From positions 1-64,000 of the forward strand of contig MKUE01000135.1 of the NCBI GenBank assembly GCA_001897675.1: a stretch of 64,000 nt of DNA, in the 5' to 3' direction. How positions within the stretch are numbered: the stretch's first letter is position 1; every line of letters starts with the position of its first letter. The notes under the pieces were generated by a model. That model saw only the letters and a program-made list of their open reading frames with translations. It searched no databases and was not told the DNA's origin. Origin of the DNA: Thiobacillus sp. 65-1059. GTDB lineage: Bacteria > Pseudomonadota > Gammaproteobacteria > Burkholderiales > Thiobacillaceae. The translations under genes were made by a program, and so were the position numbers. Positions 1 to 64,000 of this stretch are shown piece by piece.

Positions 1-774
1 CGGCGAGACCTTGTTCTTGACGACCTTGACCTTGGTTTCGTTGCCGATGATCTCGTCGCCCTTCTTGATCGCGCCGACGCGGCGGATGTCGAGGCGCACC
101 GAGGCGTAGAACTTGAGCGCATTGCCGCCGGTGGTGGTTTCGGGGTTGCCGAACATGACGCCGATCTTCATGCGGATCTGGTTGATGAAGATCACCAGCG
201 TGTTGGTGCGCTTGATGTTGGCGGTGAGCTTCCTGAGCGCCTGGCTCATCAGCCTGGCCTGCAGCCCCATGTGCGAATCGCCCATCTCGCCTTCGATTTC
301 GGCCTTGGGGGTGAGCGCGGCTACCGAGTCGACCACCACCACGTCGACCGAGCCGGAACGCACCAGCATGTCGGCGATTTCCAGCGCCTGCTCGCCGGTG
401 TCGGGCTGCGAGACCAGGAGGTTGTCGACGTCGACGCCGAGTTTCTGCGCGTAGACCGGGTCGAGCGCGTGCTCGGCGTCGATGAAGGCGGCGGTGCCCC
501 CCATTTTCTGCATCTCGGCGATGACCTGCAGGGTGAGCGTGGTCTTGCCGCTTGACTCCGGGCCGTAGATCTCGATCACGCGGCCGCGCGGCAGGCCGCC
601 GACGCCGAGCGCGATGTCGAGGCCGAGCGAGCCGGTGGAGACGGCCTGGATGTCGCGCGACACGTCGTGGTCGCCGAGGCGCATCACCGAACCCTTGCCG
701 AACTGCTTTTCGATCTGTCCGAGCGCGGCGGCGAGCGCCTTCGATTTGTCTTCTGCCAATGCGGGGGATGCCAT
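1..774 (-). CDS. recA: RecA recombinase (5' part, runs off the window)
   Basis: DNA-dependent ATPase that forms filaments on single-stranded DNA, drives homologous recombination and triggers LexA self-cleavage. The 258 visible codons cover the N-terminal domain and most of the ATPase core. The Walker A motif GPESSGKT is at residues 71-78, and later blocks include [28 protein letters not shown] and [22 protein letters not shown]. The start [10 protein letters not shown] is typical of betaproteobacterial RecA, with GGAGAG a few bases upstream. Usual length is about 345 residues, so roughly a quarter lies outside the window. It is divergent from the WYL regulator at 972. Confidence 0.98.
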
Positions 775-842
775 GGTTTCTCTCTCCTGATCAGTCGGTT
801 TGCGTGAGTGGGGCAGTCGGCAAAGCCGCCTGCATGGCTTGC

Positions 843-871
843 AATGTAGGCCATACATCCATTGGCGTCAA
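843..871 (-). promoter_or_regulatory. recA promoter with an inverted repeat over the -10
   Basis: On the minus strand, TTGACG (866-871) and TACATT (843-848) are separated by 17 bases, a near-consensus sigma-70 promoter about 70 bases before the recA start. An inverted repeat ATGTA-GGCCA-TACAT (plus strand 844-858) overlaps the -10. I could not find the classical SOS box CTGT-N8-ACAG. The ATGTA/TACAT palindrome has a 7-base gap between TGT and ACA instead of 8, so it is only a possible variant operator. Confidence 0.6.
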
Positions 872-893
872 TAAAAAATATCACCTGCATAAA

Positions 894-938
894 AAATACA
901 ACTTGATTGATTGTATTTGATGCCGGCCACCCTATAAT
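894..938 (+). promoter_or_regulatory. Candidate operator and promoter of the WYL regulator
   Basis: A perfect inverted repeat AAATACAA (894-901) and TTGTATTT (911-918) with a 9-base spacer lies just upstream of TATAAT (933-938), so it covers the expected -35 region. The WYL gene starts 34 bases after the -10. This arrangement suits autorepression by the dimeric regulator encoded downstream. The repeat is seen directly; its recognition by that protein is inference. Confidence 0.5.
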
Positions 939-971
939 TTCGGCCATACTGGCTCGAGCGGAGCGAGCTCT

Positions 972-1862
972 ATGATTGCAAAAGAAAAAATGCATCTGGA
1001 TGTGAAGTGGGCGACACGCCAGCGGCTGCAGTACATCGAAATCATGGCCTGGTATGCCGGGGTGGTGACCCGCAGCGACGTCGCCCGCGCCTTCGGCCTG
1101 TCCGATCCGGCTGCGACCAAGGATCTCAAGCTCTACGGCGATCTGGCCCCCGGCAACCTCGTCTACCAGCACAGCGTGTTCGGCTTCGTGCCGGGCGCGG
1201 ATTTCGGCGCCGTCTTTGCCGACCTGGCGCCCGCTGTCGTGCTGCCGGTCATCGCCGCCAATCTGGCGGTGGCAAACGGGCCGTACGGAAGTGAGTCGAT
1301 ATATGGACTGGCGACCGCGGCGCTGCCGCTGCCCGCCCGCTTGCCGGGCGCGCAGACCCTGGCGCAGATCACCCGTGCCATCCACGGCCGGCGCAAGTTG
1401 CGCGTCAGCTACCGCTCCCTGTCAGGGCGGGAGGGCGGGGCGGAGCGGGTGCTGGAGCCGCACACCCTGGTCAATACCGGGCTGCGCTGGCATGTGCGGG
1501 CATATAGCGAGGACACCTGCGATTTCCGCGATTTCGTGCTGTCGCGCGTCGTCGAGGCGGAATGCCTGGATACGCCCGCCGAATCGGGCGAGCAGTACGA
1601 CGACGACTGGGTGGAGACGGTGAGTCTCAAGCTCGCCCCGCACCGCGGGCTCGATGCGCCCAGGCGCGAGAGCCTGCTGCTGGATTACGGCGCAAGCGGC
1701 GAGGCCATCGAAGTGACGGTGCGGCGCGCCCTGCTCGGCTATGCGCTGCAGCGGCTCGGCGTCGACGCCACGCCGGAGCATGCGCTGAATCCGAACGCCT
1801 ACCAGCTGATGCTGCTGAACCGCGACGAGATCGAACCGTTCGCCGCCTGGGCTTTCGGCTAG
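972..1862 (+). CDS. WYL-domain transcriptional regulator (CapW/BrxR-like architecture)
   Basis: 296 residues. An N-terminal winged helix-turn-helix occupies roughly residues 10-70 (RQRLQYIEIMAWYAGVVTRSD). It is followed by a WYL domain (about 125-210, with GLRWHVRAYSEDTCDFRDFV) and a C-terminal WCX-like extension (about 215-296). This size and order matches the dimeric WYL repressors found next to CBASS and BREX phage-defence systems (CapW/BrxR), in which the WYL domain senses an unknown, possibly nucleotide, ligand. No defence genes are visible here; the neighbours are recA and pncC. The palindrome at 894-918 is a likely self-operator. Family assignment is firm, the defence link is only by analogy. 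Confidence 0.85.
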   Translation: MIAKEKMHLDVKWATRQRLQYIEIMAWYAGVVTRSDVARAFGLSDPAATKDLKLYGDLAPGNLVYQHSVFGFVPGADFGAVFADLAPAVVLPVIAANLAVANGPYGSESIYGLATAALPLPARLPGAQTLAQITRAIHGRRKLRVSYRSLSGREGGAERVLEPHTLVNTGLRWHVRAYSEDTCDFRDFVLSRVVEAECLDTPAESGEQYDDDWVETVSLKLAPHRGLDAPRRESLLLDYGASGEAIEVTVRRALLGYALQRLGVDATPEHALNPNAYQLMLLNRDEIEPFAAWAFG

Positions 1863-1868
1863 ATTCAG

Positions 1869-1889
1869 GTTGTAACTTGCGACTTGCCG
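1869..1889 (+). repeat. Heptanucleotide repeat, about 3 units
   Basis: Units GTTGTAA, CTTGCGA, CTTGCCG follow one another in 7-base phase and fill the gap between the stop of the WYL gene and the convergent stop of pncC. The same CTTGNNN pattern recurs at 3821, 9849, 27376 and 34248. Confidence 0.55.
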
Positions 1890-2387
1890 CTATTCAAGCA
1901 AATCGATCAGCCCGCGCAAGGCCGCCGCCACCGCGCGCGAGCGGATTTCCTCGCGGTCGCCGTCGAGGCGGCAGGTCGACGACATGAGCGTGCCATCTTC
2001 CAGCGCCCAGCCGTAGCACACCAGTCCGACGGGTTTTTGCGGGGTGCCGCCGCCGGGTCCGGCGATGCCGGAAATGGCGAGCGTGGCCTGGGCGTGGCTG
2101 TGCGCCAGGGCGCCGGCCGCCATCGCGCTGGCGGTTTCCTCGGAGACGGCGCCGTATTGGTCGAGGGTTTCGGTGGGCACGCCGAGCATCTCGATCTTGG
2201 CGGCGTTGGCGTAGGTGATGAAGCCGCGCTCGTACCACTGCGAGCTGCCGGGCAGCGCGGTGAGCAATTGCCCGACCCAGCCGCCGGTGCAGGACTCGGC
2301 GGTGGCCAGCATCCAGCCGCGCGCGCGCAGCCTGTCGCCGAGTTCGGCGGCGAGCTGCTGCAGTTCTTCGTTGCTTACACGAGCCAT
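1890..2387 (-). CDS. pncC: Nicotinamide-nucleotide amidohydrolase (CinA C-terminal type)
   Basis: 165 residues, corresponding only to the C-terminal domain of CinA. This stand-alone form deamidates NMN to nicotinate mononucleotide in pyridine nucleotide salvage. Family motifs are visible: ATAESCTGGWV, GFITYANAAKIEMLGV, AISGIAGPGGGTPQKPVG. The start MARVSNEE is chosen because it lies only 13 bases inside the pgpA 3' end, giving the usual pgpA-pncC overlap. It is the last gene of the leftward rib-nusB-thiL operon. Confidence 0.9.
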   Translation of the reverse strand: MARVSNEELQQLAAELGDRLRARGWMLATAESCTGGWVGQLLTALPGSSQWYERGFITYANAAKIEMLGVPTETLDQYGAVSEETASAMAAGALAHSHAQATLAISGIAGPGGGTPQKPVGLVCYGWALEDGTLMSSTCRLDGDREEIRSRAVAAALRGLIDLLE

Positions 2388-2881
2388 TGCATTCCTTTGA
2401 TCGCGGCGATTGCGTACGCTGCCGCCAGCAGGTCGTCGAACATCACGCCGAAGCCGTTTTTCAGATGCGCATCGGCGAGCCGGATCGGCCAGGGTTTCAG
2501 GATATCGAACAGGCGAAAGAGTGCAAAGGCCAGCGCAATCCATGGCCAGCCGGCGGGGGTGAACAGCAGCGCCGGAATAAACATGAGAACGAGCGCGAAG
2601 GCGACGATTTCGTCCCACACCATGCCGCCGTGGTCGGCGACGCCGAGCGCACGGCCGGTGCGCCCGCAGGCCCACACGCCGAGCAGGAAGGCTGCGATCA
2701 GCAGAATGATCCGGTTCGGCAGGTCGGGCGCGGCGGCAGCGATCAGCCAGAACAGCGGCAGGCCGAGCAGGGTGCCGACGGTGCCGGGCGCTTTCGGTGC
2801 GAGTCCGCTGCCGAAGCCGAAGGCGATCAGGTGCGCCGGGTGGGCGAAAAGAAATTTGAAATCAGGCTGCAAAGTGGTCAT
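2375..2881 (-). CDS. pgpA: Phosphatidylglycerophosphatase A
   Basis: 168-residue inner-membrane enzyme that removes the phosphate from phosphatidylglycerol phosphate. Conserved segments of the PgpA family are present: GSGLAPKAPGTVGTLLGLP near the N-terminus, GGMVWDEIVAF with the metal-binding acidic residues, FRLFDILKPWPI and KNGFGVMFDD. Three or four hydrophobic helices are visible. It overlaps thiL by 20 bases and pncC by 13 bases, so the three are translationally coupled. The thiL-pgpA order is standard in proteobacteria. Confidence 0.93.
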   Translation of the reverse strand: MTTLQPDFKFLFAHPAHLIAFGFGSGLAPKAPGTVGTLLGLPLFWLIAAAAPDLPNRIILLIAAFLLGVWACGRTGRALGVADHGGMVWDEIVAFALVLMFIPALLFTPAGWPWIALAFALFRLFDILKPWPIRLADAHLKNGFGVMFDDLLAAAYAIAAIKGMQWLV

Positions 2882-3815
2882 ATCCGGTGTGTTCGACGGC
2901 CAGCCGCTGGCCGTCGGGGCCGACGACCGCGAGTCCGGCTTCGGCGGTGATGTGGCCGATGCGGGTGACCGCGACGCCGGCATTTTTGGCGGCCGTCTGC
3001 ACGGCATCGCGCTTGGCGGGCGGCGCGGTGAAGCACAGCTCATAGTCATCGCCGCCCGCCAGCACGCAATCGCGCGCGACTTTTTCATGCAGATACGCCC
3101 GCACCACCGGCAGCGTGGGCAGCGCAGCGAATTCGAGTCCGGCACCGGCCTGCGAGCGCTCCAGAATGTGCCCGAGGTCGCCCAAGAGGCCGTCCGAGAT
3201 GTCGATCGCGCTGGAGGCGACGCCGCGCAGTGCGATGCCGAGCGCCACCCGCGGCGTCGGCAGGTAGAGTGCGGGCAATACCTTGGCGGCGTCGATCTGC
3301 TCCATGAACAGGCGGCCCTGGCGATACGCCAGCGCCATTGCCGCCGAGCCGATCACGCCGGATACCCAGACGTCGTCGCCGGGCTTGGCGCCGTCACGCC
3401 GCAGCGCTTCGCCCGGCGGGACTTCACCGATGACCGTGATGCTGATCGTCAACGCGCCGCGCGTGGTGTCACCGCCGACCAGTTCGATGCCGTGCTGGTC
3501 GGCCATGCGGAAAAAGCCGCGCGCAAACGCGGTGAGCCAGGCGTCGTCCGCGGCCGGCAGCGCGATGGAGAGCGTGGCCCAGCGCGGCGTCGCACCCATC
3601 GCGGCGAGGTCGGACAGGTTCACCGCCAGCGACTTGTGGCCGATGCCGGCGGGGCTGTCCTGCGGCGAGAAGTGGCGGCCTTCGAGCAGCATGTCGGAGG
3701 ACACCGCGAGCTGCATGCCCGGCGTCGGCGCCAGCAGCGCGCAGTCGTCCCCCACGCCCAGCACCGCGCCGGGCGTGGCGCGGGTGAAGTGGCGGGCGAT
3801 GAGGTCGAATTCCAC
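2862..3815 (-). CDS. thiL: Thiamine-monophosphate kinase
   Basis: Phosphorylates thiamine monophosphate to thiamine pyrophosphate, the last step of cofactor synthesis. AIRS/PurM-type fold signatures are present: GVGDDCALL, SSDMLLEGRHF, GHKSLAVNLSDLAAMGA, ELVGGDTTRG and DISDGLLGDLGH. The start is uncertain. A GTG at 3815 gives VEFDLIARHF, the normal family N-terminus (317 residues), while a TTG at 3833 adds six residues inside a heptad repeat. I prefer GTG. Operon position between nusB and pgpA is standard. Confidence 0.93.
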   Translation of the reverse strand: MEFDLIARHFTRATPGAVLGVGDDCALLAPTPGMQLAVSSDMLLEGRHFSPQDSPAGIGHKSLAVNLSDLAAMGATPRWATLSIALPAADDAWLTAFARGFFRMADQHGIELVGGDTTRGALTISITVIGEVPPGEALRRDGAKPGDDVWVSGVIGSAAMALAYRQGRLFMEQIDAAKVLPALYLPTPRVALGIALRGVASSAIDISDGLLGDLGHILERSQAGAGLEFAALPTLPVVRAYLHEKVARDCVLAGGDDYELCFTAPPAKRDAVQTAAKNAGVAVTRIGHITAEAGLAVVGPDGQRLAVEHTGYDHFAA

Positions 3816-3820
3816 GCGAG

Positions 3821-3848
3821 ACTCAAGAGGCAAGGTTCAAGGGACAAG
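3821..3848 (-). repeat. Heptanucleotide repeat, 4 units
   Basis: On the minus strand the units CTTGTCC, CTTGAAC, CTTGCCT and CTTGAGT run without interruption between nusB and the thiL start. This repeat has displaced any clear ribosome binding site for thiL. The rest of the 3849-3895 gap shows only a GC-rich partial hairpin around GGCCGGCC. Confidence 0.6.
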
Positions 3849-3895
3849 GCGGAACGCGTGACGAGGGCCGTTCATGGCCGGCCGCAACCCTGTCC

Positions 3896-4333
3896 CTAGT
3901 CTTTCTTGCGTGCATGCCCGATTTCCACTGCGCGCACGTCCTGCGCCAGCTTGTCGAGCACGCCGTTGATGTATTTGTGGCCGTCGGTGCCGCCGAACTT
4001 CTTGGCGAGCTCGACACCTTCGTTGATGGCGACGCGCCACGGCACGTCGGGGCAGTGCAGCAGCTCGTAGGCGCCGATGAGCAGGATGCCGCGCTCGATC
4101 GGCGAGAGTTCGGCGAGCGGGCGGTCGAGCAGGGGGGTGACGCGCGAGCTCAGCAAGTCCTCCTCTTTCAGCACGCCGTAGAGCAGGGTGCGGAAGTAGG
4201 CCTCGTCGGCGCGTTTGAACTGCTCGTCTTCCTTGAGGTTGGCGGCAATCAGGGTGACGTCGGCGCCGCCCACCAGCCAGGCGTATACCCCTTGCAGCGT
4301 GAATTCGCGGGCAATTTTGCGGGAGCCGGCCAT
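3896..4333 (-). CDS. nusB: Transcription antitermination factor NusB
   Basis: 145 residues. NusB binds boxA RNA with NusE (S10) in rRNA antitermination complexes. The all-helical family pattern is clear: N-terminal SRKIAREFTLQGVYAW, central PIERGILLIGAYELLH, and C-terminal VAINEGVELAKKFGGTDGHKYINGVLDKLA. The gene starts 2 bases after the ribH stop, the conserved ribH-nusB arrangement. Confidence 0.97.
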   Translation of the reverse strand: MAGSRKIAREFTLQGVYAWLVGGADVTLIAANLKEDEQFKRADEAYFRTLLYGVLKEEDLLSSRVTPLLDRPLAELSPIERGILLIGAYELLHCPDVPWRVAINEGVELAKKFGGTDGHKYINGVLDKLAQDVRAVEIGHARKKD

Positions 4334-4335
4334 TG

Positions 4336-4803
4336 TCAGAGACGCTTCAGCAGGTTGGCCATTTCGACCGCCACGCGCGCGGCGTCGCGGCCTTTTTCAG
4401 CCATGCGCACGTGGCCCTGCTCTTCGGTGTCGACGGTGAGGATCGTGTTGGCGATCGGCACGCCGGTCTCCAGCTGCACGTCGAGGATGCCGCGCGCGGA
4501 TTCGTTCGACACCACTTCGAAGTGATAGGTGTCGCCGCGCACCACCGCGCCGATGGCGATCAGTGCATCATACTTTCCGGACTGCGCCATTTTTTGCAGC
4601 ACCAGCGGGTGCTCCAGCGCGCCGGGCACATCGACCAGCAGCACGTCGTCGCGGGCGACGCCGAGCCGGGCCAGTTCGATTTCGCAGGCCGACAGCAGGC
4701 CTTCGCAGATGTCCCGGTTGAAACGGCTCATGACGATGCCGATTTTGAGCCCGCCGCCCTGGTAGACCGGATCGAGTTCGGAGAAGTGGTTGGTGGTTCC
4801 CAT
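4336..4803 (-). CDS. ribH: 6,7-dimethyl-8-ribityllumazine synthase
   Basis: 155 residues. Condenses 5-amino-6-ribitylamino-uracil with 3,4-dihydroxybutanone 4-phosphate to make lumazine. Motifs: [12 protein letters not shown] at the substrate site, [25 protein letters not shown] with the catalytic His, and [16 protein letters not shown]. The start [10 protein letters not shown] is preceded by AAAGGACATCCC, which carries a Shine-Dalgarno. Part of the leftward rib operon between ribB and nusB. Confidence 0.96.
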
Positions 4804-4841
4804 GGGATGTCCTTTGAATGATCGTCTCGATCGGATCGAGC

Positions 4842-5927
4842 CTATGCCTTTTCGGAATAGCCGGTGACTTCCAGCCCGAACCCGTCCATCGCGGGCATCT
4901 TGCGCGGGCTGGCCAGCAGCTTCATTTTGCCGACGCCGAGGTCGCGCAGGATCTGCGCCCCGATGCCGTAGTCGCGCAGATCGTATTTGCGGCTGTCGAC
5001 CGGCGCCGGGTTGATACGGTGCAGCAGCGCATCGGCGGTTTCCGGCCGATGCAGCAGAACCAGCACGCCGGACTGCGATTCGGCGATGCGTTCCATCGCG
5101 CCCATGATCGGCCACGAATGGCCGCCGCCGGTGACGTCGAGGAAGTCCATCACCGAGAGCGGCTCGTGCACGCGCACCAGGGTTTCATGGTCGGCATGGA
5201 TCGTGCCCTTGACCAGTGCGAGGTGGGTCTCCTTGGCGCATTTGTCGCGGTAGGCGATCAGGCGGAAGGCGCCGTACACCGTCTGGATCAGGCGGTCGGC
5301 GGCGCGCTCGACCAGGCTTTCGGTCTGGTTGCGGTAGTGGATGAGGTCGGCGATGGCGCCGATCTTCAGGCCATGTTCCTGCGCGAACGGGATCAGATCG
5401 GGCAGGCGCGCCATGGTGCCGTCGTCCTTGAGGATTTCGCAGATGACGGAAGCGGGCTGCAGTCCGGCCAGTCCCGCGAGGTCGCAGCCGGCCTCGGTGT
5501 GGCCGGCGCGCACCAGCACGCCGCCGGGCTGCGCGCGCAGCGGGAAGATGTGGCCGGGCTGGATGATGTCGGCAGCCCTGGCGTCGCGCTTCACCGCGGC
5601 CTGGATGGTCACCGCGCGGTCGGCCGCGGAGATCCCGGTGGTCACGCCTTCGGCGGCCTCGATCGACACCGTGAACGCGGTGCCGTGCGGGGTCTGGTTG
5701 TCGGAGACCATCTGCTTCAGGCCAAGCTGGCGGCAGCGCTCGTCGGTCAGCGTCAGGCAGATCAGTCCGCGCCCGTACCTGGCCATGAAGTTGATCGCCT
5801 CGGGGGTGACGTGCTCGGCCGCCATCACCAGATCGCCCTCGTTTTCGCGGTCTTCCTCGTCGACCAGCACGACCATGCGGCCGGCCTTGAGTTCTTCGAT
5901 AATTTCCAGGGTGGAGGCGAGGCTCAT
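4842..5927 (-). CDS. ribB: 3,4-dihydroxy-2-butanone 4-phosphate synthase with degenerate RibA-like domain (RibBX type)
   Basis: 361 residues. The N-terminal half (about 1-205) is an intact RibB domain with [18 protein letters not shown] and [13 protein letters not shown], which makes the four-carbon riboflavin precursor from ribulose 5-phosphate. The C-terminal half aligns in layout with GTP cyclohydrolase II (ending [21 protein letters not shown]). It lacks the zinc and catalytic cysteine cluster; [13 protein letters not shown] stands where a C-x10-C-x-C set is expected. This is the RibBX variant described in Proteobacteria, so GTP cyclohydrolase II activity is not expected and a separate ribA should lie elsewhere. 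Confidence 0.92.
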
Positions 5928-5944
5928 CGGTCGTTGTCCCTAAC

Positions 5945-6550
5945 TTAATCTTTATCCGCGGGGTTCGTGAATTGCATCATGCGCTCGACATAGCGCGCGA
6001 TCATGTCGACTTCCAGGTTGACGCGGCTGCCCGCCTGCAGATGCTTGAGCGTGGTCATTTCCAGCGTATGCGGGATGAGGTTGAGCGCGAAGCGCGTGCC
6101 GGCGACCGTATTGACCGTGAGCGATACACCGTTCACCGTGATCGAGCCCTTGCGGATGATGTAGCGCGCGAGTTCGGCCGGGGTGTCGATTTCCAGCAGG
6201 TGCGACTCGCCTGCCGGCGCGAAGCGGTGCACCGTGCCGACGCCGTCGACGTGTCCCGACACCAGATGCCCGCCGAGCCGGTCGGCCAGCCGCAGCGCCT
6301 TCTCCAGATTGACCTCGGCGCCTGGCATGAAACCCGCCGTGACGCGCAGGGTCTCGGCGGAGACGTCGACGCTGAAGCTGTCGGGCGCCAGCGCCATCGC
6401 GGTCAGGCACACGCCGTTGACCGCGATGCTGTCGCCCAGGCCGACGTCGGTGAAGTCGAGGCCGCCGCCATGGATGGTCATGCGCGCGTCGGCGCCGTGC
6501 GCTTCGTATTCGTGGATGCGGCCAATAGCTTGGATGATGCCGGTGAACAT
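5945..6550 (-). CDS. ribE: Riboflavin synthase alpha chain
   Basis: 201 residues. Dismutates two lumazines to riboflavin and the pyrimidine substrate. Two tandem lumazine-binding barrels are visible: MFTGIIQAIGRI...SIAVNGVCLT (about 1-95) and HLVSGHVDGVGTV...SITVNGVSLTVN (about 96-190). First gene of the leftward riboflavin operon. The 165-base gap to the divergent gene at 6716 contains the operon promoter region, but I saw no FMN riboswitch core there. Confidence 0.96.
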   Translation of the reverse strand: MFTGIIQAIGRIHEYEAHGADARMTIHGGGLDFTDVGLGDSIAVNGVCLTAMALAPDSFSVDVSAETLRVTAGFMPGAEVNLEKALRLADRLGGHLVSGHVDGVGTVHRFAPAGESHLLEIDTPAELARYIIRKGSITVNGVSLTVNTVAGTRFALNLIPHTLEMTTLKHLQAGSRVNLEVDMIARYVERMMQFTNPADKD

Positions 6551-6674
6551 GCGGTAAGAGGCCAGCCAGTAAGACCCCGCATTGTAGGCGTTTAGGCTGG
6601 GCGGGAGAACCCCGGCCTTGCGCGCGCGGAAACGGATCGATGTTCATATAAGGATAAGCGGGTCTTCAAGTTGC

Positions 6675-6680
6675 TATAAT
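6675..6680 (+). promoter_or_regulatory. -10 element for the nitronate monooxygenase-ubiUV operon
   Basis: A perfect TATAAT sits 36 bases before the start at 6716, with GAGGAT near the start as ribosome binding site. The -35 is poor (TTCATA is too far upstream), which would be compatible with an activator-dependent promoter. Confidence 0.4.
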
Positions 6681-6715
6681 GGGCGTCAATTTCTGTAGAG
6701 GATGGAAAGACCGAC

Positions 6716-7879
6716 ATGCTTGCGTCCAGATCGTTTGCCATTCGCGGCCATACCCTGCTGCCCATCGTGCAGGGCGGGATGGGCGTGGGCGTGTCGGCCC
6801 ACCGGCTGGCGGGCGCGGTGGCGCGCGCCGGCGCGATGGGAACGATAGCGAGTATCGACCTGCGGCATCATCACGCCGATCTGTCGGAGCAGTCGCAGCG
6901 CTGCCGCGACAAGGACGAACTCAACCGGCTCAACTTCATCGCGCTCGACCGGGAAATCAAGGCTGCGCTCGCTATCGCGGCCGGCCATGGTCTGGTCGCG
7001 GTCAACGTGATGAAGGCAGTGGACGCGTATCCGGCCTACGTGCGGCAGGCGTGCGCCTCGGGCGCGCAGGCGATCGTGATGGGCGCGGGGCTGCCGCTCG
7101 ATCTGCCGGAGCTCGCCGAAGGCTATCCCGGCGTTGCACTGATTCCGATCCTGTCGGATGCGCGCGGCGTCGCCGTCGTGCTGAAGAAATGGGCGCGCAA
7201 GGGGCGACTGCCGGATGCCATCGTGATCGAGCACCCGCGCTACGCAGGCGGCCATCTCGGCGCGCCGGACCCGGCCGAGTTGACGAATGCGCGTTTCGAT
7301 TTCGCCGCGGTGTTGCCCGGCATTTTCAAGGTTTTCGACGAGCAGGGCATCGCGCGCGGGCAGATTCCGATCATCGTCGGCGGCGGCTTCAACAGCCACG
7401 AGAAGGTGCTGGCTGCGCTGGCGCTGGGGGCGAGCGCAGCGCAGGTCGGCACGCCGTTTGCCGTGACCGAGGAAGGCGATGCCCACCCCAACTTCAAGCG
7501 CGTGCTGCTGGATGCGAAACCCGAAGACATCGTCACTTTCATGAGCGTGGCCGGGCTGCCCGCGCGCGCGGTGAAAACGCCATGGCTCGCCAACTACCTC
7601 AAGCGCGAATCCAGGCTGCAGGCGGTGGCGAAGGCCGACCCCGGGCGCTGCGCCATCGGCCTGCATTGCCTGGCGCAATGCGGCCTGCGCGACGGCCTCA
7701 GGAAAGCCGGCCAGTTCTGCATCGACTCGCAGCTGGTGGCCGCGCTCAAGGGCGACGTCAACAAAGGCCTGTTCTTCCGCGGCAGCGAAAGCCTGCCGTT
7801 CGGCCGCGCGATCCGGCCGGTGCAGGATCTGATCGACTATCTGCTCACCGGCGGGAAGCCGGCGGCCACGGCAGCGTGA
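6716..7879 (+). CDS. Nitronate monooxygenase family FMN enzyme
   Basis: 387 residues. FMN-dependent TIM barrel of the 2-nitropropane dioxygenase/NMO family, which oxidises alkyl nitronates. Visible family features: LPIVQGGMGVGVSAHRLAG at the N-terminus, IEHPRYAGGHLG (with the conserved His and GG), IPIIVGGGFNSHEKVLAAL and GASAAQVGTPFAVTEE. The C-terminus has an unusual cysteine-containing stretch (GLHCLAQCGLRDG). It heads the cluster with yhcC and ubiU/ubiV and its stop overlaps the next start. The exact substrate cannot be read from sequence. Confidence 0.85.
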   Translation: MLASRSFAIRGHTLLPIVQGGMGVGVSAHRLAGAVARAGAMGTIASIDLRHHHADLSEQSQRCRDKDELNRLNFIALDREIKAALAIAAGHGLVAVNVMKAVDAYPAYVRQACASGAQAIVMGAGLPLDLPELAEGYPGVALIPILSDARGVAVVLKKWARKGRLPDAIVIEHPRYAGGHLGAPDPAELTNARFDFAAVLPGIFKVFDEQGIARGQIPIIVGGGFNSHEKVLAALALGASAAQVGTPFAVTEEGDAHPNFKRVLLDAKPEDIVTFMSVAGLPARAVKTPWLANYLKRESRLQAVAKADPGRCAIGLHCLAQCGLRDGLRKAGQFCIDSQLVAALKGDVNKGLFFRGSESLPFGRAIRPVQDLIDYLLTGGKPAATAA

Positions 7880-8826
7880 GCAGCCTCGCCGATCGCATCC
7901 ACACCTTCGGCCGCGCCATGCTGGAACGGCACGGCGAGCGGGTGCACAAGATCGCGCTCGATGCCGGCTTCACCTGCCCCAATCGCGACGGCAGCAAGGG
8001 CATCGGCGGCTGCACTTTCTGCAACAACAAGTCCTTCGCCCCGGGCGCGCGCGACCCGGCGCCGCTCGCCGCGCAGTTCGAGCGCGCGCGCGGCCGCATT
8101 GCGCGGGGCACCGGCGCGCGCCGCTTCATCGCCTATTTCCAGGCCTACACCAATACCTATGCGCATGTGGACGAGCTGCGCGCGCTGTACGACGCCGCGC
8201 TGGCGGCGCCCGACGTGATGGGGCTGTCGATCGGCACGCGGCCCGACTGCGTGCCGCTGCCGGTGCTGGATCTGCTGGCGGAATACCGCGACCGCGGCCA
8301 CGAGGTGTGGCTGGAACTCGGCCTGCAGTCGTCCTTCGACGCCACCCTGGCACGCGTCAACCGCGGCCACGGCTTCGCCGAATACGAGGCGGCGACGCGG
8401 GCGGCGCGGGCGCGCGGCATCCCGGTGTGCTGCCATCTCATCGTCGGCCTGCCCGGCGAGGACGCATCCCACAGTCACATCAGCCTCGACCGCGTGCTGG
8501 GGATCGGCGTCGACGGCCTCAAGCTGCATCCGCTGCACGTGGTGAAGCACACCCGGCTGGCGATCGAATGGAAGCGCGGCGAGTACACCCCGCTGGCCGA
8601 GGCGGATTACCTGCGCATCGCCGCCGATCTGATCGAGCGCACGCCGTGGCAGGTGGTCTACCACCGCGTCACCGGAACCGCCGCGCCCGACGTGCTGCTG
8701 GCGCCCGCGTGGTGCGCGAAGAAGTGGGACGTACTGAACGGCATCGCCGACGAGTTGGCGCGGCGCGACAGCCGCCAGGGCGCCCGCGCAGGCCAAATCT
8801 GGAAGGAGAAAAGTCATGCCGCTTGA
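7876..8826 (+). CDS. YhcC-type radical SAM protein (TIGR01212 family)
   Basis: 316 residues. The segment KIALDAGFTCPNRDG followed by GGCTFCNN carries the widely spaced family cysteines, of which CTFC belongs to the iron-sulfur site. Later blocks FQAYTNTYAHVDELR, GLSIGTRPDC and LELGLQSS are typical of YhcC. GTG start at 7876 overlaps the NMO stop, giving GTGA coupling. The family function is unknown. In this context it is co-transcribed with the oxygen-independent ubiquinone hydroxylation genes, and it overlaps the ubiU start by 11 bases. Confidence 0.88.
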   Translation: MSSLADRIHTFGRAMLERHGERVHKIALDAGFTCPNRDGSKGIGGCTFCNNKSFAPGARDPAPLAAQFERARGRIARGTGARRFIAYFQAYTNTYAHVDELRALYDAALAAPDVMGLSIGTRPDCVPLPVLDLLAEYRDRGHEVWLELGLQSSFDATLARVNRGHGFAEYEAATRAARARGIPVCCHLIVGLPGEDASHSHISLDRVLGIGVDGLKLHPLHVVKHTRLAIEWKRGEYTPLAEADYLRIAADLIERTPWQVVYHRVTGTAAPDVLLAPAWCAKKWDVLNGIADELARRDSRQGARAGQIWKEKSHAA

Positions 8827-9817
8827 TCTGATCTGCCCGGCGGGCAGCTTGGTTTCGCTCAAGGCCGCCATCGACAACGGCGCCGATGCGGTCTACATGG
8901 GGTTCCGCGACAACACCAACGCGCGCGCCTTTCCCGGCCTCAACTTCGACGAGGCGCAGGCGGCCGAAGGCCTGCGCTACGCGCACGAGCGTGGCCGCAA
9001 GGTGCTGCTCGCGCTCAACACCTATCCGCAGTCCGACAGCTGGCAGCGCTGGACCGGCGCGGTCGACCGCGCCGCGAAGCTCGGCATGGACGCGGTGATC
9101 CTCGCCGACCCCGGGCTGATGCGCTACGCGGTCAGGCATCACCCGCAGCTCAGGCTGCACCTGTCGGTGCAGGGCTCGGCCACCAGCTACGAGGCGGTGA
9201 ATTTCTACCGCGAGCATTTCGGCATCCAGCGCGCCGTGCTGCCGCGCGTGCTGTCGCTGCCGCAGGTGGAAAACGTGGTCAAGAATACCGCCGTCGAGAT
9301 CGAGCTGTTCGGCTTCGGCGGCCTGTGCGTGATGGTGGAAGGGCGCTGCCTGCTGTCGTCGTATTGCACCGGCGAATCGCCCAACTCGGCGGGCGTGTGC
9401 TCGCCGGCGAAAGCGGTGCAGTGGAAGGACACCCCGGCCGGCCTGGAATCGCGGCTGAACGGCGTGCTGCTCGACCGCTACGGCAAGGACGAAAAGGCCG
9501 GCTACCCGACGCTGTGCAAGGGCCGCTTCGACGTCGGCGGCGAGACCTATTACGCCATCGAGGAGCCCACCAGCCTCAATACCCTTGACCTGCTGCCGGA
9601 CATGCTGAAAATCGGCATCGCCGCGATCAAGATCGAAGGCCGCCAGCGCAGTCCGGCCTACGTGGCGCAGGTGACGAAGGTGTGGCGCGCCGCCATCGAT
9701 GCGGTGAAGAAGGACGCCGCCGGCTTCAAGCCCGCGCCGGCCTGGCAGGACGAACTCAACAAGCTGTCGGAAGGGCAGAGCCATACGCTCGGCGCCTACC
9801 ACCGGCCGTGGAAGTGA
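8816..9817 (+). CDS. ubiU: Oxygen-independent ubiquinone hydroxylation protein UbiU (U32 family)
   Basis: 333 residues. In Escherichia coli UbiU and UbiV form a heterodimer with [4Fe-4S] clusters that, with UbiT, hydroxylates ubiquinone precursors without O2. Here C171, C178, C195 and C234 match the spacing of the four cluster ligands known for E. coli UbiU. U32 signatures are LICPAGSLVSLKAAIDNGADAVYMGF and GFGGLCVMVEGRCLLSSY. It overlaps yhcC and is followed 66 bases later by ubiV, with a heptad repeat in between. Confidence 0.95.
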   Translation: MPLDLICPAGSLVSLKAAIDNGADAVYMGFRDNTNARAFPGLNFDEAQAAEGLRYAHERGRKVLLALNTYPQSDSWQRWTGAVDRAAKLGMDAVILADPGLMRYAVRHHPQLRLHLSVQGSATSYEAVNFYREHFGIQRAVLPRVLSLPQVENVVKNTAVEIELFGFGGLCVMVEGRCLLSSYCTGESPNSAGVCSPAKAVQWKDTPAGLESRLNGVLLDRYGKDEKAGYPTLCKGRFDVGGETYYAIEEPTSLNTLDLLPDMLKIGIAAIKIEGRQRSPAYVAQVTKVWRAAIDAVKKDAAGFKPAPAWQDELNKLSEGQSHTLGAYHRPWK

Positions 9818-9848
9818 GAGGCGAGGGGCGGGTGATGCATCCTCTTTT

Positions 9849-9876
9849 CTTGAATCTTGTAACTTGAATCTTGCCC
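9849..9876 (+). repeat. Heptanucleotide repeat, 4 units
   Basis: CTTGAAT, CTTGTAA, CTTGAAT and CTTGCCC in strict 7-base phase between ubiU and ubiV, ending eight bases before the ubiV ATG. The sequence just upstream (AGGCGAG, GGGCGGG) looks like decayed GCGTGAG-type heptads. Confidence 0.65.
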
Positions 9877-9883
9877 CTGTGAA

Positions 9884-10777
9884 ATGAACCTCAGCCTCGG
9901 CCCCCTCCTGTATTACTGGTCGCGCGACGACGTCCTCGCTTTCTACGACGAAGCGAAACACTGGCCGGTGACGCGCGTGTATCTGGGTGAAAGCGTGTGT
10001 TCGCGCCGCCATCTGCTGCGCTTGCCGGACTGGCTTGCATTGGCGGAGCAACTTACCGCGGCCGGCAAGGAGGTGGCGCTCTCCACCCAGACGCTGATCG
10101 AATCGGAATCCGATCTCAAAACGCTGCGCCGGATCGTGGGCGACGGCCGTTTTCTGGTCGAAGCCAACGAATGGGGCGCGGTGCGGCTGCTGTCCGAGGC
10201 GGGCGTGCCCTTCGTCGCCGGCCCGACGCTGAATATCTACAATCCGGAAACACTGGAAGTGCTCGCCGGCCTCGGCGCACAGCGCTGGCTGCCGCCGGTG
10301 GAAACCTCGCGTGCCGCGCTGGCGTCGCTGCTCGAACGCGCGCCGGCCGGCATGGAAACGGAATTGTTCGCCTACGGCCGCCTGCCGCTGGCGTATTCGG
10401 CGCGCTGCTTCACCGCGCGCCACTACAACCTGCCCAAGGACGATTGCCAGTTCCGCTGCCTCGACCATCCGGACGGGCTGCCGCTGGCTACCCGCGAGGG
10501 TGCGCCTTTCCTCACGCTCAACGGCATCCAGACGCAGTCCGCCGGGGTCTACAACCTGATCGGCGAACTGCCGGCCCTGCGCCAGCTCGGCATCGCCAGC
10601 CTGCGCCTGTCGCCGCAGTCGCGCCACATGGGGCGCGTGGTCGAGGCTTTCCGGGCGGCGCTGGCAGGCGAGGGCAAGGCTGCCGATGCGCTGGCGCGCG
10701 TCATGCCCGGGCCGTCGGTCGACGGCTACTGGCATGGCCGGGCGGGACTGGAATGCGGGACGCAGCAAGCATGCTGA
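9884..10777 (+). CDS. ubiV: Oxygen-independent ubiquinone hydroxylation protein UbiV (U32 family)
   Basis: 297 residues. Partner of UbiU. Cysteines C39, C175, C188 and C192 reproduce the C-x12-C-x3-C ligand spacing of E. coli UbiV. The N-terminus NLSLGPLLYYWSRDDVLAFYDE and the block GRLPLAYSARCFTARHYN are family-typical. Its stop overlaps the queD start (ATGCTGA), so the two are coupled. Together with ubiT at 11249 it predicts ubiquinone synthesis under anoxia, as needed for denitrification with a ubiquinone pool. Confidence 0.95.
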   Translation: MNLSLGPLLYYWSRDDVLAFYDEAKHWPVTRVYLGESVCSRRHLLRLPDWLALAEQLTAAGKEVALSTQTLIESESDLKTLRRIVGDGRFLVEANEWGAVRLLSEAGVPFVAGPTLNIYNPETLEVLAGLGAQRWLPPVETSRAALASLLERAPAGMETELFAYGRLPLAYSARCFTARHYNLPKDDCQFRCLDHPDGLPLATREGAPFLTLNGIQTQSAGVYNLIGELPALRQLGIASLRLSPQSRHMGRVVEAFRAALAGEGKAADALARVMPGPSVDGYWHGRAGLECGTQQAC

Positions 10778-11211
10778 TTACGCGCAGACTGGAATTCGAC
10801 GCCGGCCACCGCATTCCCCATCACGCCAGCCAGTGCCGGCACCTGCACGGCCATCGCTACGCCATCGAGATCAGCCTCTCCGGCGAGATCATCCGCGCCG
10901 AAGGCGCGGCGGAGCAGGGCATGGTGATGGATTTTTCCGAAGTGAAGAGCATCGCCAATGCCGCGCTGGTCAGCCGCTGGGATCATGCCTTCCTGGTGTA
11001 CCAGGGCGATCGCGAAGTGGTCGAGTTCCTGGCGACGCTGGCCGGACACAAGACCGTGGTGCTGCCGGTCGTGCCCACTGCGGAAAACCTTGCGAACGAG
11101 GCGTTCCGCATCCTCGACGCGGCCTACCTCGACGGCTACGGCAACCGGCTGCGGCTGCAGCGGGTGCGCTTGTACGAAACCCCCAACAACTGGGCCGACG
11201 CCGAGCGCTAG
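10771..11211 (+). CDS. queD: 6-carboxy-5,6,7,8-tetrahydropterin synthase (QueD/PTPS family)
   Basis: 146 residues. Converts dihydroneopterin triphosphate to 6-carboxytetrahydropterin, an early queuosine precursor. Zinc-binding histidines are in FDAGHRIPHH and HLHGHRYAI, and the acidic active-site region is SRWDHAFLVY. The ATG at 10771 is chosen; an in-frame ATG at 10753 would add six residues. It is wedged between ubiV and ubiT. That could be simple operon sharing, or this paralogue may serve a different pterin reaction. Confidence 0.88.
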   Translation: MLITRRLEFDAGHRIPHHASQCRHLHGHRYAIEISLSGEIIRAEGAAEQGMVMDFSEVKSIANAALVSRWDHAFLVYQGDREVVEFLATLAGHKTVVLPVVPTAENLANEAFRILDAAYLDGYGNRLRLQRVRLYETPNNWADAER

Positions 11212-11248
11212 CAAGCAGGCCGCCGACCCATCGAGCACAGGAGCCATC

Positions 11249-11701
11249 ATGCCGAACCTTGTCTTGTCCCCGCAGCTTGTCAACGCGGTCGCCCGGCTTC
11301 CCGCCGCGCCGCCCAGCCTGGCGTTTTCGCTGGCCGCCAACCGGCTGCTGTGGCCGGCGCTGAAAACGCTCGACTGGCGGCCGCTGGCCGGCCGGCGCTA
11401 CGCGATCCGCGTCAAGGATCTCGGGCTCAGCCTGCGCTTTACCGTCACGGCGCGCGGATTCGCGCCGGACAGCGGCGCGCCCGAACTCACCATCAGCGCC
11501 ACCGCCCGCGATTTCCTGCTGCTGCTGGGCCGGCGCGAAGACCCCGACACCCTCTTTTTCAGCCGCCGCCTGGTGAGCGAAGGCGACACCGAGCTTGGCC
11601 TCACCGTCAAGAACCTGCTCGACGCCCTCGACCCCGAGGCGGTGCTGCGCCGCCTGCCCGCGCCGCTGGCCCGCATGGTGCGGCGCCTGATGGCGGCATA
11701 G
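11249..11701 (+). CDS. ubiT: UbiT-like SCP2 lipid-carrier protein
   Basis: 150 residues with an SCP2 fold pattern: LAGRRYAIRVKDLGLSLRFTVTARGFAP, DFLLLLGRREDPDTLFFSRRLVSEGDTELGL, and a C-terminal LARMVRRLMA. UbiT binds prenylated precursors and is required with UbiU and UbiV for anaerobic ubiquinone synthesis. A good Shine-Dalgarno (CACAGGAG) precedes the ATG. Located 37 bases after queD in the same direction, completing a ubiUV-T cluster. Confidence 0.88.
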   Translation: MPNLVLSPQLVNAVARLPAAPPSLAFSLAANRLLWPALKTLDWRPLAGRRYAIRVKDLGLSLRFTVTARGFAPDSGAPELTISATARDFLLLLGRREDPDTLFFSRRLVSEGDTELGLTVKNLLDALDPEAVLRRLPAPLARMVRRLMAA

Positions 11702-11753
11702 CCGGCCGGGCAGTCGGGAAAAGGGCTTTGCGGCGAACCGCAGCGCATGCGCT

Positions 11754-12998
11754 TCAGGGCGGCAGCGCGATTTTCTGGTCGACGCTGAACTGGTAGTCGT
11801 GGAATACCTGTTCGGCACTGAGCACCTGATAGCTGCCGTCCGGCGCACGCCGGGTGGTGTCCTTCAGGCGCCAGGTGGTCTGGCCGCAGGTCCAGATGTC
11901 GAAGTTGCGCATGTGGGTGCACAGGCAGGTCTTGTCGTGGACTGAAACCTTCTTTGCGCCCGGGTGCAGTTCCACCTGGCTGTTGTAGGCGTCGATGTAA
12001 GCGCAGCGGCCCTTGGCGTCGAGCAGATAGCCGTAGGCTTCGCAGTTGGGGCGGATGCCGGCGCCGATGCCGGGGCTGCCCTTGAGCATGCGCATCGGGT
12101 AGCCGGTCGGCGAAATGGTGTTGACCTCGATGTCGTCCTCGCTGGCCCTGAAGTATTCCTGCTTGACCTTGTCCGGCAGGCCGCACTCGCGGGTGACGGT
12201 GAAGCGGGTCGCCACCTGCACCGCGGCCGCGCCCTGTTCGAGGAAGGCCGCGGCATCGCTGCCGGTGAAAATGCCGCCGGCGGCGATCACCGGAATGTCG
12301 AGGTGCTCGGCTTTGAGGAAGGCCAGCACCTCGGCGACGATGCTGCGCAAGTCGTATTGCGCCCAGTCCATGCCGAAGCCGAGATGGCCGCCGGCGAGCG
12401 GGCCTTCCACCACGACATAGTCCGGCAGCCGCTGCAGCCGCGCGTTCTTGCGCAGGAACATCGCCAGCGCGCGCGGCGAGGAGACGATGATGCCGAGCTT
12501 GGCGTCGCGAAAGCGCGGATGGTCCTCGATCAGCGCGAACGAGCCGAGGTGCAGGCCGGCGGACAGGGTGATGCCGTCGATGCCGGCGTCGAGCGCGGCG
12601 GAAAGGCGCATGCGCAGCGTCTCGCGCGGCGCGTTCATGGTCAGCTTCTCCATGCAGTTGATGAAGATCATGCCGTCGCCGCGCTTGGCGTCCATGGCAT
12701 GGAGGACGTGGCTGCGCGTCGCCTCTTCGAGTTCCGCGAGGTTGAAGTGGACCGCGGACTTGTCGCTGCTGGCGACGTTGGCCTTGTATTTCTTCAGCTT
12801 CTGGCTGACGAAATTGGTGTCGAAGCGGCGGTCGGACACGGTCTGCACCATGGCGTCGGAAATATGGCCGATGCCGCCGAGGCGTGCCACTTCGAGCGCC
12901 AGTTCGACGGTCGAGATGTCCACTCCCATGCCGCCGATGACGATCGGCACCAGCTCCTGTTTGCCAAAGCGCAGGCGGAAATCATCCACGCGTTTCAT
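11754..12998 (-). CDS. Second nitronate monooxygenase family protein
   Basis: 414 residues, opposite strand and convergent with ubiT. N-terminus LVPIVIGGMGVDISTVELALEVARLGGIGHIS and the FMN/phosphate region DIPVIAAGGIFTGSDAAAFLEQGAAAVQVATRF place it in the NMO-like TIM-barrel family; VEGPLAGGHLGFG holds the catalytic-His equivalent. The extended C-terminus contains a cysteine cluster (DKTCLCTHMRNFDIWTCG) that could bind metal. It is only a distant paralogue of the enzyme at 6716. Substrate unknown. Confidence 0.82.
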   Translation of the reverse strand: MKRVDDFRLRFGKQELVPIVIGGMGVDISTVELALEVARLGGIGHISDAMVQTVSDRRFDTNFVSQKLKKYKANVASSDKSAVHFNLAELEEATRSHVLHAMDAKRGDGMIFINCMEKLTMNAPRETLRMRLSAALDAGIDGITLSAGLHLGSFALIEDHPRFRDAKLGIIVSSPRALAMFLRKNARLQRLPDYVVVEGPLAGGHLGFGMDWAQYDLRSIVAEVLAFLKAEHLDIPVIAAGGIFTGSDAAAFLEQGAAAVQVATRFTVTRECGLPDKVKQEYFRASEDDIEVNTISPTGYPMRMLKGSPGIGAGIRPNCEAYGYLLDAKGRCAYIDAYNSQVELHPGAKKVSVHDKTCLCTHMRNFDIWTCGQTTWRLKDTTRRAPDGSYQVLSAEQVFHDYQFSVDQKIALPP

Positions 12999-13241
12999 TC
13001 TGATCCTTTAAATGTCGTTGACAGGCCCGGCCGGCGCTTGCGCGCCCGCACCGTGTCCCGTATTGATTCTGAGCGGCGGTATGCCGCTGAAAAAGGCTGC
13101 TGCGAACTCGCTCAGCACCTTGTCAGGCTTCGATTCGCTGCCCGAATGATGAAATTGTATCCGGACGCCGCGCGAATGGCACCGGAATGATTGCGGGCGG
13201 ATGCCGCCGTGGCCGCGCTTTATACGGACTTCAAGATCCTC

Positions 13242-13271
13242 TTGCATTCTTTAAAAGTTCATTTATATAAT
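13242..13271 (+). promoter_or_regulatory. Sigma-70 promoter of the cytochrome c'-FadL operon
   Basis: TTGCAT (13242-13247), 18-base spacer, TATAAT (13266-13271). It drives the gene at 13335. The 12999-13241 part of this gap holds no gene that I can support, only an AGCGGC/GCCGCT hairpin at 13072-13088. Confidence 0.6.
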
Positions 13272-13275
13272 CGAC

Positions 13276-13305
13276 CGAACACGTGATCAGCCGATCATGT
13301 GTTCG
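13276..13305 (+). promoter_or_regulatory. 13-bp inverted repeat at the expected transcription start
   Basis: Arms CGAACACGTGATC (13276-13288) and GATCATGTGTTCG (13293-13305) differ from perfect complementarity at one position (a G-T pair in RNA), with a 4-base centre AGCC. It begins five bases after the -10 TATAAT, so it covers +1 and the early leader. It could be an operator for a dimeric repressor or a 5' mRNA hairpin. The spacing does not fit an FNR box. Confidence 0.6.
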
Positions 13306-13334
13306 ACCTGTGCCATCACAATCCTGGAGACCTC

Positions 13335-13931
13335 ATGAAAAAAATCCTGTTAACCCCCCTGATACTGGCCGCCAGCCTTGCTTCGTCCGGACTCGTCGCC
13401 GCCGAATCGCCCCAGGGCGCGGCCCCCATGCCGGCCGAGATGCAACAGATGATGAAGACGTACAAGCCGGAGCTGCGCCAGAAGGTGATGGCGCTGTCGC
13501 CCGAACTCAAAGGCACCATCCAGAAGCTGCATGCGGGCCATATGCGGCGCGCCAAGGAGACGACCCTGCGCCAGGTCATGCATGAAATCCTGTCCGAATA
13601 CCAGAGCATCGCTTCGGCGCTGGCGACCGACAACGCCGAACAGGCGGCCGAGGCGGCCCGGAGGCTGGCCAACCATCGCATACCCAAGGGCGGGTTGCTG
13701 CCTTATTTTTCGCTGAATCAGGTCACCGACAACGACCTTGGAGTGCTGCCGGCGATGAACGACATCGTCGAGGGCAGCGCGCTCAAGCTGGCGGACGCGG
13801 CGGATGCGGGGGATATGCCGAGAGCGGCCTCCTACATGAGCGACATCATGACGGGATGCGTCGCCTGCCATCAGAAATTCCGCGGCGTGCCCGGCATTTC
13901 GGCCAACCTGATGACCCCGCTGTCCAAGTAA
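13335..13931 (+). CDS. Periplasmic cytochrome c' -like protein (class II)
   Basis: 198 residues. Signal peptide of about 23 residues (KKILLTPLILAASLASSGLVAA). A single haem motif CVACH lies near the C-terminus (C175, C178, H179) after a helical region, as in class II cytochromes. Cytochromes c' bind NO and are linked to NO tolerance in denitrifiers. ATG at 13335 is chosen over an earlier ATG at 13299 because GGAG sits 5 bases upstream and the signal peptide then starts properly. First gene of an operon with the porin at 13960. Confidence 0.82.
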   Translation: MKKILLTPLILAASLASSGLVAAESPQGAAPMPAEMQQMMKTYKPELRQKVMALSPELKGTIQKLHAGHMRRAKETTLRQVMHEILSEYQSIASALATDNAEQAAEAARRLANHRIPKGGLLPYFSLNQVTDNDLGVLPAMNDIVEGSALKLADAADAGDMPRAASYMSDIMTGCVACHQKFRGVPGISANLMTPLSK

Positions 13932-13959
13932 CGCGCCCCTAGACTGAGGAGAACCGAAT

Positions 13960-15144
13960 ATGAATAAAAAAATTGTTGCAGCTGCCGTATCGACCGCGCT
14001 CTTTGCATTGACACACCACGCCCACGCCACCAACGGCGACCAGATGTTCGCCATGTCCGCGGCGCAGGCCGGGATGGGCGGCGCCACCGTGGCGCAAGCC
14101 CAGGACGCCGCCACCGTGCTGGTCAACCCGGCCGGCATGGCGGGCCTCGGCATCAAGGACGTGCGCATGGACCTCGGCTTCGGCCTCTTGAATCCGCCGC
14201 GCGAGGTCAACGGCAACAAGAGCGACTCGAACTGGTACATGATGCCGGCCGGCGCGGCGGTGTTCAACGTCAACGACCGGCTGTTCCTCGGCATGGGCCT
14301 GGGCGGCATTTCGGGCATGGGGGTGAACGTGAGCGACATCGTCGCTGCGCCCAATAGCCAGCCCGTAGTGACGACCAAGCAGGTGTTCCGCTTCTCGCCC
14401 GCCGCCGCATACAAGGTCAATGACGCCTTCACCCTCGGCGCCTCGCTGAACGTCGTCAGCCAGAGCCTGGCGATGTCGATGGCCGCGATGACCAATCCCG
14501 GCCCGCCCCCGGTCTTCACCCAGGTCAACCTGCCGCAGAACCAGCAGTTCGGCTTCGGTGCGACGCTGGGTGCCACCTACACGATCAATCCCAAGCTGCA
14601 GGCGGGGTTCACCTGGGTGAGCAAGACCGAGATTTCCGAAATGGAATACCACACGCCCACGGGGACGACCCGTTTCGACATGGACATGCCCGCCTCGGTC
14701 GCCTTCGGCCTGGCGTTCAAGCCGATGCCGGGACTTCTCGTCGAGGTCGACATCAAGCGCATTTTCTTCAGCGACGTGATGCAAAGCATCAGCGTGAGCA
14801 ATCCGCCGCCCGGATTTCCGAACCCGATCCGCTTCGGCTGGGACGACCAGACCGTATATGCCATCGGCGTGAAGAAGGAGATGGGTCCGATGGCGGTCAG
14901 CGTCGGCTACAACTACGGCAAATCGCCGATCGGCCCCGAGGACGTCAACTTCAACCTCGGTTCGACCGCGATCGTCGAGCATCATCTGTCGTTTGGCCTC
15001 ACGCGCAAGTTCAGCAGCAAGGTGAGCGGCAGCTTCGCCTACACCCATGCCTTTGAAAACGACATGACCGCAAGCGTCGGGCCGGCCAACACAATCAAGA
15101 TCAACCAGAACCAGTACAACGTCAACATTTCGTACGCGTTCTGA
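13960..15144 (+). CDS. FadL/TodX-family outer-membrane porin
   Basis: 394 residues. Signal peptide ends at HAHA, and mature TNGDQMFAMSAAQAGMGGATVAQAQDAATVLVNPAGMAGL carries the family N-terminal hatch motif with NPAG. The rest is alternating beta-strand sequence ending in the aromatic SYAF typical of outer-membrane proteins. Members import long-chain fatty acids or aromatic hydrocarbons. It follows the cytochrome gene by 28 bases with GAGGAG as ribosome binding site. The actual solute is unknown. Confidence 0.9.
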   Translation: MNKKIVAAAVSTALFALTHHAHATNGDQMFAMSAAQAGMGGATVAQAQDAATVLVNPAGMAGLGIKDVRMDLGFGLLNPPREVNGNKSDSNWYMMPAGAAVFNVNDRLFLGMGLGGISGMGVNVSDIVAAPNSQPVVTTKQVFRFSPAAAYKVNDAFTLGASLNVVSQSLAMSMAAMTNPGPPPVFTQVNLPQNQQFGFGATLGATYTINPKLQAGFTWVSKTEISEMEYHTPTGTTRFDMDMPASVAFGLAFKPMPGLLVEVDIKRIFFSDVMQSISVSNPPPGFPNPIRFGWDDQTVYAIGVKKEMGPMAVSVGYNYGKSPIGPEDVNFNLGSTAIVEHHLSFGLTRKFSSKVSGSFAYTHAFENDMTASVGPANTIKINQNQYNVNISYAF

Positions 15145-15211
15145 TCGGGGCCGCGACGCGGTCGCGGCCAGTTTCGCTGGTATTTGCAACAACCCTAGAA
15201 TGGAGGTTCTC

Positions 15212-15415
15212 ATGACCGTAGACCGTACCGTGCATCTGATGGCGGGCCTGATGGTGCTGCTCAGCATCGCCCTGGCCCATTTCTCCAATCCGGCCTGGCT
15301 CTGGCTCACGGCCTTTGTCGGTGCCAATCTGGCGCAAAGCGGCGTGACCGGATTCTGTCCGCTGGCTTTCATGCTCAAAAAAGCGGGCGTCAAGGAAGGC
15401 AACTGCTGTTCCTGA
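15212..15415 (+). CDS. DUF2892 (YgaP-like) small membrane protein
   Basis: 67 residues with two transmembrane helices (AGLMVLLSIALAHFSN; LWLTAFVGANLAQSGVTGF) and the family C-terminal CPLAFMLKKAGVKE, ending in a CC pair. Such domains occur alone or fused to rhodanese (YgaP). GGAGGTT precedes the ATG. It lies 67 bases after the porin and is probably co-transcribed. Possible role in sulfur-species handling is inference from YgaP. Confidence 0.8.
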   Translation: MTVDRTVHLMAGLMVLLSIALAHFSNPAWLWLTAFVGANLAQSGVTGFCPLAFMLKKAGVKEGNCCS

Positions 15416-15436
15416 TAATGACCTGATGCGGCACCT

Positions 15437-15464
15437 TTCGGCAGCGGCGCGCGCCGCTGCCGAA
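15437..15464. terminator. 28-bp perfect palindrome
   Basis: TTCGGCAGCGGCGC is followed directly by its exact complement, giving a 12-bp stem with a 4-base loop if transcribed. It lies 21 bases after the DUF2892 stop, the right place for a terminator, but no T-run follows. A double-stranded operator for the TetR regulator 88 bases downstream is the alternative. Confidence 0.5.
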
Positions 15465-15552
15465 CCCTTGCGTCCGGACGCGGCAAACTTCCGCAACGGC
15501 CACAAGACACTTATATTCACTGTGTTGCAATTGCGCCAGACCTCCGGATACC

Positions 15553-16164
15553 GTGACCGTTAAGAAAAGGAAACCCGCAGAAATCCGCCGCCATGACATC
15601 ATCGAGGCGGCCATGGAAATCATTCGCCACGAAGGGGTGGCCAGGCTTACCACCCGTTCGCTTTCCAGGGCGGTCGGCATCGCGCAGCCCACCCTGTTCC
15701 TCCACTTCGGCAACAAGAGCCATGTCCTGGTTGCCCTGGTGGACACCATTCAGGAACGGTTGCAGAAAGAAATGGCCGGCCTCGGCCTGTCGCAACTGAC
15801 TCCGCTGGAACGCCTGAAGGCAGCCATCCGCGCCCATCTGAATTTCATCCAGCGGCAACCCGGCATCCCCCGCCTGCTGTTCTCGGAAGAACTGCAAAGC
15901 GGGGATCCCGTTTTCCGCGACCGCATGAACGAACTGGTGCAGTTCTTTCTGAATTTCATCGCCGGCCTGATCAGCGCCGCGCAGGCGCAGGGCGAAATCC
16001 GTCCCGACATCGTTCCCCAGCAGAACGCCTGCATCCTGATTGCGGCCGTGCAGGGACTGGCTTTCCGCTGGGTTCTTTCGGACCAGCGTTTCGAGCTGAC
16101 GGAGCAGGCCGACGCCGTCATCACCACCCTGATCGAAGGCTGGGCGCCGAGACGCGGAAGTTAA
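15553..16164 (+). CDS. TetR-family transcriptional regulator
   Basis: 203 residues. N-terminal helix-turn-helix (about 10-60): RRHDIIEAAMEIIRHEGVARLTTRSLSRAVGIAQPTLFLHFGNKSHVLVAL. The C-terminal all-helical ligand domain is family-specific and does not reveal the ligand. GTG start. It lies downstream of the cytochrome-FadL-DUF2892 genes on the same strand and is a plausible regulator of them. Convergent with the FmdE-like gene. Confidence 0.9.
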   Translation: MTVKKRKPAEIRRHDIIEAAMEIIRHEGVARLTTRSLSRAVGIAQPTLFLHFGNKSHVLVALVDTIQERLQKEMAGLGLSQLTPLERLKAAIRAHLNFIQRQPGIPRLLFSEELQSGDPVFRDRMNELVQFFLNFIAGLISAAQAQGEIRPDIVPQQNACILIAAVQGLAFRWVLSDQRFELTEQADAVITTLIEGWAPRRGS

Positions 16165-16184
16165 TCCGGCGCCGGCCGACGAGG

Positions 16185-16799
16185 TCAGGCCGGGTCGTCC
16201 CGGCACGCGAGCAGCGCCGGATCGCCGCAGTGGTCGATCAGGATGCGCTTGACCCGCATTTGCCAGAGCCGGCCGAATTCCATCCGTTCCGCGTCGCTTG
16301 CCGCCCCCGCCAGCATTTTCGGCATCAGTGCCTGCAGTTCCGGCGGCGCGGGGACGACTTCGGGATGATAGGCGAGGGCCACGCGCGCGCCGGTGTCGAG
16401 GCGGCTGAAACGGATTTCGGCGGGGTCTGCCGCCGCGAAGGCCAGCAGGTTGCGGCGGCTGAACCGCCCCGCCAGGCCCTTGAAGCCGCCTTCGCCCGCC
16501 GCACCGGTCAGCAGGCCGGTTACGGCGGCGATGACGCCGGTGACGCCGTCGGTCTGCGCCGCGCCGAATTCGACGCGGATGGCGCCGCGCTCCGCAAGGC
16601 TGTCCGGGTAGAGCCTGCCGAGCGCCCGCCGGGTCATCAGGTAGGCGCCCGCCACCGTGGGGCAGGAATGCCCGGCGAGCTTGACCGCGTCGAGGTAGCC
16701 GTATTCGATCCGGCTGCTGCCGGCGGTGCCGAGGAATTCGGCCAGCGGGTCGTACAGCGTGATGCGGGCGACGGCATCGAAAAAGGCGGGGTAGCTCAT
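16185..16799 (-). CDS. FmdE-like domain protein
   Basis: 204 residues. The motif LAGHSCPTVAGAYLM fits the FmdE family pattern (GH-x-CP near the N-terminus), first described beside molybdenum formylmethanofuran dehydrogenase and now seen in many non-methanogens. No signal peptide. It overlaps the upstream membrane-protein gene by four bases (ATGA), and the operon is preceded by an NsrR-like site. A metal- or Mo-related role in NO metabolism is inference. Confidence 0.65.
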   Translation of the reverse strand: MSYPAFFDAVARITLYDPLAEFLGTAGSSRIEYGYLDAVKLAGHSCPTVAGAYLMTRRALGRLYPDSLAERGAIRVEFGAAQTDGVTGVIAAVTGLLTGAAGEGGFKGLAGRFSRRNLLAFAAADPAEIRFSRLDTGARVALAYHPEVVPAPPELQALMPKMLAGAASDAERMEFGRLWQMRVKRILIDHCGDPALLACRDDPA

Positions 16800-17938
16800 G
16801 ACGGACTCCTTGGCCGGACGATCAAGGCCTGCGCCAGCGCGACGCAGGCCTGTAGCAGAAACAGGATCAGCGTGACGGCGCCCAGCAGCAGCCCCCATTC
16901 CCGGCCGATCCCGGCCGCGCCGCCGGCGATGCCGAACAGTACGGCACGGGCGCCGCCGTAGCGCCCCAGATTGTCGCGCAGCCTGACGTGCCAGCCGTCC
17001 TGCACGCCGGGACGCAGCCATACCGGCAACAACTGGCTGGCCGCTCCGGATACCAGGGGCAGGATGAAGCCGGCGACGAAGGCCCATGCCGGCTGGAGCG
17101 AATGCAACGTGGCCGTTGCGGGGATGGCGTTCACGGCGCCGAGCATCGCGCTGCCGACCAGCCCCGCCAGCGCGGCGGCGAGTAGCGGCGCCGCGCCGTG
17201 CAGCGCGACGATTTCGACGCGACAAGACCGCAGCCAGCCGGCCGCCAGGCGCGCCGGCGGGATCGTCCATAAGGCGCCGCCGACCCAGGCGAGCGGGCCG
17301 TACCACGCCGCGCCGAGGGCGACCAGCAGCGTGCCGGCGACCGCCCAGGACAGATCACGGCGCAGCCGTGGGCCGGTTTGCGGGTGGGGCCTGCCGGCAA
17401 CGGTCGGCAGCAGCACGGCGAGGGTGCCCATGGCGGTCAGTCCGACGAAGCCGAGCGTGTTGAGATGGAGGTGGAGGCGGCGCAGGGCGGACGCCTGCTG
17501 CGGCCAGAGCGCGCTGGCGAGAATCGCCAGCAGGGCCGCCACGAGGCAGGCCAGCGCCGCTTCGTACCAGGCCAGGCAGGGGTGGGGGCGGCCCAGCATG
17601 CCGGCGCGCCGGCGGCGGCTCCAGACGAACAGCGCGCCGGCAGCGGTCACGGCCAGCAGCGCGCCTGCCGGTTGTCCCCAGAGCATGCCGGGAAACCCGA
17701 GCGCGGCCACCACCAGTGCACCGCCGGCCAACGCCAGGACGGGGAGGATGGCCAGTGCGCTGGGGGCGCTGCGGGTGCGGGTGAGCACCGGGATGAAATG
17801 GCCCATGGCGCCGAAGATCAGCGGCATGGCGCCTACCGCCAGAATCAGGTGCAGGGCGGCGGCGCGGCCGGCGTGGGGCGACCACAGCAAGGCCGCGGCA
17901 AACGCGGCCAGGGCAAGGAACACCAGCGCCGGCAGCAC
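16796..17938 (-). CDS. NnrS-like multi-pass haem/copper membrane protein
   Basis: 380 residues, almost entirely hydrophobic with about 11-12 predicted helices. Histidine-containing helices HLHLNTLGFVGLTAMGTLAVLLP and GAMGHFIPVL resemble the NnrS/haem-copper-related family, whose members relieve nitrosative stress. Second gene of the DUF2249 - NnrS-like - FmdE operon, 10 bases after DUF2249. A distant relative of the protein at 18735 on the other side of nsrR. Confidence 0.65.
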   Translation of the reverse strand: MLPALVFLALAAFAAALLWSPHAGRAAALHLILAVGAMPLIFGAMGHFIPVLTRTRSAPSALAILPVLALAGGALVVAALGFPGMLWGQPAGALLAVTAAGALFVWSRRRRAGMLGRPHPCLAWYEAALACLVAALLAILASALWPQQASALRRLHLHLNTLGFVGLTAMGTLAVLLPTVAGRPHPQTGPRLRRDLSWAVAGTLLVALGAAWYGPLAWVGGALWTIPPARLAAGWLRSCRVEIVALHGAAPLLAAALAGLVGSAMLGAVNAIPATATLHSLQPAWAFVAGFILPLVSGAASQLLPVWLRPGVQDGWHVRLRDNLGRYGGARAVLFGIAGGAAGIGREWGLLLGAVTLILFLLQACVALAQALIVRPRSPS

Positions 17939-17948
17939 CTTGGGCGGT

Positions 17949-18203
17949 TCAGGTGCGGACGAAGTCGATCACGATTTCCCCGGGGTTGCGCTGCAGGTAC
18001 TGGATCGCAACGGCATCGCCATAGCGGGCGCGCAACTGGTCGAGCAGCGGAAGCGGGTCGTGATCGTTGACGAAGCGCATGCGCTCGCCCGAATTCAGCG
18101 CGTCCAGCGCACCGAAAATGGCCGCGTGGCGGAAACGCTTGGCGATTCCGCGCGCGTCGAACGGATAGACCTGGTCCTGGCGAAGATGCAGATGTGCAGT
18201 CAT
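17949..18203 (-). CDS. DUF2249 protein
   Basis: 84 residues. The pattern FDARGIAKRFRHAAIFGALDALNSGERMRFVNDHDPLPLLDQL is the DUF2249 signature, a TusA-like fold common beside NO-reductase and NnrS genes. The NDHDP motif is intact. It is the first gene of a leftward operon whose promoter overlaps a candidate NsrR site. Function of the family is unknown. Confidence 0.85.
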   Translation of the reverse strand: MTAHLHLRQDQVYPFDARGIAKRFRHAAIFGALDALNSGERMRFVNDHDPLPLLDQLRARYGDAVAIQYLQRNPGEIVIDFVRT

Positions 18204-18217
18204 GGCTGTCGTCCTAT

Positions 18218-18274
18218 AGATGTAAATGGAATACATATTATAAACACGGGATATTGTTTTTCTGCGCCTATAAT
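18218..18274. promoter_or_regulatory. Divergent promoters with candidate NsrR operator
   Basis: The 19 bases at 18219-18237 carry ATGTA (18220-18224) and TACAT (18232-18236), close to the ATGYATTT-type palindromes bound by NsrR. The operator is just downstream of a minus-strand TATAAT (18242-18237), suited to repress the DUF2249 operon. A plus-strand TATAAT (18269-18274) serves nsrR. The -35 elements are weak. Confidence 0.55.
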
Positions 18275-18302
18275 TTGTTTTTGTTAAGCGTGTTTCACCT
18301 CC

Positions 18303-18779
18303 ATGCAACTCACCCGCTTTACCGATTTTTCCCTGAGGGTGCTGATTTACCTGGGCGGACATCCCGATGCGCTGGTCACGGTAGCGGCGATCGCCAGCGA
18401 ATATGGCATTTCCCGCCATCACCTCACGCGCGTGGTGCACCAGCTGGGCATCAAGGGCTACATCGAAACGGTGCGCGGCAAGGGGGGCGGCTTCCGCCTG
18501 GCGCGCCGCCCCGACCAGATCCGGATTGGCGATGTCGTGCGCGACATGGAAAGCGGGTTCGAGCTGGCCGAGTGTTTCCGGCCGGGCGACAATACATGCC
18601 GCCTGTTGCCCGGCTGTGCGCTCAAACCCGTTCTGCTCGATGCGGGGCGTGCCTTTCTGGCAAGTCTTGACGGCTACACCCTGGCGGATTTGTTGCCTGC
18701 CTTTGCCCTGCCCGCCAGGGCCGCCTCCCCGAAACTAGGAAAAACGCCCGCCGTGGCGGGAAAAGCGCCGCACGGCTGA
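18303..18779 (+). CDS. nsrR: Rrf2-family NO-sensing repressor NsrR
   Basis: 158 residues. N-terminal winged helix MQLTRFTDFSLRVLIYLGGHPD...SEYGISRHHLTRVVHQL, followed by the wing RGKGGGFRLAR. Three cysteines (C91, C98, C105) in ECFRPGDNTCRLLPGC match the NsrR [Fe-S] ligand pattern. NsrR loses DNA binding when NO damages its cluster. The 3' end overlaps the convergent NnrS-like gene by 45 bases. The two flanking operons with NO-related genes are its likely targets. Confidence 0.88.
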   Translation: MQLTRFTDFSLRVLIYLGGHPDALVTVAAIASEYGISRHHLTRVVHQLGIKGYIETVRGKGGGFRLARRPDQIRIGDVVRDMESGFELAECFRPGDNTCRLLPGCALKPVLLDAGRAFLASLDGYTLADLLPAFALPARAASPKLGKTPAVAGKAPHG

Positions 18780-20024
18780 CAGCAGGTTGAGTTCCAGCAG
18801 CAGCGCCGAGAGCGCCAGTGTGGTTCCCGCCGGGACGGCCAGCAGCGCTGGCCAGAACGTGGCGGCGACGAGCAGCATGCAGGTGCCGAGGTGGAGACGG
18901 AATTGCCAGCGCCTTGCGCGTTCCGCAATCATGTCCTTCATGGTGGGGATGCTGCCCGCGCGCGCCTGCAACTGGGCTTGCAGGTGAAACCAGGCGAGGA
19001 AGGGCACGATCTTGTAGAGCATGCCGCAGACCACGCTCACGGCGAAGCCACCGATGAACAGCACGCCGAGCAGCAGCGGATAGGCATCGCTGCCCGCCCA
19101 CGCCGGCCAGAGGCGGGCCAGCAGCCAGACGGCCACGCTGGCGGCGAGGCTGGCCATGCCGACGCGCCAGAAATCCAGGGTGACGTCGGGCAGCTTTCTG
19201 CGGCGCCGCGACTGCAGGCGCAAGGTGACCAGCGCGAAGGCCAGCCCCCCGGCGGCGAGACCGCTTTCGGCGAACAGCGCGATTCCCGCCGCTGCGGGCA
19301 GCAGCGGAGCCATGGCGCGGAGCAGCAGCAATCCGAGAATGACGCCGGCCAGCCAGCGCATGAGCCGGGGAGGGTAGGGCGGCGTGATCTGGAACATCGG
19401 CACGACCTGGTAGGCGACGCCGATCACCAGCAGCAATACCCAGCCGAACAGGCCGAAGACGACATGCGCGGCGATGAAGATTTCGTCTTTGGCCGGGGTC
19501 CACCAACCGGCACGCATGGTCGCGAGCGCCATGCCGAGGAGGATGGTCAGGCCGAGGCTGAGTGCGGCGAGCCGCATTCCCGTCACCGTGGCGCTGGTAA
19601 CCGCGCGCAGCAGGCCGATCGCTGTTGCGGCGAGAAAGACTGCAAAGCCGCAGCCCAGCAGGAGCATTGCTGCGGCGAGCGCGCGCGCGTCTGCGCCGAG
19701 GAAGCCCGCCATCAGGGCCGCGGTTCCGGCAGCAAGCAGGAAATGGGTGGACCTGGCCACGCCGCGGGACGCGGGCAATGCCGCACCGGCCACCACCGGC
19801 AGCATCTGCAGCAGCGCACCCAGCATCGCCATGGCGAGAAAACCCAGCGTCAGCGCATGAGTGAGCGCGAGCGCCGGCGGCGTCCAGCGCGAGGCCAGCG
19901 CAGCGGGAGCGAACACGATCAGGCCCGCGGCGGCCAGCAGGAACAGCGGCGCGGTGAGAAAGAAGCGCAGCGGCAGCGCGAACGGCGGCGCCTGTTCGAA
20001 GGAAAGTCCGGTCTGCATGCTCAT
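18735..20024 (-). CDS. NnrS-family/haem-copper-like membrane protein
   Basis: 429 residues with about 12 helices. THALTLGFLAMAMLGALLQMLPVVAG and FIAAHVVFGLFGWVLLLVIGVAYQVVPMF contain the conserved histidines and proline positions of the NnrS/cytochrome-oxidase-I-like group. Members protect denitrifiers from NO-derived dinitrosyl-iron species. Last gene of the hemerythrin - DUF2249 - NnrS operon. Start may be MSMQTG or the next Met two residues on. Confidence 0.7.
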   Translation of the reverse strand: MSMQTGLSFEQAPPFALPLRFFLTAPLFLLAAAGLIVFAPAALASRWTPPALALTHALTLGFLAMAMLGALLQMLPVVAGAALPASRGVARSTHFLLAAGTAALMAGFLGADARALAAAMLLLGCGFAVFLAATAIGLLRAVTSATVTGMRLAALSLGLTILLGMALATMRAGWWTPAKDEIFIAAHVVFGLFGWVLLLVIGVAYQVVPMFQITPPYPPRLMRWLAGVILGLLLLRAMAPLLPAAAGIALFAESGLAAGGLAFALVTLRLQSRRRRKLPDVTLDFWRVGMASLAASVAVWLLARLWPAWAGSDAYPLLLGVLFIGGFAVSVVCGMLYKIVPFLAWFHLQAQLQARAGSIPTMKDMIAERARRWQFRLHLGTCMLLVAATFWPALLAVPAGTTLALSALLLELNLLSAVRRFSRHGGRFS

Positions 20025-20041
20025 GGCTGGGCGCGCATCGC

Positions 20042-20305
20042 CTATGCCGCGGGCGGGTTGCGCGGCGCGTCGCCAGGCGCCTGGCGGATCAGCACCGCGT
20101 AGCTCCCATCCGCCTGCGGCACGGTGTCGTGACGGTAGCCGCGGCTGTCCAGGATGGAATAGAGCGGAAAAGGTTCGCGATGCAGCAGCAGCCGGATGTG
20201 CTGGCCGGGCTGCAGCAGGGCCAGCGCGCGCAACACCTTTTCCATCGGCTCCGGCGGTTCCAGCCAGCGGGCGTCGACGAGGATTTCGTCAGCCGGCGCG
20301 GCCAT
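20042..20305 (-). CDS. Second DUF2249 protein
   Basis: 87 residues. WLEPPEPMEKVLRALALLQPGQHIRLLLHREPFPLYSIL is the longer DUF2249 variant (the PPEPM form). Located between the hemerythrin and NnrS-like genes, 17 bases before the latter. DUF2249 therefore occurs in both operons around nsrR, each time next to an NnrS-like protein. That suggests a functional pairing that remains uncharacterised. Confidence 0.8.
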   Translation of the reverse strand: MAAPADEILVDARWLEPPEPMEKVLRALALLQPGQHIRLLLHREPFPLYSILDSRGYRHDTVPQADGSYAVLIRQAPGDAPRNPPAA

Positions 20306-20320
20306 GAACGCTGCGTGCGG

Positions 20321-20761
20321 TCACTGCGCAACCTCGTCCATGCTGCGGATCAGCGCTTCGCGATCGGCCGCAAGCACCTGGTCGGACATCGGGTAGAGCA
20401 TGTTTTCCTCCTTCAGGTTGTGTTGCTGCATCAGCATGTTGAGCGTTTCCGACAGGCCGAGATAGCCGCTGTGGTCGGCCGCCAGCGCCGCGCGCGCCAT
20501 GTCCTGCAGCAGGGCACGCATCTGCTCGTGCTCCATGCGCATGACGTGGGTCGGCCCCATGGTGTTGCCGGTGCGGGCTTCGAACGCGGGGAACAGCACC
20601 TCTTCCTCCATCCGCAGATGATGCGCCATCGCCGCCTGAAAGCGGTCGGACAGGCTGCGCGCGCTGTCCCAGTCCTTCTGCGCCACGGCGGCTTCGGCGG
20701 ACGCAAACAAATCGTCGCAGGCGCGGTGGTCGCCGCCGAGATACTCCAGAATCATACCCAT
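20321..20761 (-). CDS. Hemerythrin-like domain protein
   Basis: 146 residues, four-helix HHE fold. The ligand residues can be traced: DHRACDD, HHLRMEEEVLFPAFE, HVMRMEHEQMR and QQHNLKEENMLYP, giving the H-HxxxE-H-HxxxE diiron set. Such proteins bind O2 or NO or repair iron-sulfur clusters (compare YtfE/ScdA). First gene of an operon with DUF2249 and NnrS. A half-site resembling the NsrR motif lies 25 bases upstream. Start may be the ATG at 20761 or 20755. Confidence 0.88.
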   Translation of the reverse strand: MGMILEYLGGDHRACDDLFASAEAAVAQKDWDSARSLSDRFQAAMAHHLRMEEEVLFPAFEARTGNTMGPTHVMRMEHEQMRALLQDMARAALAADHSGYLGLSETLNMLMQQHNLKEENMLYPMSDQVLAADREALIRSMDEVAQ

Positions 20762-20785
20762 GCTGTGCCTCCATAAGTTGATGAA

Positions 20786-20860
20786 AAAATGCATATTTAA
20801 GTTTATCAGGATATGCCAACCTGAATTTCCTCTTGACTTGAACACAATATGTCGTATGTT
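20786..20860 (+). promoter_or_regulatory. nrdD promoter and NsrR-like half-site
   Basis: TTGACT (20833-20838), 16-base spacer, TATGTT (20855-20860) form a good promoter for nrdD. AAAATGCATAT (20786-20796) matches 10 of 11 positions of the E. coli NsrR half-site AANATGCATTT, and lies in front of the divergent hemerythrin operon. GCATAT/ATATGC (20791-20816) also form a spaced inverted repeat. Confidence 0.5.
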
Positions 20861-20897
20861 TGTTGTCTGCAACACACAAAATGTTGACGAGGAGACA

Positions 20898-22919
20898 ATG
20901 GGAATGAATTCAGTGATAGCAGTTCTGCCCCGCGAAGTCATCAAGCGCGACGGGCGTCAGGCAGTATTCGATGCTGCGAAGATACGTTCGGCCATTCTGC
21001 GTGCCGGGCAGGCCAGCGGCGAATTCGGCGAAGCCGAAGCCGACCTGCTCACCGCCCAGGTGGTGAAGGTGCTGATCCACAAATTCCGCAACGCCCCGCC
21101 GAGCATCGAGCGCATCCAGGATGTGGTCGAGCAGAGCCTGATCGCCGCCAACCACCTGGCTACCGCGCGTGCCTACATCGTCTATCGCGAAACCCACAAG
21201 AAGCTGCGCGAGGACCGCAAGACGCTGGTCGACGTCGAAGCCTCGATCAACGAATACCTGTCGCGCCAGGATTGGCGCGTCAACGCCAACGCCAACCAGG
21301 GCTACAGCTTGGGCGGCCTGATCCTCAACGTCTCCGGCAAGGTGGTGGCCAACTACTGGCTCAACCACGTCTACCCGCCCGAGCTGGGCGAGGCGCACCG
21401 CGACGGCTCGATCCACGTCCACGACCTCGACATGCTGGCCGGCTACTGCGCCGGCTGGTCGCTGCGCACCCTGCTGCACGAGGGCCTCAACGGCGTGCCG
21501 GGCAAGGTCGAGGCGGGGCCGCCCAAGCACATGTCCTCGGCGGTCGGCCAGATCGTCAACTTCCTCGGCACGCTGCAGAACGAATGGGCCGGTGCGCAGG
21601 CGTTCAGCTCGTTCGACACCTACATGGCGCCGTTCATCCGCAACGATGGCATGAGCTACGAAGCGGTCAAGCAGTGCATCCAGGAGCTGATCTACAACCT
21701 CAACGTGCCGTCGCGCTGGGGCACCCAGACGCCGTTCACCAACCTCACCTTCGACTGGACCTGCCCGGAGGATCTGCGCGAGCAGGTGCCGGTGATCGGC
21801 GGCAAGGAAATGCCCTTCACCTACGGCGAGCTGCAGGCCGAGATGGACATGATCAACCGCGCCTACATCGAAGTGATGACCACCGGCGACGCCAAGGGTC
21901 GGGTGTTCACCTTCCCCATCCCGACCTACAACATGACGCCGGACTTCCCCTGGGAATCGGAAAACGCCGAACGCCTGTTCGCCATGACCGCGCGCTACGG
22001 TCTGCCGTACTTCCAGAACTTCATCAATTCGGAGATGAAGCCGAACCACATCCGCTCGATGTGCTGCCGCCTGCAGCTCGACCTGCGCGAACTGCTGAAG
22101 CGCGGCAACGGCCTGTTCGGCTCGGCCGAGCAGACCGGCTCGGTCGGCGTGGTGACGGTCAACTGCGCGCGCCTCGGCCACGAGTACAAGGGCGACGAAG
22201 CCGCGCTGCTGCGCCGCCTCGACGCACTGCTCGACATGGCGAGGAACGGCCTGGAAATCAAGCGCAAGGAAATCCAGCGCCTGATGGACAACGGCCTCTT
22301 CCCCTACACCAAGCGCTACCTCGGCACCCTGCGCAACCACTTCTCGACCATCGGCGTCAACGGCGTCAACGAGATGATCCGCAACTTCACCGCCGACGAG
22401 CACGACATCACGACTGAATGGGGCCACGACTTCGCGGTGCGGCTGCTCGACCACATCCGTGGCCGCATCGCCGCGTTCCAGGAGGAGACCGGCCACATGT
22501 ACAACCTGGAAGCCACACCGGCCGAGGGCACCACCTACCGCTTCGCCAAGGAGGATGCCAAGCGCTACCCCGGCATCCTGCAGGCGGGCAGCGGCGAGGC
22601 GCCGTACTACACCAACTCGACGCAGCTGCCGGTGGGCTTCACCGACGACGCCTTCGAGGCGCTGGAACGGCAGGACGACCTGCAGCGCAAATACACCGGC
22701 GGCACCGTGCTGCACCTCTACATGTCGGAGCGCATCTCCTCCGTCGACGCTTGCCGCAACCTGGTGCGCCGCGCGCTTACGCGCTTCCGCCTGCCCTATA
22801 TCACCGTCACGCCGACTTTCTCCATCTGTCCCAAACACGGCTACCTCGCCGGCGAGCACGAATTCTGTCCCACGTGCGACGAAGAGGCCCTGTCCCGCAA
22901 ACGCGCTGTTTCAGCCTGA
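20898..22919 (+). CDS. nrdD: Anaerobic (class III) ribonucleoside-triphosphate reductase, catalytic subunit without glycyl-radical tail
   Basis: 673 residues. Reduces NTPs to dNTPs under anoxia. An N-terminal ATP-cone (VIKRDGRQAVFDAAKIRSAILRA, about 10-100) precedes the ten-stranded barrel with NYWLNHVYPPELGEAH, HVHDLDMLAGYCAGW and RSMCCRLQLDLREL (active-site Cys region). It ends with a zinc site CPKHGYLAGEHEFCPTC. Full-length NrdD continues into a glycyl-radical domain; here the ORF stops 12 residues after that zinc site and the radical domain is a separate ORF at 22937. GAGGAG precedes the ATG at 20898. Confidence 0.93.
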   Translation: MGMNSVIAVLPREVIKRDGRQAVFDAAKIRSAILRAGQASGEFGEAEADLLTAQVVKVLIHKFRNAPPSIERIQDVVEQSLIAANHLATARAYIVYRETHKKLREDRKTLVDVEASINEYLSRQDWRVNANANQGYSLGGLILNVSGKVVANYWLNHVYPPELGEAHRDGSIHVHDLDMLAGYCAGWSLRTLLHEGLNGVPGKVEAGPPKHMSSAVGQIVNFLGTLQNEWAGAQAFSSFDTYMAPFIRNDGMSYEAVKQCIQELIYNLNVPSRWGTQTPFTNLTFDWTCPEDLREQVPVIGGKEMPFTYGELQAEMDMINRAYIEVMTTGDAKGRVFTFPIPTYNMTPDFPWESENAERLFAMTARYGLPYFQNFINSEMKPNHIRSMCCRLQLDLRELLKRGNGLFGSAEQTGSVGVVTVNCARLGHEYKGDEAALLRRLDALLDMARNGLEIKRKEIQRLMDNGLFPYTKRYLGTLRNHFSTIGVNGVNEMIRNFTADEHDITTEWGHDFAVRLLDHIRGRIAAFQEETGHMYNLEATPAEGTTYRFAKEDAKRYPGILQAGSGEAPYYTNSTQLPVGFTDDAFEALERQDDLQRKYTGGTVLHLYMSERISSVDACRNLVRRALTRFRLPYITVTPTFSICPKHGYLAGEHEFCPTCDEEALSRKRAVSA

Positions 22920-22936
22920 CCCCCGAGGAGACCGAT

Positions 22937-23122
22937 ATGAACGACATGAGTGTTTCGAGCCAAATCCAGACCGTTGCCCTGAAGGACGAGGAGCGCACCC
23001 GCTGCGAGGTGTGGACCCGCGTGATGGGCTACCATCGCCCGGTGACGAGCTTCAACAAGGGCAAGCAGAGCGAGCATCGCGAGCGCCAGTTCTTCGTCGA
23101 AGGCCGTTGCACGGCGGGCTGA
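22937..23122 (+). CDS. Separate glycyl-radical domain of NrdD
   Basis: 61 residues. RVMGYHRPVTSFNKGKQSEH is the C-terminal glycyl-radical motif of class III ribonucleotide reductases; Gly31 would carry the radical. It lies in a different frame from nrdD, 17 bases after its stop. It has its own Shine-Dalgarno GAGGAG (22925-22930) six bases before ATG, so it reads as a genuine gene rather than a stop-codon artefact. It would assemble non-covalently with the 673-residue barrel, much as the spare-part protein YfiD/GrcA does for pyruvate formate-lyase. A one-base indel in the C-run after the nrdD stop cannot be excluded from sequence alone. Confidence 0.85.
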   Translation: MNDMSVSSQIQTVALKDEERTRCEVWTRVMGYHRPVTSFNKGKQSEHRERQFFVEGRCTAG

Positions 23123-23149
23123 TTTCGCCATGCTGCGCCAACTCCAGAA

Positions 23150-23845
23150 ATGACGCTGCGCGTAGGCGGCCTGACGCCGCTGTCCACCACCGACTGGCCC
23201 GGTCTGCTGGCCGCGGTGGTGTTCTGCCAGGGCTGTCCCTGGCGCTGCGGCTATTGCCATAACCCCGATCTGATTTCGCCGCGCGGCGCCGGCGAAATCC
23301 CCTGGGAAGAGGTGCTGGCCTTCCTGCGGCGCCGCCAGGGATTGCTCGACGGCGTGGTGTTTTCCGGCGGCGAGCCGACGCTGCAGGCAGCGTTGCCGGA
23401 TGCGATGCGCGAGGTGCGCGGACTCGGGTTCAAGATCGGCCTGCACACCGGCGGCATGTACCCCGGTCGGCTGGCGGCGGTGCTGCCGCTGGTCGACTGG
23501 GTGGGGCTCGACGTGAAAGCGCCGTTTGCCGATTACGCCGGCATCACCGGCGTGGCGGAAAGCGGAACGCGTGCCCGCGAGAGCCTGGAGCAGGTGCTGG
23601 CTTCCGGCGTGGCGCACGAAATCCGCACCACAGTGCATCCGGCGCTGCTGGCCGATGCGGAGGTGGTCGGCCTGGCGCACGACCTGGCCGCGCGCGGCGT
23701 CCGGCGCTATGTCATCCAGGCCTTTCGCAGCCAGGGCTGCCGGAATGACGAACTGTGCCGGAATCCGGTGCGCGAGCGCCCCCTGCAGGAGGTGGGCGGG
23801 GAACTGGCCGGGCTGTTCGAGAAGTTTTCGGTGCGGATGGCATAG
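23150..23845 (+). CDS. nrdG: Anaerobic ribonucleotide reductase-activating radical SAM enzyme
   Basis: 231 residues. Generates the glycyl radical on NrdD using S-adenosylmethionine. The motif CQGCPWRCGYCHN contains the radical SAM CX3CX2C (C29, C33, C36) plus C26. VVFSGGEPTLQ is the SAM-binding GGE motif and DVKAPF follows. The N-terminus LRVGGLTPLSTTDWPG is characteristic of activases for this NrdD type. Located 27 bases after the radical-domain ORF, completing a three-gene unit. Confidence 0.93.
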   Translation: MTLRVGGLTPLSTTDWPGLLAAVVFCQGCPWRCGYCHNPDLISPRGAGEIPWEEVLAFLRRRQGLLDGVVFSGGEPTLQAALPDAMREVRGLGFKIGLHTGGMYPGRLAAVLPLVDWVGLDVKAPFADYAGITGVAESGTRARESLEQVLASGVAHEIRTTVHPALLADAEVVGLAHDLAARGVRRYVIQAFRSQGCRNDELCRNPVRERPLQEVGGELAGLFEKFSVRMA

Positions 23846-23865
23846 TCCGGATAGCCGCATCCGGA
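23846..23865. terminator. Hairpin after nrdG
   Basis: TCCGGAT (23846-23852) and ATCCGGA (23859-23865) are perfect complements around a six-base loop immediately after the nrdG stop and before the convergent cytochrome gene. No T-run, so termination is only likely. Confidence 0.4.
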
Positions 23866-23939
23866 TTGCCGTCGCTGCGGCCCCGCCGGCAGGGTCGCGG
23901 CAAAGCAACACGCAGCATGCCGATATGCTGGAACGCCGA

Positions 23940-24419
23940 TTATTTCAATCGATAGGCGGCGTGGCAGCTCACGCAGCTTGACTGCATCTGCGATAGCGCG
24001 CGCAAAGCCGGGCCGACGTCGCCGGTGGCCCCGGCTTCCTGCGCCACCACCGCAAACCGGCTCGCGGCCTGATGCATGCCGTGGCCGAGCTGGCGCATTC
24101 CCTCTGGCATGTATTGGGCTACTTCGTGTGCGCCGTGGCGCTGCAGGGAACTGAGCCCCAGGCGGGTTTCGGCCACCTCGGCGGCGGCATCGAACTGCTT
24201 GTCGGCGAGGTGGGCGGTGATTTCCTGGATCGCCAGCAGGTGGTCGCGCATGTTGGCCAGGGTTTCCGCCTTGAGTGTGGGCGGAAAACTTACGGGCTTG
24301 CGCGCGGCCGGTGCGCCGCCGGGAGGGCTGCCGGCATGATGGCCGGCGTGAAGGTCGGTGGCGGCCCAGACGGCGGTGGTCATGGCTAGGCCGAGTGCGA
24401 GGGGCAGGGTGATTTTCAT
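23940..24419 (-). CDS. Periplasmic cytochrome c'-like protein
   Basis: 159 residues. Signal peptide MKITLPLALGLAMTTAVWA. A histidine-rich N-terminal segment (DLHAGHHAG) may bind metal. The single haem motif CVSCH is near the C-terminus (C149, C152, H153) with AAYRLK after it, again the class II layout. It is the second such cytochrome in the window (compare 13335). Divergent from a Crp/Fnr regulator 58 bases away, which may control it. Confidence 0.8.
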   Translation of the reverse strand: MKITLPLALGLAMTTAVWAATDLHAGHHAGSPPGGAPAARKPVSFPPTLKAETLANMRDHLLAIQEITAHLADKQFDAAAEVAETRLGLSSLQRHGAHEVAQYMPEGMRQLGHGMHQAASRFAVVAQEAGATGDVGPALRALSQMQSSCVSCHAAYRLK

Positions 24420-24476
24420 GCATGCTCCGTGTGCGCCATGGATGGTCGGAACGAAGTGTAGGCCGCGGCACGGCGA

Positions 24477-25076
24477 ATGCGTATGATTTCGCTCATGCTT
24501 CGACAGGATGCCCTGACCGATATCGAAACCTGGCTCGCGCGCCATGCCGAGTCGCGCACCATCGCCAAAGGCACGCGGGTGTTCGCCAGCGGCAAAAAGC
24601 CCGCCAGCCTGTTCTGGCTAACGGCCGGAGAATTGCAGCTGGTCCGCCACACGCCGCAGGGCGAACGCGTGATTCTGCAACGCTGCTGGCGCGGCGCGCT
24701 GGCCGAGGCGTCGCTGTTTTCGGATCGCTACCATTGCGACGGCGAGGCGGCAGCGGACAGCCTGGCGTGGGTGCTGCCGCTGGCGGATTTTCATGCCGCG
24801 CTGAGCGAGGCGGATTTCAGCCGCGCCTACACGATGTGGCTGTCGCATACCATCCGCGACCTGCGCGGGCAGTGCGAGCGCCTGAGCCTGCCGCGCGCCG
24901 AGGATCGCGTGCTGCATTATCTGCGCGAGCATGGCCGCTTTGCACGGCAAGGCTGCTCGCTCAAGACCTGGGCCGGTGCGCTCGGCATGACGCACGAGCA
25001 TTTGTATCGCACCCTGTCGAGCTTGCACGGGCAGGGGCGCATCCGTCGCAGCGAGCGCGAGATCACGCTGGCCTGA
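24477..25076 (+). CDS. Crp/Fnr-family transcriptional regulator
   Basis: 199 residues. A cyclic-nucleotide-type beta-barrel (about 15-115) is followed by a winged helix (about 150-195, SLKTWAGALGMTHEHLYRTLSSLHGQGRIRR). No N-terminal cysteine cluster, so it is not an oxygen-sensing FNR; NO/haem-type sensing (DNR-like) or another effector is possible. Divergent from the cytochrome gene at 24419. Start could also be the Met at 24495. Confidence 0.85.
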   Translation: MRMISLMLRQDALTDIETWLARHAESRTIAKGTRVFASGKKPASLFWLTAGELQLVRHTPQGERVILQRCWRGALAEASLFSDRYHCDGEAAADSLAWVLPLADFHAALSEADFSRAYTMWLSHTIRDLRGQCERLSLPRAEDRVLHYLREHGRFARQGCSLKTWAGALGMTHEHLYRTLSSLHGQGRIRRSEREITLA

Positions 25077-25083
25077 ATACCGT

Positions 25084-25833
25084 TCAGGCGACGCGTCCCA
25101 CGCGCAAAAACAGCGGCCATTGCAGCGCCCGGGCTGTCTCCGGGGCGCCCCACCGGGGCGCCAGTTCGGCCCGCAGCGGCGGCAGCGGATCGTGCCCTCG
25201 CGCGGCCCGGTAGCGCTTCACCGCCGACCAGGTGGAGAGGTAGTCCAGCAGCCGCGGCAGCGTCCACGCGACCTCGATGGCAAAAGCCGGCGCCTCGATT
25301 TCCATAAACGGAAAATCCAGGCTGCGGTAGGCGTCGTCGATCAGCGCGCGTTCGGCCGGCCAGTAGGGGCCGACCGTCCCAGCGTAGAAGCGCGTGAACG
25401 GCGCGTCCATTTCCCCCGGCAGCGCCATCCGCCCGTAACCCCACAATGCGATCATCCCGTCCGGTTTCAGCACGCGCGCCGCTTCGGCGTAAAAAGCCGG
25501 CAGATCGAACCAGTGCGCCGCCTGCGCGACGGTGACGAGATCGATGCAGCGGTCGGCGAGGCCGCTGGCTTCGGCCGGCGCCACCCGATAGTCGATTGCG
25601 GGATGGTGCCCGGCATGGCGGATCTGCTCGGCCGAGGCGTCGGTGGCGACAACGCGGCGGAAATGTGGCGCCAGCCCCAGCGCCGCCTGGCCGCTGCCGG
25701 TGGCGCAATCCCAGGCCGTGTCGCGTTCGGCGCACTGGCTGGCAAGCCAGGCGAACAGCGCGGCGGGGTAGTCCGGGCGATAGGCGGCGTAGCGATCGGA
25801 CGCCGACGAGAAGTGGTCCTTGAATTCACTCAC
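25084..25833 (-). CDS. SAM-dependent class I methyltransferase
   Basis: 249 residues. SAM-binding motif I is AWDCATGSGQAALGLAPHF, followed by VVATDASAEQI and the DLVTVAQAAHWFDLPAFYAEAARVLKPDG block of the Methyltransf_11 type. GTG start at 25833 overlaps the ribD stop (GTGA), so it is translated with ribD. Substrate unknown. Similar proteins in this family are trans-aconitate-methyltransferase-like. Confidence 0.8.
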   Translation of the reverse strand: MSEFKDHFSSASDRYAAYRPDYPAALFAWLASQCAERDTAWDCATGSGQAALGLAPHFRRVVATDASAEQIRHAGHHPAIDYRVAPAEASGLADRCIDLVTVAQAAHWFDLPAFYAEAARVLKPDGMIALWGYGRMALPGEMDAPFTRFYAGTVGPYWPAERALIDDAYRSLDFPFMEIEAPAFAIEVAWTLPRLLDYLSTWSAVKRYRAARGHDPLPPLRAELAPRWGAPETARALQWPLFLRVGRVA

Positions 25834-26921
25834 GCCGGCAGCAGCGTCAGGCGCAGGTCGGCGCCGACCTGGCGCACGTCGGTCAAGGTGAAGCGTGCGG
25901 CGTCGCTCAGTGCCGCCAGCGGCGCGTGGGCGAACAGCCCGCGCGCATCGTCGCCCACTGCCAGCGGCGCCAGGTAGGCCACCCATTCGTCGACCAGCCC
26001 GGCGGCGAGCAGGGCGCCGTTGAGCCCGGCGCCGGCTTCGACGTGCAGTTCGTTGATGCCGCGCTGCGCCAGCAGTGCGAGCAGGGCGGCGAGGTCGACG
26101 CGGCCATCCGTCCCCGGCAACGCGACCACCTCGGCGCCCGCCTGTTCGAGCGCGGCGCGCATGGCAGGCTCGGCGTGGTGGCAGGCGACGAGCGCGGGCA
26201 GGATTGCCGCGTCGGCCGGCGTACGCAAGGCGGAATCGACGACGACCCTGAGCGGCTGCCGGCCGATGTCGAAATCGCGCACGTTCATGCGCGGGTTGTC
26301 GGCCAGCACGGTGCCGCTGCCGGTGAGGATGGCGCAGGCGCGCGCGCGCAGCGTCTGCACGTCGGCGCGCGCGGCCGCGCCGGTGATCCACTGCGAGGCG
26401 CCGTTGGCGAGCGCGGTCTTGCCGTCCAGGGTGGAGGCGGTCTTGAGGCGCACCCACGGGCGTTGCCGCGTCATGCGCGAGACGAAGCCGGGGTTGAGCG
26501 CGCGCGCGCCGGCCTCCAGCAGCCCCACTTCGGCCTGGATGCCTGCCAGCGTCAGCATGGCGATGCCGCCGCCCGCAACCAGCGGATTGGGATCGTTCAT
26601 CGCGGCCACCACGCGCGCCACGCCGGCCTGGATCAGCGCCTCGGCGCACGGCGGGGTGCGGCCGTGGTGCGAGCAGGGCTCCAGCGTGACGTACACCGTC
26701 GCGCCGCGCGCGGCGTCGCCGGCGGCTTGCAGCGCGTGGATTTCGGCGTGCGGGGTGCCGGCGCGCGCATGCCAGCCTTCGCCGACGACGCGGCCGTCCC
26801 TGACGATGACGCAGCCGACGCGCGGATTGGGGCTGGTGGTGAAGTGTCCGTGCGCCGCGAGTTGCAGCGCGCGCGCCATGTGGGCATGGTCGGCGGCGCT
26901 GAAGCGGTCTGCGCTGGGCAT
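25830..26921 (-). CDS. ribD: Bifunctional riboflavin deaminase/reductase
   Basis: 363 residues. The N-terminal deaminase (about 1-145) has HAEIHAL and PCSHHGRTPPC zinc ligands. The C-terminal 5-amino-6-(5-phosphoribosylamino)uracil reductase (about 150-360) includes RPWVRLKTASTLDGKTAL and a late ELHVEAGAGLNGALL. Two consecutive steps of riboflavin synthesis. Encoded immediately after nrdR (stop of nrdR abuts the ribD start), 19 kb away from the other rib genes. Confidence 0.96.
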   Translation of the reverse strand: MPSADRFSAADHAHMARALQLAAHGHFTTSPNPRVGCVIVRDGRVVGEGWHARAGTPHAEIHALQAAGDAARGATVYVTLEPCSHHGRTPPCAEALIQAGVARVVAAMNDPNPLVAGGGIAMLTLAGIQAEVGLLEAGARALNPGFVSRMTRQRPWVRLKTASTLDGKTALANGASQWITGAAARADVQTLRARACAILTGSGTVLADNPRMNVRDFDIGRQPLRVVVDSALRTPADAAILPALVACHHAEPAMRAALEQAGAEVVALPGTDGRVDLAALLALLAQRGINELHVEAGAGLNGALLAAGLVDEWVAYLAPLAVGDDARGLFAHAPLAALSDAARFTLTDVRQVGADLRLTLLPA

Positions 26922-27371
26922 TTACTGGTCGATGTCGCGGATGACGTCGCGGAAGTCCTCGACGTCCTGGAAACTGCGGTAGACCGAGGCGAAGCGGATG
27001 TAGGCGACCTTGTCGAGCTTCTTCAGTTCGTTCATCACCAGTTCGCCGACTGCGCGCGCGGGGATTTCGCGCTCGCCCAGCGTCAGCAGGCGCTGGCGGA
27101 TGCGGTCGACCGCGGCGTCGACCAGCTCGGTCGAAACCGGGCGCTTGTGCAGCGCGCGGCGAAAGCCTTCGCGCAGCTTGGTCTCGGAAAAGTCCTCGCG
27201 GGTGCCGTTGGTCTTGACGATCTGCGGCGGCCGCAGCTCGGCGGTCTCCCAGGTGGTGAAGCGCTTGTCGCACGCCGCGCAGCGGCGGCGGCGGCGGATC
27301 GCATCGCCCGCCTCATTGACGCGGGAGTCGATGACCTGGGTGTCGAGAGAGCCGCAGAAGGGGCATTTCAT
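26922..27371 (-). CDS. nrdR: Transcriptional repressor NrdR
   Basis: 149 residues. N-terminal zinc ribbon [17 protein letters not shown]...[17 protein letters not shown] and a C-terminal ATP-cone (about 50-135). NrdR senses ATP/dATP and represses ribonucleotide reductase genes through paired NrdR boxes. Since nrdD/nrdG lie about 4 kb away, they are potential targets, but I did not find a clear paired NrdR box there. Confidence 0.97.
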
Positions 27372-27375
27372 GGAA

Positions 27376-27455
27376 GCGTGAGGAGCAAGGCGTGAGGCGT
27401 GAGGCGTGTAGGGTAGCGGATTTCCGCCTCACTCCTCACGCCTGTCGCCTCACGC
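27376..27455. repeat. Inverted pair of heptanucleotide repeats (GCGTGAG / CTCACGC)
   Basis: Left arm 27376-27410: GCGTGAG, GAGCAAG, GCGTGAG, GCGTGAG, GCGTGTA in phase after one base. Right arm 27428-27455: CTCACTC, CTCACGC, CTGTCGC, CTCACGC. Together they can fold into a long imperfect hairpin filling the whole glyA-nrdR gap. The GAGCAAG unit links this version to the NNNCAAG heptads seen elsewhere. Confidence 0.65.
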
Positions 27456-27456
27456 A

Positions 27457-28701
27457 TCAGCCATACACCGGAAACTTCGCCGTCAGCTTCGCCACGTCGC
27501 CCTTCACCCGCTCGATCACCGCCTCGTCGGCCGGTGCGTCGAGCACGTCGGCGATCAGGTGGGCGAGCTGCTCGGCTTCCAGTTCTTTGAAGCCGCGCGT
27601 GGTCATCGCCGGGGTGCCGATGCGGATGCCGCTGGTGACGAAGGGCTTCTGCGGGTCGTTGGGGATGGCGTTCTTGTTGACCGTGATGTGGGCGCGGCCG
27701 AGCAGCGCCTCGGCTTCCTTGCCGGTGAGGTTCTTGGCGCGCAGGTCGACCAGGAAGAGATGGCTTTCGGTGCGTCCGGAGATGATGCGCAGGCCGCGCT
27801 CGACCAGCACCTTGCACATCACCAGCGCATTGGCGACGACCTGCTCCTGGTAGTGCTTGAATTCCTTGGTCGACGCTTCCTTGAACGCCACCGCCTTGCC
27901 GGCGATGACGTGCATCAGCGGACCGCCCTGCAGGCCGGGGAAGATCGCCGAGTTGATCGCCTTCTCATGCTCGGCGCGCATCAGGATGATGCCGCCGCGC
28001 GGGCCGCGCAGGGTCTTGTGGGTGGTCGAGGTCACCACGTCGGCATGCGGAACCGGGTTGGGATAGACACCCGCGGCGATGAGGCCGGCGTAGTGCGCCA
28101 TGTCGACCATGAAGATGGCGCCGATTTCCTTGGCGATCCTGGCGAAGCGCTCGAAGTCGATGCGCAGCGCATAGGCCGAGGCGCCGGCGATGATCAGCTT
28201 CGGCTTGTGCTCGCGCGCGAGCGCTTCCATCCTGTCGTAGTCGATTTCCTCTTTTTCGTTGAGGCCGTAGGCGACGGCGTTGAACCACTTGCCGCTCATG
28301 TTGAGCGCCATGCCGTGGGTGAGGTGGCCGCCTTCGGCCAGGCTCATGCCCATGATGGTGTCGCCGGGCTTGAGGAAGGCCATGAACACCGCCTGGTTGG
28401 CCTGCGAGCCGGAGTTGGGCTGCACGTTGGCGGCCTCGGCGCCGAACAGCGCCTTCACCCGGTCGATTGCCAGCTGCTCGGCGATATCGACGTATTCGCA
28501 GCCGCCGTAGTAGCGCTTGCCGGGATAGCCCTCGGCGTACTTGTTGGTGAGCTGCGAGCCCTGCGCCTGCATCACCGCCGGGCTGGTGTAGTTTTCCGAC
28601 GCGATCAGCTCGATGTGGTCCTGCTGGCGCTGGTCTTCTTTCAGGATCGCCGCCCACAGGTCGGGGTCGGTCTTGGCGAGGGTGTCTTGGCGGTTGAACA
28701 T
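27457..28701 (-). CDS. glyA: Serine hydroxymethyltransferase
   Basis: 414 residues. PLP enzyme interconverting serine and glycine with tetrahydrofolate. Signatures: [33 protein letters not shown] and the PLP-lysine region [17 protein letters not shown]. The start MFNRQDTL is standard for betaproteobacteria. The glyA-nrdR-ribD order read leftward is conserved in this group. Confidence 0.98.
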
Positions 28702-28763
28702 GGCAGTCGGGCTAGGCAGGAAAGGGGCGCATTTTAACACGCGGCGGTTTTTGCAGCGGCTCG

Positions 28764-28769
28764 TATAAT
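28764..28769 (+). promoter_or_regulatory. -10 element for the TRAP binding protein gene
   Basis: TATAAT 22 bases before the ATG at 28792, in the 90-base gap to the divergent glyA. No convincing -35 at the correct distance. Confidence 0.35.
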
Positions 28770-28791
28770 CGCCCAAAACCGGAGCAAATCC

Positions 28792-29880
28792 ATGCAAAGA
28801 CGAGATTTCCTGGCGGGCGCAGGCGCGGCCGCCATGCTGCCGCTGGCGGCCGCGCAGGCGGCCCCGGCCGAATCCGGCCCGCTGCCGGCGATCCGCTGGC
28901 GGCTGGCGTCGAGCTTCCCCAAGAGCCTGGACATCCTCTACAGCGCGGCCGAAATGCTCAGCAAGCGGGTGGCTGCCCTGACCGGCGGCAAATTCCAGAT
29001 CCGCGTGTTTGCCGGCGGCGAGCTCGTCCCCGGCCTGCAGGTGCTCGACGCGGTCGGCAACGGCACCGCCGAATGCGGGCACTCGGCGGGCTACTACTAC
29101 GTCGGCAAGAACCTTGCCCTGGCCTTCGATTGCGCGGTGCCGTTCGGCCTCACGGCGCGCCAGCAGAACGCCTGGATGTACGCCGGCGGCGGCCTTTCGG
29201 CGCTGCGCAAACTCTACGTCAAGTACAACGTGCTGCAGTTTCCCGGCGGCAACACCGGCACCCAGATGGGCGGCTGGTTCCGCAAGGAGATCAAGTCGCT
29301 GGCCGATCTGCGCGGCCTGAAAATGCGCATTCCCGGCCTCGGCGGCCAGATCATGGCGCGGCTCGGCGCGGTGCCGCAAACCCTGCCCGGCGGCGACATC
29401 TACCCCGCGCTGGAACGCGGCGCGCTCGACGCCGCCGAGTGGGTGGGGCCGTACGACGACGAGAAGCTCGGCTTCCACAAGATCGCCCAGCATTACTACT
29501 ACCCCGGCTGGTGGGAAGGCGGACCGCAGCTCTCCTTCTACGTCAACCGGGACAGCTGGAAAACGCTGCCCGAGCAGTACCGCCAGGCCTTCGAGGCCGC
29601 CACCTTCGAGGCCAACCAGTTGATGCTGGCGCAATACGACGCCCGGAACCCGCCCGCGCTGCTGCGTCTGGTCGGGCAGGGCGTCAAGCTGCACCCCTAC
29701 CCCAAGGACGTGATGCTGGCCGCCCGCCGCGCCACCTTTGCGATGTACGAGCAAGAGGCGAAAATCGATCCCGACTTCGCCGCCATCTACCGCTCGTGGA
29801 AGCAGTTCCGCGACACCGAATTCCAGTGGTTCAAGGTCGCCGAAGCCGCGTACTCGAACTTCAATTACTACGTGAAATAG
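28792..29880 (+). CDS. TRAP transporter substrate-binding protein (DctP/TakP type)
   Basis: 362 residues. A twin-arginine-like leader ([23 protein letters not shown]) directs export. Family motifs: [78 protein letters not shown], typical of the alpha-keto-acid/dicarboxylate branch. The membrane subunits are not adjacent; a dctQ-dctM pair lies about 7-8 kb away at 37022-38958 on the other strand and is the natural partner. Confidence 0.9.
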
Positions 29881-29882
29881 CC

Positions 29883-30506
29883 ATGAACCGACTCGACCAG
29901 CTCATCACCACCTTCGATTTGGGTTTGCGTGCCGTCTTCGCCAGTCCGCATGCCGGCCGCCCCTATCCCGGCGCCGGCCCCGAGGCCGGGCTCTCCGAAG
30001 CGGAGAAAGCCCAGGCCGCCGCGCTGATGCGCGTCAACCACGTCGGCGAAGTCTGCGCCCAGGCGCTCTACGCCGGCCAGGCGCTGACCGCGAAAAACCG
30101 GCAGGTGCGCGCCGAGCTCGAACAGGCCGCGCGCGAGGAGACCGACCACCTCGCCTGGTGCGAGACCCGCATCGACGAGCTCGGCGGCCGCAAGAGCCTG
30201 TTGAACCCCTTGTGGTTCGGCGGCGCGTTCGGCATCGGGGTGGTCGCCGGCCTCCTGGGCGACAAATGGAACCTCGGCTTCCTCGCCGAGACAGAGCGCC
30301 AGGTCGAAGCCCACCTCGACGGCCACCTGCAGCAGCTGCCCGAAGCCGACGCCAAAAGCCGCGCGGTGGTCGAGCAGATGAAGCTCGACGAAGCCCGGCA
30401 CGCGCAGACCGCCGTCGACCACGGCGGCGCACCGTTGCCGGCGCCGGTGAAGATGGCGATGCGGTTCGCGGCGGAGGTGATGCGCCAGACGGCCAGCAGG
30501 ATTTGA
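29883..30506 (+). CDS. coq7: Ubiquinone biosynthesis C6-hydroxylase (Coq7)
   Basis: 207 residues, diiron monooxygenase that hydroxylates demethoxyubiquinone with O2. The carboxylate/histidine ligands appear as [41 protein letters not shown] and [10 protein letters not shown]. Starts two bases after the TRAP gene stop. With ubiU/V/T at 8.8-11.7 kb, the organism carries both oxygen-dependent and oxygen-independent quinone hydroxylation routes. Confidence 0.96.
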
Positions 30507-30521
30507 TTTGACGTGCGGCAC

Positions 30522-30542
30522 GGCAGCCCGGCGGGGGCTGCC
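30522..30542 (+). terminator. Hairpin after coq7
   Basis: GGCAGCCC (30522-30529) and GGGCTGCC (30535-30542) form an 8-bp stem with a five-base loop, followed by CCTGTTTC. Placed 16 bases after the coq7 stop. Confidence 0.5.
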
Positions 30543-30552
30543 CCTGTTTCCA

Positions 30553-30569
30553 TGAAGCCCCGGGCTTCA
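30553..30569 (+). promoter_or_regulatory. Leader hairpin before the EAL-HDOD gene
   Basis: TGAAGCCC and GGGCTTCA flank a single C, a near-perfect palindrome 15 bases before the ATG at 30584. Its last base abuts the AGGA that may act as Shine-Dalgarno, so folding could affect translation. Confidence 0.35.
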
Positions 30570-30583
30570 GGAAAAACGAATGA

Positions 30584-32023
30584 ATGCCTGACGGGTACGG
30601 CTTGATGCTGGATCGTTTTATCGGAATGTTTAGACGCAAGGCGAGGCCGCGCAAGGACATCGGGCGCGGCGGCCTGTTCGCGTCGCAAGCCCAGAAGGCG
30701 GCCTTCCGCAAGCTGGATGCCGTTGCGCCTCTGGTGGGCGAGGCGCATGCAGCGCCGGTCGAGGTGGTGACCCATTCGAGCACGCCGCTGGCGCCGGCCA
30801 GCCATTCGATCGTGCGGCGCGAGGCGGTGCTGGGAAACGATCGGCGGGTGGCGGGGTATGCCTTCAGCCTGGTGTACCAGGCCAATCCGCGGGTGCTGGC
30901 CTCCAGCACCGGCATCCAGCGCCTGTACGACAAGGTGCTGTTGCGCAATCTGAACGTCATGGGGGTTCAGCGCTTGCTGGAGCACCGGCTGGCTTTTGTC
31001 GAGGTGTCGGCAAATTCCCTGGACATGCCGTTCGTCGAAGAGATGGCGCCGCAGGGCACCGTCTACGTGATCGGCGCAAGCCCCCGCCTCGCCGCGGATC
31101 GCGAATCCTGCCTGGGCCGCCTCAAGGCGCTGGGGTATCGCATTGGCCTGCGCGCCGCAGACGCGAACACCCCGGACAGCCTGCCTTTTTTGGGGCAGGT
31201 GGATTTCCTGTTCATCGACGTCGGCAACAGCGATATTCCGTTCATCAAAGACCGGATGGAGGCTGCTCTCGGGCGGGCGCCGGCAATGAAATTCGTGGCG
31301 ACCAATATCCAGACCCTGGAGGAATACCGCGTCTGCGCCAGGTTGCCCTTCGCTTTCTATCAAGGCCCTTTCATCACCAGCCGGGAAAAACTCGATGCCC
31401 CGGGGATGGATGCGGGGCGCATCAAGATCCTGGAGTTGCTGAACCGGCTGCGAAGCGACGCGGAGGTGGCCGAACTGGCCGCCCTGATCAAGCAGAATCT
31501 CGCCTTGGCCTACAAGCTGCTGCGCTACATCAATTCCCCGGGAATGGGGCAGGTGCAAAAGATCGTCACGCCGGAACAGGCGCTGATGGTGCTGGGCCGG
31601 CAGAAGTTGTATCGCTGGCTCACCATTCTGCTGTTTACCAGCGGAAAAACACCGGGGCTGGACTGGGCCGTCATGGAGAACGCCCTGATCCGCGCGCGGC
31701 TTGCGGAACTGGCGGCGTGCAATGCGCTGGCTGCGGACGAACTGGATGAAGTCTTTGTGGCGGGCATGTTCTCCCTGCTGGATGTCGTGCTGTCCATCCC
31801 CATGGAGGCCGTGCTCAAGCAGGTCAACCTGCCCGCTCCGGTTAACGAGGCACTGCTTTTTCAGCAGGGGAAATACGCGCCCTATCTGACCCTGGCCATC
31901 GCCTGCGAACAATCCGACGACGCCAATATTGCCGCGCTCGCGCAAGCCGCCGGACTGGATATCTGGCGGGTCAACAACCTCCATGTCGACGCAATGCTCT
32001 GGGCCCGGCAGGCCGGGGAATAG
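30584..32023 (+). CDS. Degenerate EAL plus HDOD signalling protein (YuxH-like)
   Basis: 479 residues. The N-terminal EAL-like region (about 75-275) begins REAVLGNDRRVAGYAFSLVYQ, where the catalytic ExLxR motif is replaced, and lacks the DDF metal motif, so phosphodiesterase activity is unlikely. The C-terminal HDOD domain (about 280-460) contains LIKQNLALAYKLLRYINSPGMG and VMENALIRARLAEL. Such proteins act as c-di-GMP or protein-protein signalling scaffolds. No membrane segment. Start at 30584, or the Met at 30605. Confidence 0.85.
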   Translation: MPDGYGLMLDRFIGMFRRKARPRKDIGRGGLFASQAQKAAFRKLDAVAPLVGEAHAAPVEVVTHSSTPLAPASHSIVRREAVLGNDRRVAGYAFSLVYQANPRVLASSTGIQRLYDKVLLRNLNVMGVQRLLEHRLAFVEVSANSLDMPFVEEMAPQGTVYVIGASPRLAADRESCLGRLKALGYRIGLRAADANTPDSLPFLGQVDFLFIDVGNSDIPFIKDRMEAALGRAPAMKFVATNIQTLEEYRVCARLPFAFYQGPFITSREKLDAPGMDAGRIKILELLNRLRSDAEVAELAALIKQNLALAYKLLRYINSPGMGQVQKIVTPEQALMVLGRQKLYRWLTILLFTSGKTPGLDWAVMENALIRARLAELAACNALAADELDEVFVAGMFSLLDVVLSIPMEAVLKQVNLPAPVNEALLFQQGKYAPYLTLAIACEQSDDANIAALAQAAGLDIWRVNNLHVDAMLWARQAGE

Positions 32024-32117
32024 GCGGCCCGGGGAAAGGCGCAGCCGGGCGGGTTGTGCGTGATGACGGGGCGATGCATCATGGGCCTGATTCTCAAGGC
32101 GACACGCCGCCCCCTGC

Positions 32118-32876
32118 ATGGTTACCGCGACCTTCCGCTTTCATGAAGCGCTGAACGACTTCCTCGCGCCGGCCCGGCGCAAGCGGGAGTTCGCCGTTCC
32201 GTGCGCGCGGGCGGCGACCACCAAGCACATGATCGAGGCGCTGGGGGTGCCGCACACCGAGGTGGAGTTGATCCTGGTCAACGGCGAAGCGGCGGGCTTC
32301 GGCCGCTTGATAGAAGACGGCGACCGGGTGGCGGTGTATCCGCGCTTCGCGGCGCCGGACGTGGCGCCGTTGCTGCGGGTGCGCGCATCCCCCTTGCGCG
32401 AAACCCGCTTTGTCGCCGACGCGCACCTCGGCGGGCTGGCCCGCATGCTGCGCATGCTGGGATTCGACACCCTGTACGACAACCGTTTCCACGACGCCGA
32501 AATCGCGGCGATTTGCGAGCGTGACGGGCGCATCGTGCTGACGCGCGATCGTGAATTATTGAAGCGCCGCGCGGTGACGCACGGCTGCTACGTGCATGCG
32601 CTGAAATCGGAAGACCAGCTGCGCGAACTCGTCGAGCGACTCGACCTGGCGCGCAGCGCGCGGCCGTTCACGCTGTGCCTGCACTGCAACGCACCGCTGC
32701 GTGCGGTCGACAAGGCGAGCGTGCGCGACCGGCTGCCGCCCAGGGTGCGCGAGCATTACGAGCGCTTCTCGACCTGCGACCAATGCGGACGCGTGTACTG
32801 GGAGGGCTCGCATTTCGGCAGCATGCGGCGCCTGCTGGACGGCGTGCTGCCGAACAACGGGCCAAGCGGAACTTAA
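32118..32876 (+). CDS. Ub-Mut7C protein: ThiS/ubiquitin-like domain plus Mut7-C PIN-type RNase
   Basis: 252 residues. N-terminal beta-grasp domain (about 1-85, VTATFRFHEALNDFL...VYPRFAAPD), then Mut7-C (about 95-240) with FVADAHLGGLARMLRMLGFDTLYDN, RDGRIVLTRDRELLKRR and a zinc ribbon CLHCN...CDQCGRVYW. The aspartates of the PIN-like nuclease core are present. Mut7-C is predicted to cut RNA; the Ub-like fusion is common in Proteobacteria but not characterised. No C-terminal GG is visible on the Ub part because it is fused. Confidence 0.88.
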   Translation: MVTATFRFHEALNDFLAPARRKREFAVPCARAATTKHMIEALGVPHTEVELILVNGEAAGFGRLIEDGDRVAVYPRFAAPDVAPLLRVRASPLRETRFVADAHLGGLARMLRMLGFDTLYDNRFHDAEIAAICERDGRIVLTRDRELLKRRAVTHGCYVHALKSEDQLRELVERLDLARSARPFTLCLHCNAPLRAVDKASVRDRLPPRVREHYERFSTCDQCGRVYWEGSHFGSMRRLLDGVLPNNGPSGT

Positions 32877-32921
32877 GGCGCGGCGCGCCCTCTCTCCTGT
32901 CTTCCCCTACGAGAAAATCCC

Positions 32922-33392
32922 ATGAAAAGCCTGAAATGGAAAATCTTCGCCACCCTGGTCGTCGGCCTCGGGCTGGCCGGCTGCGACGGCACGCCCCTGG
33001 CAGGGCAGGGCGAAACCGGCGAGGCGGCGGTCGAGCGCAAGCTCGACCCGGTGCAGGTGGCGCGCGGCAAGGCGGTCTACGAGAAACACTGCCTCGAATG
33101 CCACGGCGTGGGCGGCCGTGGACAGCCCGGCGACTGGCGCATCCGCGACGCCGATGGCCACTTCCCGCCGCCGCCGCTCGACGACAGCGCGCATGCCTGG
33201 CACCACCCCACCGCGGTGCTGCTGGAGGTCATCCGCGAAGGCAGCCCGCAAGGCCAGGGGAAAATGCCGGCGTGGAAGGACACGCTTCCCGAAGCGGAAA
33301 TGCAGGACGTGGTGGCCTACATCAAGTCGCTGTGGTCCGACGAGGTGTACCAGCTGTGGTGGAAAATGGAGCAGCAATCGCTGGAACCCTGA
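32922..33392 (+). CDS. Class I cytochrome c, lipoprotein
   Basis: 156 residues. The signal peptide ends in a lipobox LAGC, so the mature protein is predicted to be lipid-anchored. One haem motif CLECHGVGG follows at about residue 55, and the distal Met is probably in GKMPAWKDTL. C-terminal helix VVAYIKSLW is typical of class I cytochromes. Electron carrier in the periplasm; partner not evident. It lies 45 bases after the Ub-Mut7C gene. Confidence 0.88.
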   Translation: MKSLKWKIFATLVVGLGLAGCDGTPLAGQGETGEAAVERKLDPVQVARGKAVYEKHCLECHGVGGRGQPGDWRIRDADGHFPPPPLDDSAHAWHHPTAVLLEVIREGSPQGQGKMPAWKDTLPEAEMQDVVAYIKSLWSDEVYQLWWKMEQQSLEP

Positions 33393-33465
33393 CGAACTGC
33401 CGGTGCAGCCACGCCGAAGCAAGTAAAATGTCGCCATTCAAATCCCCCAACCCAGGAGCAACAAC

Positions 33466-33861
33466 ATGAGCGAATATGGATTCGACACCCAGATCGGCGG
33501 CCCCTTCGACGCCGCCATTGACAAGGTCACCGCCGCCCTCAAGGCCGAAGGCTTCGGCGTGCTGACCGACATCGACGTGAAGAGCACCATGAAGGCCAAG
33601 CTCGACATCGACATGCGCCCCTATCGCATTCTCGGCGCCTGCAACCCGCCGCTGGCGAACCAGGCGATCAGCGCCGAACCCGACGTCGGCATGCTGCTGC
33701 CGTGCAACGTCGTGGTGCGCGAGGAAGCCGACGGCAAGGTGACGGTGTCCTTCCTCGACCCCGGCATCATGGTCAAGCTGGTCGCCAACACCGCGGTGCA
33801 CGGCGTCGCGGCCGAGGCGCGCGCCCGTCTGCTGCGGGTGAAGGACAGCCTGGCCGCCTGA
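33466..33861 (+). CDS. DUF302 protein
   Basis: 131 residues, cytoplasmic. [33 protein letters not shown] and [17 protein letters not shown]...[11 protein letters not shown] are the DUF302 signature. Function unknown; the family often accompanies sulfur or redox genes. TAAAAT at 33424-33429 may be its own -10. Confidence 0.88.
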
Positions 33862-33874
33862 GCGGTTTGACGTA

Positions 33875-33908
33875 CGCAAAAAAGCCCGCGATTGCGGGCT
33901 TTTTTGCG
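33875..33908. terminator. Bidirectional rho-independent terminator
   Basis: AAGCCCGC and GCGGGCTT around a GATT loop, flanked by A-run and T-run (CGCAAAA...TTTTGCG). It serves DUF302 on the plus strand and the convergent DUF2288 gene on the minus strand. Confidence 0.92.
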
Positions 33909-33929
33909 TGTGCATTCCAGGGTGCACGG

Positions 33930-34241
33930 TCAGTTTTCGATTTGCTTGACCGCTTCCTGCACCAGCACCCAGGGCGCCACCACCACCGCCCAGAACATCG
34001 GCTGGCGCGTGTGCCAGTCTTCGGCGTCGGCGATCCCGGCACGGGCGATGCGGCCCTCGGCCAGCCAGGCTTCAACGCTCGCCGTGTTGTTCTCGGCGAT
34101 ATGCAGGGCCGCGTCGACCAGGTCCACGCCAACGGCGACCTTGATGACGTCGCCACGCGCGAAGTGGCGTTCGAGTTCGGGCCAGCCGAGCTGGGCGGTT
34201 TCGAGATTGAGCTTGGCGCGGAGGATGTCGCTGGGCGTCAT
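33930..34241 (-). CDS. DUF2288 protein
   Basis: 103 residues. TPSDILRAKLNLETAQLGWPELERHFARGDVIKVAVGVDLVDAALHIAENN is the DUF2288 pattern. Function unknown. Start ATG at 34241 is preferred over a TTG at 34253 that lies in the heptad repeat. It is likely co-transcribed with ygiQ upstream. Confidence 0.8.
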   Translation of the reverse strand: MTPSDILRAKLNLETAQLGWPELERHFARGDVIKVAVGVDLVDAALHIAENNTASVEAWLAEGRIARAGIADAEDWHTRQPMFWAVVVAPWVLVQEAVKQIEN

Positions 34242-34247
34242 TTCGGG

Positions 34248-34282
34248 ATGCAAGTTACAAGGTGCAAGTTACAAGAGACAAG
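34248..34282 (-). repeat. Heptanucleotide repeat, 5 units
   Basis: Minus-strand units CTTGTCT, CTTGTAA, CTTGCAC, CTTGTAA and CTTGCAT run exactly from the ygiQ stop to six bases before the DUF2288 start. It is the longest uninterrupted example in the window. Confidence 0.7.
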
Positions 34283-36556
<2,274 letters not shown>

Positions 36557-36587
36557 GGGTTTATCCGCGACATGCGGATGGAAAGAC

Positions 36588-36914
36588 TCAGTTGACGCCC
36601 AGCAGTTCCACTTCGAACACCAGCGTGGCGTTCGGCGGAATCACGCCGCCGGCGCCGCGTGCGCCGTAGCCCAGTTCCGGCGGGATGGTGAGCTTGCGCT
36701 TGCCGCCGATCTGCATGCCGGCCACGCCCTGGTCCCAGCCGGCGATGACCTGGCCCGCGCCGAGCTTGAATTCGAACGGATCGTTGCGGTCGAGGCTGGA
36801 GTCGAATTTCTTGCCGTCGGTGAGCCAGCCGGTGTAGTGCACCGACACGTACTGGCCGGCGCTGGCGGTGTCGCCGCTGCCGGCGACGAGGTCTTCGATG
36901 ATGAGTTCGCTCAT
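36588..36914 (-). CDS. FKBP-type peptidyl-prolyl isomerase
   Basis: 108 residues, a single FKBP domain without signal peptide. The motifs [47 protein letters not shown] and [11 protein letters not shown] form the complete active-site set. Cytoplasmic proline isomerase/chaperone. Located 31 bases upstream of ygiQ on the same strand. Confidence 0.95.
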
Positions 36915-37021
36915 GGATTCGGTTCCTGGAGTGTTGAAGTTTGCGATTGACGCGCATCCGACAAACGATGCGCGAGACCATTCATTTTCTCACGTTTCCC
37001 GCCATCGGCGGCAGGCCGGTT

Positions 37022-38422
37022 TCAACGCCACTCGGCCGGCAGGTAATAGGCGTCGGGATCGACGTCGACGGGGATTTCGCTCACGCTGCTGGCGTCCGGC
37101 GGCATGTCGCGCAGCACGACCTGCGGGAAAGCCAGCACTACCGCGACCATGACGAGCTGGATGACGAGGAAGGGAATCGCGCCCCAGTAGATGTCGGCGG
37201 TGCGGATCGACTTCGGCGCCACGCTCTTCAGGTAGAACAGCGCGAAGCCGAAGGGCGGGTGCATGAAGGCGGTCTGCATGTTGACCGCGAGCATCACCCC
37301 GAACCAGATCGGGTCGATGCCCAGTTTATAGGCAATCGGCCCCAGCAGCGGCACGGCGATGAAGGCGATCTCGAAGAAGTCGAGAAAGAACGCCAGCACG
37401 AACACCAGCAGGTTGACGGCGATGAGGAAGCCGAGCACGCCGCCGGGCAGCTGGCTGAACAGGTGTTCGACCCACACGTCCCCATCCAGCCCGCGGAACG
37501 CCAGGGTGAAGATCGTCGAACCGATGAGGATGAAAATGACGAAGGTGGTGAGCTTGGTGGTGCTGTCCATCCCCTGCGTCAGCTGCAGGCGGGAAAGCCG
37601 GCCGCGCGCCAGCGCCAGCAGCAGTGCGCCCGCAGCGCCCATCGCGCCGCCCTCGGTGGGGGTGGCGACGCCGAGGAAGATGGTGCCGAGCACCAGGAAG
37701 ATCAGCACCAGCGGCGGCAGCAGGGTGGTGAAGACGCGCAGCAGCAGGGCCGAACCGCTCAGGGTGCGCGCGGAAGCCGGCAGGGCGGGCGCGGCGTGCG
37801 GCCTGAATACGGTCACGGCGAACACGTAGGCCAGGTACAGCCCGACCAGCGCCAGGCCCGGGACGAGCGCGCCCTTGTACATGGCGCTGACCGAGGCGCC
37901 GAGCTGGTCGGCCAGCACGATCAGCACCAGTGACGGTGGAATGATCTGCGCCAGCGTGCCCGAGGCGGCGATGACGCCGGACGCCAGCCGCTTGTCGTAG
38001 CCGTAGCGCAGCATCGCCGGCAGCGAGATCAGTCCCATGGCGATGACGGTGGCGGCGACCACGCCGGTGGTCGCCGCCAAGAGGCCGCCGACCAGGATCA
38101 CCGCGTAGGCCAGCCCGCCGCGCAGGGAGCCGAACAGCTGGCCGATGGTGTCGAGCAGCTCCTCGGCCATGCCGGAGCGTTCGAGGATCAGCCCCATGAA
38201 GGCGAAGAAGGGAATCGCCAGCAGCGTGGGATTGGCGACGATGCCGTAGATGCGCTCGGGCAGCGCGTGCAGCAGCGATACGTCGAACAGCCCGGCCATG
38301 ATGCCGATGCCGGCGAACAGCAGGCCGTTGGCGGCGAGCGCGAACGCCACCGGATAGCCCAGCAGCAGGAAGGTCACCAGGCCTGCGAACATCAGCGGCG
38401 CCAGGATTCCTGCTTCCATCAT
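37022..38422 (-). CDS. TRAP transporter large permease subunit (DctM)
   Basis: 466 residues, about 12-13 helices. Secondary sodium-coupled importer subunit. Signatures PSLVLIVLADQLGASVSAMYKGALVPG and TPTEGGAMGAAGALL are DctM-typical. The tail extends past the last helix with an acidic segment. ATG overlaps the dctQ stop by four bases. Its binding protein is probably the orphan gene at 28792. Confidence 0.93.
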   Translation of the reverse strand: MMEAGILAPLMFAGLVTFLLLGYPVAFALAANGLLFAGIGIMAGLFDVSLLHALPERIYGIVANPTLLAIPFFAFMGLILERSGMAEELLDTIGQLFGSLRGGLAYAVILVGGLLAATTGVVAATVIAMGLISLPAMLRYGYDKRLASGVIAASGTLAQIIPPSLVLIVLADQLGASVSAMYKGALVPGLALVGLYLAYVFAVTVFRPHAAPALPASARTLSGSALLLRVFTTLLPPLVLIFLVLGTIFLGVATPTEGGAMGAAGALLLALARGRLSRLQLTQGMDSTTKLTTFVIFILIGSTIFTLAFRGLDGDVWVEHLFSQLPGGVLGFLIAVNLLVFVLAFFLDFFEIAFIAVPLLGPIAYKLGIDPIWFGVMLAVNMQTAFMHPPFGFALFYLKSVAPKSIRTADIYWGAIPFLVIQLVMVAVVLAFPQVVLRDMPPDASSVSEIPVDVDPDAYYLPAEWR

Positions 38423-38958
38423 ACTTCCTCTGCGGGCGTTTCGCGGGGGAGGACGAGATGGCCGGACAGCACGCCGATGCGCTTGATGACCTCGGCCACC
38501 CCCTGCAGCGCGAGCAGGGCAAAACCCAGCGGCAGCAGCAGCTTCACCGGCCAGCGCAGGAGGCCGCCGGCGTCGGGCGAGTGTTCCTGCGTCTGCCAGG
38601 CTTCGTAAAACATCGGCCATGCCAGCCAGGCCAGCAGCACAGCCATCGGCAGCAGGAACAGCAGGCCGCCGGCGAGATCGATCCAGGCCTGCCCGCGCGC
38701 GCCGAGGCGGTGGTAGAAAATGTCGATGCGCACATGGCCGTTGTGCTTCAGCGTGTAGCCCGCCGCCAGCAGGAACATCGCGCCGAACAGGTACCACTGG
38801 ATTTCCAGCCAGGCGTTGGAGCTTTCGCCGAGCGCATAGCGGGCGAGCGCGTTGCCCGCCGAGATCAGCGTGGCGGCGAGCACCAGCCAGATGGCGATGC
38901 GGCCGACGCGCTCGGTCAGCGCGTCGATCAGGCGGGCCAGCGCGAGCAGGACTTTCAT
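38419..38958 (-). CDS. TRAP transporter small permease subunit (DctQ)
   Basis: 179 residues with four helices, including LEIQWYLFGAMFLLAAGYTLKHNGHVRIDIFYHRL, the DctQ signature. Forms the membrane complex with DctM. First gene of a dctQM operon. The upstream region 38959-39082 is a TTCGCG-rich repeat rather than an obvious regulated promoter. Confidence 0.92.
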   Translation of the reverse strand: MKVLLALARLIDALTERVGRIAIWLVLAATLISAGNALARYALGESSNAWLEIQWYLFGAMFLLAAGYTLKHNGHVRIDIFYHRLGARGQAWIDLAGGLLFLLPMAVLLAWLAWPMFYEAWQTQEHSPDAGGLLRWPVKLLLPLGFALLALQGVAEVIKRIGVLSGHLVLPRETPAEEV

Positions 38959-38975
38959 GCGGGAAAGCTTTTTTG

Positions 38976-39071
38976 TCCGCGAAGTGCGCGATGTGCCGCG
39001 AAGGAAAATCCCTGGGGAGTTCTTCGCGTTTCTTCGCGTCCTTTATGCCCTTCCGGGTATTCGCGGATGAA
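38976..39071. repeat. TTCGCG-rich intergenic element, copy 1
   Basis: Left part has TCCGCGAAG and CCGCGAAG, right part has TTCTTCGCG, TTTCTTCGCG and ends TTCGCGGATGAA (39060-39071), so the ends are inverted relative to each other. A similar arrangement with the same TTCGCGGATGAA end occurs at 41662-41742. Confidence 0.5.
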
Positions 39072-39082
39072 AGGGGTTTGAT

Positions 39083-39694
39083 TCACAAGGCCCCGGCTTC
39101 CCTGAGGAATTCGGCCAGCCGCTCGGCGACCATGCGGTAGCCTTCGGCGTTGGCGTGGATCGGATCGGCCTTGAGGCGGTTGTCCTTCAGCACCGCGTCG
39201 AAGACGCCGTCTTCCAGCGGCAACCGCATGTCCCTGGCGACGCGGGCGTAGAAATCCGGCGCGCCGCCGAACGGTTTCGGTTCGGGCACGCCGATCAGCA
39301 CCACCTCCGCGCCGCTGGCGCGGATGGTCCGCACCAGCAGGCGCAGGTTGTTCTCGGTGGCGGCCTCGGGCTGCTTCCGCAGCATGTCGTTGCCGCCGAG
39401 GCACAGCAGCACCAGGCGCGGCCTGTATTCGGCCAGCACCGCCGGCAGGCGCTGCAGACCCGTGTCTGTGGTGTCGCCGGGAACCCCGGCGTTGATCACG
39501 GTACGGCCGGTGAGCGATGCCAGCACGGCGGGATAGGCGGTGTCGCTGCTCGCCCCGGTGCCGTGGGTGAGGCTGTCGCCGAAGGCGACGATGACGTCGT
39601 GCGGGTTGAGCTTCGGCAGCGTCGGCGCGCGCTCGCACGCGGCGAGCAGGACAGCAAGACAAACCGCGAAGAAAAGGCGGCTTGCGCGCAGCAT
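39083..39694 (-). CDS. SGNH/GDSL arylesterase-lysophospholipase (TesA-like), lipoprotein
   Basis: 203 residues. Lipobox LLAAC follows a hydrophobic leader. SGNH blocks: IVAFGDSLTHGTG (nucleophile Ser), NAGVPGDTT, LLCLGGNDML and the C-terminal DPIHANAEGY with catalytic Asp and His. Hydrolyses ester or thioester substrates in the cell envelope. Adjacent pmbA ends one base downstream on the same strand side. Confidence 0.92.
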   Translation of the reverse strand: MLRASRLFFAVCLAVLLAACERAPTLPKLNPHDVIVAFGDSLTHGTGASSDTAYPAVLASLTGRTVINAGVPGDTTDTGLQRLPAVLAEYRPRLVLLCLGGNDMLRKQPEAATENNLRLLVRTIRASGAEVVLIGVPEPKPFGGAPDFYARVARDMRLPLEDGVFDAVLKDNRLKADPIHANAEGYRMVAERLAEFLREAGAL

Positions 39695-39695
39695 G

Positions 39696-41036
39696 TCAGT
39701 TTCCTGCGACGGTCATCTTGTCGATCAGGATGGAGCCGACCTGCTTGGAGCCGCGCTTCTCAATATCTTTACCGATGGCGACGATGCCCTTGAACATCTC
39801 GGCGAGGTTGCCGGCGATGGTGATTTCCTCGACCGGGTACTGGATTTCGCCGTTTTCCACCCAGAATCCGGCGGCGCCGCGCGAGTAGTCGCCGGTGACC
39901 ATGTTGGCGCCGTGGCCGAGCAGCTCGGTGACCAGCAGGCCGGTGCCCATCTGCTTCAGCAGGCTGTCGAGATCGTGCTCGCCGGGGGTGACGATGAGGT
40001 TGTGGCTGCCGCCTGCGTTGCCGGTGGTCTGCATGCCGAGTTTCTTCGCCGAGTAGGTCGACAGGAAGTAGCCCTGCAGCACGCCGTCCCTGACGACGTC
40101 GCGATCCAGGCAGGCGACGCCTTCGCTGTCGAACGGTGCGCTGCCGAGGCCGCCCGGGATGAAGGGCTGTTCGCGGATGGTGACCAGCGGGGCGAATACC
40201 TGCTGCCCCAGGCTGTCGAGCAGGAACGACGACTTGCGGTAGAGGCTGCCGCCGGAGACCGCGGCGACGAAGTTGCCGATCAGGCCGGTGGCGATCGGCG
40301 CCTCGAACAGCACCGGGCAGGTGCGGGTGTCGAGCTTGCGGCCGTTGAGCCGGCGCACCGTGCGGGTGCCGGCGATGCGGCCGACGCTTTCGGCGGAGTC
40401 CAGCTCGGCGGCGTTGCGCGCGCTGCTGTACCAGTAGTCGCGCTGCATCGCGCCCTTGTCTTCGCCGATCACCGCCACCGAGATGCCGTGGCGCGAACCG
40501 GCGTAGCCGTTGCAGAAGCCGAGGCTGTTGGCATAGATGAAATGCGAGGCGTGCAGGCTGACGCCGGCGCCTTCCGAATTGGTCAGCCGCTTGTCCACCG
40601 CCAGCGCCGCCGCCTCGCAGGCGCGGGCGCGCTCGGCCGCCTCTTCCACGCTGAGATCCCACGGGTGGTAGAGGTCGAGGTCGGGCACGTTGTGCGCCAG
40701 CCGGTCGGCGTCGGGCAGGCCGGCCGCTGCGTCCTCGGCGGTGTAGCGGGCGATGGTCAGCGCCTTTTCCACCGCGCTTTTCAGCGCCGCTTCCGACAGG
40801 TCCGAGGTCGAGGCGTGGCCGCGCCGCTGGCCGATGTAGACGGTGACGCCGGCGCCCTTGTCCTTGTTGTACTCGATGGTCTCGATCTCGCCCTGGCGCA
40901 CGCTGACGTTCTGGCCGACGCCTTCGGAGATCTCGGTGTCGGCGGCGGTGGCGCCCTGTCTGGCAGCATGCTCGATGACGATCCGGGACAGGGCCATGAG
41001 CTGGTCGCGGGTATAGCTGAATTGGGAGCGGGGCAT
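39696..41036 (-). CDS. pmbA: Metalloprotease PmbA/TldE
   Basis: 446 residues. Forms a heterodimer with TldD that trims peptides such as microcin or antitoxin precursors. Family blocks: AADTEISEGVGQNVSVRQGEIETIEYNKDKG, GVAVSLHASHFIYANSLGFCNGY-like middle region and C-terminal LGHGANMVTGDYSRGAAGFWVENGEI. As in other TldE proteins there is no HExxH motif, the metal site being in TldD. Divergent from yjgA, a conserved pairing. Confidence 0.95.
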   Translation of the reverse strand: MPRSQFSYTRDQLMALSRIVIEHAARQGATAADTEISEGVGQNVSVRQGEIETIEYNKDKGAGVTVYIGQRRGHASTSDLSEAALKSAVEKALTIARYTAEDAAAGLPDADRLAHNVPDLDLYHPWDLSVEEAAERARACEAAALAVDKRLTNSEGAGVSLHASHFIYANSLGFCNGYAGSRHGISVAVIGEDKGAMQRDYWYSSARNAAELDSAESVGRIAGTRTVRRLNGRKLDTRTCPVLFEAPIATGLIGNFVAAVSGGSLYRKSSFLLDSLGQQVFAPLVTIREQPFIPGGLGSAPFDSEGVACLDRDVVRDGVLQGYFLSTYSAKKLGMQTTGNAGGSHNLIVTPGEHDLDSLLKQMGTGLLVTELLGHGANMVTGDYSRGAAGFWVENGEIQYPVEEITIAGNLAEMFKGIVAIGKDIEKRGSKQVGSILIDKMTVAGN

Positions 41037-41096
41037 GTCGGAATTTACAAAAGGAAATGGGGGACGCGAATACGTTTTGTATGGGCTGAAACTACA

Positions 41097-41660
41097 ATGA
41101 CGATAATAACAGCAACCGAAAGCCCCACCGTGCGCCTGATCGACCCCGATGCCGAACTGGAATTCGACCCCGACGAGGTCTACGACGGCCCCAGCAAGAG
41201 CCATAAGAAACGCGAAGTCGAAGCCCTGCAGGCGCTGGGTGAAATTCTGGTCAAACTGCCCGATGCACAATTCAAGCGCATCGAGCTGCCGGAAGAACTG
41301 CGCGAGGCGGTGGCCGCCTGCCGCAAGATCACCCAGAACGGCGCGCTGCGGCGGCAAAAGCAATACATCGGCAAACTGATGCGGGCAGTCGACCCGGCGC
41401 CGATCCAGGCGCAGGTCGACGCCTTCAACGGCGTGTCCGCGGCGGAAAACGCCAGGCTGCACCAGGCCGAGAAATGGCGCGAGAGGCTCATCGCCGACAA
41501 CGAGGCTTTGACGCTGTTCCTCGACAATTACCCCGGCACCGACGCCACGCACCTGCGGCAAATCATCCGCAATGCGCGCGACGAAGCGGCGCGCAACAAG
41601 CCGCCGAAGGCGTTTCGTGAATTGTTCCGGACGGTTCGCGAGGCCATGCAGGAAAAGTAA
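41097..41660 (+). CDS. yjgA: Ribosome-associated protein YjgA (DarP)
   Basis: 187 residues. Late 50S assembly factor that binds the peptidyl-transferase centre region. Typical KSHKKREVEALQALGEILVKLP, RRQKQYIGKLMR and LIADNEALTLFLDNYP...LRQIIRNARDEA blocks. ATG at 41097 gives 187 residues, normal for the family. Divergent from pmbA with a 60-base gap. Confidence 0.95.
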   Translation: MTIITATESPTVRLIDPDAELEFDPDEVYDGPSKSHKKREVEALQALGEILVKLPDAQFKRIELPEELREAVAACRKITQNGALRRQKQYIGKLMRAVDPAPIQAQVDAFNGVSAAENARLHQAEKWRERLIADNEALTLFLDNYPGTDATHLRQIIRNARDEAARNKPPKAFRELFRTVREAMQEK

Positions 41661-41661
41661 G

Positions 41662-41742
41662 CGATCCACGAAGCAGGCGCAGCGGGGCGCAATAGCCGCG
41701 AAGACTGTTTTGCGCGCCTTCGCGCCCTTCTTCGCGGATGAA
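41662..41742. repeat. TTCGCG-rich intergenic element, copy 2
   Basis: The left part carries CACGAAG and CCGCGAAG. The right part carries GCCTTCGCGCCCTTC and ends TTCGCGGATGAA (41731-41742). The end sequence is identical to the element at 38976-39071, with related but diverged interior. Confidence 0.5.
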
Positions 41743-41766
41743 CGTTTTTTGAACTGGGAGTGACGC

Positions 41767-44700
41767 ATGTGGGGACGCCTCGGCAAAATTGCATTGAGCC
41801 TGCCGTTTTTGATCGTTGCCGGGCTGTTCGGCCTGTATCTGGCGTTCGGATTTTTCCTGGTGGACCCGCTGGCCAAAAAGCTGCTGCCCTGGATAGGTGA
41901 AAACAAGCTTGCAAGCCAGTTGAGCGCGCAGCAGGTCAAGTTCAATCCGCTCACCCTCGAAGCCACGGTGGACGGCCTCAAGCTGGCCGAGATGAATGGC
42001 GCGCCGCTGGCCGGCTTCGACCGGCTCTACGTCAACCTCGACAGCACCGGCCTGTTCCGCTGGGCCTGGCGTATCCGCGACGTTCAGCTCGAACGGCCGC
42101 GTGCCATCCTGACGGTGCAGCCCGGCGGCAAGCTGAACTGGGCGGCGTTGATTGCCAGGCTCAATGAAAACAAGGAGCCGCCGTCCAATACCCTGGCGCG
42201 GGTGCTGATCGATCGCATCAAGATCGACAACGGCGACATCGAATACATCGATGCCAATCGCACCGGCGCCCCCTTCAAGGCGGCGCTGCAGCCGCTCGGC
42301 ATCGAGCTCGAAGGCCTCTCCACGTTGCCCGAGGACAGGGGCGATTACCTGATCGCGGCCAAGCTGCCGGAACAGGGCGGCACGCTCAAATGGAAAGGCG
42401 ACGTCGGCTTGAACCCTGTCGCATCGAGCGGCGAGCTCGGGCTGCAGGGGGTGCGGCTGGGCAATCTGCTGCGGGTGATCAAGAGCCCGCGCAATTTCGA
42501 ACTGCCGTCCGGCACGCTCGCCGCAGGCTTGCGCTACCGCTTTGCCATGGTGCGCGACAAAACCGGCGAGGACGTGCCCTGGGTGCAGATCAGCGGCGCC
42601 AACCTGGTCGTGCAGAACCTGGCGCTGGCGCCACGCGGCGAAGCGCGTGCGGAATCGCATGCACCGGTGCTGGAGCTCGCCGAGGCGCGCGTCGGCAACG
42701 CCAACCTCGACCTGTCCCAGCGCCGGATCGAGGTGGCGAGCGTCAGCCTGGCCGGCGGCAAGCTCACGGCGACGCGCGACCTCAAGGGCACGCTGGACTG
42801 GCAGACCCTGTTCGCGGCGGGCGGGGACGCTGCCGCGCCCAGGCCCGCGGCAGCCAAACCGGCGGCAGCCGAAACCGCCGTGCCGCCGCTGCCGTGGAAA
42901 ATCGACGTGCGCGAAATCAAGCTGGCCGAGTGGACGGCGCGTTTCACCGACCGCAGCTTTGCCGCGCCGCTTGGCGTGAGCGCCGAGGGTTTCGGCCTGA
43001 CCGCGGCGCTGACGGGCGAGGTGGGGGCCGCGGCGGCCATTGACGTCGGCCCGGTCAACGCAGCGCTGGGCCCGGTGCGGGTGCAGTCGGGGACGCAACA
43101 AGTGGCGGAATTGCAGCGTGCGGCGCTGGTCAATGCGTGGCTGAAGCTGGCGGAAAACCGGCTCGCCATCGAGGCGGTGGAACTCGGCGGCGCAAAAACC
43201 AGCGTGGCGCTGGACAGGCGCAAGACCCTCAACTGGGCCGCAATCCTGAAACCGGCGTCCGGCGCGCCTGCCGCAGCGCCGGCCAAGGCGGAAACCGCGA
43301 CGGCTTCGCCCCTGGACGTGCAGCTCGCGCGCCTCAGCCTCGACGGCCTCGAAATCGGCATCGTCGACCAGTCGCCCGATACGCCGGTCAGGCTCGATGT
43401 CGCCAGGGGTTTCGTCACCCTGCAGGATCTCAGCCTCGACATGAACAAGGCGGTGCCCCTGCAGGCCGGCTTCGCGCTCAGGCAGGGCGGCCGCTTCGAG
43501 GCCGGCGGCACGGTCGTTCCGGGCAAGGCGTCGGGCCGGCTCGACCTCAGGCTGACCGGGCTGTCGCTGCAACCCTTTGCGCCCTACGTCAACCAGCTGG
43601 CCAGGCTCAAGCTGCATTCGGGCGTGGCGGCGAGCCGCGGCAGGCTGGCGTTCGCGCAGGCGAAGTCGGGCATGAAGCTGGATTTCGACGGCGGCTTCGC
43701 GGTCGACGATCTCGCCATCACCGAGGAGGAAACCGAAGAGGCCTTCCTCGGCTGGAAGAAACTGTCGTCGGACAGCCTCGAATTCAAGCTCAACCCCGAC
43801 CGCCTGCACATGAACGAACTGGTGGCGCTGAATCCCTTCGGCAAGGTCATCATTTTCGAGGACAAGTCGATCAACCTGCAGCGCATCCTGCGCACCCCGG
43901 CGCAGAAACCGCCCGCCGCGGCGCCCGCAAAATCCCAACCGGCGCCACGGCCGACCGCCCAGCCGGCCGCGTTTCCGCTGGCCGTCGAACGTCTGCGCAT
44001 CGTCGGCGCGAATGCGGAATTCGCCGACCTCTCGCTGACGCCGCAGTTCGGCACCCGCATGCACGACCTCGGCGGCGTGGTGACCGGGCTGTCCACCGAT
44101 CCGGCGACGACGGCGCTGGTGGAGCTCGACGGCAAGGTCGACGAGTTCGGCTCGGCCCGCGTGCGCGGCTCGATCCAGCCGTTCAGGGCGACCGATTTCA
44201 CCGACCTGAAGCTGACGTTCCGCAACCTCGAGATGACCAACATGACGCCGTATTCGGGCAAGTTCGCCGGACGCAGGATCGATTCCGGCAAGCTATCGGT
44301 CGACCTCGAATACAAGATCAAGCAGCGCCAGCTGGCGGGCGAAAACAAGTTCGTGATCAACAAGCTCAAGCTCGGCGAGCGGGTCGACAGTCCCGACGCG
44401 ATGAAGCTGCCGCTCGATCTGGCGATCGCCCTGCTGGAAGACAGCGAAGGCATCATCGACCTCGATCTGCCGGTCGCCGGCAGCCTCGACGATCCGCAGT
44501 TCAGCTACGGCAAGATCATCTGGAAAGCCGTCGTCAACGTGCTGACCAAGCTGGTGACCGCGCCTTTCCGTGCGCTCGGCAGTCTGCTGGGGATCAGTTC
44601 CGACAAGCTCGAAGCCGTCGAATTCGATTTCGGCACGGCCGCCCTGCTGCCGCCGGAGCAGGAGAAGCTCAAGGCGGTCGGCCAGGCGCTGGCCAAGCGG

Positions 44701-45231
44701 CCGCAACTCGCGCTGTCGATTGCGCCGGCGTACGAGGTGAAAGGCGATACGCGCGCGATCCAGGAATTGTGGATCCGCCGCGATGTCGCACAGCGCATGG
44801 GGCTGAAAATCGATCCCGGCAACGAACCCGGCCCCGTCGACACCACCAACCCGCGCGCGCAGAAAGCGCTGGAAGAGCTGTACGGCGAGCGTTTCGGCAA
44901 GCAGGGCGGGGTGAGGGCGATCAAGGCCGAATACGCGAAAACCAAGGATGCCGGGCAGCCGCTGCACGCCGCCATGCTGGAGCGCCTGACCCTGCAAATA
45001 CCGGTGACCGAGGCCGAACTGCAGCGGCTGGCGCAGGCGCGCGGCGAGGCGGTGAAGCAGACGCTGATCACGCTGGGACAGGTGGATGGCGCCAAGATCG
45101 GCGTGAGCGAAGCGGTGAAAAGCGCGGATGGCGGCAAGCTGGTCGCCAGCAAGATGAATCTGCAAGCAGGCAAAAAACCGGCACCCGCGCCCGCATCGCC
45201 TGCCGCACCTGCCCCGTCCGCCCTGCCATGA
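41767..45231 (+). CDS. DUF748/AsmA-like giant envelope protein
   Basis: 1154 residues. One N-terminal transmembrane anchor (LSLPFLIVAGLFGLYLAFGFFLV) followed by a long periplasmic region of repeated beta-rich blocks (V-x-L-x-x-L-x-L-E style). DUF748 signatures include LAEMNGAPLAGFDRLYVNLD and FGKVIIFEDKSINLQRIL. AsmA-clan proteins are thought to bridge the periplasm for lipid transport. Ala/Pro-rich linkers sit near residues 355-375 and 715-735. Its stop overlaps the start of the metzincin-like gene (ATGA). Confidence 0.88.
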   Translation: MWGRLGKIALSLPFLIVAGLFGLYLAFGFFLVDPLAKKLLPWIGENKLASQLSAQQVKFNPLTLEATVDGLKLAEMNGAPLAGFDRLYVNLDSTGLFRWAWRIRDVQLERPRAILTVQPGGKLNWAALIARLNENKEPPSNTLARVLIDRIKIDNGDIEYIDANRTGAPFKAALQPLGIELEGLSTLPEDRGDYLIAAKLPEQGGTLKWKGDVGLNPVASSGELGLQGVRLGNLLRVIKSPRNFELPSGTLAAGLRYRFAMVRDKTGEDVPWVQISGANLVVQNLALAPRGEARAESHAPVLELAEARVGNANLDLSQRRIEVASVSLAGGKLTATRDLKGTLDWQTLFAAGGDAAAPRPAAAKPAAAETAVPPLPWKIDVREIKLAEWTARFTDRSFAAPLGVSAEGFGLTAALTGEVGAAAAIDVGPVNAALGPVRVQSGTQQVAELQRAALVNAWLKLAENRLAIEAVELGGAKTSVALDRRKTLNWAAILKPASGAPAAAPAKAETATASPLDVQLARLSLDGLEIGIVDQSPDTPVRLDVARGFVTLQDLSLDMNKAVPLQAGFALRQGGRFEAGGTVVPGKASGRLDLRLTGLSLQPFAPYVNQLARLKLHSGVAASRGRLAFAQAKSGMKLDFDGGFAVDDLAITEEETEEAFLGWKKLSSDSLEFKLNPDRLHMNELVALNPFGKVIIFEDKSINLQRILRTPAQKPPAAAPAKSQPAPRPTAQPAAFPLAVERLRIVGANAEFADLSLTPQFGTRMHDLGGVVTGLSTDPATTALVELDGKVDEFGSARVRGSIQPFRATDFTDLKLTFRNLEMTNMTPYSGKFAGRRIDSGKLSVDLEYKIKQRQLAGENKFVINKLKLGERVDSPDAMKLPLDLAIALLEDSEGIIDLDLPVAGSLDDPQFSYGKIIWKAVVNVLTKLVTAPFRALGSLLGISSDKLEAVEFDFGTAALLPPEQEKLKAVGQALAKRPQLALSIAPAYEVKGDTRAIQELWIRRDVAQRMGLKIDPGNEPGPVDTTNPRAQKALEELYGERFGKQGGVRAIKAEYAKTKDAGQPLHAAMLERLTLQIPVTEAELQRLAQARGEAVKQTLITLGQVDGAKIGVSEAVKSADGGKLVASKMNLQAGKKPAPAPASPAAPAPSALP

Positions 45232-46028
45232 CTTTTCGCCGGCTGCGCATTCTGCTGCTGCTGGGGGTGCTGGCCGCAGCGCTCGGCTTCACCTGGCTGG
45301 AACAATCCATGGTGCGCGCCTGGCGGGCGCCGCTGGATGTGGTCGTGGTCCCGATCAACGGCGACGGCTCGGCGCAGGCGGCGCAGACGATCCGTACGCT
45401 GCAGGCGAGCGACTTTCACGACATCAATGCGTTTCTCGAACGCGAAACGGCGCGCTACGGCGCGAAGCAGTCGCCGGCGCTGCAAATCAGCCTGCTGCCG
45501 GAGTTGCAGGAGAAACCGCCCGCGCCGCCGCGCGACGGCAGCGTGCTGAAAACCGTGTTCTGGAGCTTGAAGCTGCGCGTGTGGGTGTATCGGCAGTCGG
45601 GGCAGTGGCTGCCGCAGCTCGGCAAGGTCAAGCTGTTCGTGCTGTACCACGCGCCGCGCGACGGCATCGCGCTGGATCATTCGCTGGGTTTGCAGAAAGG
45701 CTTGGTCGGCGTGGTGCATGCCTTTGCGGACCCCCGCCAGGCGCGCCAGAACAATATCGTGATCGCCCACGAACTGTTGCATACCCTGGGCGCGACCGAC
45801 AAATACGACGCCGAGGGCAGGCCGGTTTATCCGCAGGGTTACGCCGAACCCGGACTGCCGCAGCCGGTGCCGCGCCAACAGGCCGAAATCATGGCCGGCC
45901 GCCTGGTCAATGGCACCGGGCAGCTGGTGATGCCGCCCAGCCTGGAACAGTGCGTGATCGGCGCCATGACCGCGCGCGAAATCAATTTCGACGCAGGCTT
46001 CAGGCGGCGCTTTGCCTCAGCCGACTGA
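45228..46028 (+). CDS. Membrane-anchored metzincin-like protein
   Basis: 266 residues. An N-terminal membrane segment (about 6-24) precedes a periplasmic domain with HELLHTLGATD at 181-191. This fits the metzincin consensus HExxHxxGxxH/D with Asp as third zinc ligand and E182 as base. Met222 in AEIMAGRL could be the Met-turn. I do not recognise a named family. Translational coupling to the DUF748 protein suggests joint function in the envelope. The alternative is a conserved but non-proteolytic zinc fold. Confidence 0.7.
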   Translation: MTFRRLRILLLLGVLAAALGFTWLEQSMVRAWRAPLDVVVVPINGDGSAQAAQTIRTLQASDFHDINAFLERETARYGAKQSPALQISLLPELQEKPPAPPRDGSVLKTVFWSLKLRVWVYRQSGQWLPQLGKVKLFVLYHAPRDGIALDHSLGLQKGLVGVVHAFADPRQARQNNIVIAHELLHTLGATDKYDAEGRPVYPQGYAEPGLPQPVPRQQAEIMAGRLVNGTGQLVMPPSLEQCVIGAMTAREINFDAGFRRRFASAD

Positions 46029-46739
46029 GGCCGCCCGCCGCCGTTCGAGACGCGCCAGGCCGTAGTGGATGAATGCCAGCGCGGCGAGCACCGGGCCGAA
46101 CAGGTTGAGCAAGGGGACAAACTGCACCAGTCCGGTCAGCAGCCCCAATCCCCACCAGCCCGTGCGGTCGCTCTTGAACAGCGCCGCCATTTCGTCGGCG
46201 CTGGCATGTTCGGCGATGGCGTCGTAACGGAACAGGCGCTGGTTCAGATACGCGGCGGCGACGAAGGGCACGATCACGCCGACGCCGATCAGCCACAGCG
46301 GCAGGGTGGCCACCCACAAGGCGACAAACAGCACGACGGCGATCGCCGCATTCCACAGGCTGCCGACCAGGCCGCCGCCGTTTTCGCGCTTGAGCCCGGG
46401 ATAGTCGCGCCCGGCCACCAGGCGAATCAGCGCAGGCATGGCGAACAGCGCGGTGATGACGAGCGCGGTCAGCAGCACCAGCGGCACGAACAGCAGTAGA
46501 TGCAGCAGTGCCTGAATGCCGTGGGCGATCCATACCGGCTCGAGCCCGGCCAGCCAGGCCTGGACGCCGATGGCGTCGAGACCCAGCGCAATCCAGCCGG
46601 AGAAGGTGTGCCAGAAGGTCACGCCCAATACCAGCCACAGCAGCGCCGCGACCAGCATCGGCCACACCACCACCCACAGCACGCGCAGGCTGAACAGGTC
46701 GCGCAGCGCCCGTGCCAGCGCATCGAGGATGCCGCTCAT
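46017..46739 (-). CDS. EI24/CysZ-like membrane protein
   Basis: 240 residues with about six hydrophobic segments, and the EI24-type stretch SLWNAAIAVVLFVALWVATLPLWLIGVGVIVPFVAAAYLNQRLFRYDA. CysZ of this family is a sulfate permease, but many homologues have no proven role. Overlaps mog by four bases (ATGA) and is convergent with the metzincin-like gene, overlapping its 3' end by 12 bases. Confidence 0.85.
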   Translation of the reverse strand: MSGILDALARALRDLFSLRVLWVVVWPMLVAALLWLVLGVTFWHTFSGWIALGLDAIGVQAWLAGLEPVWIAHGIQALLHLLLFVPLVLLTALVITALFAMPALIRLVAGRDYPGLKRENGGGLVGSLWNAAIAVVLFVALWVATLPLWLIGVGVIVPFVAAAYLNQRLFRYDAIAEHASADEMAALFKSDRTGWWGLGLLTGLVQFVPLLNLFGPVLAALAFIHYGLARLERRRAASVG

Positions 46740-47290
46740 GCGCTCGCCCGCAGCGCGGATTTGGGGCGGAATGCCGCCACGGTGCCGGGCTGCGTTTCGA
46801 GGTAGGGTCCGCCGATCAAATCGATGCAGTAGGGCACCGCGGCGAACACGCCGTCGAGCGTTTCCTTGATCGCCTTGGGCTGCCCCGGCAGGTTGACGAT
46901 CAGGCTGGCGCCGCGGGTAACGCCGACCTGGCGCGACAGGATGGCGGTCGGCACGTACTTCAGCGACACTGCGCGCATCGCCTCGCCGAAGCCGGGCAGA
47001 ATCTTGTGCGCCACCGCCAGCGTCGCCTCGGGGGTGACGTCGCGCGGCGCCGGGCCGGTGCCGCCGGTGGTCAGGATGAGCGAACAGCGCTCAATGTCGG
47101 CCAGCTCGACCAGCGCCGTCTCGATCAGCGCCTGCTCGTCGGGGATCAGCCGGGTGACGAATTCGGCGGGATTGGCCAGCACTTCGCCGAACCAGGCCTT
47201 GAGTGCGGGCAGGCCCCGGTCTTCGTACGCGCCGCTGCTGGCGCGGTCGCTGACGGAAACCAGGCCGATGCGAACGGAATCGTGAGTCAT
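46736..47290 (-). CDS. mog: Molybdopterin adenylyltransferase
   Basis: 184 residues. Adenylates molybdopterin before Mo insertion. MoaB/Mog motifs: RIGLVSVSDRASSGAYEDRGLPALK, LILTTGGTGPAPRDVTPEAT and RGASLIVNLPGQPKAIKETLDGVF. The start MTHDSVRIG is the family N-terminus; a longer reading is possible but lacks support. Mo-enzymes such as nitrate reductase would need it. Confidence 0.95.
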   Translation of the reverse strand: MTHDSVRIGLVSVSDRASSGAYEDRGLPALKAWFGEVLANPAEFVTRLIPDEQALIETALVELADIERCSLILTTGGTGPAPRDVTPEATLAVAHKILPGFGEAMRAVSLKYVPTAILSRQVGVTRGASLIVNLPGQPKAIKETLDGVFAAVPYCIDLIGGPYLETQPGTVAAFRPKSALRASA

Positions 47291-47363
47291 GTGGTCAGAA
47301 AAGAGGGTTGCACGAGTGGCTGAATTTATCAGAATGGTGGCACTGTGGCTGAAGGAGGACAGG

Positions 47364-47855
47364 ATGAACCTGATCAAGACCGTGGTGGCGGCAAGCTGTT
47401 TGTGGGCGTCTGCGGCCTTGGCCGATCCGCCGCCGGGCTATCCGTTCGTCGGTTTCGACGCCGGCCTTGCGGCCGCGCGCGCAAGCGGCAAGCCGATCTT
47501 CCTGTACTTCGGGCGCTACGGCTGCGCATGGTGCGACCACACCAACAAGAAGACGTTTTCCGATGCCGCGCTAAAGAAACTGTACACCGCCAATTACGAG
47601 TTGGTGTATGTCGACGCCGAATCGGGAAAACGGCTGACGCTGCCTTCCGGCGAGCGCATCACCGAAGCCGAGCTGGGCGCGCGGCTGAAGGCGTTTGCCA
47701 CGCCGTTGTTCGTCTACCTGACCCCGCAGGGCGACAAGATCGTGCAGATCCCCGGCTTCAAGACGGTGCAGGATTTCCGCGACTACGACCGCTATGTGCG
47801 CGGCGGCCATTACAAGCAGAAGACCCTGCTCGAATTCCTGGGCGGCAAGTCGTGA
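47364..47855 (+). CDS. Exported thioredoxin-like protein
   Basis: 163 residues. Signal peptide ending at ALA-DPPPG. Thioredoxin fold with active site GCAWCDHTNKKTF (C54, C57) in the SoxW/thioredoxin_7 manner, and TPLFVYLTPQG as cis-proline region. Periplasmic disulfide or thiol chemistry. AAGGAGG supports the start at 47364. Stop overlaps the start of the propeller gene, so the two are produced together. Confidence 0.85.
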   Translation: MNLIKTVVAASCLWASAALADPPPGYPFVGFDAGLAAARASGKPIFLYFGRYGCAWCDHTNKKTFSDAALKKLYTANYELVYVDAESGKRLTLPSGERITEAELGARLKAFATPLFVYLTPQGDKIVQIPGFKTVQDFRDYDRYVRGGHYKQKTLLEFLGGKS

Positions 47856-49030
47856 GGGCGGCGGCGCTGTTGCTGGCCATGCTGGCTGCGCCGGCGCAGG
47901 CCGCGTGGGAGTGGAGCGAGGCGGTGACGGTCAATTCGGTTCAGGGGGCGGCGATCTTTCCCCATCTGGAATCGGCCAACCGTCAGGGCGTGGCGGTGTC
48001 GGGCGATAGCGTGGGCGTGGTGTGGGAAGACAACCGCGATGGCACGCCGCAGTGCTATCTGGCGATCAAGCCGGGTGCCGCAGCGGAATTCCAGCCGGAG
48101 ATCCGCTTGAGCCAGTCGGCCTGCTACGAGCCGGTGGTGCTTGCGCTCGGCGCGGGCCGCTTTGCCGCGGCATGGGAAGAGGCGGGCAGCGTGCATGCGC
48201 GGGTATGGCCCGGCGGCAGCGCGTCGAGGCTGACTACCGGCGAGGCCGCCCAGGTTACGCTGGCGGCCGGGGCGGGCAAGGTTTACGCGGCCTGGGCCGA
48301 GCAGGCCGGGCGGTTTCGCCGCATCGTCGTTGCCCGGCTGGCGCTGGCGGCGGACACGCTCGGCGTCGAGACGGCGCGGCCGGTCGAAGCGAAAGCGCCG
48401 TCCGACGAGCAGGGCTGGCCCGCGCTGGCGGTGGCAGGCGACGGCAGCGTGACGGTGGCGTGGGAGGACCGGCGCGATCGCCACACGGTGCCGTTGGTGA
48501 GCCACAGCCGCGATGGGCGCCGTTTTTCCCCGCCGGCCCGCCTGACCGACCACAAGAGCGGCAGCGTCGGCGGGCTGGGGGCGGGGACCGGCGCGATGCG
48601 GCCGACGCTTGCGGCCTGGGGACCGCGCGGCGTGGCGGCGGTGTGGCTCGACAAGCGCGACTTTCTCTCCGGCTATGACGTCTATGCGGCATTCGATCCG
48701 GGCAAGCGCCGCTTCGGCAAGAACCTGCGCGTGCAGGACAGCTTCGGCGACAACATGGCGCAGTGGCATGCGCAGGTCGTCGGCGACGCCAGCGGCCGGC
48801 TGGTGGCGGTGTGGGACGACGAGCGCGACGGCACGCCGGATGTGTGGCTGGCCGACTGGAATGGCAAAGCATTCGCTGACAACGTCGCGGTGCCGGCGGC
48901 GGCCGGCCCGGGCGCGCAGTCCGACCCGGTGGCGGCGCTGGATGCGGCCGGGCGCCTGCATGTGGTGTGGCTGGACCGGGACGGGCAGGCGGCCACGCGC
49001 ATCCGCTACGCCCGCGCCGAGCGGCGCTGA
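47852..49030 (+). CDS. Secreted sialidase/BNR-like beta-propeller protein
   Basis: 392 residues, GTG start overlapping the previous stop. Signal peptide ALLLAMLAAPAQA. Repeated blades of the form V-x-W-E/D-D-x-R-D-G (VVWEDNRDGTP, VAWEDRRDRH, AVWDDERDGTPDVW, VVWLDRDGQ) show a six- or seven-bladed propeller of the sialidase superfamily. The catalytic sialidase arginine triad is not evident, so it may be a binding protein. Its close coupling to the thioredoxin hints that the latter keeps its few cysteines in the right state. Confidence 0.75.
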   Translation: MRAAALLLAMLAAPAQAAWEWSEAVTVNSVQGAAIFPHLESANRQGVAVSGDSVGVVWEDNRDGTPQCYLAIKPGAAAEFQPEIRLSQSACYEPVVLALGAGRFAAAWEEAGSVHARVWPGGSASRLTTGEAAQVTLAAGAGKVYAAWAEQAGRFRRIVVARLALAADTLGVETARPVEAKAPSDEQGWPALAVAGDGSVTVAWEDRRDRHTVPLVSHSRDGRRFSPPARLTDHKSGSVGGLGAGTGAMRPTLAAWGPRGVAAVWLDKRDFLSGYDVYAAFDPGKRRFGKNLRVQDSFGDNMAQWHAQVVGDASGRLVAVWDDERDGTPDVWLADWNGKAFADNVAVPAAAGPGAQSDPVAALDAAGRLHVVWLDRDGQAATRIRYARAERR

Positions 49031-49038
49031 GCGCAGGC

Positions 49039-50016
49039 TCAGATCCAGCCGCGCCGCTTCAGGCGCCGGTACAGCACCAGCACGCTTATGCCGGTTGCCA
49101 GCAGCAGCGCCGGATAGGCCCACGGCCATTTCAGTTCGGGCATGTAGTCGAAGTTCATGCCGTAGAGGCTGAACACCACCGTCGGCAGCGCCAGCAGCGC
49201 GCCCCAGCCGGCCAGCTTCTGCACCGATTCGTTCTGCTTCACCGACAGCGACGCGAGATGGAACTGCATCGCGTCCGAGGTCGAGACGCGCAGATGGTCG
49301 ATGGCGGCCGACACGCGCACCGCATGGTCGTGGATGTCGCGGTAATACGCCCTGAGTTCCTTGGTGGACAGTTCCGGGTGCAGGCGAATCAGGTTCTGCG
49401 TGATCTCCTGCATCGGCTCGGCGGCGTCGCGCAATGCGGCCAACTCGCGCTTCATGGCGTATAGCTGTTCCAGCATGTCGCGGCCACGCCTGGCGCCGCT
49501 CATCAGCTGGCTTTCCAGCGACTGGAAGCGCTCCTGCATGCCTTCGATCACCGGCCTGAACTGGTCGACGATGAGATCGAGCACCAGATACAGCGCGTAG
49601 GGCGTGGCGGCCTTGATGCCGTTGGGGCAGCGCTGCAGGCGCTCGCTTACCCGCTGGTAGCCGCTGCCGCTGTCGTGGCGGATGGCGACGACGAAATTGC
49701 TGCCGACAAACAAGTGGGTCTCGCCGAGCTCCAAGTGCGATTCCCACAGTTGCGCAGTGCGCGTGGCAATGAACACGTGCCCGTCGTATTCCTCGAGCTT
49801 GGGGCGCTGGTGGGTGGAAATGGCGTCTTCCAGCGCCAGCGCATGCAATCCGAGTTCATCGCCGAGGCGCGCAATGGTCTGGCTGTCGGGGGATTTCAGT
49901 TCGATCCAGATGAAACGATCCGGCCGGCCGACATGGTCGCTGATGTCGTCAAAGGCGATCGCGCGGGCTTTGGCGTCTTGGAAGAGCAGGCAGTCGATGA
50001 TGGCCTCCGGCGGCAA
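49039..50016 (-). CDS. corA: CorA-family magnesium/cobalt transporter
   Basis: 325 residues. Large N-terminal cytoplasmic domain with a coiled-coil stalk, then two C-terminal helices. The pore signature YGMNF is followed by the loop DYMPEL and the last helix YPALLLATGISVLVLYRRLKRRGW. Positively charged C-terminus as in CorA. Pentameric channel for Mg2+ or Co2+; some members export Zn2+. Confidence 0.94.
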   Translation of the reverse strand: MPPEAIIDCLLFQDAKARAIAFDDISDHVGRPDRFIWIELKSPDSQTIARLGDELGLHALALEDAISTHQRPKLEEYDGHVFIATRTAQLWESHLELGETHLFVGSNFVVAIRHDSGSGYQRVSERLQRCPNGIKAATPYALYLVLDLIVDQFRPVIEGMQERFQSLESQLMSGARRGRDMLEQLYAMKRELAALRDAAEPMQEITQNLIRLHPELSTKELRAYYRDIHDHAVRVSAAIDHLRVSTSDAMQFHLASLSVKQNESVQKLAGWGALLALPTVVFSLYGMNFDYMPELKWPWAYPALLLATGISVLVLYRRLKRRGWI

Positions 50017-50400
50017 TGTGGAGATCGGTCCGGAATTCTAGCCCCTAATGCGGGATGCCTCCCACCGCGCCACGCCCGCAGGCGCCGCAGCCCGGCGCTG
50101 CCTTGGGTATTCCCGGACCGCGAGGTACACTCGCGGCACAATAAAAAGCGCTGCCCGATAACAAGCTACACGGAGACAACATGAGGAGAGTATGGTCGTG
50201 CCCGGCCCCGCTGCCGGGCGCTGCGGAACAGGCTGCCCCCCGCCCCCCTTGCGCTCTCGACGTGCCCGGCCGGCACGGTCTGCAGGCGACAACTGCCCGC
50301 TGGAATTTCGCTCCGAAGGATGAACCGCACGGTTCCGCTGTGCTGCGGGCGTTGCGTGCCGGACAGCCGGGTTTTCCCGGGCAAACCCGGGCGTCCGCGA
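50017..50400 (+). other. Long leader before the GGDEF/EAL gene
   Basis: 384 bases without a supported gene. A possible 75-codon ORF (50181-50408) has a fair Shine-Dalgarno but no recognisable family and is biased toward Pro/Arg/Ala, so I do not call it. A hairpin CCGGGTTT/AAACCCGG (50367-50390) sits 10 bases before the GGDEF/EAL start, which otherwise lacks a Shine-Dalgarno. No known c-di-GMP riboswitch core is visible. Confidence 0.45.
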
Positions 50401-52797
50401 ATGAGTGATTCGCTGGCCTTACGCGGCATGCGCTACAGCCTGCATGCCCGCATTCTGGCTACGGTGTGCGTGCTGGCACTGGCGATGTATCTGGTGACGC
50501 TGACGCTGCTGGGCCTGCCGTTGAAGGCGCGCGCGCAGCAGCATCTCGACGCCGGCGCCGAGCGCGAACTGGGCGCGGCCATGGCGGCGATCCGGGATCA
50601 GGTGGTGTCGCGCGATCGTTCCGCGATCGAACGGGCGCTCACGGCATATGCCGCGAACGCCAATATCCTGAGCGCGCGCTTCACGTCGCCCGAGTTTGCG
50701 TTCGAAGCGCGCACGCCGCCCGCGCCGCAAGCTTATCCGGCCTGGTTCGCCGAACTGCTCGATGCGCGCGCGCCGTATGCGCAGTCCGAACTGGTCGTGG
50801 GCGGCATCTCCCATGGCACGCTGGCGCTTGCGCTGGACGCCGGAGATACCGTACACGGCTTGTGGACGCTGGCGGTGCGCTTCACCTTGCTGACACTGGG
50901 CGGATTGTTGGTCTGTCTGCTGTTGTTGCGCGGCTTGCTGCAGATCAACTTGCGCGGCCTGCATACCCTGCGCTCGGCGGCGCGGGCGATCGAACTCGGC
51001 GATCTCGGCGCGCGCGCCAGCCTGGGCTACGGCTCGCCGCCCGAGGTGCGCGAAACCAAGCTGGTTTTCAATCGCATGGCAGACCATATCGGCCACTTGG
51101 TGGCTGAGCTGGAACGCAAACGCGACGAGTTGCTGGTCGAGAAGGAGCGCCTGCGGGTGACCATCGAATCGATCGGCGACGCCGTGGTGGTGACCGATGC
51201 AGATGGGGTGATCGAGTTTCTCAACCCCCGGGCGGAAGAACTGACCGGTTTCAGCAATGCCGATGCCCAGGGGCGGCGGGTGCCCGATGTGCTGCACCTG
51301 GTCAACGAGCAAAGCGGTGCGCCCGTCGTCAGCCCGCTCGAACTGGCGCTGCGGCGCAATGCGGTGATCGGGCTGGACAGCCATACCGCGATCCGCCGCC
51401 AGGATGGCACGACGATTGCGGTCAGCGATACCGCCGCGCCGATTCGATCCAGCGATGGCAGGGTGCAGGGTGGCGTGCTGGTGTTCCAGGACGAGAGCGA
51501 GCGGCGCAGCCTGATGCAACGGCTGACCTGGCAGGCCGAACGCGACCACCTCACCGGCCTGCTGAATCGCCGGGCAATGGAAGACCGGCTGGGCGCGGCG
51601 TTGCACAGCGTGCAGCATGAAGCGCGGCGCTTCATCTTCTGCTACATCGACCTCGATCGGTTCAAGCTGGTCAACGACACCTGCGGCCACCGTGCGGGCG
51701 ACACTTTGCTGCGGCGGCTGACAGCCCTCATGGCGCGTCGCGTGGAGGGCGGGAACCACTGTCTGGCGCGGCTGGGGGGCGACGAGTTCGGCCTGCTGTT
51801 CGTCGATGCCACGCTGCCGGAGGCGCTCGACCACATTCAGGGGCTGCGCGACGAGATCGGCCGCTTCCGGTTCGAGTGGGATGACAAGGTGTTCCGCCTG
51901 GGGGTGAGCCTGGGGGTGACCGAATTGCACCGCGGCATGACCGATATCGGCGAAATCCTGATGCAGGCCGACACCGCGTGCTACCACGCCAAGTCGCTGG
52001 GCGGCAGCGTCATCCAGGTGTACGAGAAAACCCATCCGGCGCTGCAGAAAATCAACGACGAAATGCAGTGGGTGGGGGCCATCACCAAGGCCTTCGAGGC
52101 GCACCGGTTTGTCCTGTATCGCCAGCGGAAAGTCGCGCTGTCGCCGGCCATCGCGACGCCGCATTACGAAATCCTGCTGCGTCTGCGCGGCGAGGACGGG
52201 GCGATCATTTCTCCGGGCGAGTTCCTGCCCGCCGCCGAGCGCTACGGGCTGGCGCCCAGTTTCGACCGCTGGGTGATCCGCAATTTCTTCGCCTATCTCG
52301 ACACCCATCCGCAGGACGAGGCCTGTTATGCGTTGAATCTGTCGGGACGCAGCCTGAGCGATCCGGGTACGGCCGAGTTCATTCTCGATGAAATCGGCCA
52401 GTACCATTTCGATCCCGCGCGGATCAGCTTCGAAGTCACCGAAACCGCCGCCATCGACAGCCTGGATGCCTGCGAACGGCTGATCCTGACGCTGAAGTCG
52501 CGCGGCATTCAGTTTGCGCTGGACGATTTCGGCAAGGGGCAGTCGTCGTTCGGCTATCTGAAACGCCTGCCCGTGGCCTATCTCAAGATCGACGGCGATT
52601 TCGTGCGCGGGATGAACCACGACCGGGAAAAGCTTGCCATCGTCAAGGCCATGCACACGCTGGGGCATGAACTGGGCAAGCAGACCATCGCCGAGCAGGT
52701 CGAAACCGAAGCCGAACTGAGCTGCCTGAAAAATATGGGCGTGGATTTCGTGCAGGGTTACTTGCTGCATCGACCGGCGCCGCTACCGGTGGATTGA
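50401..52797 (+). CDS. Membrane PAS-GGDEF-EAL c-di-GMP protein
   Basis: 798 residues. Two transmembrane helices (about 15-40 and 160-185) enclose a periplasmic sensor domain. They are followed by a HAMP-like linker (RSAARAIELGDLGARA), PAS (about 260-370), GGDEF (RLGGDEFGLLF, intact) and EAL (YEILLRLRGEDG, VTETAAIDSL, DDFGKGQSSFGYLKRLPVAYLKIDGDFV, EQVETEAE). Both active sites look largely intact, with EIL instead of EAL. It makes and/or degrades c-di-GMP. An upstream ATG at 50320 would give 825 residues. Confidence 0.92.
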   Translation: MSDSLALRGMRYSLHARILATVCVLALAMYLVTLTLLGLPLKARAQQHLDAGAERELGAAMAAIRDQVVSRDRSAIERALTAYAANANILSARFTSPEFAFEARTPPAPQAYPAWFAELLDARAPYAQSELVVGGISHGTLALALDAGDTVHGLWTLAVRFTLLTLGGLLVCLLLLRGLLQINLRGLHTLRSAARAIELGDLGARASLGYGSPPEVRETKLVFNRMADHIGHLVAELERKRDELLVEKERLRVTIESIGDAVVVTDADGVIEFLNPRAEELTGFSNADAQGRRVPDVLHLVNEQSGAPVVSPLELALRRNAVIGLDSHTAIRRQDGTTIAVSDTAAPIRSSDGRVQGGVLVFQDESERRSLMQRLTWQAERDHLTGLLNRRAMEDRLGAALHSVQHEARRFIFCYIDLDRFKLVNDTCGHRAGDTLLRRLTALMARRVEGGNHCLARLGGDEFGLLFVDATLPEALDHIQGLRDEIGRFRFEWDDKVFRLGVSLGVTELHRGMTDIGEILMQADTACYHAKSLGGSVIQVYEKTHPALQKINDEMQWVGAITKAFEAHRFVLYRQRKVALSPAIATPHYEILLRLRGEDGAIISPGEFLPAAERYGLAPSFDRWVIRNFFAYLDTHPQDEACYALNLSGRSLSDPGTAEFILDEIGQYHFDPARISFEVTETAAIDSLDACERLILTLKSRGIQFALDDFGKGQSSFGYLKRLPVAYLKIDGDFVRGMNHDREKLAIVKAMHTLGHELGKQTIAEQVETEAELSCLKNMGVDFVQGYLLHRPAPLPVD

Positions 52798-53000
52798 GCG
52801 CGAGCCGCCGGGCATGCCCGGCAATCGCATGTCATCCCGGCGATGCGTTTGCGTCTTTTTGCGAAGGGCCGATAGACGCAGCGCCCATGATCCATGCCCG
52901 TTTGCCGGGCCATGAGGACGCCATCCCTTCGTCGATGGCATCGCAGATGCGGCCATCGTTGCCTCCAGGTGCGAAGGGGTTTCTTATGCGTTCAACGAAG

Positions 53001-53025
53001 CCCTGTTTTGCGGCATGAAACAGGG
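53001..53025. terminator. Hairpin in the gap between GGDEF/EAL and algC
   Basis: CCCTGTTT (53001-53008) and AAACAGGG (53018-53025) form an 8-bp stem in the 280-base gap between two convergent genes. No T-run. The rest of the gap (52798-53000) shows only an imperfect GATGGC/GCCATC hairpin and no gene. Confidence 0.4.
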
Positions 53026-53077
53026 TCCACCGATGCGCCCGTCGCGAACGCGGCGCCGCCCCGCCGCCGGCCGGCAT

Positions 53078-54472
53078 TCAAAACGGCAATGCGAGGCCGG
53101 GCGCGGCCTCGTGGATCACGCGGCGGAAGTCGGCCTGGATGCGTTCCAGCGCCTCGGCGGTGTCGGCCTCGAAGCGCAGCACGATCACCGGCGTGGTGTT
53201 GGACGGACGCGCGAGGCCGAAGCCGTCGGCGTATTCGACTCTCAGGCCATCAAGGGTGATGACTTCCTGCGCGCCGGGGAAGCGCGCGGTTTTCTGCAGT
53301 CTGTCCATCAGCGCGTAATGCTCGCCCTCGGCCATCTTGATGTTGAGCTCGGGCGTGTTCAGCGTATCCGGCAGGCCGTGCAGGGTGGCGTCGATGTCGG
53401 CCTGTTTGCTCAAGTATTCGAGCAGCCGCGCGCCGGCATACAGGCCATCGTCGAAGCCGTACCAGCGTTCCTTGAAGAACACGTGGCCGGACATCTCGCC
53501 GGCCAAGAGCGCGCCGGTTTCCTTCATCTTGGCCTTGATGAAGCTGTGGCCGGTCTTCCACAGCAGCGGGCGGCCGCCGCGGTCTGTGATCCAGCCGAAC
53601 AGCTTGCGCGTCGACTTGACGTCGAAAATGATCTCGGCGCCGGGGTTGCGGGAGAGCACGTCGTCGGCGAACAGCATCAGCTGGCGGTCGGGGAAGATGA
53701 TGCTGCCGTCCTTGGTGACCACCCCGAGGCGGTCGCCGTCGCCGTCGAAGGCGAGACCGATCTCGGCATCGCTGGTTTTCAGCGCCGCGATCAGATCCTG
53801 CAGGTTCTTCGGCTGCGAGGGGTCGGGATGGTGGTTGGGGAAGTTGCCGTCGACTTCGCAGAACAGCTCTTCCACCTGGCAGCCCATGTCGCGATACAGC
53901 TTGGGGGCGAAGGCGCCGGGCACGCCGTTGCCGCAGTCGACGATGATTTTCATCGGCCGCGCGAGCTTCACGTCGGAGACGATGCGGGCGAGATATTCGC
54001 CGGCGATGTCGTGCTGGCGGTAGCCGCCGTCGCCGTGCGCGAGATCGTTGTTCACCAGCCGCTCGCGCAGCTTCTGGATGGCGTCGCCCGCCAGCGTCTC
54101 GCCGCCGAGCACCATTTTCAGCCCGTTGTAGTCGGGCGGGTTGTGGCTGCCGGTGACCATCACCGCGCTGTTTGTTTTCAGTTGATAGGCGGCGAAATAG
54201 GTCATCGGCGTGGCGACCATGCCGAGATCGACCACGCCGATGCCGGCCTTGCGGATGCCGCGCGCCAGCGCTGCGGCGAGGTCGGGGCCGGACAGGCGGC
54301 CGTCGCGGCCGATGCAGATTTCCTGCTGGCCGCGCGCCGCCGCCTCGGAGCCGATGGCATGGCCGATGGCTTCGACGATTTCCGGGGTGAAGCTCTTGCC
54401 GACGATGCCGCGGATGTCGTAGGCCTTGAAGATTTCCTTGGGGTATTCCACAACACGCTCCCTGAATGGCAA
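53078..54472 (-). CDS. algC: Phosphomannomutase/phosphoglucomutase
   Basis: 464 residues. Interconverts hexose 1- and 6-phosphates for exopolysaccharide and LPS precursors. Catalytic phosphoserine loop VTGSHNPPDYNG, metal loop AFDGDGDRLG, sugar loop AGEMSGHVFFKERW and phosphate-binding tail ADGFGLARPSNTTPVIVLRFEAD. Near the PNAG-like operon at 55.5-60.1 kb, which would draw on the same hexose-phosphate pool. Confidence 0.95.
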   Translation of the reverse strand: MPFRERVVEYPKEIFKAYDIRGIVGKSFTPEIVEAIGHAIGSEAAARGQQEICIGRDGRLSGPDLAAALARGIRKAGIGVVDLGMVATPMTYFAAYQLKTNSAVMVTGSHNPPDYNGLKMVLGGETLAGDAIQKLRERLVNNDLAHGDGGYRQHDIAGEYLARIVSDVKLARPMKIIVDCGNGVPGAFAPKLYRDMGCQVEELFCEVDGNFPNHHPDPSQPKNLQDLIAALKTSDAEIGLAFDGDGDRLGVVTKDGSIIFPDRQLMLFADDVLSRNPGAEIIFDVKSTRKLFGWITDRGGRPLLWKTGHSFIKAKMKETGALLAGEMSGHVFFKERWYGFDDGLYAGARLLEYLSKQADIDATLHGLPDTLNTPELNIKMAEGEHYALMDRLQKTARFPGAQEVITLDGLRVEYADGFGLARPSNTTPVIVLRFEADTAEALERIQADFRRVIHEAAPGLALPF

Positions 54473-54482
54473 TGCGTCGATT

Positions 54483-55460
54483 TTACCTGCGCCGGATATC
54501 GAAATGCTGCATCAGCCGCCGCGGCAACCAGTCCAGATTGCCGGGAAACGGGCCTGACGGAAACGCGACATGGCCGCCGGCGCCGGGCTGTTCGAGCGTG
54601 ATCGATGGCGAGACGTCGGCCGGGGCCGGCAATGCCGAGGCCGGCAGAAAGGGGTCGTTTCTGGCGTTGATGACGAGGGTGGGAACGCTGACCGATTTCA
54701 GCAGCGGCTTGGACGACACCTTGAGCCAGTAGTCGTCGGCGTCGCGGAATCCATGCAGCCGCGCGGTGACCAGGGTGTCGAATTTGCGGAAGGTGGTGGC
54801 GGCGGCGATTGCCTGCGCATCGAGCAGGCCGGGAAAGCGCGCGGCTTTGTGCAGGGCCTTGGCTTTCAGGGTGGCGAGAAAGCGCGCGGTGTAGACGCGG
54901 CGGTTGAAGCCGCGGTCGAGGCTGCGGCCGGCCGCAGCAAGGTCGAGCGGCGCGGAGACGGCGGCGGCGCGCTCGACCAGCAGATGCGCCGCAGCGCCTT
55001 GTTCGCCCAGCCATTTCAGCAGGGCATTGCCGCCGAGCGAGACGCCGACCGCGTAAACCGGCACATCGGCGTGCCGCGATTTGACGTGGCGCAGGATGCA
55101 TCCGATGTCTTCGCTGTCGCCGGCGAAATAGGCCCGCGGCAGCCGGTTGTCCTCGCCCGAACAGCCGCGGAAATGCGCGGTCGCGCCATGCCAGCCGCGC
55201 GCCCGCACGCGGGCCATGAGGCCGCGCGCGTAGTGACTGTCGGCATTGCCTTCCAGACCGTGGAACAGCACCACGACGGGGCTGCCGGCATGGCCGTCGA
55301 CCCAGTCGAAATCGAGGAAATCGCCGTCCGCCAATTCCAGCCGCTCGCGCCGGCAGGCGACCGTCGCAACGCGGATGAACAGGCTGCTGTAGATGGTTTG
55401 CAAGTGGCCGCCAGGCAGCCAGGGGGGGGCGCGATAAGCCGTTGTTTTCGAGGCGTGCAT
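54483..55460 (-). CDS. YheT-family alpha/beta hydrolase
   Basis: 325 residues. N-terminal YRAPPWLPGGHLQTIYSSL is the YheT hallmark. Nucleophile region YAVGVSLGGNALLKWLG, acid VINARNDPFLP and histidine AGGHVAFPSG complete the triad. Predicted esterase of unknown substrate. Ten bases upstream of algC on the same strand. Confidence 0.92.
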   Translation of the reverse strand: MHASKTTAYRAPPWLPGGHLQTIYSSLFIRVATVACRRERLELADGDFLDFDWVDGHAGSPVVVLFHGLEGNADSHYARGLMARVRARGWHGATAHFRGCSGEDNRLPRAYFAGDSEDIGCILRHVKSRHADVPVYAVGVSLGGNALLKWLGEQGAAAHLLVERAAAVSAPLDLAAAGRSLDRGFNRRVYTARFLATLKAKALHKAARFPGLLDAQAIAAATTFRKFDTLVTARLHGFRDADDYWLKVSSKPLLKSVSVPTLVINARNDPFLPASALPAPADVSPSITLEQPGAGGHVAFPSGPFPGNLDWLPRRLMQHFDIRRR

Positions 55461-55532
55461 GGCGCCGAGTTTAGCAAGGGCGCGCCCTGGAATGCCCGGC
55501 AGCCTGTCCGATTCGGCAAGTCCGGCAGGCGG

Positions 55533-55955
55533 CTAGTGCAGCACCGCGGGCGGAGTCCGGGCGGGGGGCGCGGCGCCCACCTGGAGCGGCGAGGCATGGT
55601 GCAACACCATGCGCCAGCCGTCGGCTTCCTTGCGGTAAATGTTGGTGGCCAGGATCGGCGGGCGCGATTCGGCTTGCCGGCCGATGGCGAGGTGTTCGCG
55701 CACGATGCGGATGACCTCGCCGGCTTCGCGCATTTCATGGGCCAGTTCCGCGCGCACGCGGAACTGGTCGGCGGCCTCGAACATGCTGCGCCAGCCTGCC
55801 GCTACGGCGGCGCGGCCGTTCAGCGGGGCAGCCAGGGGGTGGATGCAGGCGATGTCGTCGCTGCCGGACCAGACTGCCATCATGGCATCCAGCGAACGGG
55901 CCTCGAAGGCGGCGTAGAACGCGGCTTCTGCCGCTTCCGGTGTGGGAAAGCTCAT
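55533..55955 (-). CDS. SnoaL/NTF2-like protein
   Basis: 140 residues with the cone-shaped NTF2-like pattern: EAAFYAAFEARSLDAMMAVWSGSDDIACIHPLAAPLNGRAAVAAGWRSMFE and a later EVIRIVREHLAIG...LATNIYRKEADGWRMVLHHAS. Small ketosteroid-isomerase-like fold, function unknown. Last gene of the PEP-CTERM/PgaCD operon (23 bases after the porin gene). Whether it belongs functionally is unclear. Confidence 0.8.
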   Translation of the reverse strand: MSFPTPEAAEAAFYAAFEARSLDAMMAVWSGSDDIACIHPLAAPLNGRAAVAAGWRSMFEAADQFRVRAELAHEMREAGEVIRIVREHLAIGRQAESRPPILATNIYRKEADGWRMVLHHASPLQVGAAPPARTPPAVLH

Positions 55956-55978
55956 GTTCGGACAGGGTACGGGGGGAG

Positions 55979-57649
55979 TCAGTAGAACCAGATCAGGCTC
56001 GCGCCCAGATTGTTTCGAGTGTAACCGCTTCCCGTGCCCTGCAAAAATGCGCTGCTGTCGCTGCCGCCGGCATAGAGCCGCAACCGCAGATCGGGCGCGA
56101 GGTCGCGCGCGGCTACCAGCTCCCAGGCATAGAGGCCGCTGCTGTCCCCCGGCGTTTCCCACAGCTTTCCCAGCGCCAGCCGGGCTTCCAGCAGCCAGCC
56201 ATAGGCTTCGTGCTCGACGCGTGCGAGTGCCTTCAATTCACGGTAGGTTTCGGGGTTGTAGTAGCCGCGGTCGATATCGGGGACGGAATCGTTGAAACCC
56301 ATGCCCTCGACTCCGACTACCACGCGTGGCTGTGCGGTCATCAACACATGCTCGATCCGCCCGATCAGGCGGGTACGTTGGTTGTCGTCGTCGAAGCGCA
56401 ATAGGGCTGCCCCCAGCGTGGCCCGCCAGCGCGGTGCGAACAGCCAGTCGGTGCTGGCGGACACCTGATTCAGCGTCACTTCGTTCTGCAGCGCGTCGAT
56501 GGTTTCGACGACATCGTTGCCGGCTTCCAGGTCGATGCGCCAGAAATCGGCCGGCAGCCAGCGGCCCTGCAACTTCCAGGCGGCGGTCTGCCAGCCGTTG
56601 TAGTCGCGCACGCCCACGGTCAGCGCGGGCCAGAGCAGCCCCGCTTCGACACTGCCCAGGCGGGTGCCGCCCTTGATCAGCAACTGGCGGCCGTCGATCT
56701 GGTCGCCGTACTGCCCGATGCGGGCGTCGCGCGCGGAAACGTCGAGCCAGCGGCCGAAGCCGAAGCGCTGCTGCCAGCCAAGACTCAGCGCATCGATGTC
56801 GAGATCGTCGCTGTCCCAGGATGATTCGAATTCCGCCCGCAGATGGGACGCGGTTTCCTGGCCGAGCCGGCTGCGCAGGCTGACGGAGTCGTCCCCCGGG
56901 GCATCGCCAAGGGTGGTCAGCGCGGCGTCCTCCAGTCCGGCCCAGCGCAGGGCGGTGGCGCGTTCAGTGCGGGTGTCGCGTGCGAGCGCGGGATCGTTTT
57001 CGATGGCGGCGGCGTACGCGACCACCGCTTCGAAGTGGCGGCCGCTGTAGTTGAGCGCGCGGGCGAGACCAATCTGCGCCTCCTTGTCGCCCGGGTGCGT
57101 ATCCAGGATCGCTCGGTAGCGCAGGATGGCCTCGTCGTGACGCTCGAGCCACGCCAGGATCCGCGCTTCCGCCTTTCGGGCCTTGATATTCGCGGGGTCG
57201 GCGGCGAGCGTGTGGTAGACCTCGAGTGCCGGCAGCAGCTGATTGCGTGCGGCGAGCGATTCGGCGAGGCCGTGCAGGGCTTCGTTTTTCTGTGCCGGCA
57301 CCTGATTCGCCACCTCGCGGAAAAGCGGGATGGCCTCGTCGTGGCAGTTGCCCCAGGCGAGCTGCCAGGCCAGCGGTAGCAGGACGTCGTAGCGCCTGTC
57401 GGGGGCGGCGTCCAGCGCCTGCCGATAGAGCCGTGCGGAGGACGGGTGCCGGTCCCCCCAGGCGTTGACGCGCGCGGCCTCGATCAGCAGGTCGGCCTGG
57501 CCGGGTGGTACGGACACCAGGGTTTCGTAGATGGCGATCGCCTCGGCGTAACGCTTCTGGTCGACGAGTATGCGGGCCTGGGCGAGATCGCCGCCGAAGG
57601 CGGAAAGGCTGAAAGTCAGTGCGGCGAGCAGCGATAGCAGCCTGATCAT
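55979..57649 (-). CDS. TPR plus outer-membrane beta-barrel exporter (PgaA/BcsC-like)
   Basis: 556 residues. Signal peptide MIRLLSLLAALTFSLSAFG, then about six TPR repeats (residues 22-260, for example RYAEAIAIYETLVSVPP). A C-terminal beta-barrel (about 285-556) ends in LGASLIWFY. Shorter than E. coli PgaA (about 800 residues). Its position directly after pgaC points to polysaccharide export across the outer membrane. It overlaps pgaC by four bases. Confidence 0.8.
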   Translation of the reverse strand: MIRLLSLLAALTFSLSAFGGDLAQARILVDQKRYAEAIAIYETLVSVPPGQADLLIEAARVNAWGDRHPSSARLYRQALDAAPDRRYDVLLPLAWQLAWGNCHDEAIPLFREVANQVPAQKNEALHGLAESLAARNQLLPALEVYHTLAADPANIKARKAEARILAWLERHDEAILRYRAILDTHPGDKEAQIGLARALNYSGRHFEAVVAYAAAIENDPALARDTRTERATALRWAGLEDAALTTLGDAPGDDSVSLRSRLGQETASHLRAEFESSWDSDDLDIDALSLGWQQRFGFGRWLDVSARDARIGQYGDQIDGRQLLIKGGTRLGSVEAGLLWPALTVGVRDYNGWQTAAWKLQGRWLPADFWRIDLEAGNDVVETIDALQNEVTLNQVSASTDWLFAPRWRATLGAALLRFDDDNQRTRLIGRIEHVLMTAQPRVVVGVEGMGFNDSVPDIDRGYYNPETYRELKALARVEHEAYGWLLEARLALGKLWETPGDSSGLYAWELVAARDLAPDLRLRLYAGGSDSSAFLQGTGSGYTRNNLGASLIWFY

Positions 57650-58914
57650 GCGTTGCCCTGCGCGAAGTCCTTGCGCACGGTGCGCCAGCGAATGGCCTGC
57701 CGCGACGGGCGGCGGAACAGCCAGGCAAGGGAGATGAAATTGGTCCAAGCGAGAAGCATCCAGTAAACGATCGGGTAGTACACGGCGTACAGATAATATT
57801 TCAGCGTGTCCGGGTCGTAGCGACGATCCAGCAGCGTGCCGGTGAGCAGTTGCAGCATGGCGAGTGTGGCAATCACCATGCCCCACAGATTGGGGATGGG
57901 ATGGGCGCCGACCGGGGGGTAGCCGGCGAGGTAGGACACGATCCACAAGGCAGTCAGGACCACGAAACAGACCGACCACAGGATCGACATGGACGACTCG
58001 ATGAAGATCGGCCACATGCGCCGGTATCGCCAGTGACGCATCACGTCGCGATGCTTGTGCAGCACCTGCATCAACCCGCGTGACCAGCGGCGCCGCTGGT
58101 GCATCAAGCCGGACAGGGTAGATGGCACGGTCATCCATACCAGTGCGTGGGGTTCGTAGCGGATGTCCCAGAAGCGGCGCTGCAGCTTCCAGGTGAGTTC
58201 GATGTCCTCGGTCGGCATTTCGGGCGAAAAGCCGCCCACATCCAGCAGCGCGGACTTGCGGAAGGCCGCCACCACGCCGGACACGGTCATGATTCGCCCC
58301 CAGATGCGCTGTGAGCGGCGCAGCAGGCTGACGATGGAACTGAACTCGATCAGCTGCAGGCGCGCCAGGAAGGTGTCCACGTTCTTGACGCGCGGATTGC
58401 CGGTGACTGCTGCGACGCGCGCATGCTCGAAGTGCGGCAGCATGTGCCGGAGGATGTCCGGCTCGGGTTCGGCATCGGCGTCCATGATCAGCACGATCTC
58501 GCCATTGAGGCAGGGAATGGCGTCATTCAGCGCCATGGCCTTGCCTTCGTTCTGTTGCTTGACGATCAGTCGCACCTCGCCGCGCTGGACGTAGGGTTCG
58601 ACCACGCCGCGCGTGCCGTCGGTGGAGCCGTCGTCGACCACGACCACTTCGTAATCTGGATAGTCAATGGCGGTTGCCGCCGCCAGGGCGTGCCCGATCA
58701 CGCGCTCCTCGTTGTGGGCCGGAATGAGCACGGAAACACCGGGGTAACGCGCGAGCGGAAGAGGTGCGGTCTGCTTTTCCCAGCGATTGCGGAAGAACAT
58801 CGATGTCGTGATCCACATCACGCTGGTCACCATCGGGTAGGCGGCAAAGTACAGAATGGCCAGCCAGTAGAGCCAGCTATGCTGGATGGCGGTGAGTATT
58901 TCGATCAGCGCCAT
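57646..58914 (-). CDS. pgaC: PgaC-like glycosyltransferase family 2 (poly-N-acetylglucosamine synthase)
   Basis: 422 residues. N-terminal helix, then GT2 domain: VSVLIPAHNEERVIG, VVVDDGSTDGT, LIMDADAEPEP (DxD), GGFSPEMPTEDIELTWKLQRR and QRRRWSRG (the processive Q-x-x-RW), followed by three or four C-terminal helices. Builds beta-1,6-GlcNAc-type polymer from UDP-GlcNAc at the inner membrane together with PgaD. Overlaps pgaD by 10 bases. Confidence 0.92.
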   Translation of the reverse strand: MALIEILTAIQHSWLYWLAILYFAAYPMVTSVMWITTSMFFRNRWEKQTAPLPLARYPGVSVLIPAHNEERVIGHALAAATAIDYPDYEVVVVDDGSTDGTRGVVEPYVQRGEVRLIVKQQNEGKAMALNDAIPCLNGEIVLIMDADAEPEPDILRHMLPHFEHARVAAVTGNPRVKNVDTFLARLQLIEFSSIVSLLRRSQRIWGRIMTVSGVVAAFRKSALLDVGGFSPEMPTEDIELTWKLQRRFWDIRYEPHALVWMTVPSTLSGLMHQRRRWSRGLMQVLHKHRDVMRHWRYRRMWPIFIESSMSILWSVCFVVLTALWIVSYLAGYPPVGAHPIPNLWGMVIATLAMLQLLTGTLLDRRYDPDTLKYYLYAVYYPIVYWMLLAWTNFISLAWLFRRPSRQAIRWRTVRKDFAQGNA

Positions 58915-59318
58915 GCGGCTTCGGGATAGGGCTCCACGGATTCGGGGCGTGCGAGGAAGAGCTTCTCGTCCGCTGTGCTGCGGATGGTGATCAGCCGGGC
59001 CTGCCTGAGCGCGTCGAAATCGGCGCGAACCGGGCGTCCAGCCCAGTCCCGCATATACGGCGCGTCAACGACCTGAACCTGCCGGCGTGGGCCCTTGCGG
59101 TTGTAGATGCCGCGGTTGTGCATGACCCAGTAAAGCGTGATCACCGGCAGCACGACCAGGGCGGTTGCAAGCAGCCAGACAATCCGGGAAAGGGAGTTCG
59201 ATCCCTGCTGCAGCACGGCCCACCAAAAACCGCCGAACAGCGCCCAGCCGAATACCACCAGGATGATGTGCCAGGCTACTTGCAGCGGACCCGAGAGCGC
59301 AGGACGCTGGAAGTGCAT
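58905..59318 (-). CDS. pgaD: PgaD-like polysaccharide synthase accessory protein
   Basis: 137 residues. Two hydrophobic helices (LQVAWHIILVVFGWALFGGFWW and IVWLLATALVVLPVITLYW) and then a cytoplasmic tail, the PgaD layout. In E. coli PgaC and PgaD together bind c-di-GMP and become active. It begins three bases after the PEP-CTERM gene. Sequence similarity is low in this family, so the call leans on size, topology and position. Confidence 0.8.
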   Translation of the reverse strand: MHFQRPALSGPLQVAWHIILVVFGWALFGGFWWAVLQQGSNSLSRIVWLLATALVVLPVITLYWVMHNRGIYNRKGPRRQVQVVDAPYMRDWAGRPVRADFDALRQARLITIRSTADEKLFLARPESVEPYPEAAWR

Positions 59319-59321
59319 GGC

Positions 59322-60104
59322 TCAGCGCCGGGTACGGCCGACACTCAGGCCGTACCCGACCAGTCCGGCCAGCATCAGCAGCACGACCGACGGTTCCGGG
59401 ACCGGGCTGGTGTACAGGCTGGATTGCGGCACCACGGACCAATCGTTTGCGCCGGGTACATACCAGGCCAGCTGCACGGCGCCGGTTTCGAGCCGTTCAT
59501 AGGCATCCAGCTGATAGGCGTACAGGCCGGGCGACAGCAGCAGGTCTTCTGCAAAGCCGAGGCGGTCGCGCGGGTTGAGACCGTCCACCTGCAGGCTTTG
59601 CGAGCTGCCGCCCGCCCCGAACAAGCTGAAGCGGAAACCGTCGTCGTACAGTACGCCTAGGTTGTAGGCGCCGGGGGTGGTGATGGCGATGTAACCCCAG
59701 AAGCTGGAGGCCCAGTTGTCCTGGCTGTTTTCAGTCGCGTTGGCAAAGATCGGAGCGAGTTGCGGCGTGCCCCACGCTGTGCCCCATGTGTTGATGAAGT
59801 TCTGGTCGGCGAAATTGATCTGCCCGACGTGTGTGGTGAGCGTCTGCACGATGCCCGGGTCGTCGTTCGGCAGTCCCATGACCTGGGCATGGTCGGCAAG
59901 CCCCCAGATTCCGGTGCCCCAGGACTGGTCGCCGTACAGGCTACCACGCCAGTCGTCGGCAACCTGTACCCAGCGGCTGTTGGCACCGTCGCCGTTCAGG
60001 TAGATGCCATCGAATTGAGGGGCAAGCGGCACGGCATGCACAGGGACGGCGAGGCCGAGCAACAGCGCTGTCGAACAGGCGTTACGCAGACTGAACAGGT
60101 TCAT
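59322..60104 (-). CDS. PEP-CTERM protein with PA14-like domain
   Basis: 260 residues. Signal peptide MNLFSLRNACSTALLLGLAVPVHA. The middle part (about 115-225) has the PA14-type pattern WGYIAITTPGAYNLGVLYDDGFRFSLFG...AYQLDAYERLETGAVQLAWYVPG, usually sugar-binding. The C-terminus has VPEPS, a hydrophobic stretch and GRTRR, the exosortase sorting signal. The mature protein is expected in the extracellular matrix. First gene of the operon, so it is probably the structural or matrix partner of the polysaccharide made by PgaCD. Confidence 0.88.
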   Translation of the reverse strand: MNLFSLRNACSTALLLGLAVPVHAVPLAPQFDGIYLNGDGANSRWVQVADDWRGSLYGDQSWGTGIWGLADHAQVMGLPNDDPGIVQTLTTHVGQINFADQNFINTWGTAWGTPQLAPIFANATENSQDNWASSFWGYIAITTPGAYNLGVLYDDGFRFSLFGAGGSSQSLQVDGLNPRDRLGFAEDLLLSPGLYAYQLDAYERLETGAVQLAWYVPGANDWSVVPQSSLYTSPVPEPSVVLLMLAGLVGYGLSVGRTRR

Positions 60105-60143
60105 CGTGAAAGACTCCGCAAAGGACAGGGTTCAGTGCTGTTT

Positions 60144-60159
60144 AGCAAGACCTGTTCCA
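60144..60159 (-). promoter_or_regulatory. Sigma-54 promoter of the PEP-CTERM/PgaCD operon
   Basis: Minus-strand TGGAAC-AGGTC-TTGCT matches the -24/-12 consensus TGGCAC-N5-TTGCW with one mismatch and exact spacing. It places the start of transcription about 30 bases before the ATG at 60104. Upstream, GCCAC-CTC-GTGGC (60183-60195) is a small palindrome and possible activator site. PEP-CTERM genes in related bacteria are controlled by RpoN with PrsK/PrsR, so this fits. The remaining 60105-60310 gap contains no gene. Confidence 0.75.
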
Positions 60160-60310
60160 GCAGCTGAATTGGCGCTACACCGGCCACCTCGTGGCAATCG
60201 AATGAATTCGCCGGGTATTTGGCCGCCGACAACGTTGAGATTTCGACTGCGTCGCCAGGAAGGCGGCGTCGAGTATCCGGCACGACGCCCGCACGCGGCA
60301 GGCAGTGTGT

Positions 60311-60514
60311 CTAGCGATGGCCGCCGCTGGGCCTGCCTTTCAGGCGATAAAGCGTGCCGCAGTAGGGGCAGAGCGCATCGCCGCGCGATTCGATCGGCAG
60401 GTAGACGCGCGGGTGGGCATTCCAGTCGACGTGCTGCGGCATCGGACAGTGCAGGGGCAGGTCGGTTTCGGTGACTTCGATGACGCGCTGGGTGTTGTCG
60501 TGCCGCTCGCTCAT
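60311..60514 (-). CDS. Zinc-finger (CHCC-type) protein
   Basis: 67 residues. Ligands in LHCPM, WNAHPRVYLPI and ALCPYCGTLYRL give the C-H-C-C set of the NDUFS6-like family. Small zinc-binding protein of unknown function that in betaproteobacteria usually sits directly after ilvE, as here (12 bases). Confidence 0.88.
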   Translation of the reverse strand: MSERHDNTQRVIEVTETDLPLHCPMPQHVDWNAHPRVYLPIESRGDALCPYCGTLYRLKGRPSGGHR

Positions 60515-60526
60515 GCCGCTCTCGCT

Positions 60527-61447
60527 TCAGACCGGGGTGAGCCAGCCGGTGTGGGCAGCGGCGCGGCCATGCACGCAGTCGAAATACATCGCCTGCAGTT
60601 TTGCGGTGATGGGGCCGCGCGTGCCTTCGCCGATGGTCCGGTTGTCGAGTTCGCGGATCGGCGTGACCTCGGCGGCGGTGCCGGTAAAGAAGGCTTCGTC
60701 CGCGGTATAGACCTCGTCGCGGGTGATGCGCTTCTCGATCACCGGCAGGCCGATTTCGCCGGCCAGCTGAACGATGGTGTCGCGGGTGATCCCTTCCAGC
60801 GCGGCTGTGAGGTCGGGCGTGTAGAGCTTGCCGTTGCGAATCATGAAGAAGTTCTCGCCCGAGCCTTCGGCGACGAAGCCGTCGACGTCCAGCAGCAGCG
60901 CCTCGTCGTAGCCGTCGGTCTCGGCTTCCTTGTGCGCGAGGATGGAGTTCATGTAGTTGCCGTTGGCCTTGGCCTTGCACATGGTGACGTTGACATGGTG
61001 GCGTGCGAACGAACTGGTCTTCACGCGGATGCCGCGCTCCAGCGCCTCGGCGCCGAGGTAGGCGCCCCACGGCCAGGCGGCGACGATGACGTGCACCGAG
61101 AGGTTTTTCGCCGAGATGCCCATCGCTTCGGAGCCGAGGAACGCCATCGGGCGCAGGTAGCCGGATTCGAGCTTGTTCTCGCACACCACGGTGCGCTGCG
61201 CTTCGGAAACCGTCGCCTTGTCGAACGGCAGCTTCATGCCGAGGATGTGGGCGGAGCGGAACAGCCGATCGGTGTGTTCCTGCAGACGGAAAATCGCCGT
61301 GCCCTGCTCGGCCTTGTAAGCGCGCACTCCCTCGAAGACGCCCATGCCGTAGTGCAGGGTGTGGGTAAGGACGTGGGTGGTGGCGTCGCGCCAGGGGACG
61401 AGTTTGCCGTCGTACCAGATGACGCCGTCGCGGTCGGCCATGGACAT
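60527..61447 (-). CDS. ilvE: Branched-chain amino acid aminotransferase
   Basis: 306 residues. PLP class IV transaminase, last step of Ile/Leu/Val synthesis. HTLHYGMGVFEGVRAYK, the PLP-lysine-containing KANGNYMNSILAHKEA, GEGSGENFFMI-type loop and EAFFTGTAAEVTPI are family markers. Start MSMADRDGVIWYDG is the normal N-terminus. Confidence 0.97.
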   Translation of the reverse strand: MSMADRDGVIWYDGKLVPWRDATTHVLTHTLHYGMGVFEGVRAYKAEQGTAIFRLQEHTDRLFRSAHILGMKLPFDKATVSEAQRTVVCENKLESGYLRPMAFLGSEAMGISAKNLSVHVIVAAWPWGAYLGAEALERGIRVKTSSFARHHVNVTMCKAKANGNYMNSILAHKEAETDGYDEALLLDVDGFVAEGSGENFFMIRNGKLYTPDLTAALEGITRDTIVQLAGEIGLPVIEKRITRDEVYTADEAFFTGTAAEVTPIRELDNRTIGEGTRGPITAKLQAMYFDCVHGRAAAHTGWLTPV

Positions 61448-61551
61448 GGTGGTGACTTTCTTGAACAAATGGAAAGTTTGGATTTTACCGGATTCCGGGC
61501 GCTGCGAGGCCGTGGCCTTATGGCACGATGCGGCCATCCGGGGAGACTGAC

Positions 61552-62298
61552 ATGCAATGGAAATGGATGGCCGGCGCGCTGGCATTGCTGCCGCTGGCAA
61601 GCTGCGCCGAGCCGGCGCGCTTCGACTATTACCTGCTGGCCTTGAGCGTGGCCCCGGCGTTTTGCGAGGACGAGCCGCAGCGCAAAAAACGGTTTGCGCA
61701 ATGCCGGGTCCTGTCGGGGGACGGCTTCAGGGCGATGCCGCTGACGCTGCACGGGCTGTGGCCGAACCGTGTCAGCCGCGCTCATCCGGTGTATTGCGGC
61801 GGGGAGGCGGCGGGCCCGTTTTGCCGGCTGCCGGCAGTGCGGCTGCCGGCGGAAACGCGTGCGCGGCTGACGCGGGCGATGCCGGCGACGGCGGATTGCC
61901 TGGACCGCTACCAGTGGGCCAAGCACGGCAGCTGCTCGGGGCTGCGCGAGGCGGATTATTTCGCCGCCTCGGTTGCGCTGACCGAACGCGTCAATCGGGC
62001 GATCGGCGGCGAAATCGCACGCCACATGGGCCGTGAAATCAGCCTGGCGGCTTTGCGCGAGTCGCTGGCCAGGGCCGACCCGGCGCTGAAGGACGCCGTC
62101 ACTTTCGATTGCCGCACCCCGCGCACGCCAACGCCCGCCAAGCGCCGCCCGATGCTGCGCGAGGTGCGCGTCTATTTCGAGCGCAATCCGGCCAGCGGCG
62201 AGCCCGGGCGCCCGCTGGCCTTTGCCCGCGCAGGACACCGGCATTACAACTCCGGCTGTCCGGCGGGCAGGGCCTATATCGATACGCCGCTGGATTAG
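61552..62298 (+). CDS. RNase T2-family secreted ribonuclease
   Basis: 248 residues. Signal peptide MQWKWMAGALALLPLASCA (possibly a lipoprotein via ASC). First active site LTLHGLWPN contains His67; the second, YQWAKHGSC, contains Lys124 and His125. E. coli RNase I has Glu where this protein has Gln121, so catalysis may be altered. Multiple cysteines for disulfides. Cleaves RNA in the periplasm or outside. Confidence 0.9.
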   Translation: MQWKWMAGALALLPLASCAEPARFDYYLLALSVAPAFCEDEPQRKKRFAQCRVLSGDGFRAMPLTLHGLWPNRVSRAHPVYCGGEAAGPFCRLPAVRLPAETRARLTRAMPATADCLDRYQWAKHGSCSGLREADYFAASVALTERVNRAIGGEIARHMGREISLAALRESLARADPALKDAVTFDCRTPRTPTPAKRRPMLREVRVYFERNPASGEPGRPLAFARAGHRHYNSGCPAGRAYIDTPLD

Positions 62299-62319
62299 GG
62301 CCTGGCGGGTGCGCCGGGA

Positions 62320-62988
62320 TCAGGGCGTGTTGACGCGCACGAACTCGGCGAAGTAATCCGCCCGCACGATGTAGGTGCCGTCGCAATTGTAGGACGCGCG
62401 CACGATGCCTTCGGACAGCGAAATTGCGGCATTGCGCAGGTAGTAGCCATCGATGCTGCGCAGCACGTTGAAGCTGTGCACGATTTCGTCGATGCGGTCG
62501 GCCGCCAGCGGCTGCCAGCCGGCGCTTCCCGCGTCCATCAGCTTCAGCCAGTGGGCTGGCAGGTAATGGCGCAGCGGACCCGATTGGATCATCGCGCGGA
62601 CCCAGGCGATGGTGCGGACTTTTTCGTCGTACGGCACGGTCACGAAATGCCGCGCGGTATAGCCTGGTTTCACCAGATCCTCGGCGTCGTGCACCTCGTA
62701 GGCAAACGGGTTGAAGATCGATTCGGTGCGCACTTCCGAACTGTTGAAGCCGATGTAAATCGCATAGACCCCGGTGTCGCGCAGCAGGGCGGCGCAGGTT
62801 TGCAGCACTTCGCCGGCAATCTGATCCAGGCGCGAGTGCTGGCGCGGGCGCAGCGGTACGGTTTCACGCAGGGAGGGGTCGCCCTTGATGCTGACGAACG
62901 GGGTGTCGGCCGGCAGTCCGAAGGCGCCGACGATGGGTTCACACAGCAGACAGACATCGGGATGGGGGGTGGGGGAGGCGGGACTCAT
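62320..62988 (-). CDS. Protein of unknown function with N-terminal CxxC
   Basis: 222 residues, no signal peptide and no membrane segment. Visible features: CLLC near residue 13, an alpha/beta-looking middle part (YAIYIGFNSSEVRTESIFNPF) and a C-terminal YYLRNAAISLSEGIVRASYNCDGTYIVRADYF. I do not recognise the family. It lies 28 bases downstream of the DsrC-like gene on the same strand, so co-expression with that sulfur-relay homologue is likely. Confidence 0.7.
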   Translation of the reverse strand: MSPASPTPHPDVCLLCEPIVGAFGLPADTPFVSIKGDPSLRETVPLRPRQHSRLDQIAGEVLQTCAALLRDTGVYAIYIGFNSSEVRTESIFNPFAYEVHDAEDLVKPGYTARHFVTVPYDEKVRTIAWVRAMIQSGPLRHYLPAHWLKLMDAGSAGWQPLAADRIDEIVHSFNVLRSIDGYYLRNAAISLSEGIVRASYNCDGTYIVRADYFAEFVRVNTP

Positions 62989-63016
62989 CCCGCCATTGTC
63001 GCACCGCCGCGTTACT

Positions 63017-63340
63017 TTAAAGATAGGCCTTGGCTTCCTCGCCCGGATTGGGGAGTCCCGCCAGCCGCCAGGCCTCGCGCGGGGTGGAGAACAGGTGTTG
63101 CATGCAGTCCGGGCCTTGCCCGCTGAGATGGCAGATATGGCTGAGTGCGGTCACGCTGCCATGCTTGGCAAACTCGTGCCGTAAGGTGTGCAGCAGGCCC
63201 AGTTGCAATTCACTGAGGCTGCTCAGGCCGTCGGTCTGGGCAATGCGGTCGGCCAGGCTCTCGCTCCACATGGCCGGGTCGATCAGAAAACCGTCGGGGT
63301 CGAAAATGGCGGGACCGGACGCATCGGTTTGTGTGTTCAT
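63017..63340 (-). CDS. DsrC/TusE-family protein lacking the C-terminal cysteines (RspA-like)
   Basis: 107 residues. FDPDGFLIDPAMWSESLADRIAQTDGL and LRHEFAKHGSV fit the DsrC/TusE fold. Active DsrC ends with a flexible arm carrying two cysteines (C-x10-C). Here the corresponding tail REAWRLAGLPNPGEEAKAYL has neither, so it cannot form the trisulfide or transfer sulfur. Such Cys-less homologues (RspA) are proposed to be regulators. Two other cysteines (HICHL, DCMQH) are present. GGAGG precedes the ATG. Confidence 0.8.
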   Translation of the reverse strand: MNTQTDASGPAIFDPDGFLIDPAMWSESLADRIAQTDGLSSLSELQLGLLHTLRHEFAKHGSVTALSHICHLSGQGPDCMQHLFSTPREAWRLAGLPNPGEEAKAYL

Positions 63341-63396
63341 GCCAACCTCCTGTTGCAGGAATGCTCCTAGCGTTATGTATAGCACCGCATCGGCAA

Positions 63397-64000
63397 TCAG
63401 TCGGATCGGGCCGCGAGTACCGTGTCCGCCGCCTGCGGCCTGCCGAAATGGTAGCCTTGGGCATAGTCCACGCCGAGTTCCGTCACCCGCTGAAGAATGG
63501 CCTGGTTCTCGACATACTCCGCCACCGCCAGTTTGCCGTAACCGTGTATCGCGTCGACCAGGGCCTTCACGAACAGCCGGTCGTCCTCGCTGTGGTCCAG
63601 CGTACGGATGAAGGAGCCGTCGATTTTGACGAAATCCACCGGCAGGTGCTTCAGGTACTGGAAGGTGGAAAAGCCGACGCCGAAATCGTCCAGCGCCAGC
63701 TTGCAGCCTAGCGCGCGGATGCCGGTGAGCAGGATTTCGGCATGCGTCAACTGGTTGAGGGTCGCCGTTTCGGTGATCTCCAGGATCAGCTGTTGCGGCC
63801 TGACGCCCTGCTGCTGCAGCATTTCCTGCAGCAGCGCGGGCAATTCCGGGTTGTCCAGGCTGCGCGCGGACAGATTGACTGCCAGCCGCAGGTCCGGCCG
63901 GCCGGCAATCAGCGCGACGGCATGCTGCAGTACCCACTGGTCGATGTCGCGGATGAGGCCGGAAGCTTCCGCCGCGGCGATCAGCGGGGCGGGCGGCAGA
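63397..64000 (-). CDS. EAL-domain protein (C-terminal part, runs off the window)
   Basis: The visible 200 codons are the C-terminal two thirds of an EAL phosphodiesterase domain: LIAAAEASGLIRDIDQWVLQHA, AVNLSARSL, LEITETATL (catalytic Glu), ALDDFGVGFSTFQYLKHLPVDFVKIDGSFI, AEYVEN (normally AEGVE) and a final GVDYAQGYHFGRPQA. Hydrolyses or senses c-di-GMP. The N-terminal part and any GGDEF or sensor domain lie beyond the right edge. Confidence 0.9.
   Translation of the reverse strand, partial: LPPAPLIAAAEASGLIRDIDQWVLQHAVALIAGRPDLRLAVNLSARSLDNPELPALLQEMLQQQGVRPQQLILEITETATLNQLTHAEILLTGIRALGCKLALDDFGVGFSTFQYLKHLPVDFVKIDGSFIRTLDHSEDDRLFVKALVDAIHGYGKLAVAEYVENQAILQRVTELGVDYAQGYHFGRPQAADTVLAARSD

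Follow-up and report, generated by a model that had tools for sequence, protein, structure and literature searches.

A four-gene operon related to pgaABCD, lacking pgaB and led by a PEP-CTERM gene with a predicted PA14 fold, in Thiobacillus and other Gammaproteobacteria

The pgaABCD operon of Escherichia coli and Bordetella directs synthesis and export of poly-N-acetylglucosamine (PNAG), and the xag operon is similar to pga. In Xanthomonas, xagABC or xagABCD is a further glycosyltransferase operon, separate from pgaABCD, and its genes xagA and xagB are important for biofilm when rpfG is mutated, though not in the wild type (PMC3609779). It is likened to the present locus here by description, and the passages of that paper drawn on leave a PEP-CTERM gene unmentioned. 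A 2020 survey recorded a pga organisation in environmental bacteria in which pgaC has moved and pgaB and pgaD were undetected (PMC7112194). This may be the same operon type as the one described below, which is led by a PEP-CTERM gene, whereas the main text of that survey nowhere uses the term PEP-CTERM. The preliminary description of our locus had taken the variant to be undescribed; a pgaB-less pga organisation had thus already been noted, and what the main text of the survey leaves unnamed is the PEP-CTERM protein.

The PEP-CTERM/XrtA (EpsH) system (PMC1569441) shares with the genome studied here XrtA, EpsI, PrsK, PrsR, PrsT and a sigma-54 motif, which in the parts of that 2006 study used here is accompanied by another motif about 63 bases upstream. 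That study described more than 65% of PEP-CTERM genes as single-gene operons, whereas the PEP-CTERM gene here heads a polysaccharide synthase operon. PepA of Aquincola tertiaricarbonis is an RpoN-dependent PEP-CTERM floc protein whose overexpression restores flocs to an rpoN1 mutant, with soluble polymer going down and bound polymer going up; its neighbour, in the sections consulted, is prsT rather than a synthase operon (PMC9850573). The open-licence literature searched yielded nothing joining PEP-CTERM with PgaC, or exosortase with poly-N-acetylglucosamine or PNAG, and a broader search of it had neither exosortase nor PEP-CTERM among the matches listed. We know of no precedent for a single unit that encodes both an exosortase substrate and the enzyme making the polymer which that substrate serves. 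A search of the same literature for PEP-CTERM with PA14 did give matches.

The operon lies on the minus strand of a 64-kb window, the whole stretch of DNA that was analysed, and is tightly packed. Its features are, in order of transcription:

60233..60248, minus strand: possible activator (enhancer) site AGTCGAAATCTCAACG, 9/11 matches to TGTCGA-N5-CAACA; coordinates derived from the spacer and checked against the sequence
60144..60159, minus strand: -24/-12 (sigma-54) promoter TGGAACAGGTCTTGCT, 10/12 consensus matches, conserved in the Thiobacillus branch
59322..60104, minus strand: 260-aa PEP-CTERM protein, predicted to have a lectin-like PA14 fold; family-model scan and predicted structure
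58905..59318, minus strand: divergent PgaD-like subunit, 137 aa, with two hydrophobic (TM-like) segments
57646..58914, minus strand: PgaC-like processive GT2 synthase, 422 aa; NCBIfam scan and clade analysis
55979..57649, minus strand: short PgaA-like TPR and beta-barrel export porin, 556 aa; Pfam/NCBIfam scan
55533..55955, minus strand: SnoaL-like protein, read from ATG; family-model match, in a scan run from an upstream GTG start

The pgaD-like gene starts 3 bases past the stop of the PEP-CTERM gene, the pgaC-like gene overlaps it by 10 bases, and the pgaA-like gene overlaps the pgaC-like gene by 4. Gene coordinates and family models therefore bear out the gapless run that had been proposed, as well as its lack of PgaB: across 23 genomes, none of the 24 unit loci, the window included, matches E. 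coli PgaB. The SnoaL-like gene begins 23 bases after the pgaA-like gene, within the span of the preliminary description, which passed over it, and is probably the last gene of the operon, outside its core. SnoaL adjoins PgaA in loci L025, L026, L031, L032 and L052, and no SnoaL match was found in L028, L056 and L059-L064.

With pgaABCD the operon has in common a GT2 synthase with the same catalytic motifs, next to a putative two-TM partner and a putative TPR/beta-barrel porin. It differs in having no PgaB, in a synthase that falls in a separate clade below the equivalog cut-off, in a very divergent PgaD, in a PgaA of 556 aa rather than 807, and in gene order, the PA14/PEP-CTERM gene coming first. 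Among NCBIfam models, the PgaC equivalog TIGR03937 fits the synthase best by far, at 379.9 bits (cut-off 422.3; next model 109.5 bits), and the motifs DDG, DAD, TED and QxxRW are all present. Identity to E. coli PgaC is 35.8%, against 44-62% for 43 canonical surveyed PgaCs. Across surveys of 399 and 369 genomes, synthases of the clade reach 648-919 bits, canonical PgaC lies at 305-372, and the gap is empty; the tree separates the two with a support of 1.0, and 15 group-specific positions mark the clade. By sequence, then, the synthase belongs to a separate clade, and the view of the locus as a pga operon merely without pgaB gives way to this on the tree, the bimodal scores and the TIGR03937 miss. 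‘Unmodified PNAG’ as the product is therefore unproven, and GlcNAc as its sugar is a guess because the enzyme scores below the cut-off of the PgaC equivalog. For the same kind of gene elsewhere, pgaC-like matches need a clade check before they are annotated as PNAG producers.

The two partner proteins are diverged as well. Profile-profile comparison (hhalign) relates the PgaD-like protein remotely to canonical PgaD (95.6% probability, E 1.1e-8; 16 canonical sequences, loci without an evident PgaD frame being left out); its tail is divergent, and it has no Pfam or NCBIfam family-model match. The PgaA-like protein scores 33.9 bits with PgaA_barrel (PF21197, cut-off 27) and carries TPRs, and it reaches 67.6 bits with TIGR03939 (cut-off 366.65).

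Twenty-three genomes carry the four-gene unit; they belong to the Thiobacillus branch, to other Burkholderiales and to further Gammaproteobacteria, and the synteny survey upholds the PgaB-less linkage in both directions. Starting from the PA14 protein, 15/17 loci go on with PgaD, PgaC and PgaA as far as the contig extends; the remaining two are L065, cut by a contig end, and L058, which is without the three genes. Starting from the synthase, all nine clade loci have PgaD and PgaA and none has PgaB, and eight have a full PA14 gene; the ninth (G706) retains a remnant, and the PA14 protein may thus be dispensable. Canonical PgaC loci have PgaB in 40/43 cases and a PA14 gene in 0/43; those without a PgaB match (L106, L154, L156) are counted, no locus having been left out of the 9 or the 43.

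The first protein of the operon has a hydrophobic N-terminus, a PA14 region and a PEP-TM-basic tail. It passes the NCBIfam PEP_CTERM model (TIGR02595; 18.7 bits, cut-off 16) and stays under the cut-offs of Pfam PEP-CTERM (17.9 bits against 20.7) and Pfam PA14 (14.2 against 24), the last of which is exceeded in 1/10 homologues (L061). The floc_PepA model matches the homologues weakly, below cut-off. A structure model built from 17 sequences (pLDDT 84.4) was used, and an earlier one from 8 sequences (pLDDT 58.6) was discarded. Its best PDB match has an E of 6.9e-8 and a TM-score of 0.49 by query and 0.68 by target. The top matches are carbohydrate-binding PA14 domains, namely that of MpAFP with several sugars and those of Epa adhesins; Cea1A with GlcNAc ranks lower, and PA14 domains of toxins and glycosidases match more weakly. 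The predicted fold of the protein thus resembles that of carbohydrate-binding adhesin domains. The modelled likeness to PA14 lectins (the MpAFP adhesin domain, yeast Epa/Flo flocculins and Cea1) extends to an Asp-Asp-Gly in most homologues, the Asp-Asp pair being Asp-Glu in L149 and L150. The lectins differ in that identity in the fold matches is 11-16%, and in that the protein here is tied to a synthase operon and carries a C-terminal sorting tail.

Exosortase XrtA is encoded in the same genome (362 bits, cut-off 208), and the absence of an exosortase, which the preliminary description had named as counter-evidence, does not apply. By raw count, an exosortase is present in 20/23 unit-bearing genomes; it was not found in G023 (81% complete), G063 and G065. 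Of the proposed exosortase-anchored matrix protein, the exosortase part stands, whereas a PxT- or VPLPA-like tail replaces the PEP motif in 6/22 PA14 homologues. For these six, dependence on exosortase is putative.

Promoter TGGAACAGGTCTTGCT ends 39 bases ahead of the PEP-CTERM ATG, not the roughly 30 first given. As a lone site its significance was rejected: 6 sites of at least 10/12 occur in the window against about 8.7 expected on both strands, so such sites are no rarer than chance in this GC-rich window. The promoter is convincing because its footprint is conserved across aligned loci, which is its sole support: TGG-AC and TTG are invariant amid mostly unconserved sequence in 8 aligned upstream regions, and the site is kept in 10/10 Thiobacillus-branch loci (with TTGT for TTGC in L030). 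Site and conservation thus hold, and recognisable sigma-54 control is confined to the Thiobacillus branch among the unit loci compared. A sequence scan of 55400-60600 gave no sigma-70-like site (0.8 expected by chance), and so no candidate for the competing sigma-70 start. The genome-wide search for prsK and prsR found both (PrsK 915.9 bits, PrsR 776.7 bits), and PrsT is encoded too. The candidate activator site AGTCGAAATCTCAACG sits 73 bases upstream of the -24 box; its consensus was derived from the same loci on which it was scored, with a full 11/11 in 6/10 loci at spacers of 62-72 bases and a weak 6-7/11 in L030, L031 and L056. Two other PEP-CTERM genes of the genome (L041, L042) carry 10/12 sigma-54 sites; the activator motif, at 6-7/11, was rejected as common to them.

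The likely product of this compact gene set is an exported sugar polymer that closely resembles a known biofilm glue. In the mechanism we propose, PrsR or a similar activator and sigma-54 would switch the operon on, and the PgaC/PgaD pair would assemble a putative poly-GlcNAc-like chain and move it over the inner membrane. The short PgaA would carry this chain over the outer membrane, with no deacetylation or trimming in the periplasm. The PA14 protein, which would use its N-terminal signal for export and have its C-terminal tail processed by exosortase, might bind the emerging chain and tie that chain to the cell surface or to XrtA-linked polysaccharide. It would thereby take the retention role of partial deacetylation by PgaB in the classical system, for which the shift of polymer from soluble to bound by PepA offers a precedent by analogy. 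A predicted sugar-binding surface protein in place of a polymer-trimming enzyme suggests a different way of fixing the biofilm matrix to cells.

We give an even chance to the reading that this exopolysaccharide system is synthase-dependent, complete in itself and a sister of pgaABCD, with a lectin-like protein, PEP-tailed in most cases, taking the place of PgaB in polymer retention. We propose more tentatively that it is a previously unnamed class across the lineages above, one that does without the periplasmic PgaB step and in which native polymer is captured at the cell surface by a dedicated lectin-like PA14 protein, usually processed by exosortase, whose gene accompanies that of the synthase. 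It is also quite conceivable, though we lean against it, that the polymer differs chemically from PNAG in sugar or linkage, that PgaB is absent because there is nothing to deacetylate, and that the PA14 protein is a polymer-specific lectin. The distinct clade with its group-specific positions, the sub-cut-off score, the low identity to E. coli PgaC and the divergent PgaD tail speak for such a polymer; TIGR03937 is nevertheless still the best model, and all catalytic motifs are common to clade and PgaC.

That PNAG is deacetylated in trans, by an enzyme encoded in the XrtA exopolysaccharide cluster, which would make the system pgaABCD-like with a displaced PgaB, seems unlikely to us. Three polysaccharide deacetylase matches lie in contig C79 of the genome, one being the XrtA-system deacetylase TIGR03006 (340.7 bits) and another a weak, partial PgaB match (49.7 bits vs 321.9), so modification could take place in trans; these genes, however, sit among other polysaccharide genes, and PgaB stays beside PgaC in nearly all canonical loci. 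The PgaB domain, GHL13, has 0 matches in the whole genome, estimated 100% complete, which disposes of a second pgaB elsewhere, and is absent in 19/19 unit genomes scanned, the control being detected in E. coli. That the PA14 gene sits there by chance, as a PEP-CTERM gene that landed before the synthase operon and supplies just its promoter, is very improbable: the promoter does precede it in the Thiobacillus branch, but the pairing also holds in other families, where no sigma-54 site is recognisable and the flanking genes differ, and is found in no canonical locus.

With one PEP-CTERM protein paired with one small synthase system, the question of what PEP-CTERM proteins do, and of the polysaccharides that they serve, becomes a four-gene experiment, and the sister-system reading raises the question of whether cells can export and retain a Pga-type polymer that is not deacetylated. 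Spread of the unit by plasmids is unsupported, since the 58 plasmid records that match the synthase all do so at <60% identity; among the matches listed, the matching region is annotated as pgaC or is without a feature.

Five closely spaced genes occupy the minus strand at 60104-55533, preceded by a candidate promoter:

60159-60144, minus strand, sigma-54 (-24/-12) site TGGAACAGGTCTTGCT, 10 of 12 consensus positions
First gene of 60104-55533, minus strand, PEP-CTERM protein with a predicted PA14 domain, 260 aa
Second gene, minus strand, two-TM protein (PgaD-like), 137 aa
Third gene, minus strand, GT2 synthase (PgaC-like), 422 aa
Fourth gene, minus strand, TPR/barrel protein (PgaA-like), 556 aa
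Fifth gene, minus strand, SnoaL-like protein

The spacing, in gene order a 3-base gap, overlaps of 10 and 4 bases and a 23-base gap, suggests a single transcript. The first four genes, which include no PgaB (the deacetylase/glycosidase of the canonical pgaABCD operon), are referred to here as the unit.

The synthase of the unit belongs to a clade separate from canonical PgaC. Surveys with a synthase alignment (E ≤1e-90; the window's own genome in both) gave matches in 30 of 399 genomes at the order level and in 22 of 369 at the class level, with bimodal scores of 648-919 bits versus 305-372 bits and none between. The high group comprised nine genomes, own included, all with PgaD- and PgaA-like genes and eight with the PA14 gene, the other (G706) carrying an apparent remnant. 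Among the 43 low-group loci, tblastn with E. coli PgaB detected PgaB in 40 and no nearby match in three (L106, L154, L156), and hmmsearch found no PA14 homologue in any. In a midpoint-rooted tree, 21 unit sequences stood apart from 44 canonical ones, including that of E. coli, with support 1.0. Identity to E. coli PgaC is 44-62% for canonical synthases and 35.8% for the window synthase; catalytic motifs are kept in both groups. The G706 remnant (L147, 4503-4147, minus strand) is a 118-aa gene before pgaD, scoring 17.8 bits by hmmsearch and lacking a sorting tail. G780, to which L154 belongs, also contains a PgaC locus that does have PgaB (L151).

The two-TM protein matched no family model, and by sequence it is probably a remote PgaD: profile-profile comparison gave a probability of 95.6% (E 1.1e-8), and it has the two-segment layout of PgaD. 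The PgaA-like protein is short; from a barrel-model match, its barrel would span approximately 264-556 and its TPR part would be about half that of E. coli PgaA, given as residues 32-515 in the available text of PMC9384988.

The preliminary description noted the lack of PgaB in the operon, and this absence extends to the whole genome (143 contigs, 2.9 Mb), where the GHL13 domain of PgaB was not found. Three polysaccharide deacetylase matches all lie on one contig (C79); one is the XrtA-system deacetylase, and another matches PgaB weakly and in part (49.7 bits; cut-off 321.9). GHL13 was absent from 19 of 19 genomes searched, a set that includes G062 and G069, not proven unit carriers; in six unit-bearing genomes (G284, G254, G706, G596, G716, G609) PgaB was looked for near the operon only. 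The E. coli PgaB query gave no match at E ≤1e-3 in 24 unit loci of 23 genomes. The sorting machinery whose presence had been presumed is encoded in the genome, with the exosortase XrtA (362 bits) and EpsI (131.4); PrsK (915.9), PrsR (776.7), PrsT (671.3) and other XrtA-linked proteins are present too. Few PEP-CTERM genes were recognised there (four places above cut-off, one only with its neighbours). Counting unit-bearing genomes alone, 20 of 23 have an exosortase; none was found in G023, G063 and G065.

A good structure model of the PA14 protein was obtained from 17 sequences (pLDDT 84.4). Among solved structures it best matched the carbohydrate-binding PA14 domain from Marinomonas (TM-score 0.49 by query, 0.68 by target; E 6.9e-8), and also Candida Epa adhesins, followed by Cea1A with GlcNAc; glycosidase and toxin PA14 domains matched more weakly. 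Flocculins use an Asp-Asp pair to bind calcium and sugar. Asp-Asp-Gly occurs in all 17 aligned homologues; of five more, three have it and two have Asp-Glu-Gly. Sixteen of 22 homologues carry a PEP-TM-basic tail at the C-terminus. The other six (L062, L063, L064, L098, L099, L148) have a PxT or VPLPA-like tail, and their genomes all have an exosortase. The L059 protein has an extension beyond the tail, and L030 shows an apparent frame break at a T run near 3200, where the PA14 gene starts, which could be an assembly error or slippage.

We propose that the polymer would be synthesized by PgaC/D, exported through the short PgaA and captured by the PA14 protein. E. coli PgaB is described as deacetylating and cutting the polymer, with a link to its export and to biofilm formation, and transport in Bordetella seems independent of deacetylation (both in the accessible part of PMC5933820). 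A polymer exported without the PgaB step would need other means of retention. PepA is reported as an RpoN-dependent PEP-CTERM protein whose overexpression restores flocs in an rpoN1 mutant, soluble polymer going down and bound polymer up (PMC9850573, in the text available); by analogy, the PA14 protein may likewise shift polymer from soluble to bound. A pga organisation in environmental bacteria with rearranged pgaC, and pgaB and pgaD not detectable (PMC7112194, as excerpted), may be the same unit. Another such operon may be xagABCD (PMC3609779, as excerpted). Searches of the open-licence literature found no paper that links PEP-CTERM to PgaC, and none that links exosortase to PNAG.

The -24/-12 promoter proposed earlier holds up by conservation and not by its score. 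Against the sigma-54 consensus, six sites scored at least 10 in the window versus ~8.7 expected (both strands), and sites such as TGGAACAGGTCTTGCT are thus no rarer here than chance. The Thiobacillus branch comprises the window and its nine closest named loci, L049-L057, labelled Thiobacillus (four), Hydrogenophilales/Hydrogenophilaceae (three), Sulfuriferula (L052) and Proteobacteria only (one). An alignment of eight upstream regions shows few invariant positions, TGG-AC and TTG among them, and with L052 and L056 added the site is present in 10 of 10 branch loci (TTGT for TTGC in L030). A second block, TGTCGA-N5-CAACA, whose consensus derives from the very loci scored, matches fully in six of ten, 62-72 bases upstream of the sigma-54 site, and weakly in three; the window has 9 of 11 positions, 73 bases upstream. 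Haft et al. (PMC1569441, text seen as excerpts) place an activator motif of PEP-CTERM genes ~63 bases upstream of the sigma-54 motif; it ends in TTTACA rather than CAACA, so the block could be either a variant or another site. No comparable sigma-54 site was found in loci from outside the branch (L059-L064, L098, L099, L148-L150); candidates were weak (8-9 of 12), that of L099 (9 of 12) being well placed. Two other PEP-CTERM genes of the window's genome, L041 and L042, have 10/12 sites that start 50 and 72 bases upstream of the first ATG, and the second block is absent upstream of them.

The PgaD-like query matched nine of 60 genomes, namely the own genome and eight of 35 of the same genus, and none of 24 from other families. 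The linkage first described from this window alone recurs in relatives, with the PA14-PgaD-PgaC-PgaA order kept in 8 of 8 as far as contigs extend. A PA14-alignment search of named genomes returned 17 loci, including contigs already covered among those eight (L049-L051); 15 have the unit, or as much of it as the contig covers, and L065 is cut by a contig end. At L058 (8001-8777) a 44% identical PA14/PEP-CTERM homologue occurs without the unit, with a distant GT2 gene downstream on the opposite strand. All searches pooled, 23 distinct genomes carry the unit: the own genome plus eight from the PgaD-like search, eight from the PA14 search, two from the order survey and four from the class survey (L064 and G314 being the same contig). 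Among the carriers are Quisquiliibacterium transsilvanicum DSM 29781, Burkholderiaceae MAGs and one Gammaproteobacteria MAG, and flanking genes differ between carriers by rough gene calls. Just past the operon, at 53078-54472 of the window, lies a phosphoglucomutase/phosphomannomutase gene that could be a source of sugar precursors; such a gene is also near the operon in L025 and L028.
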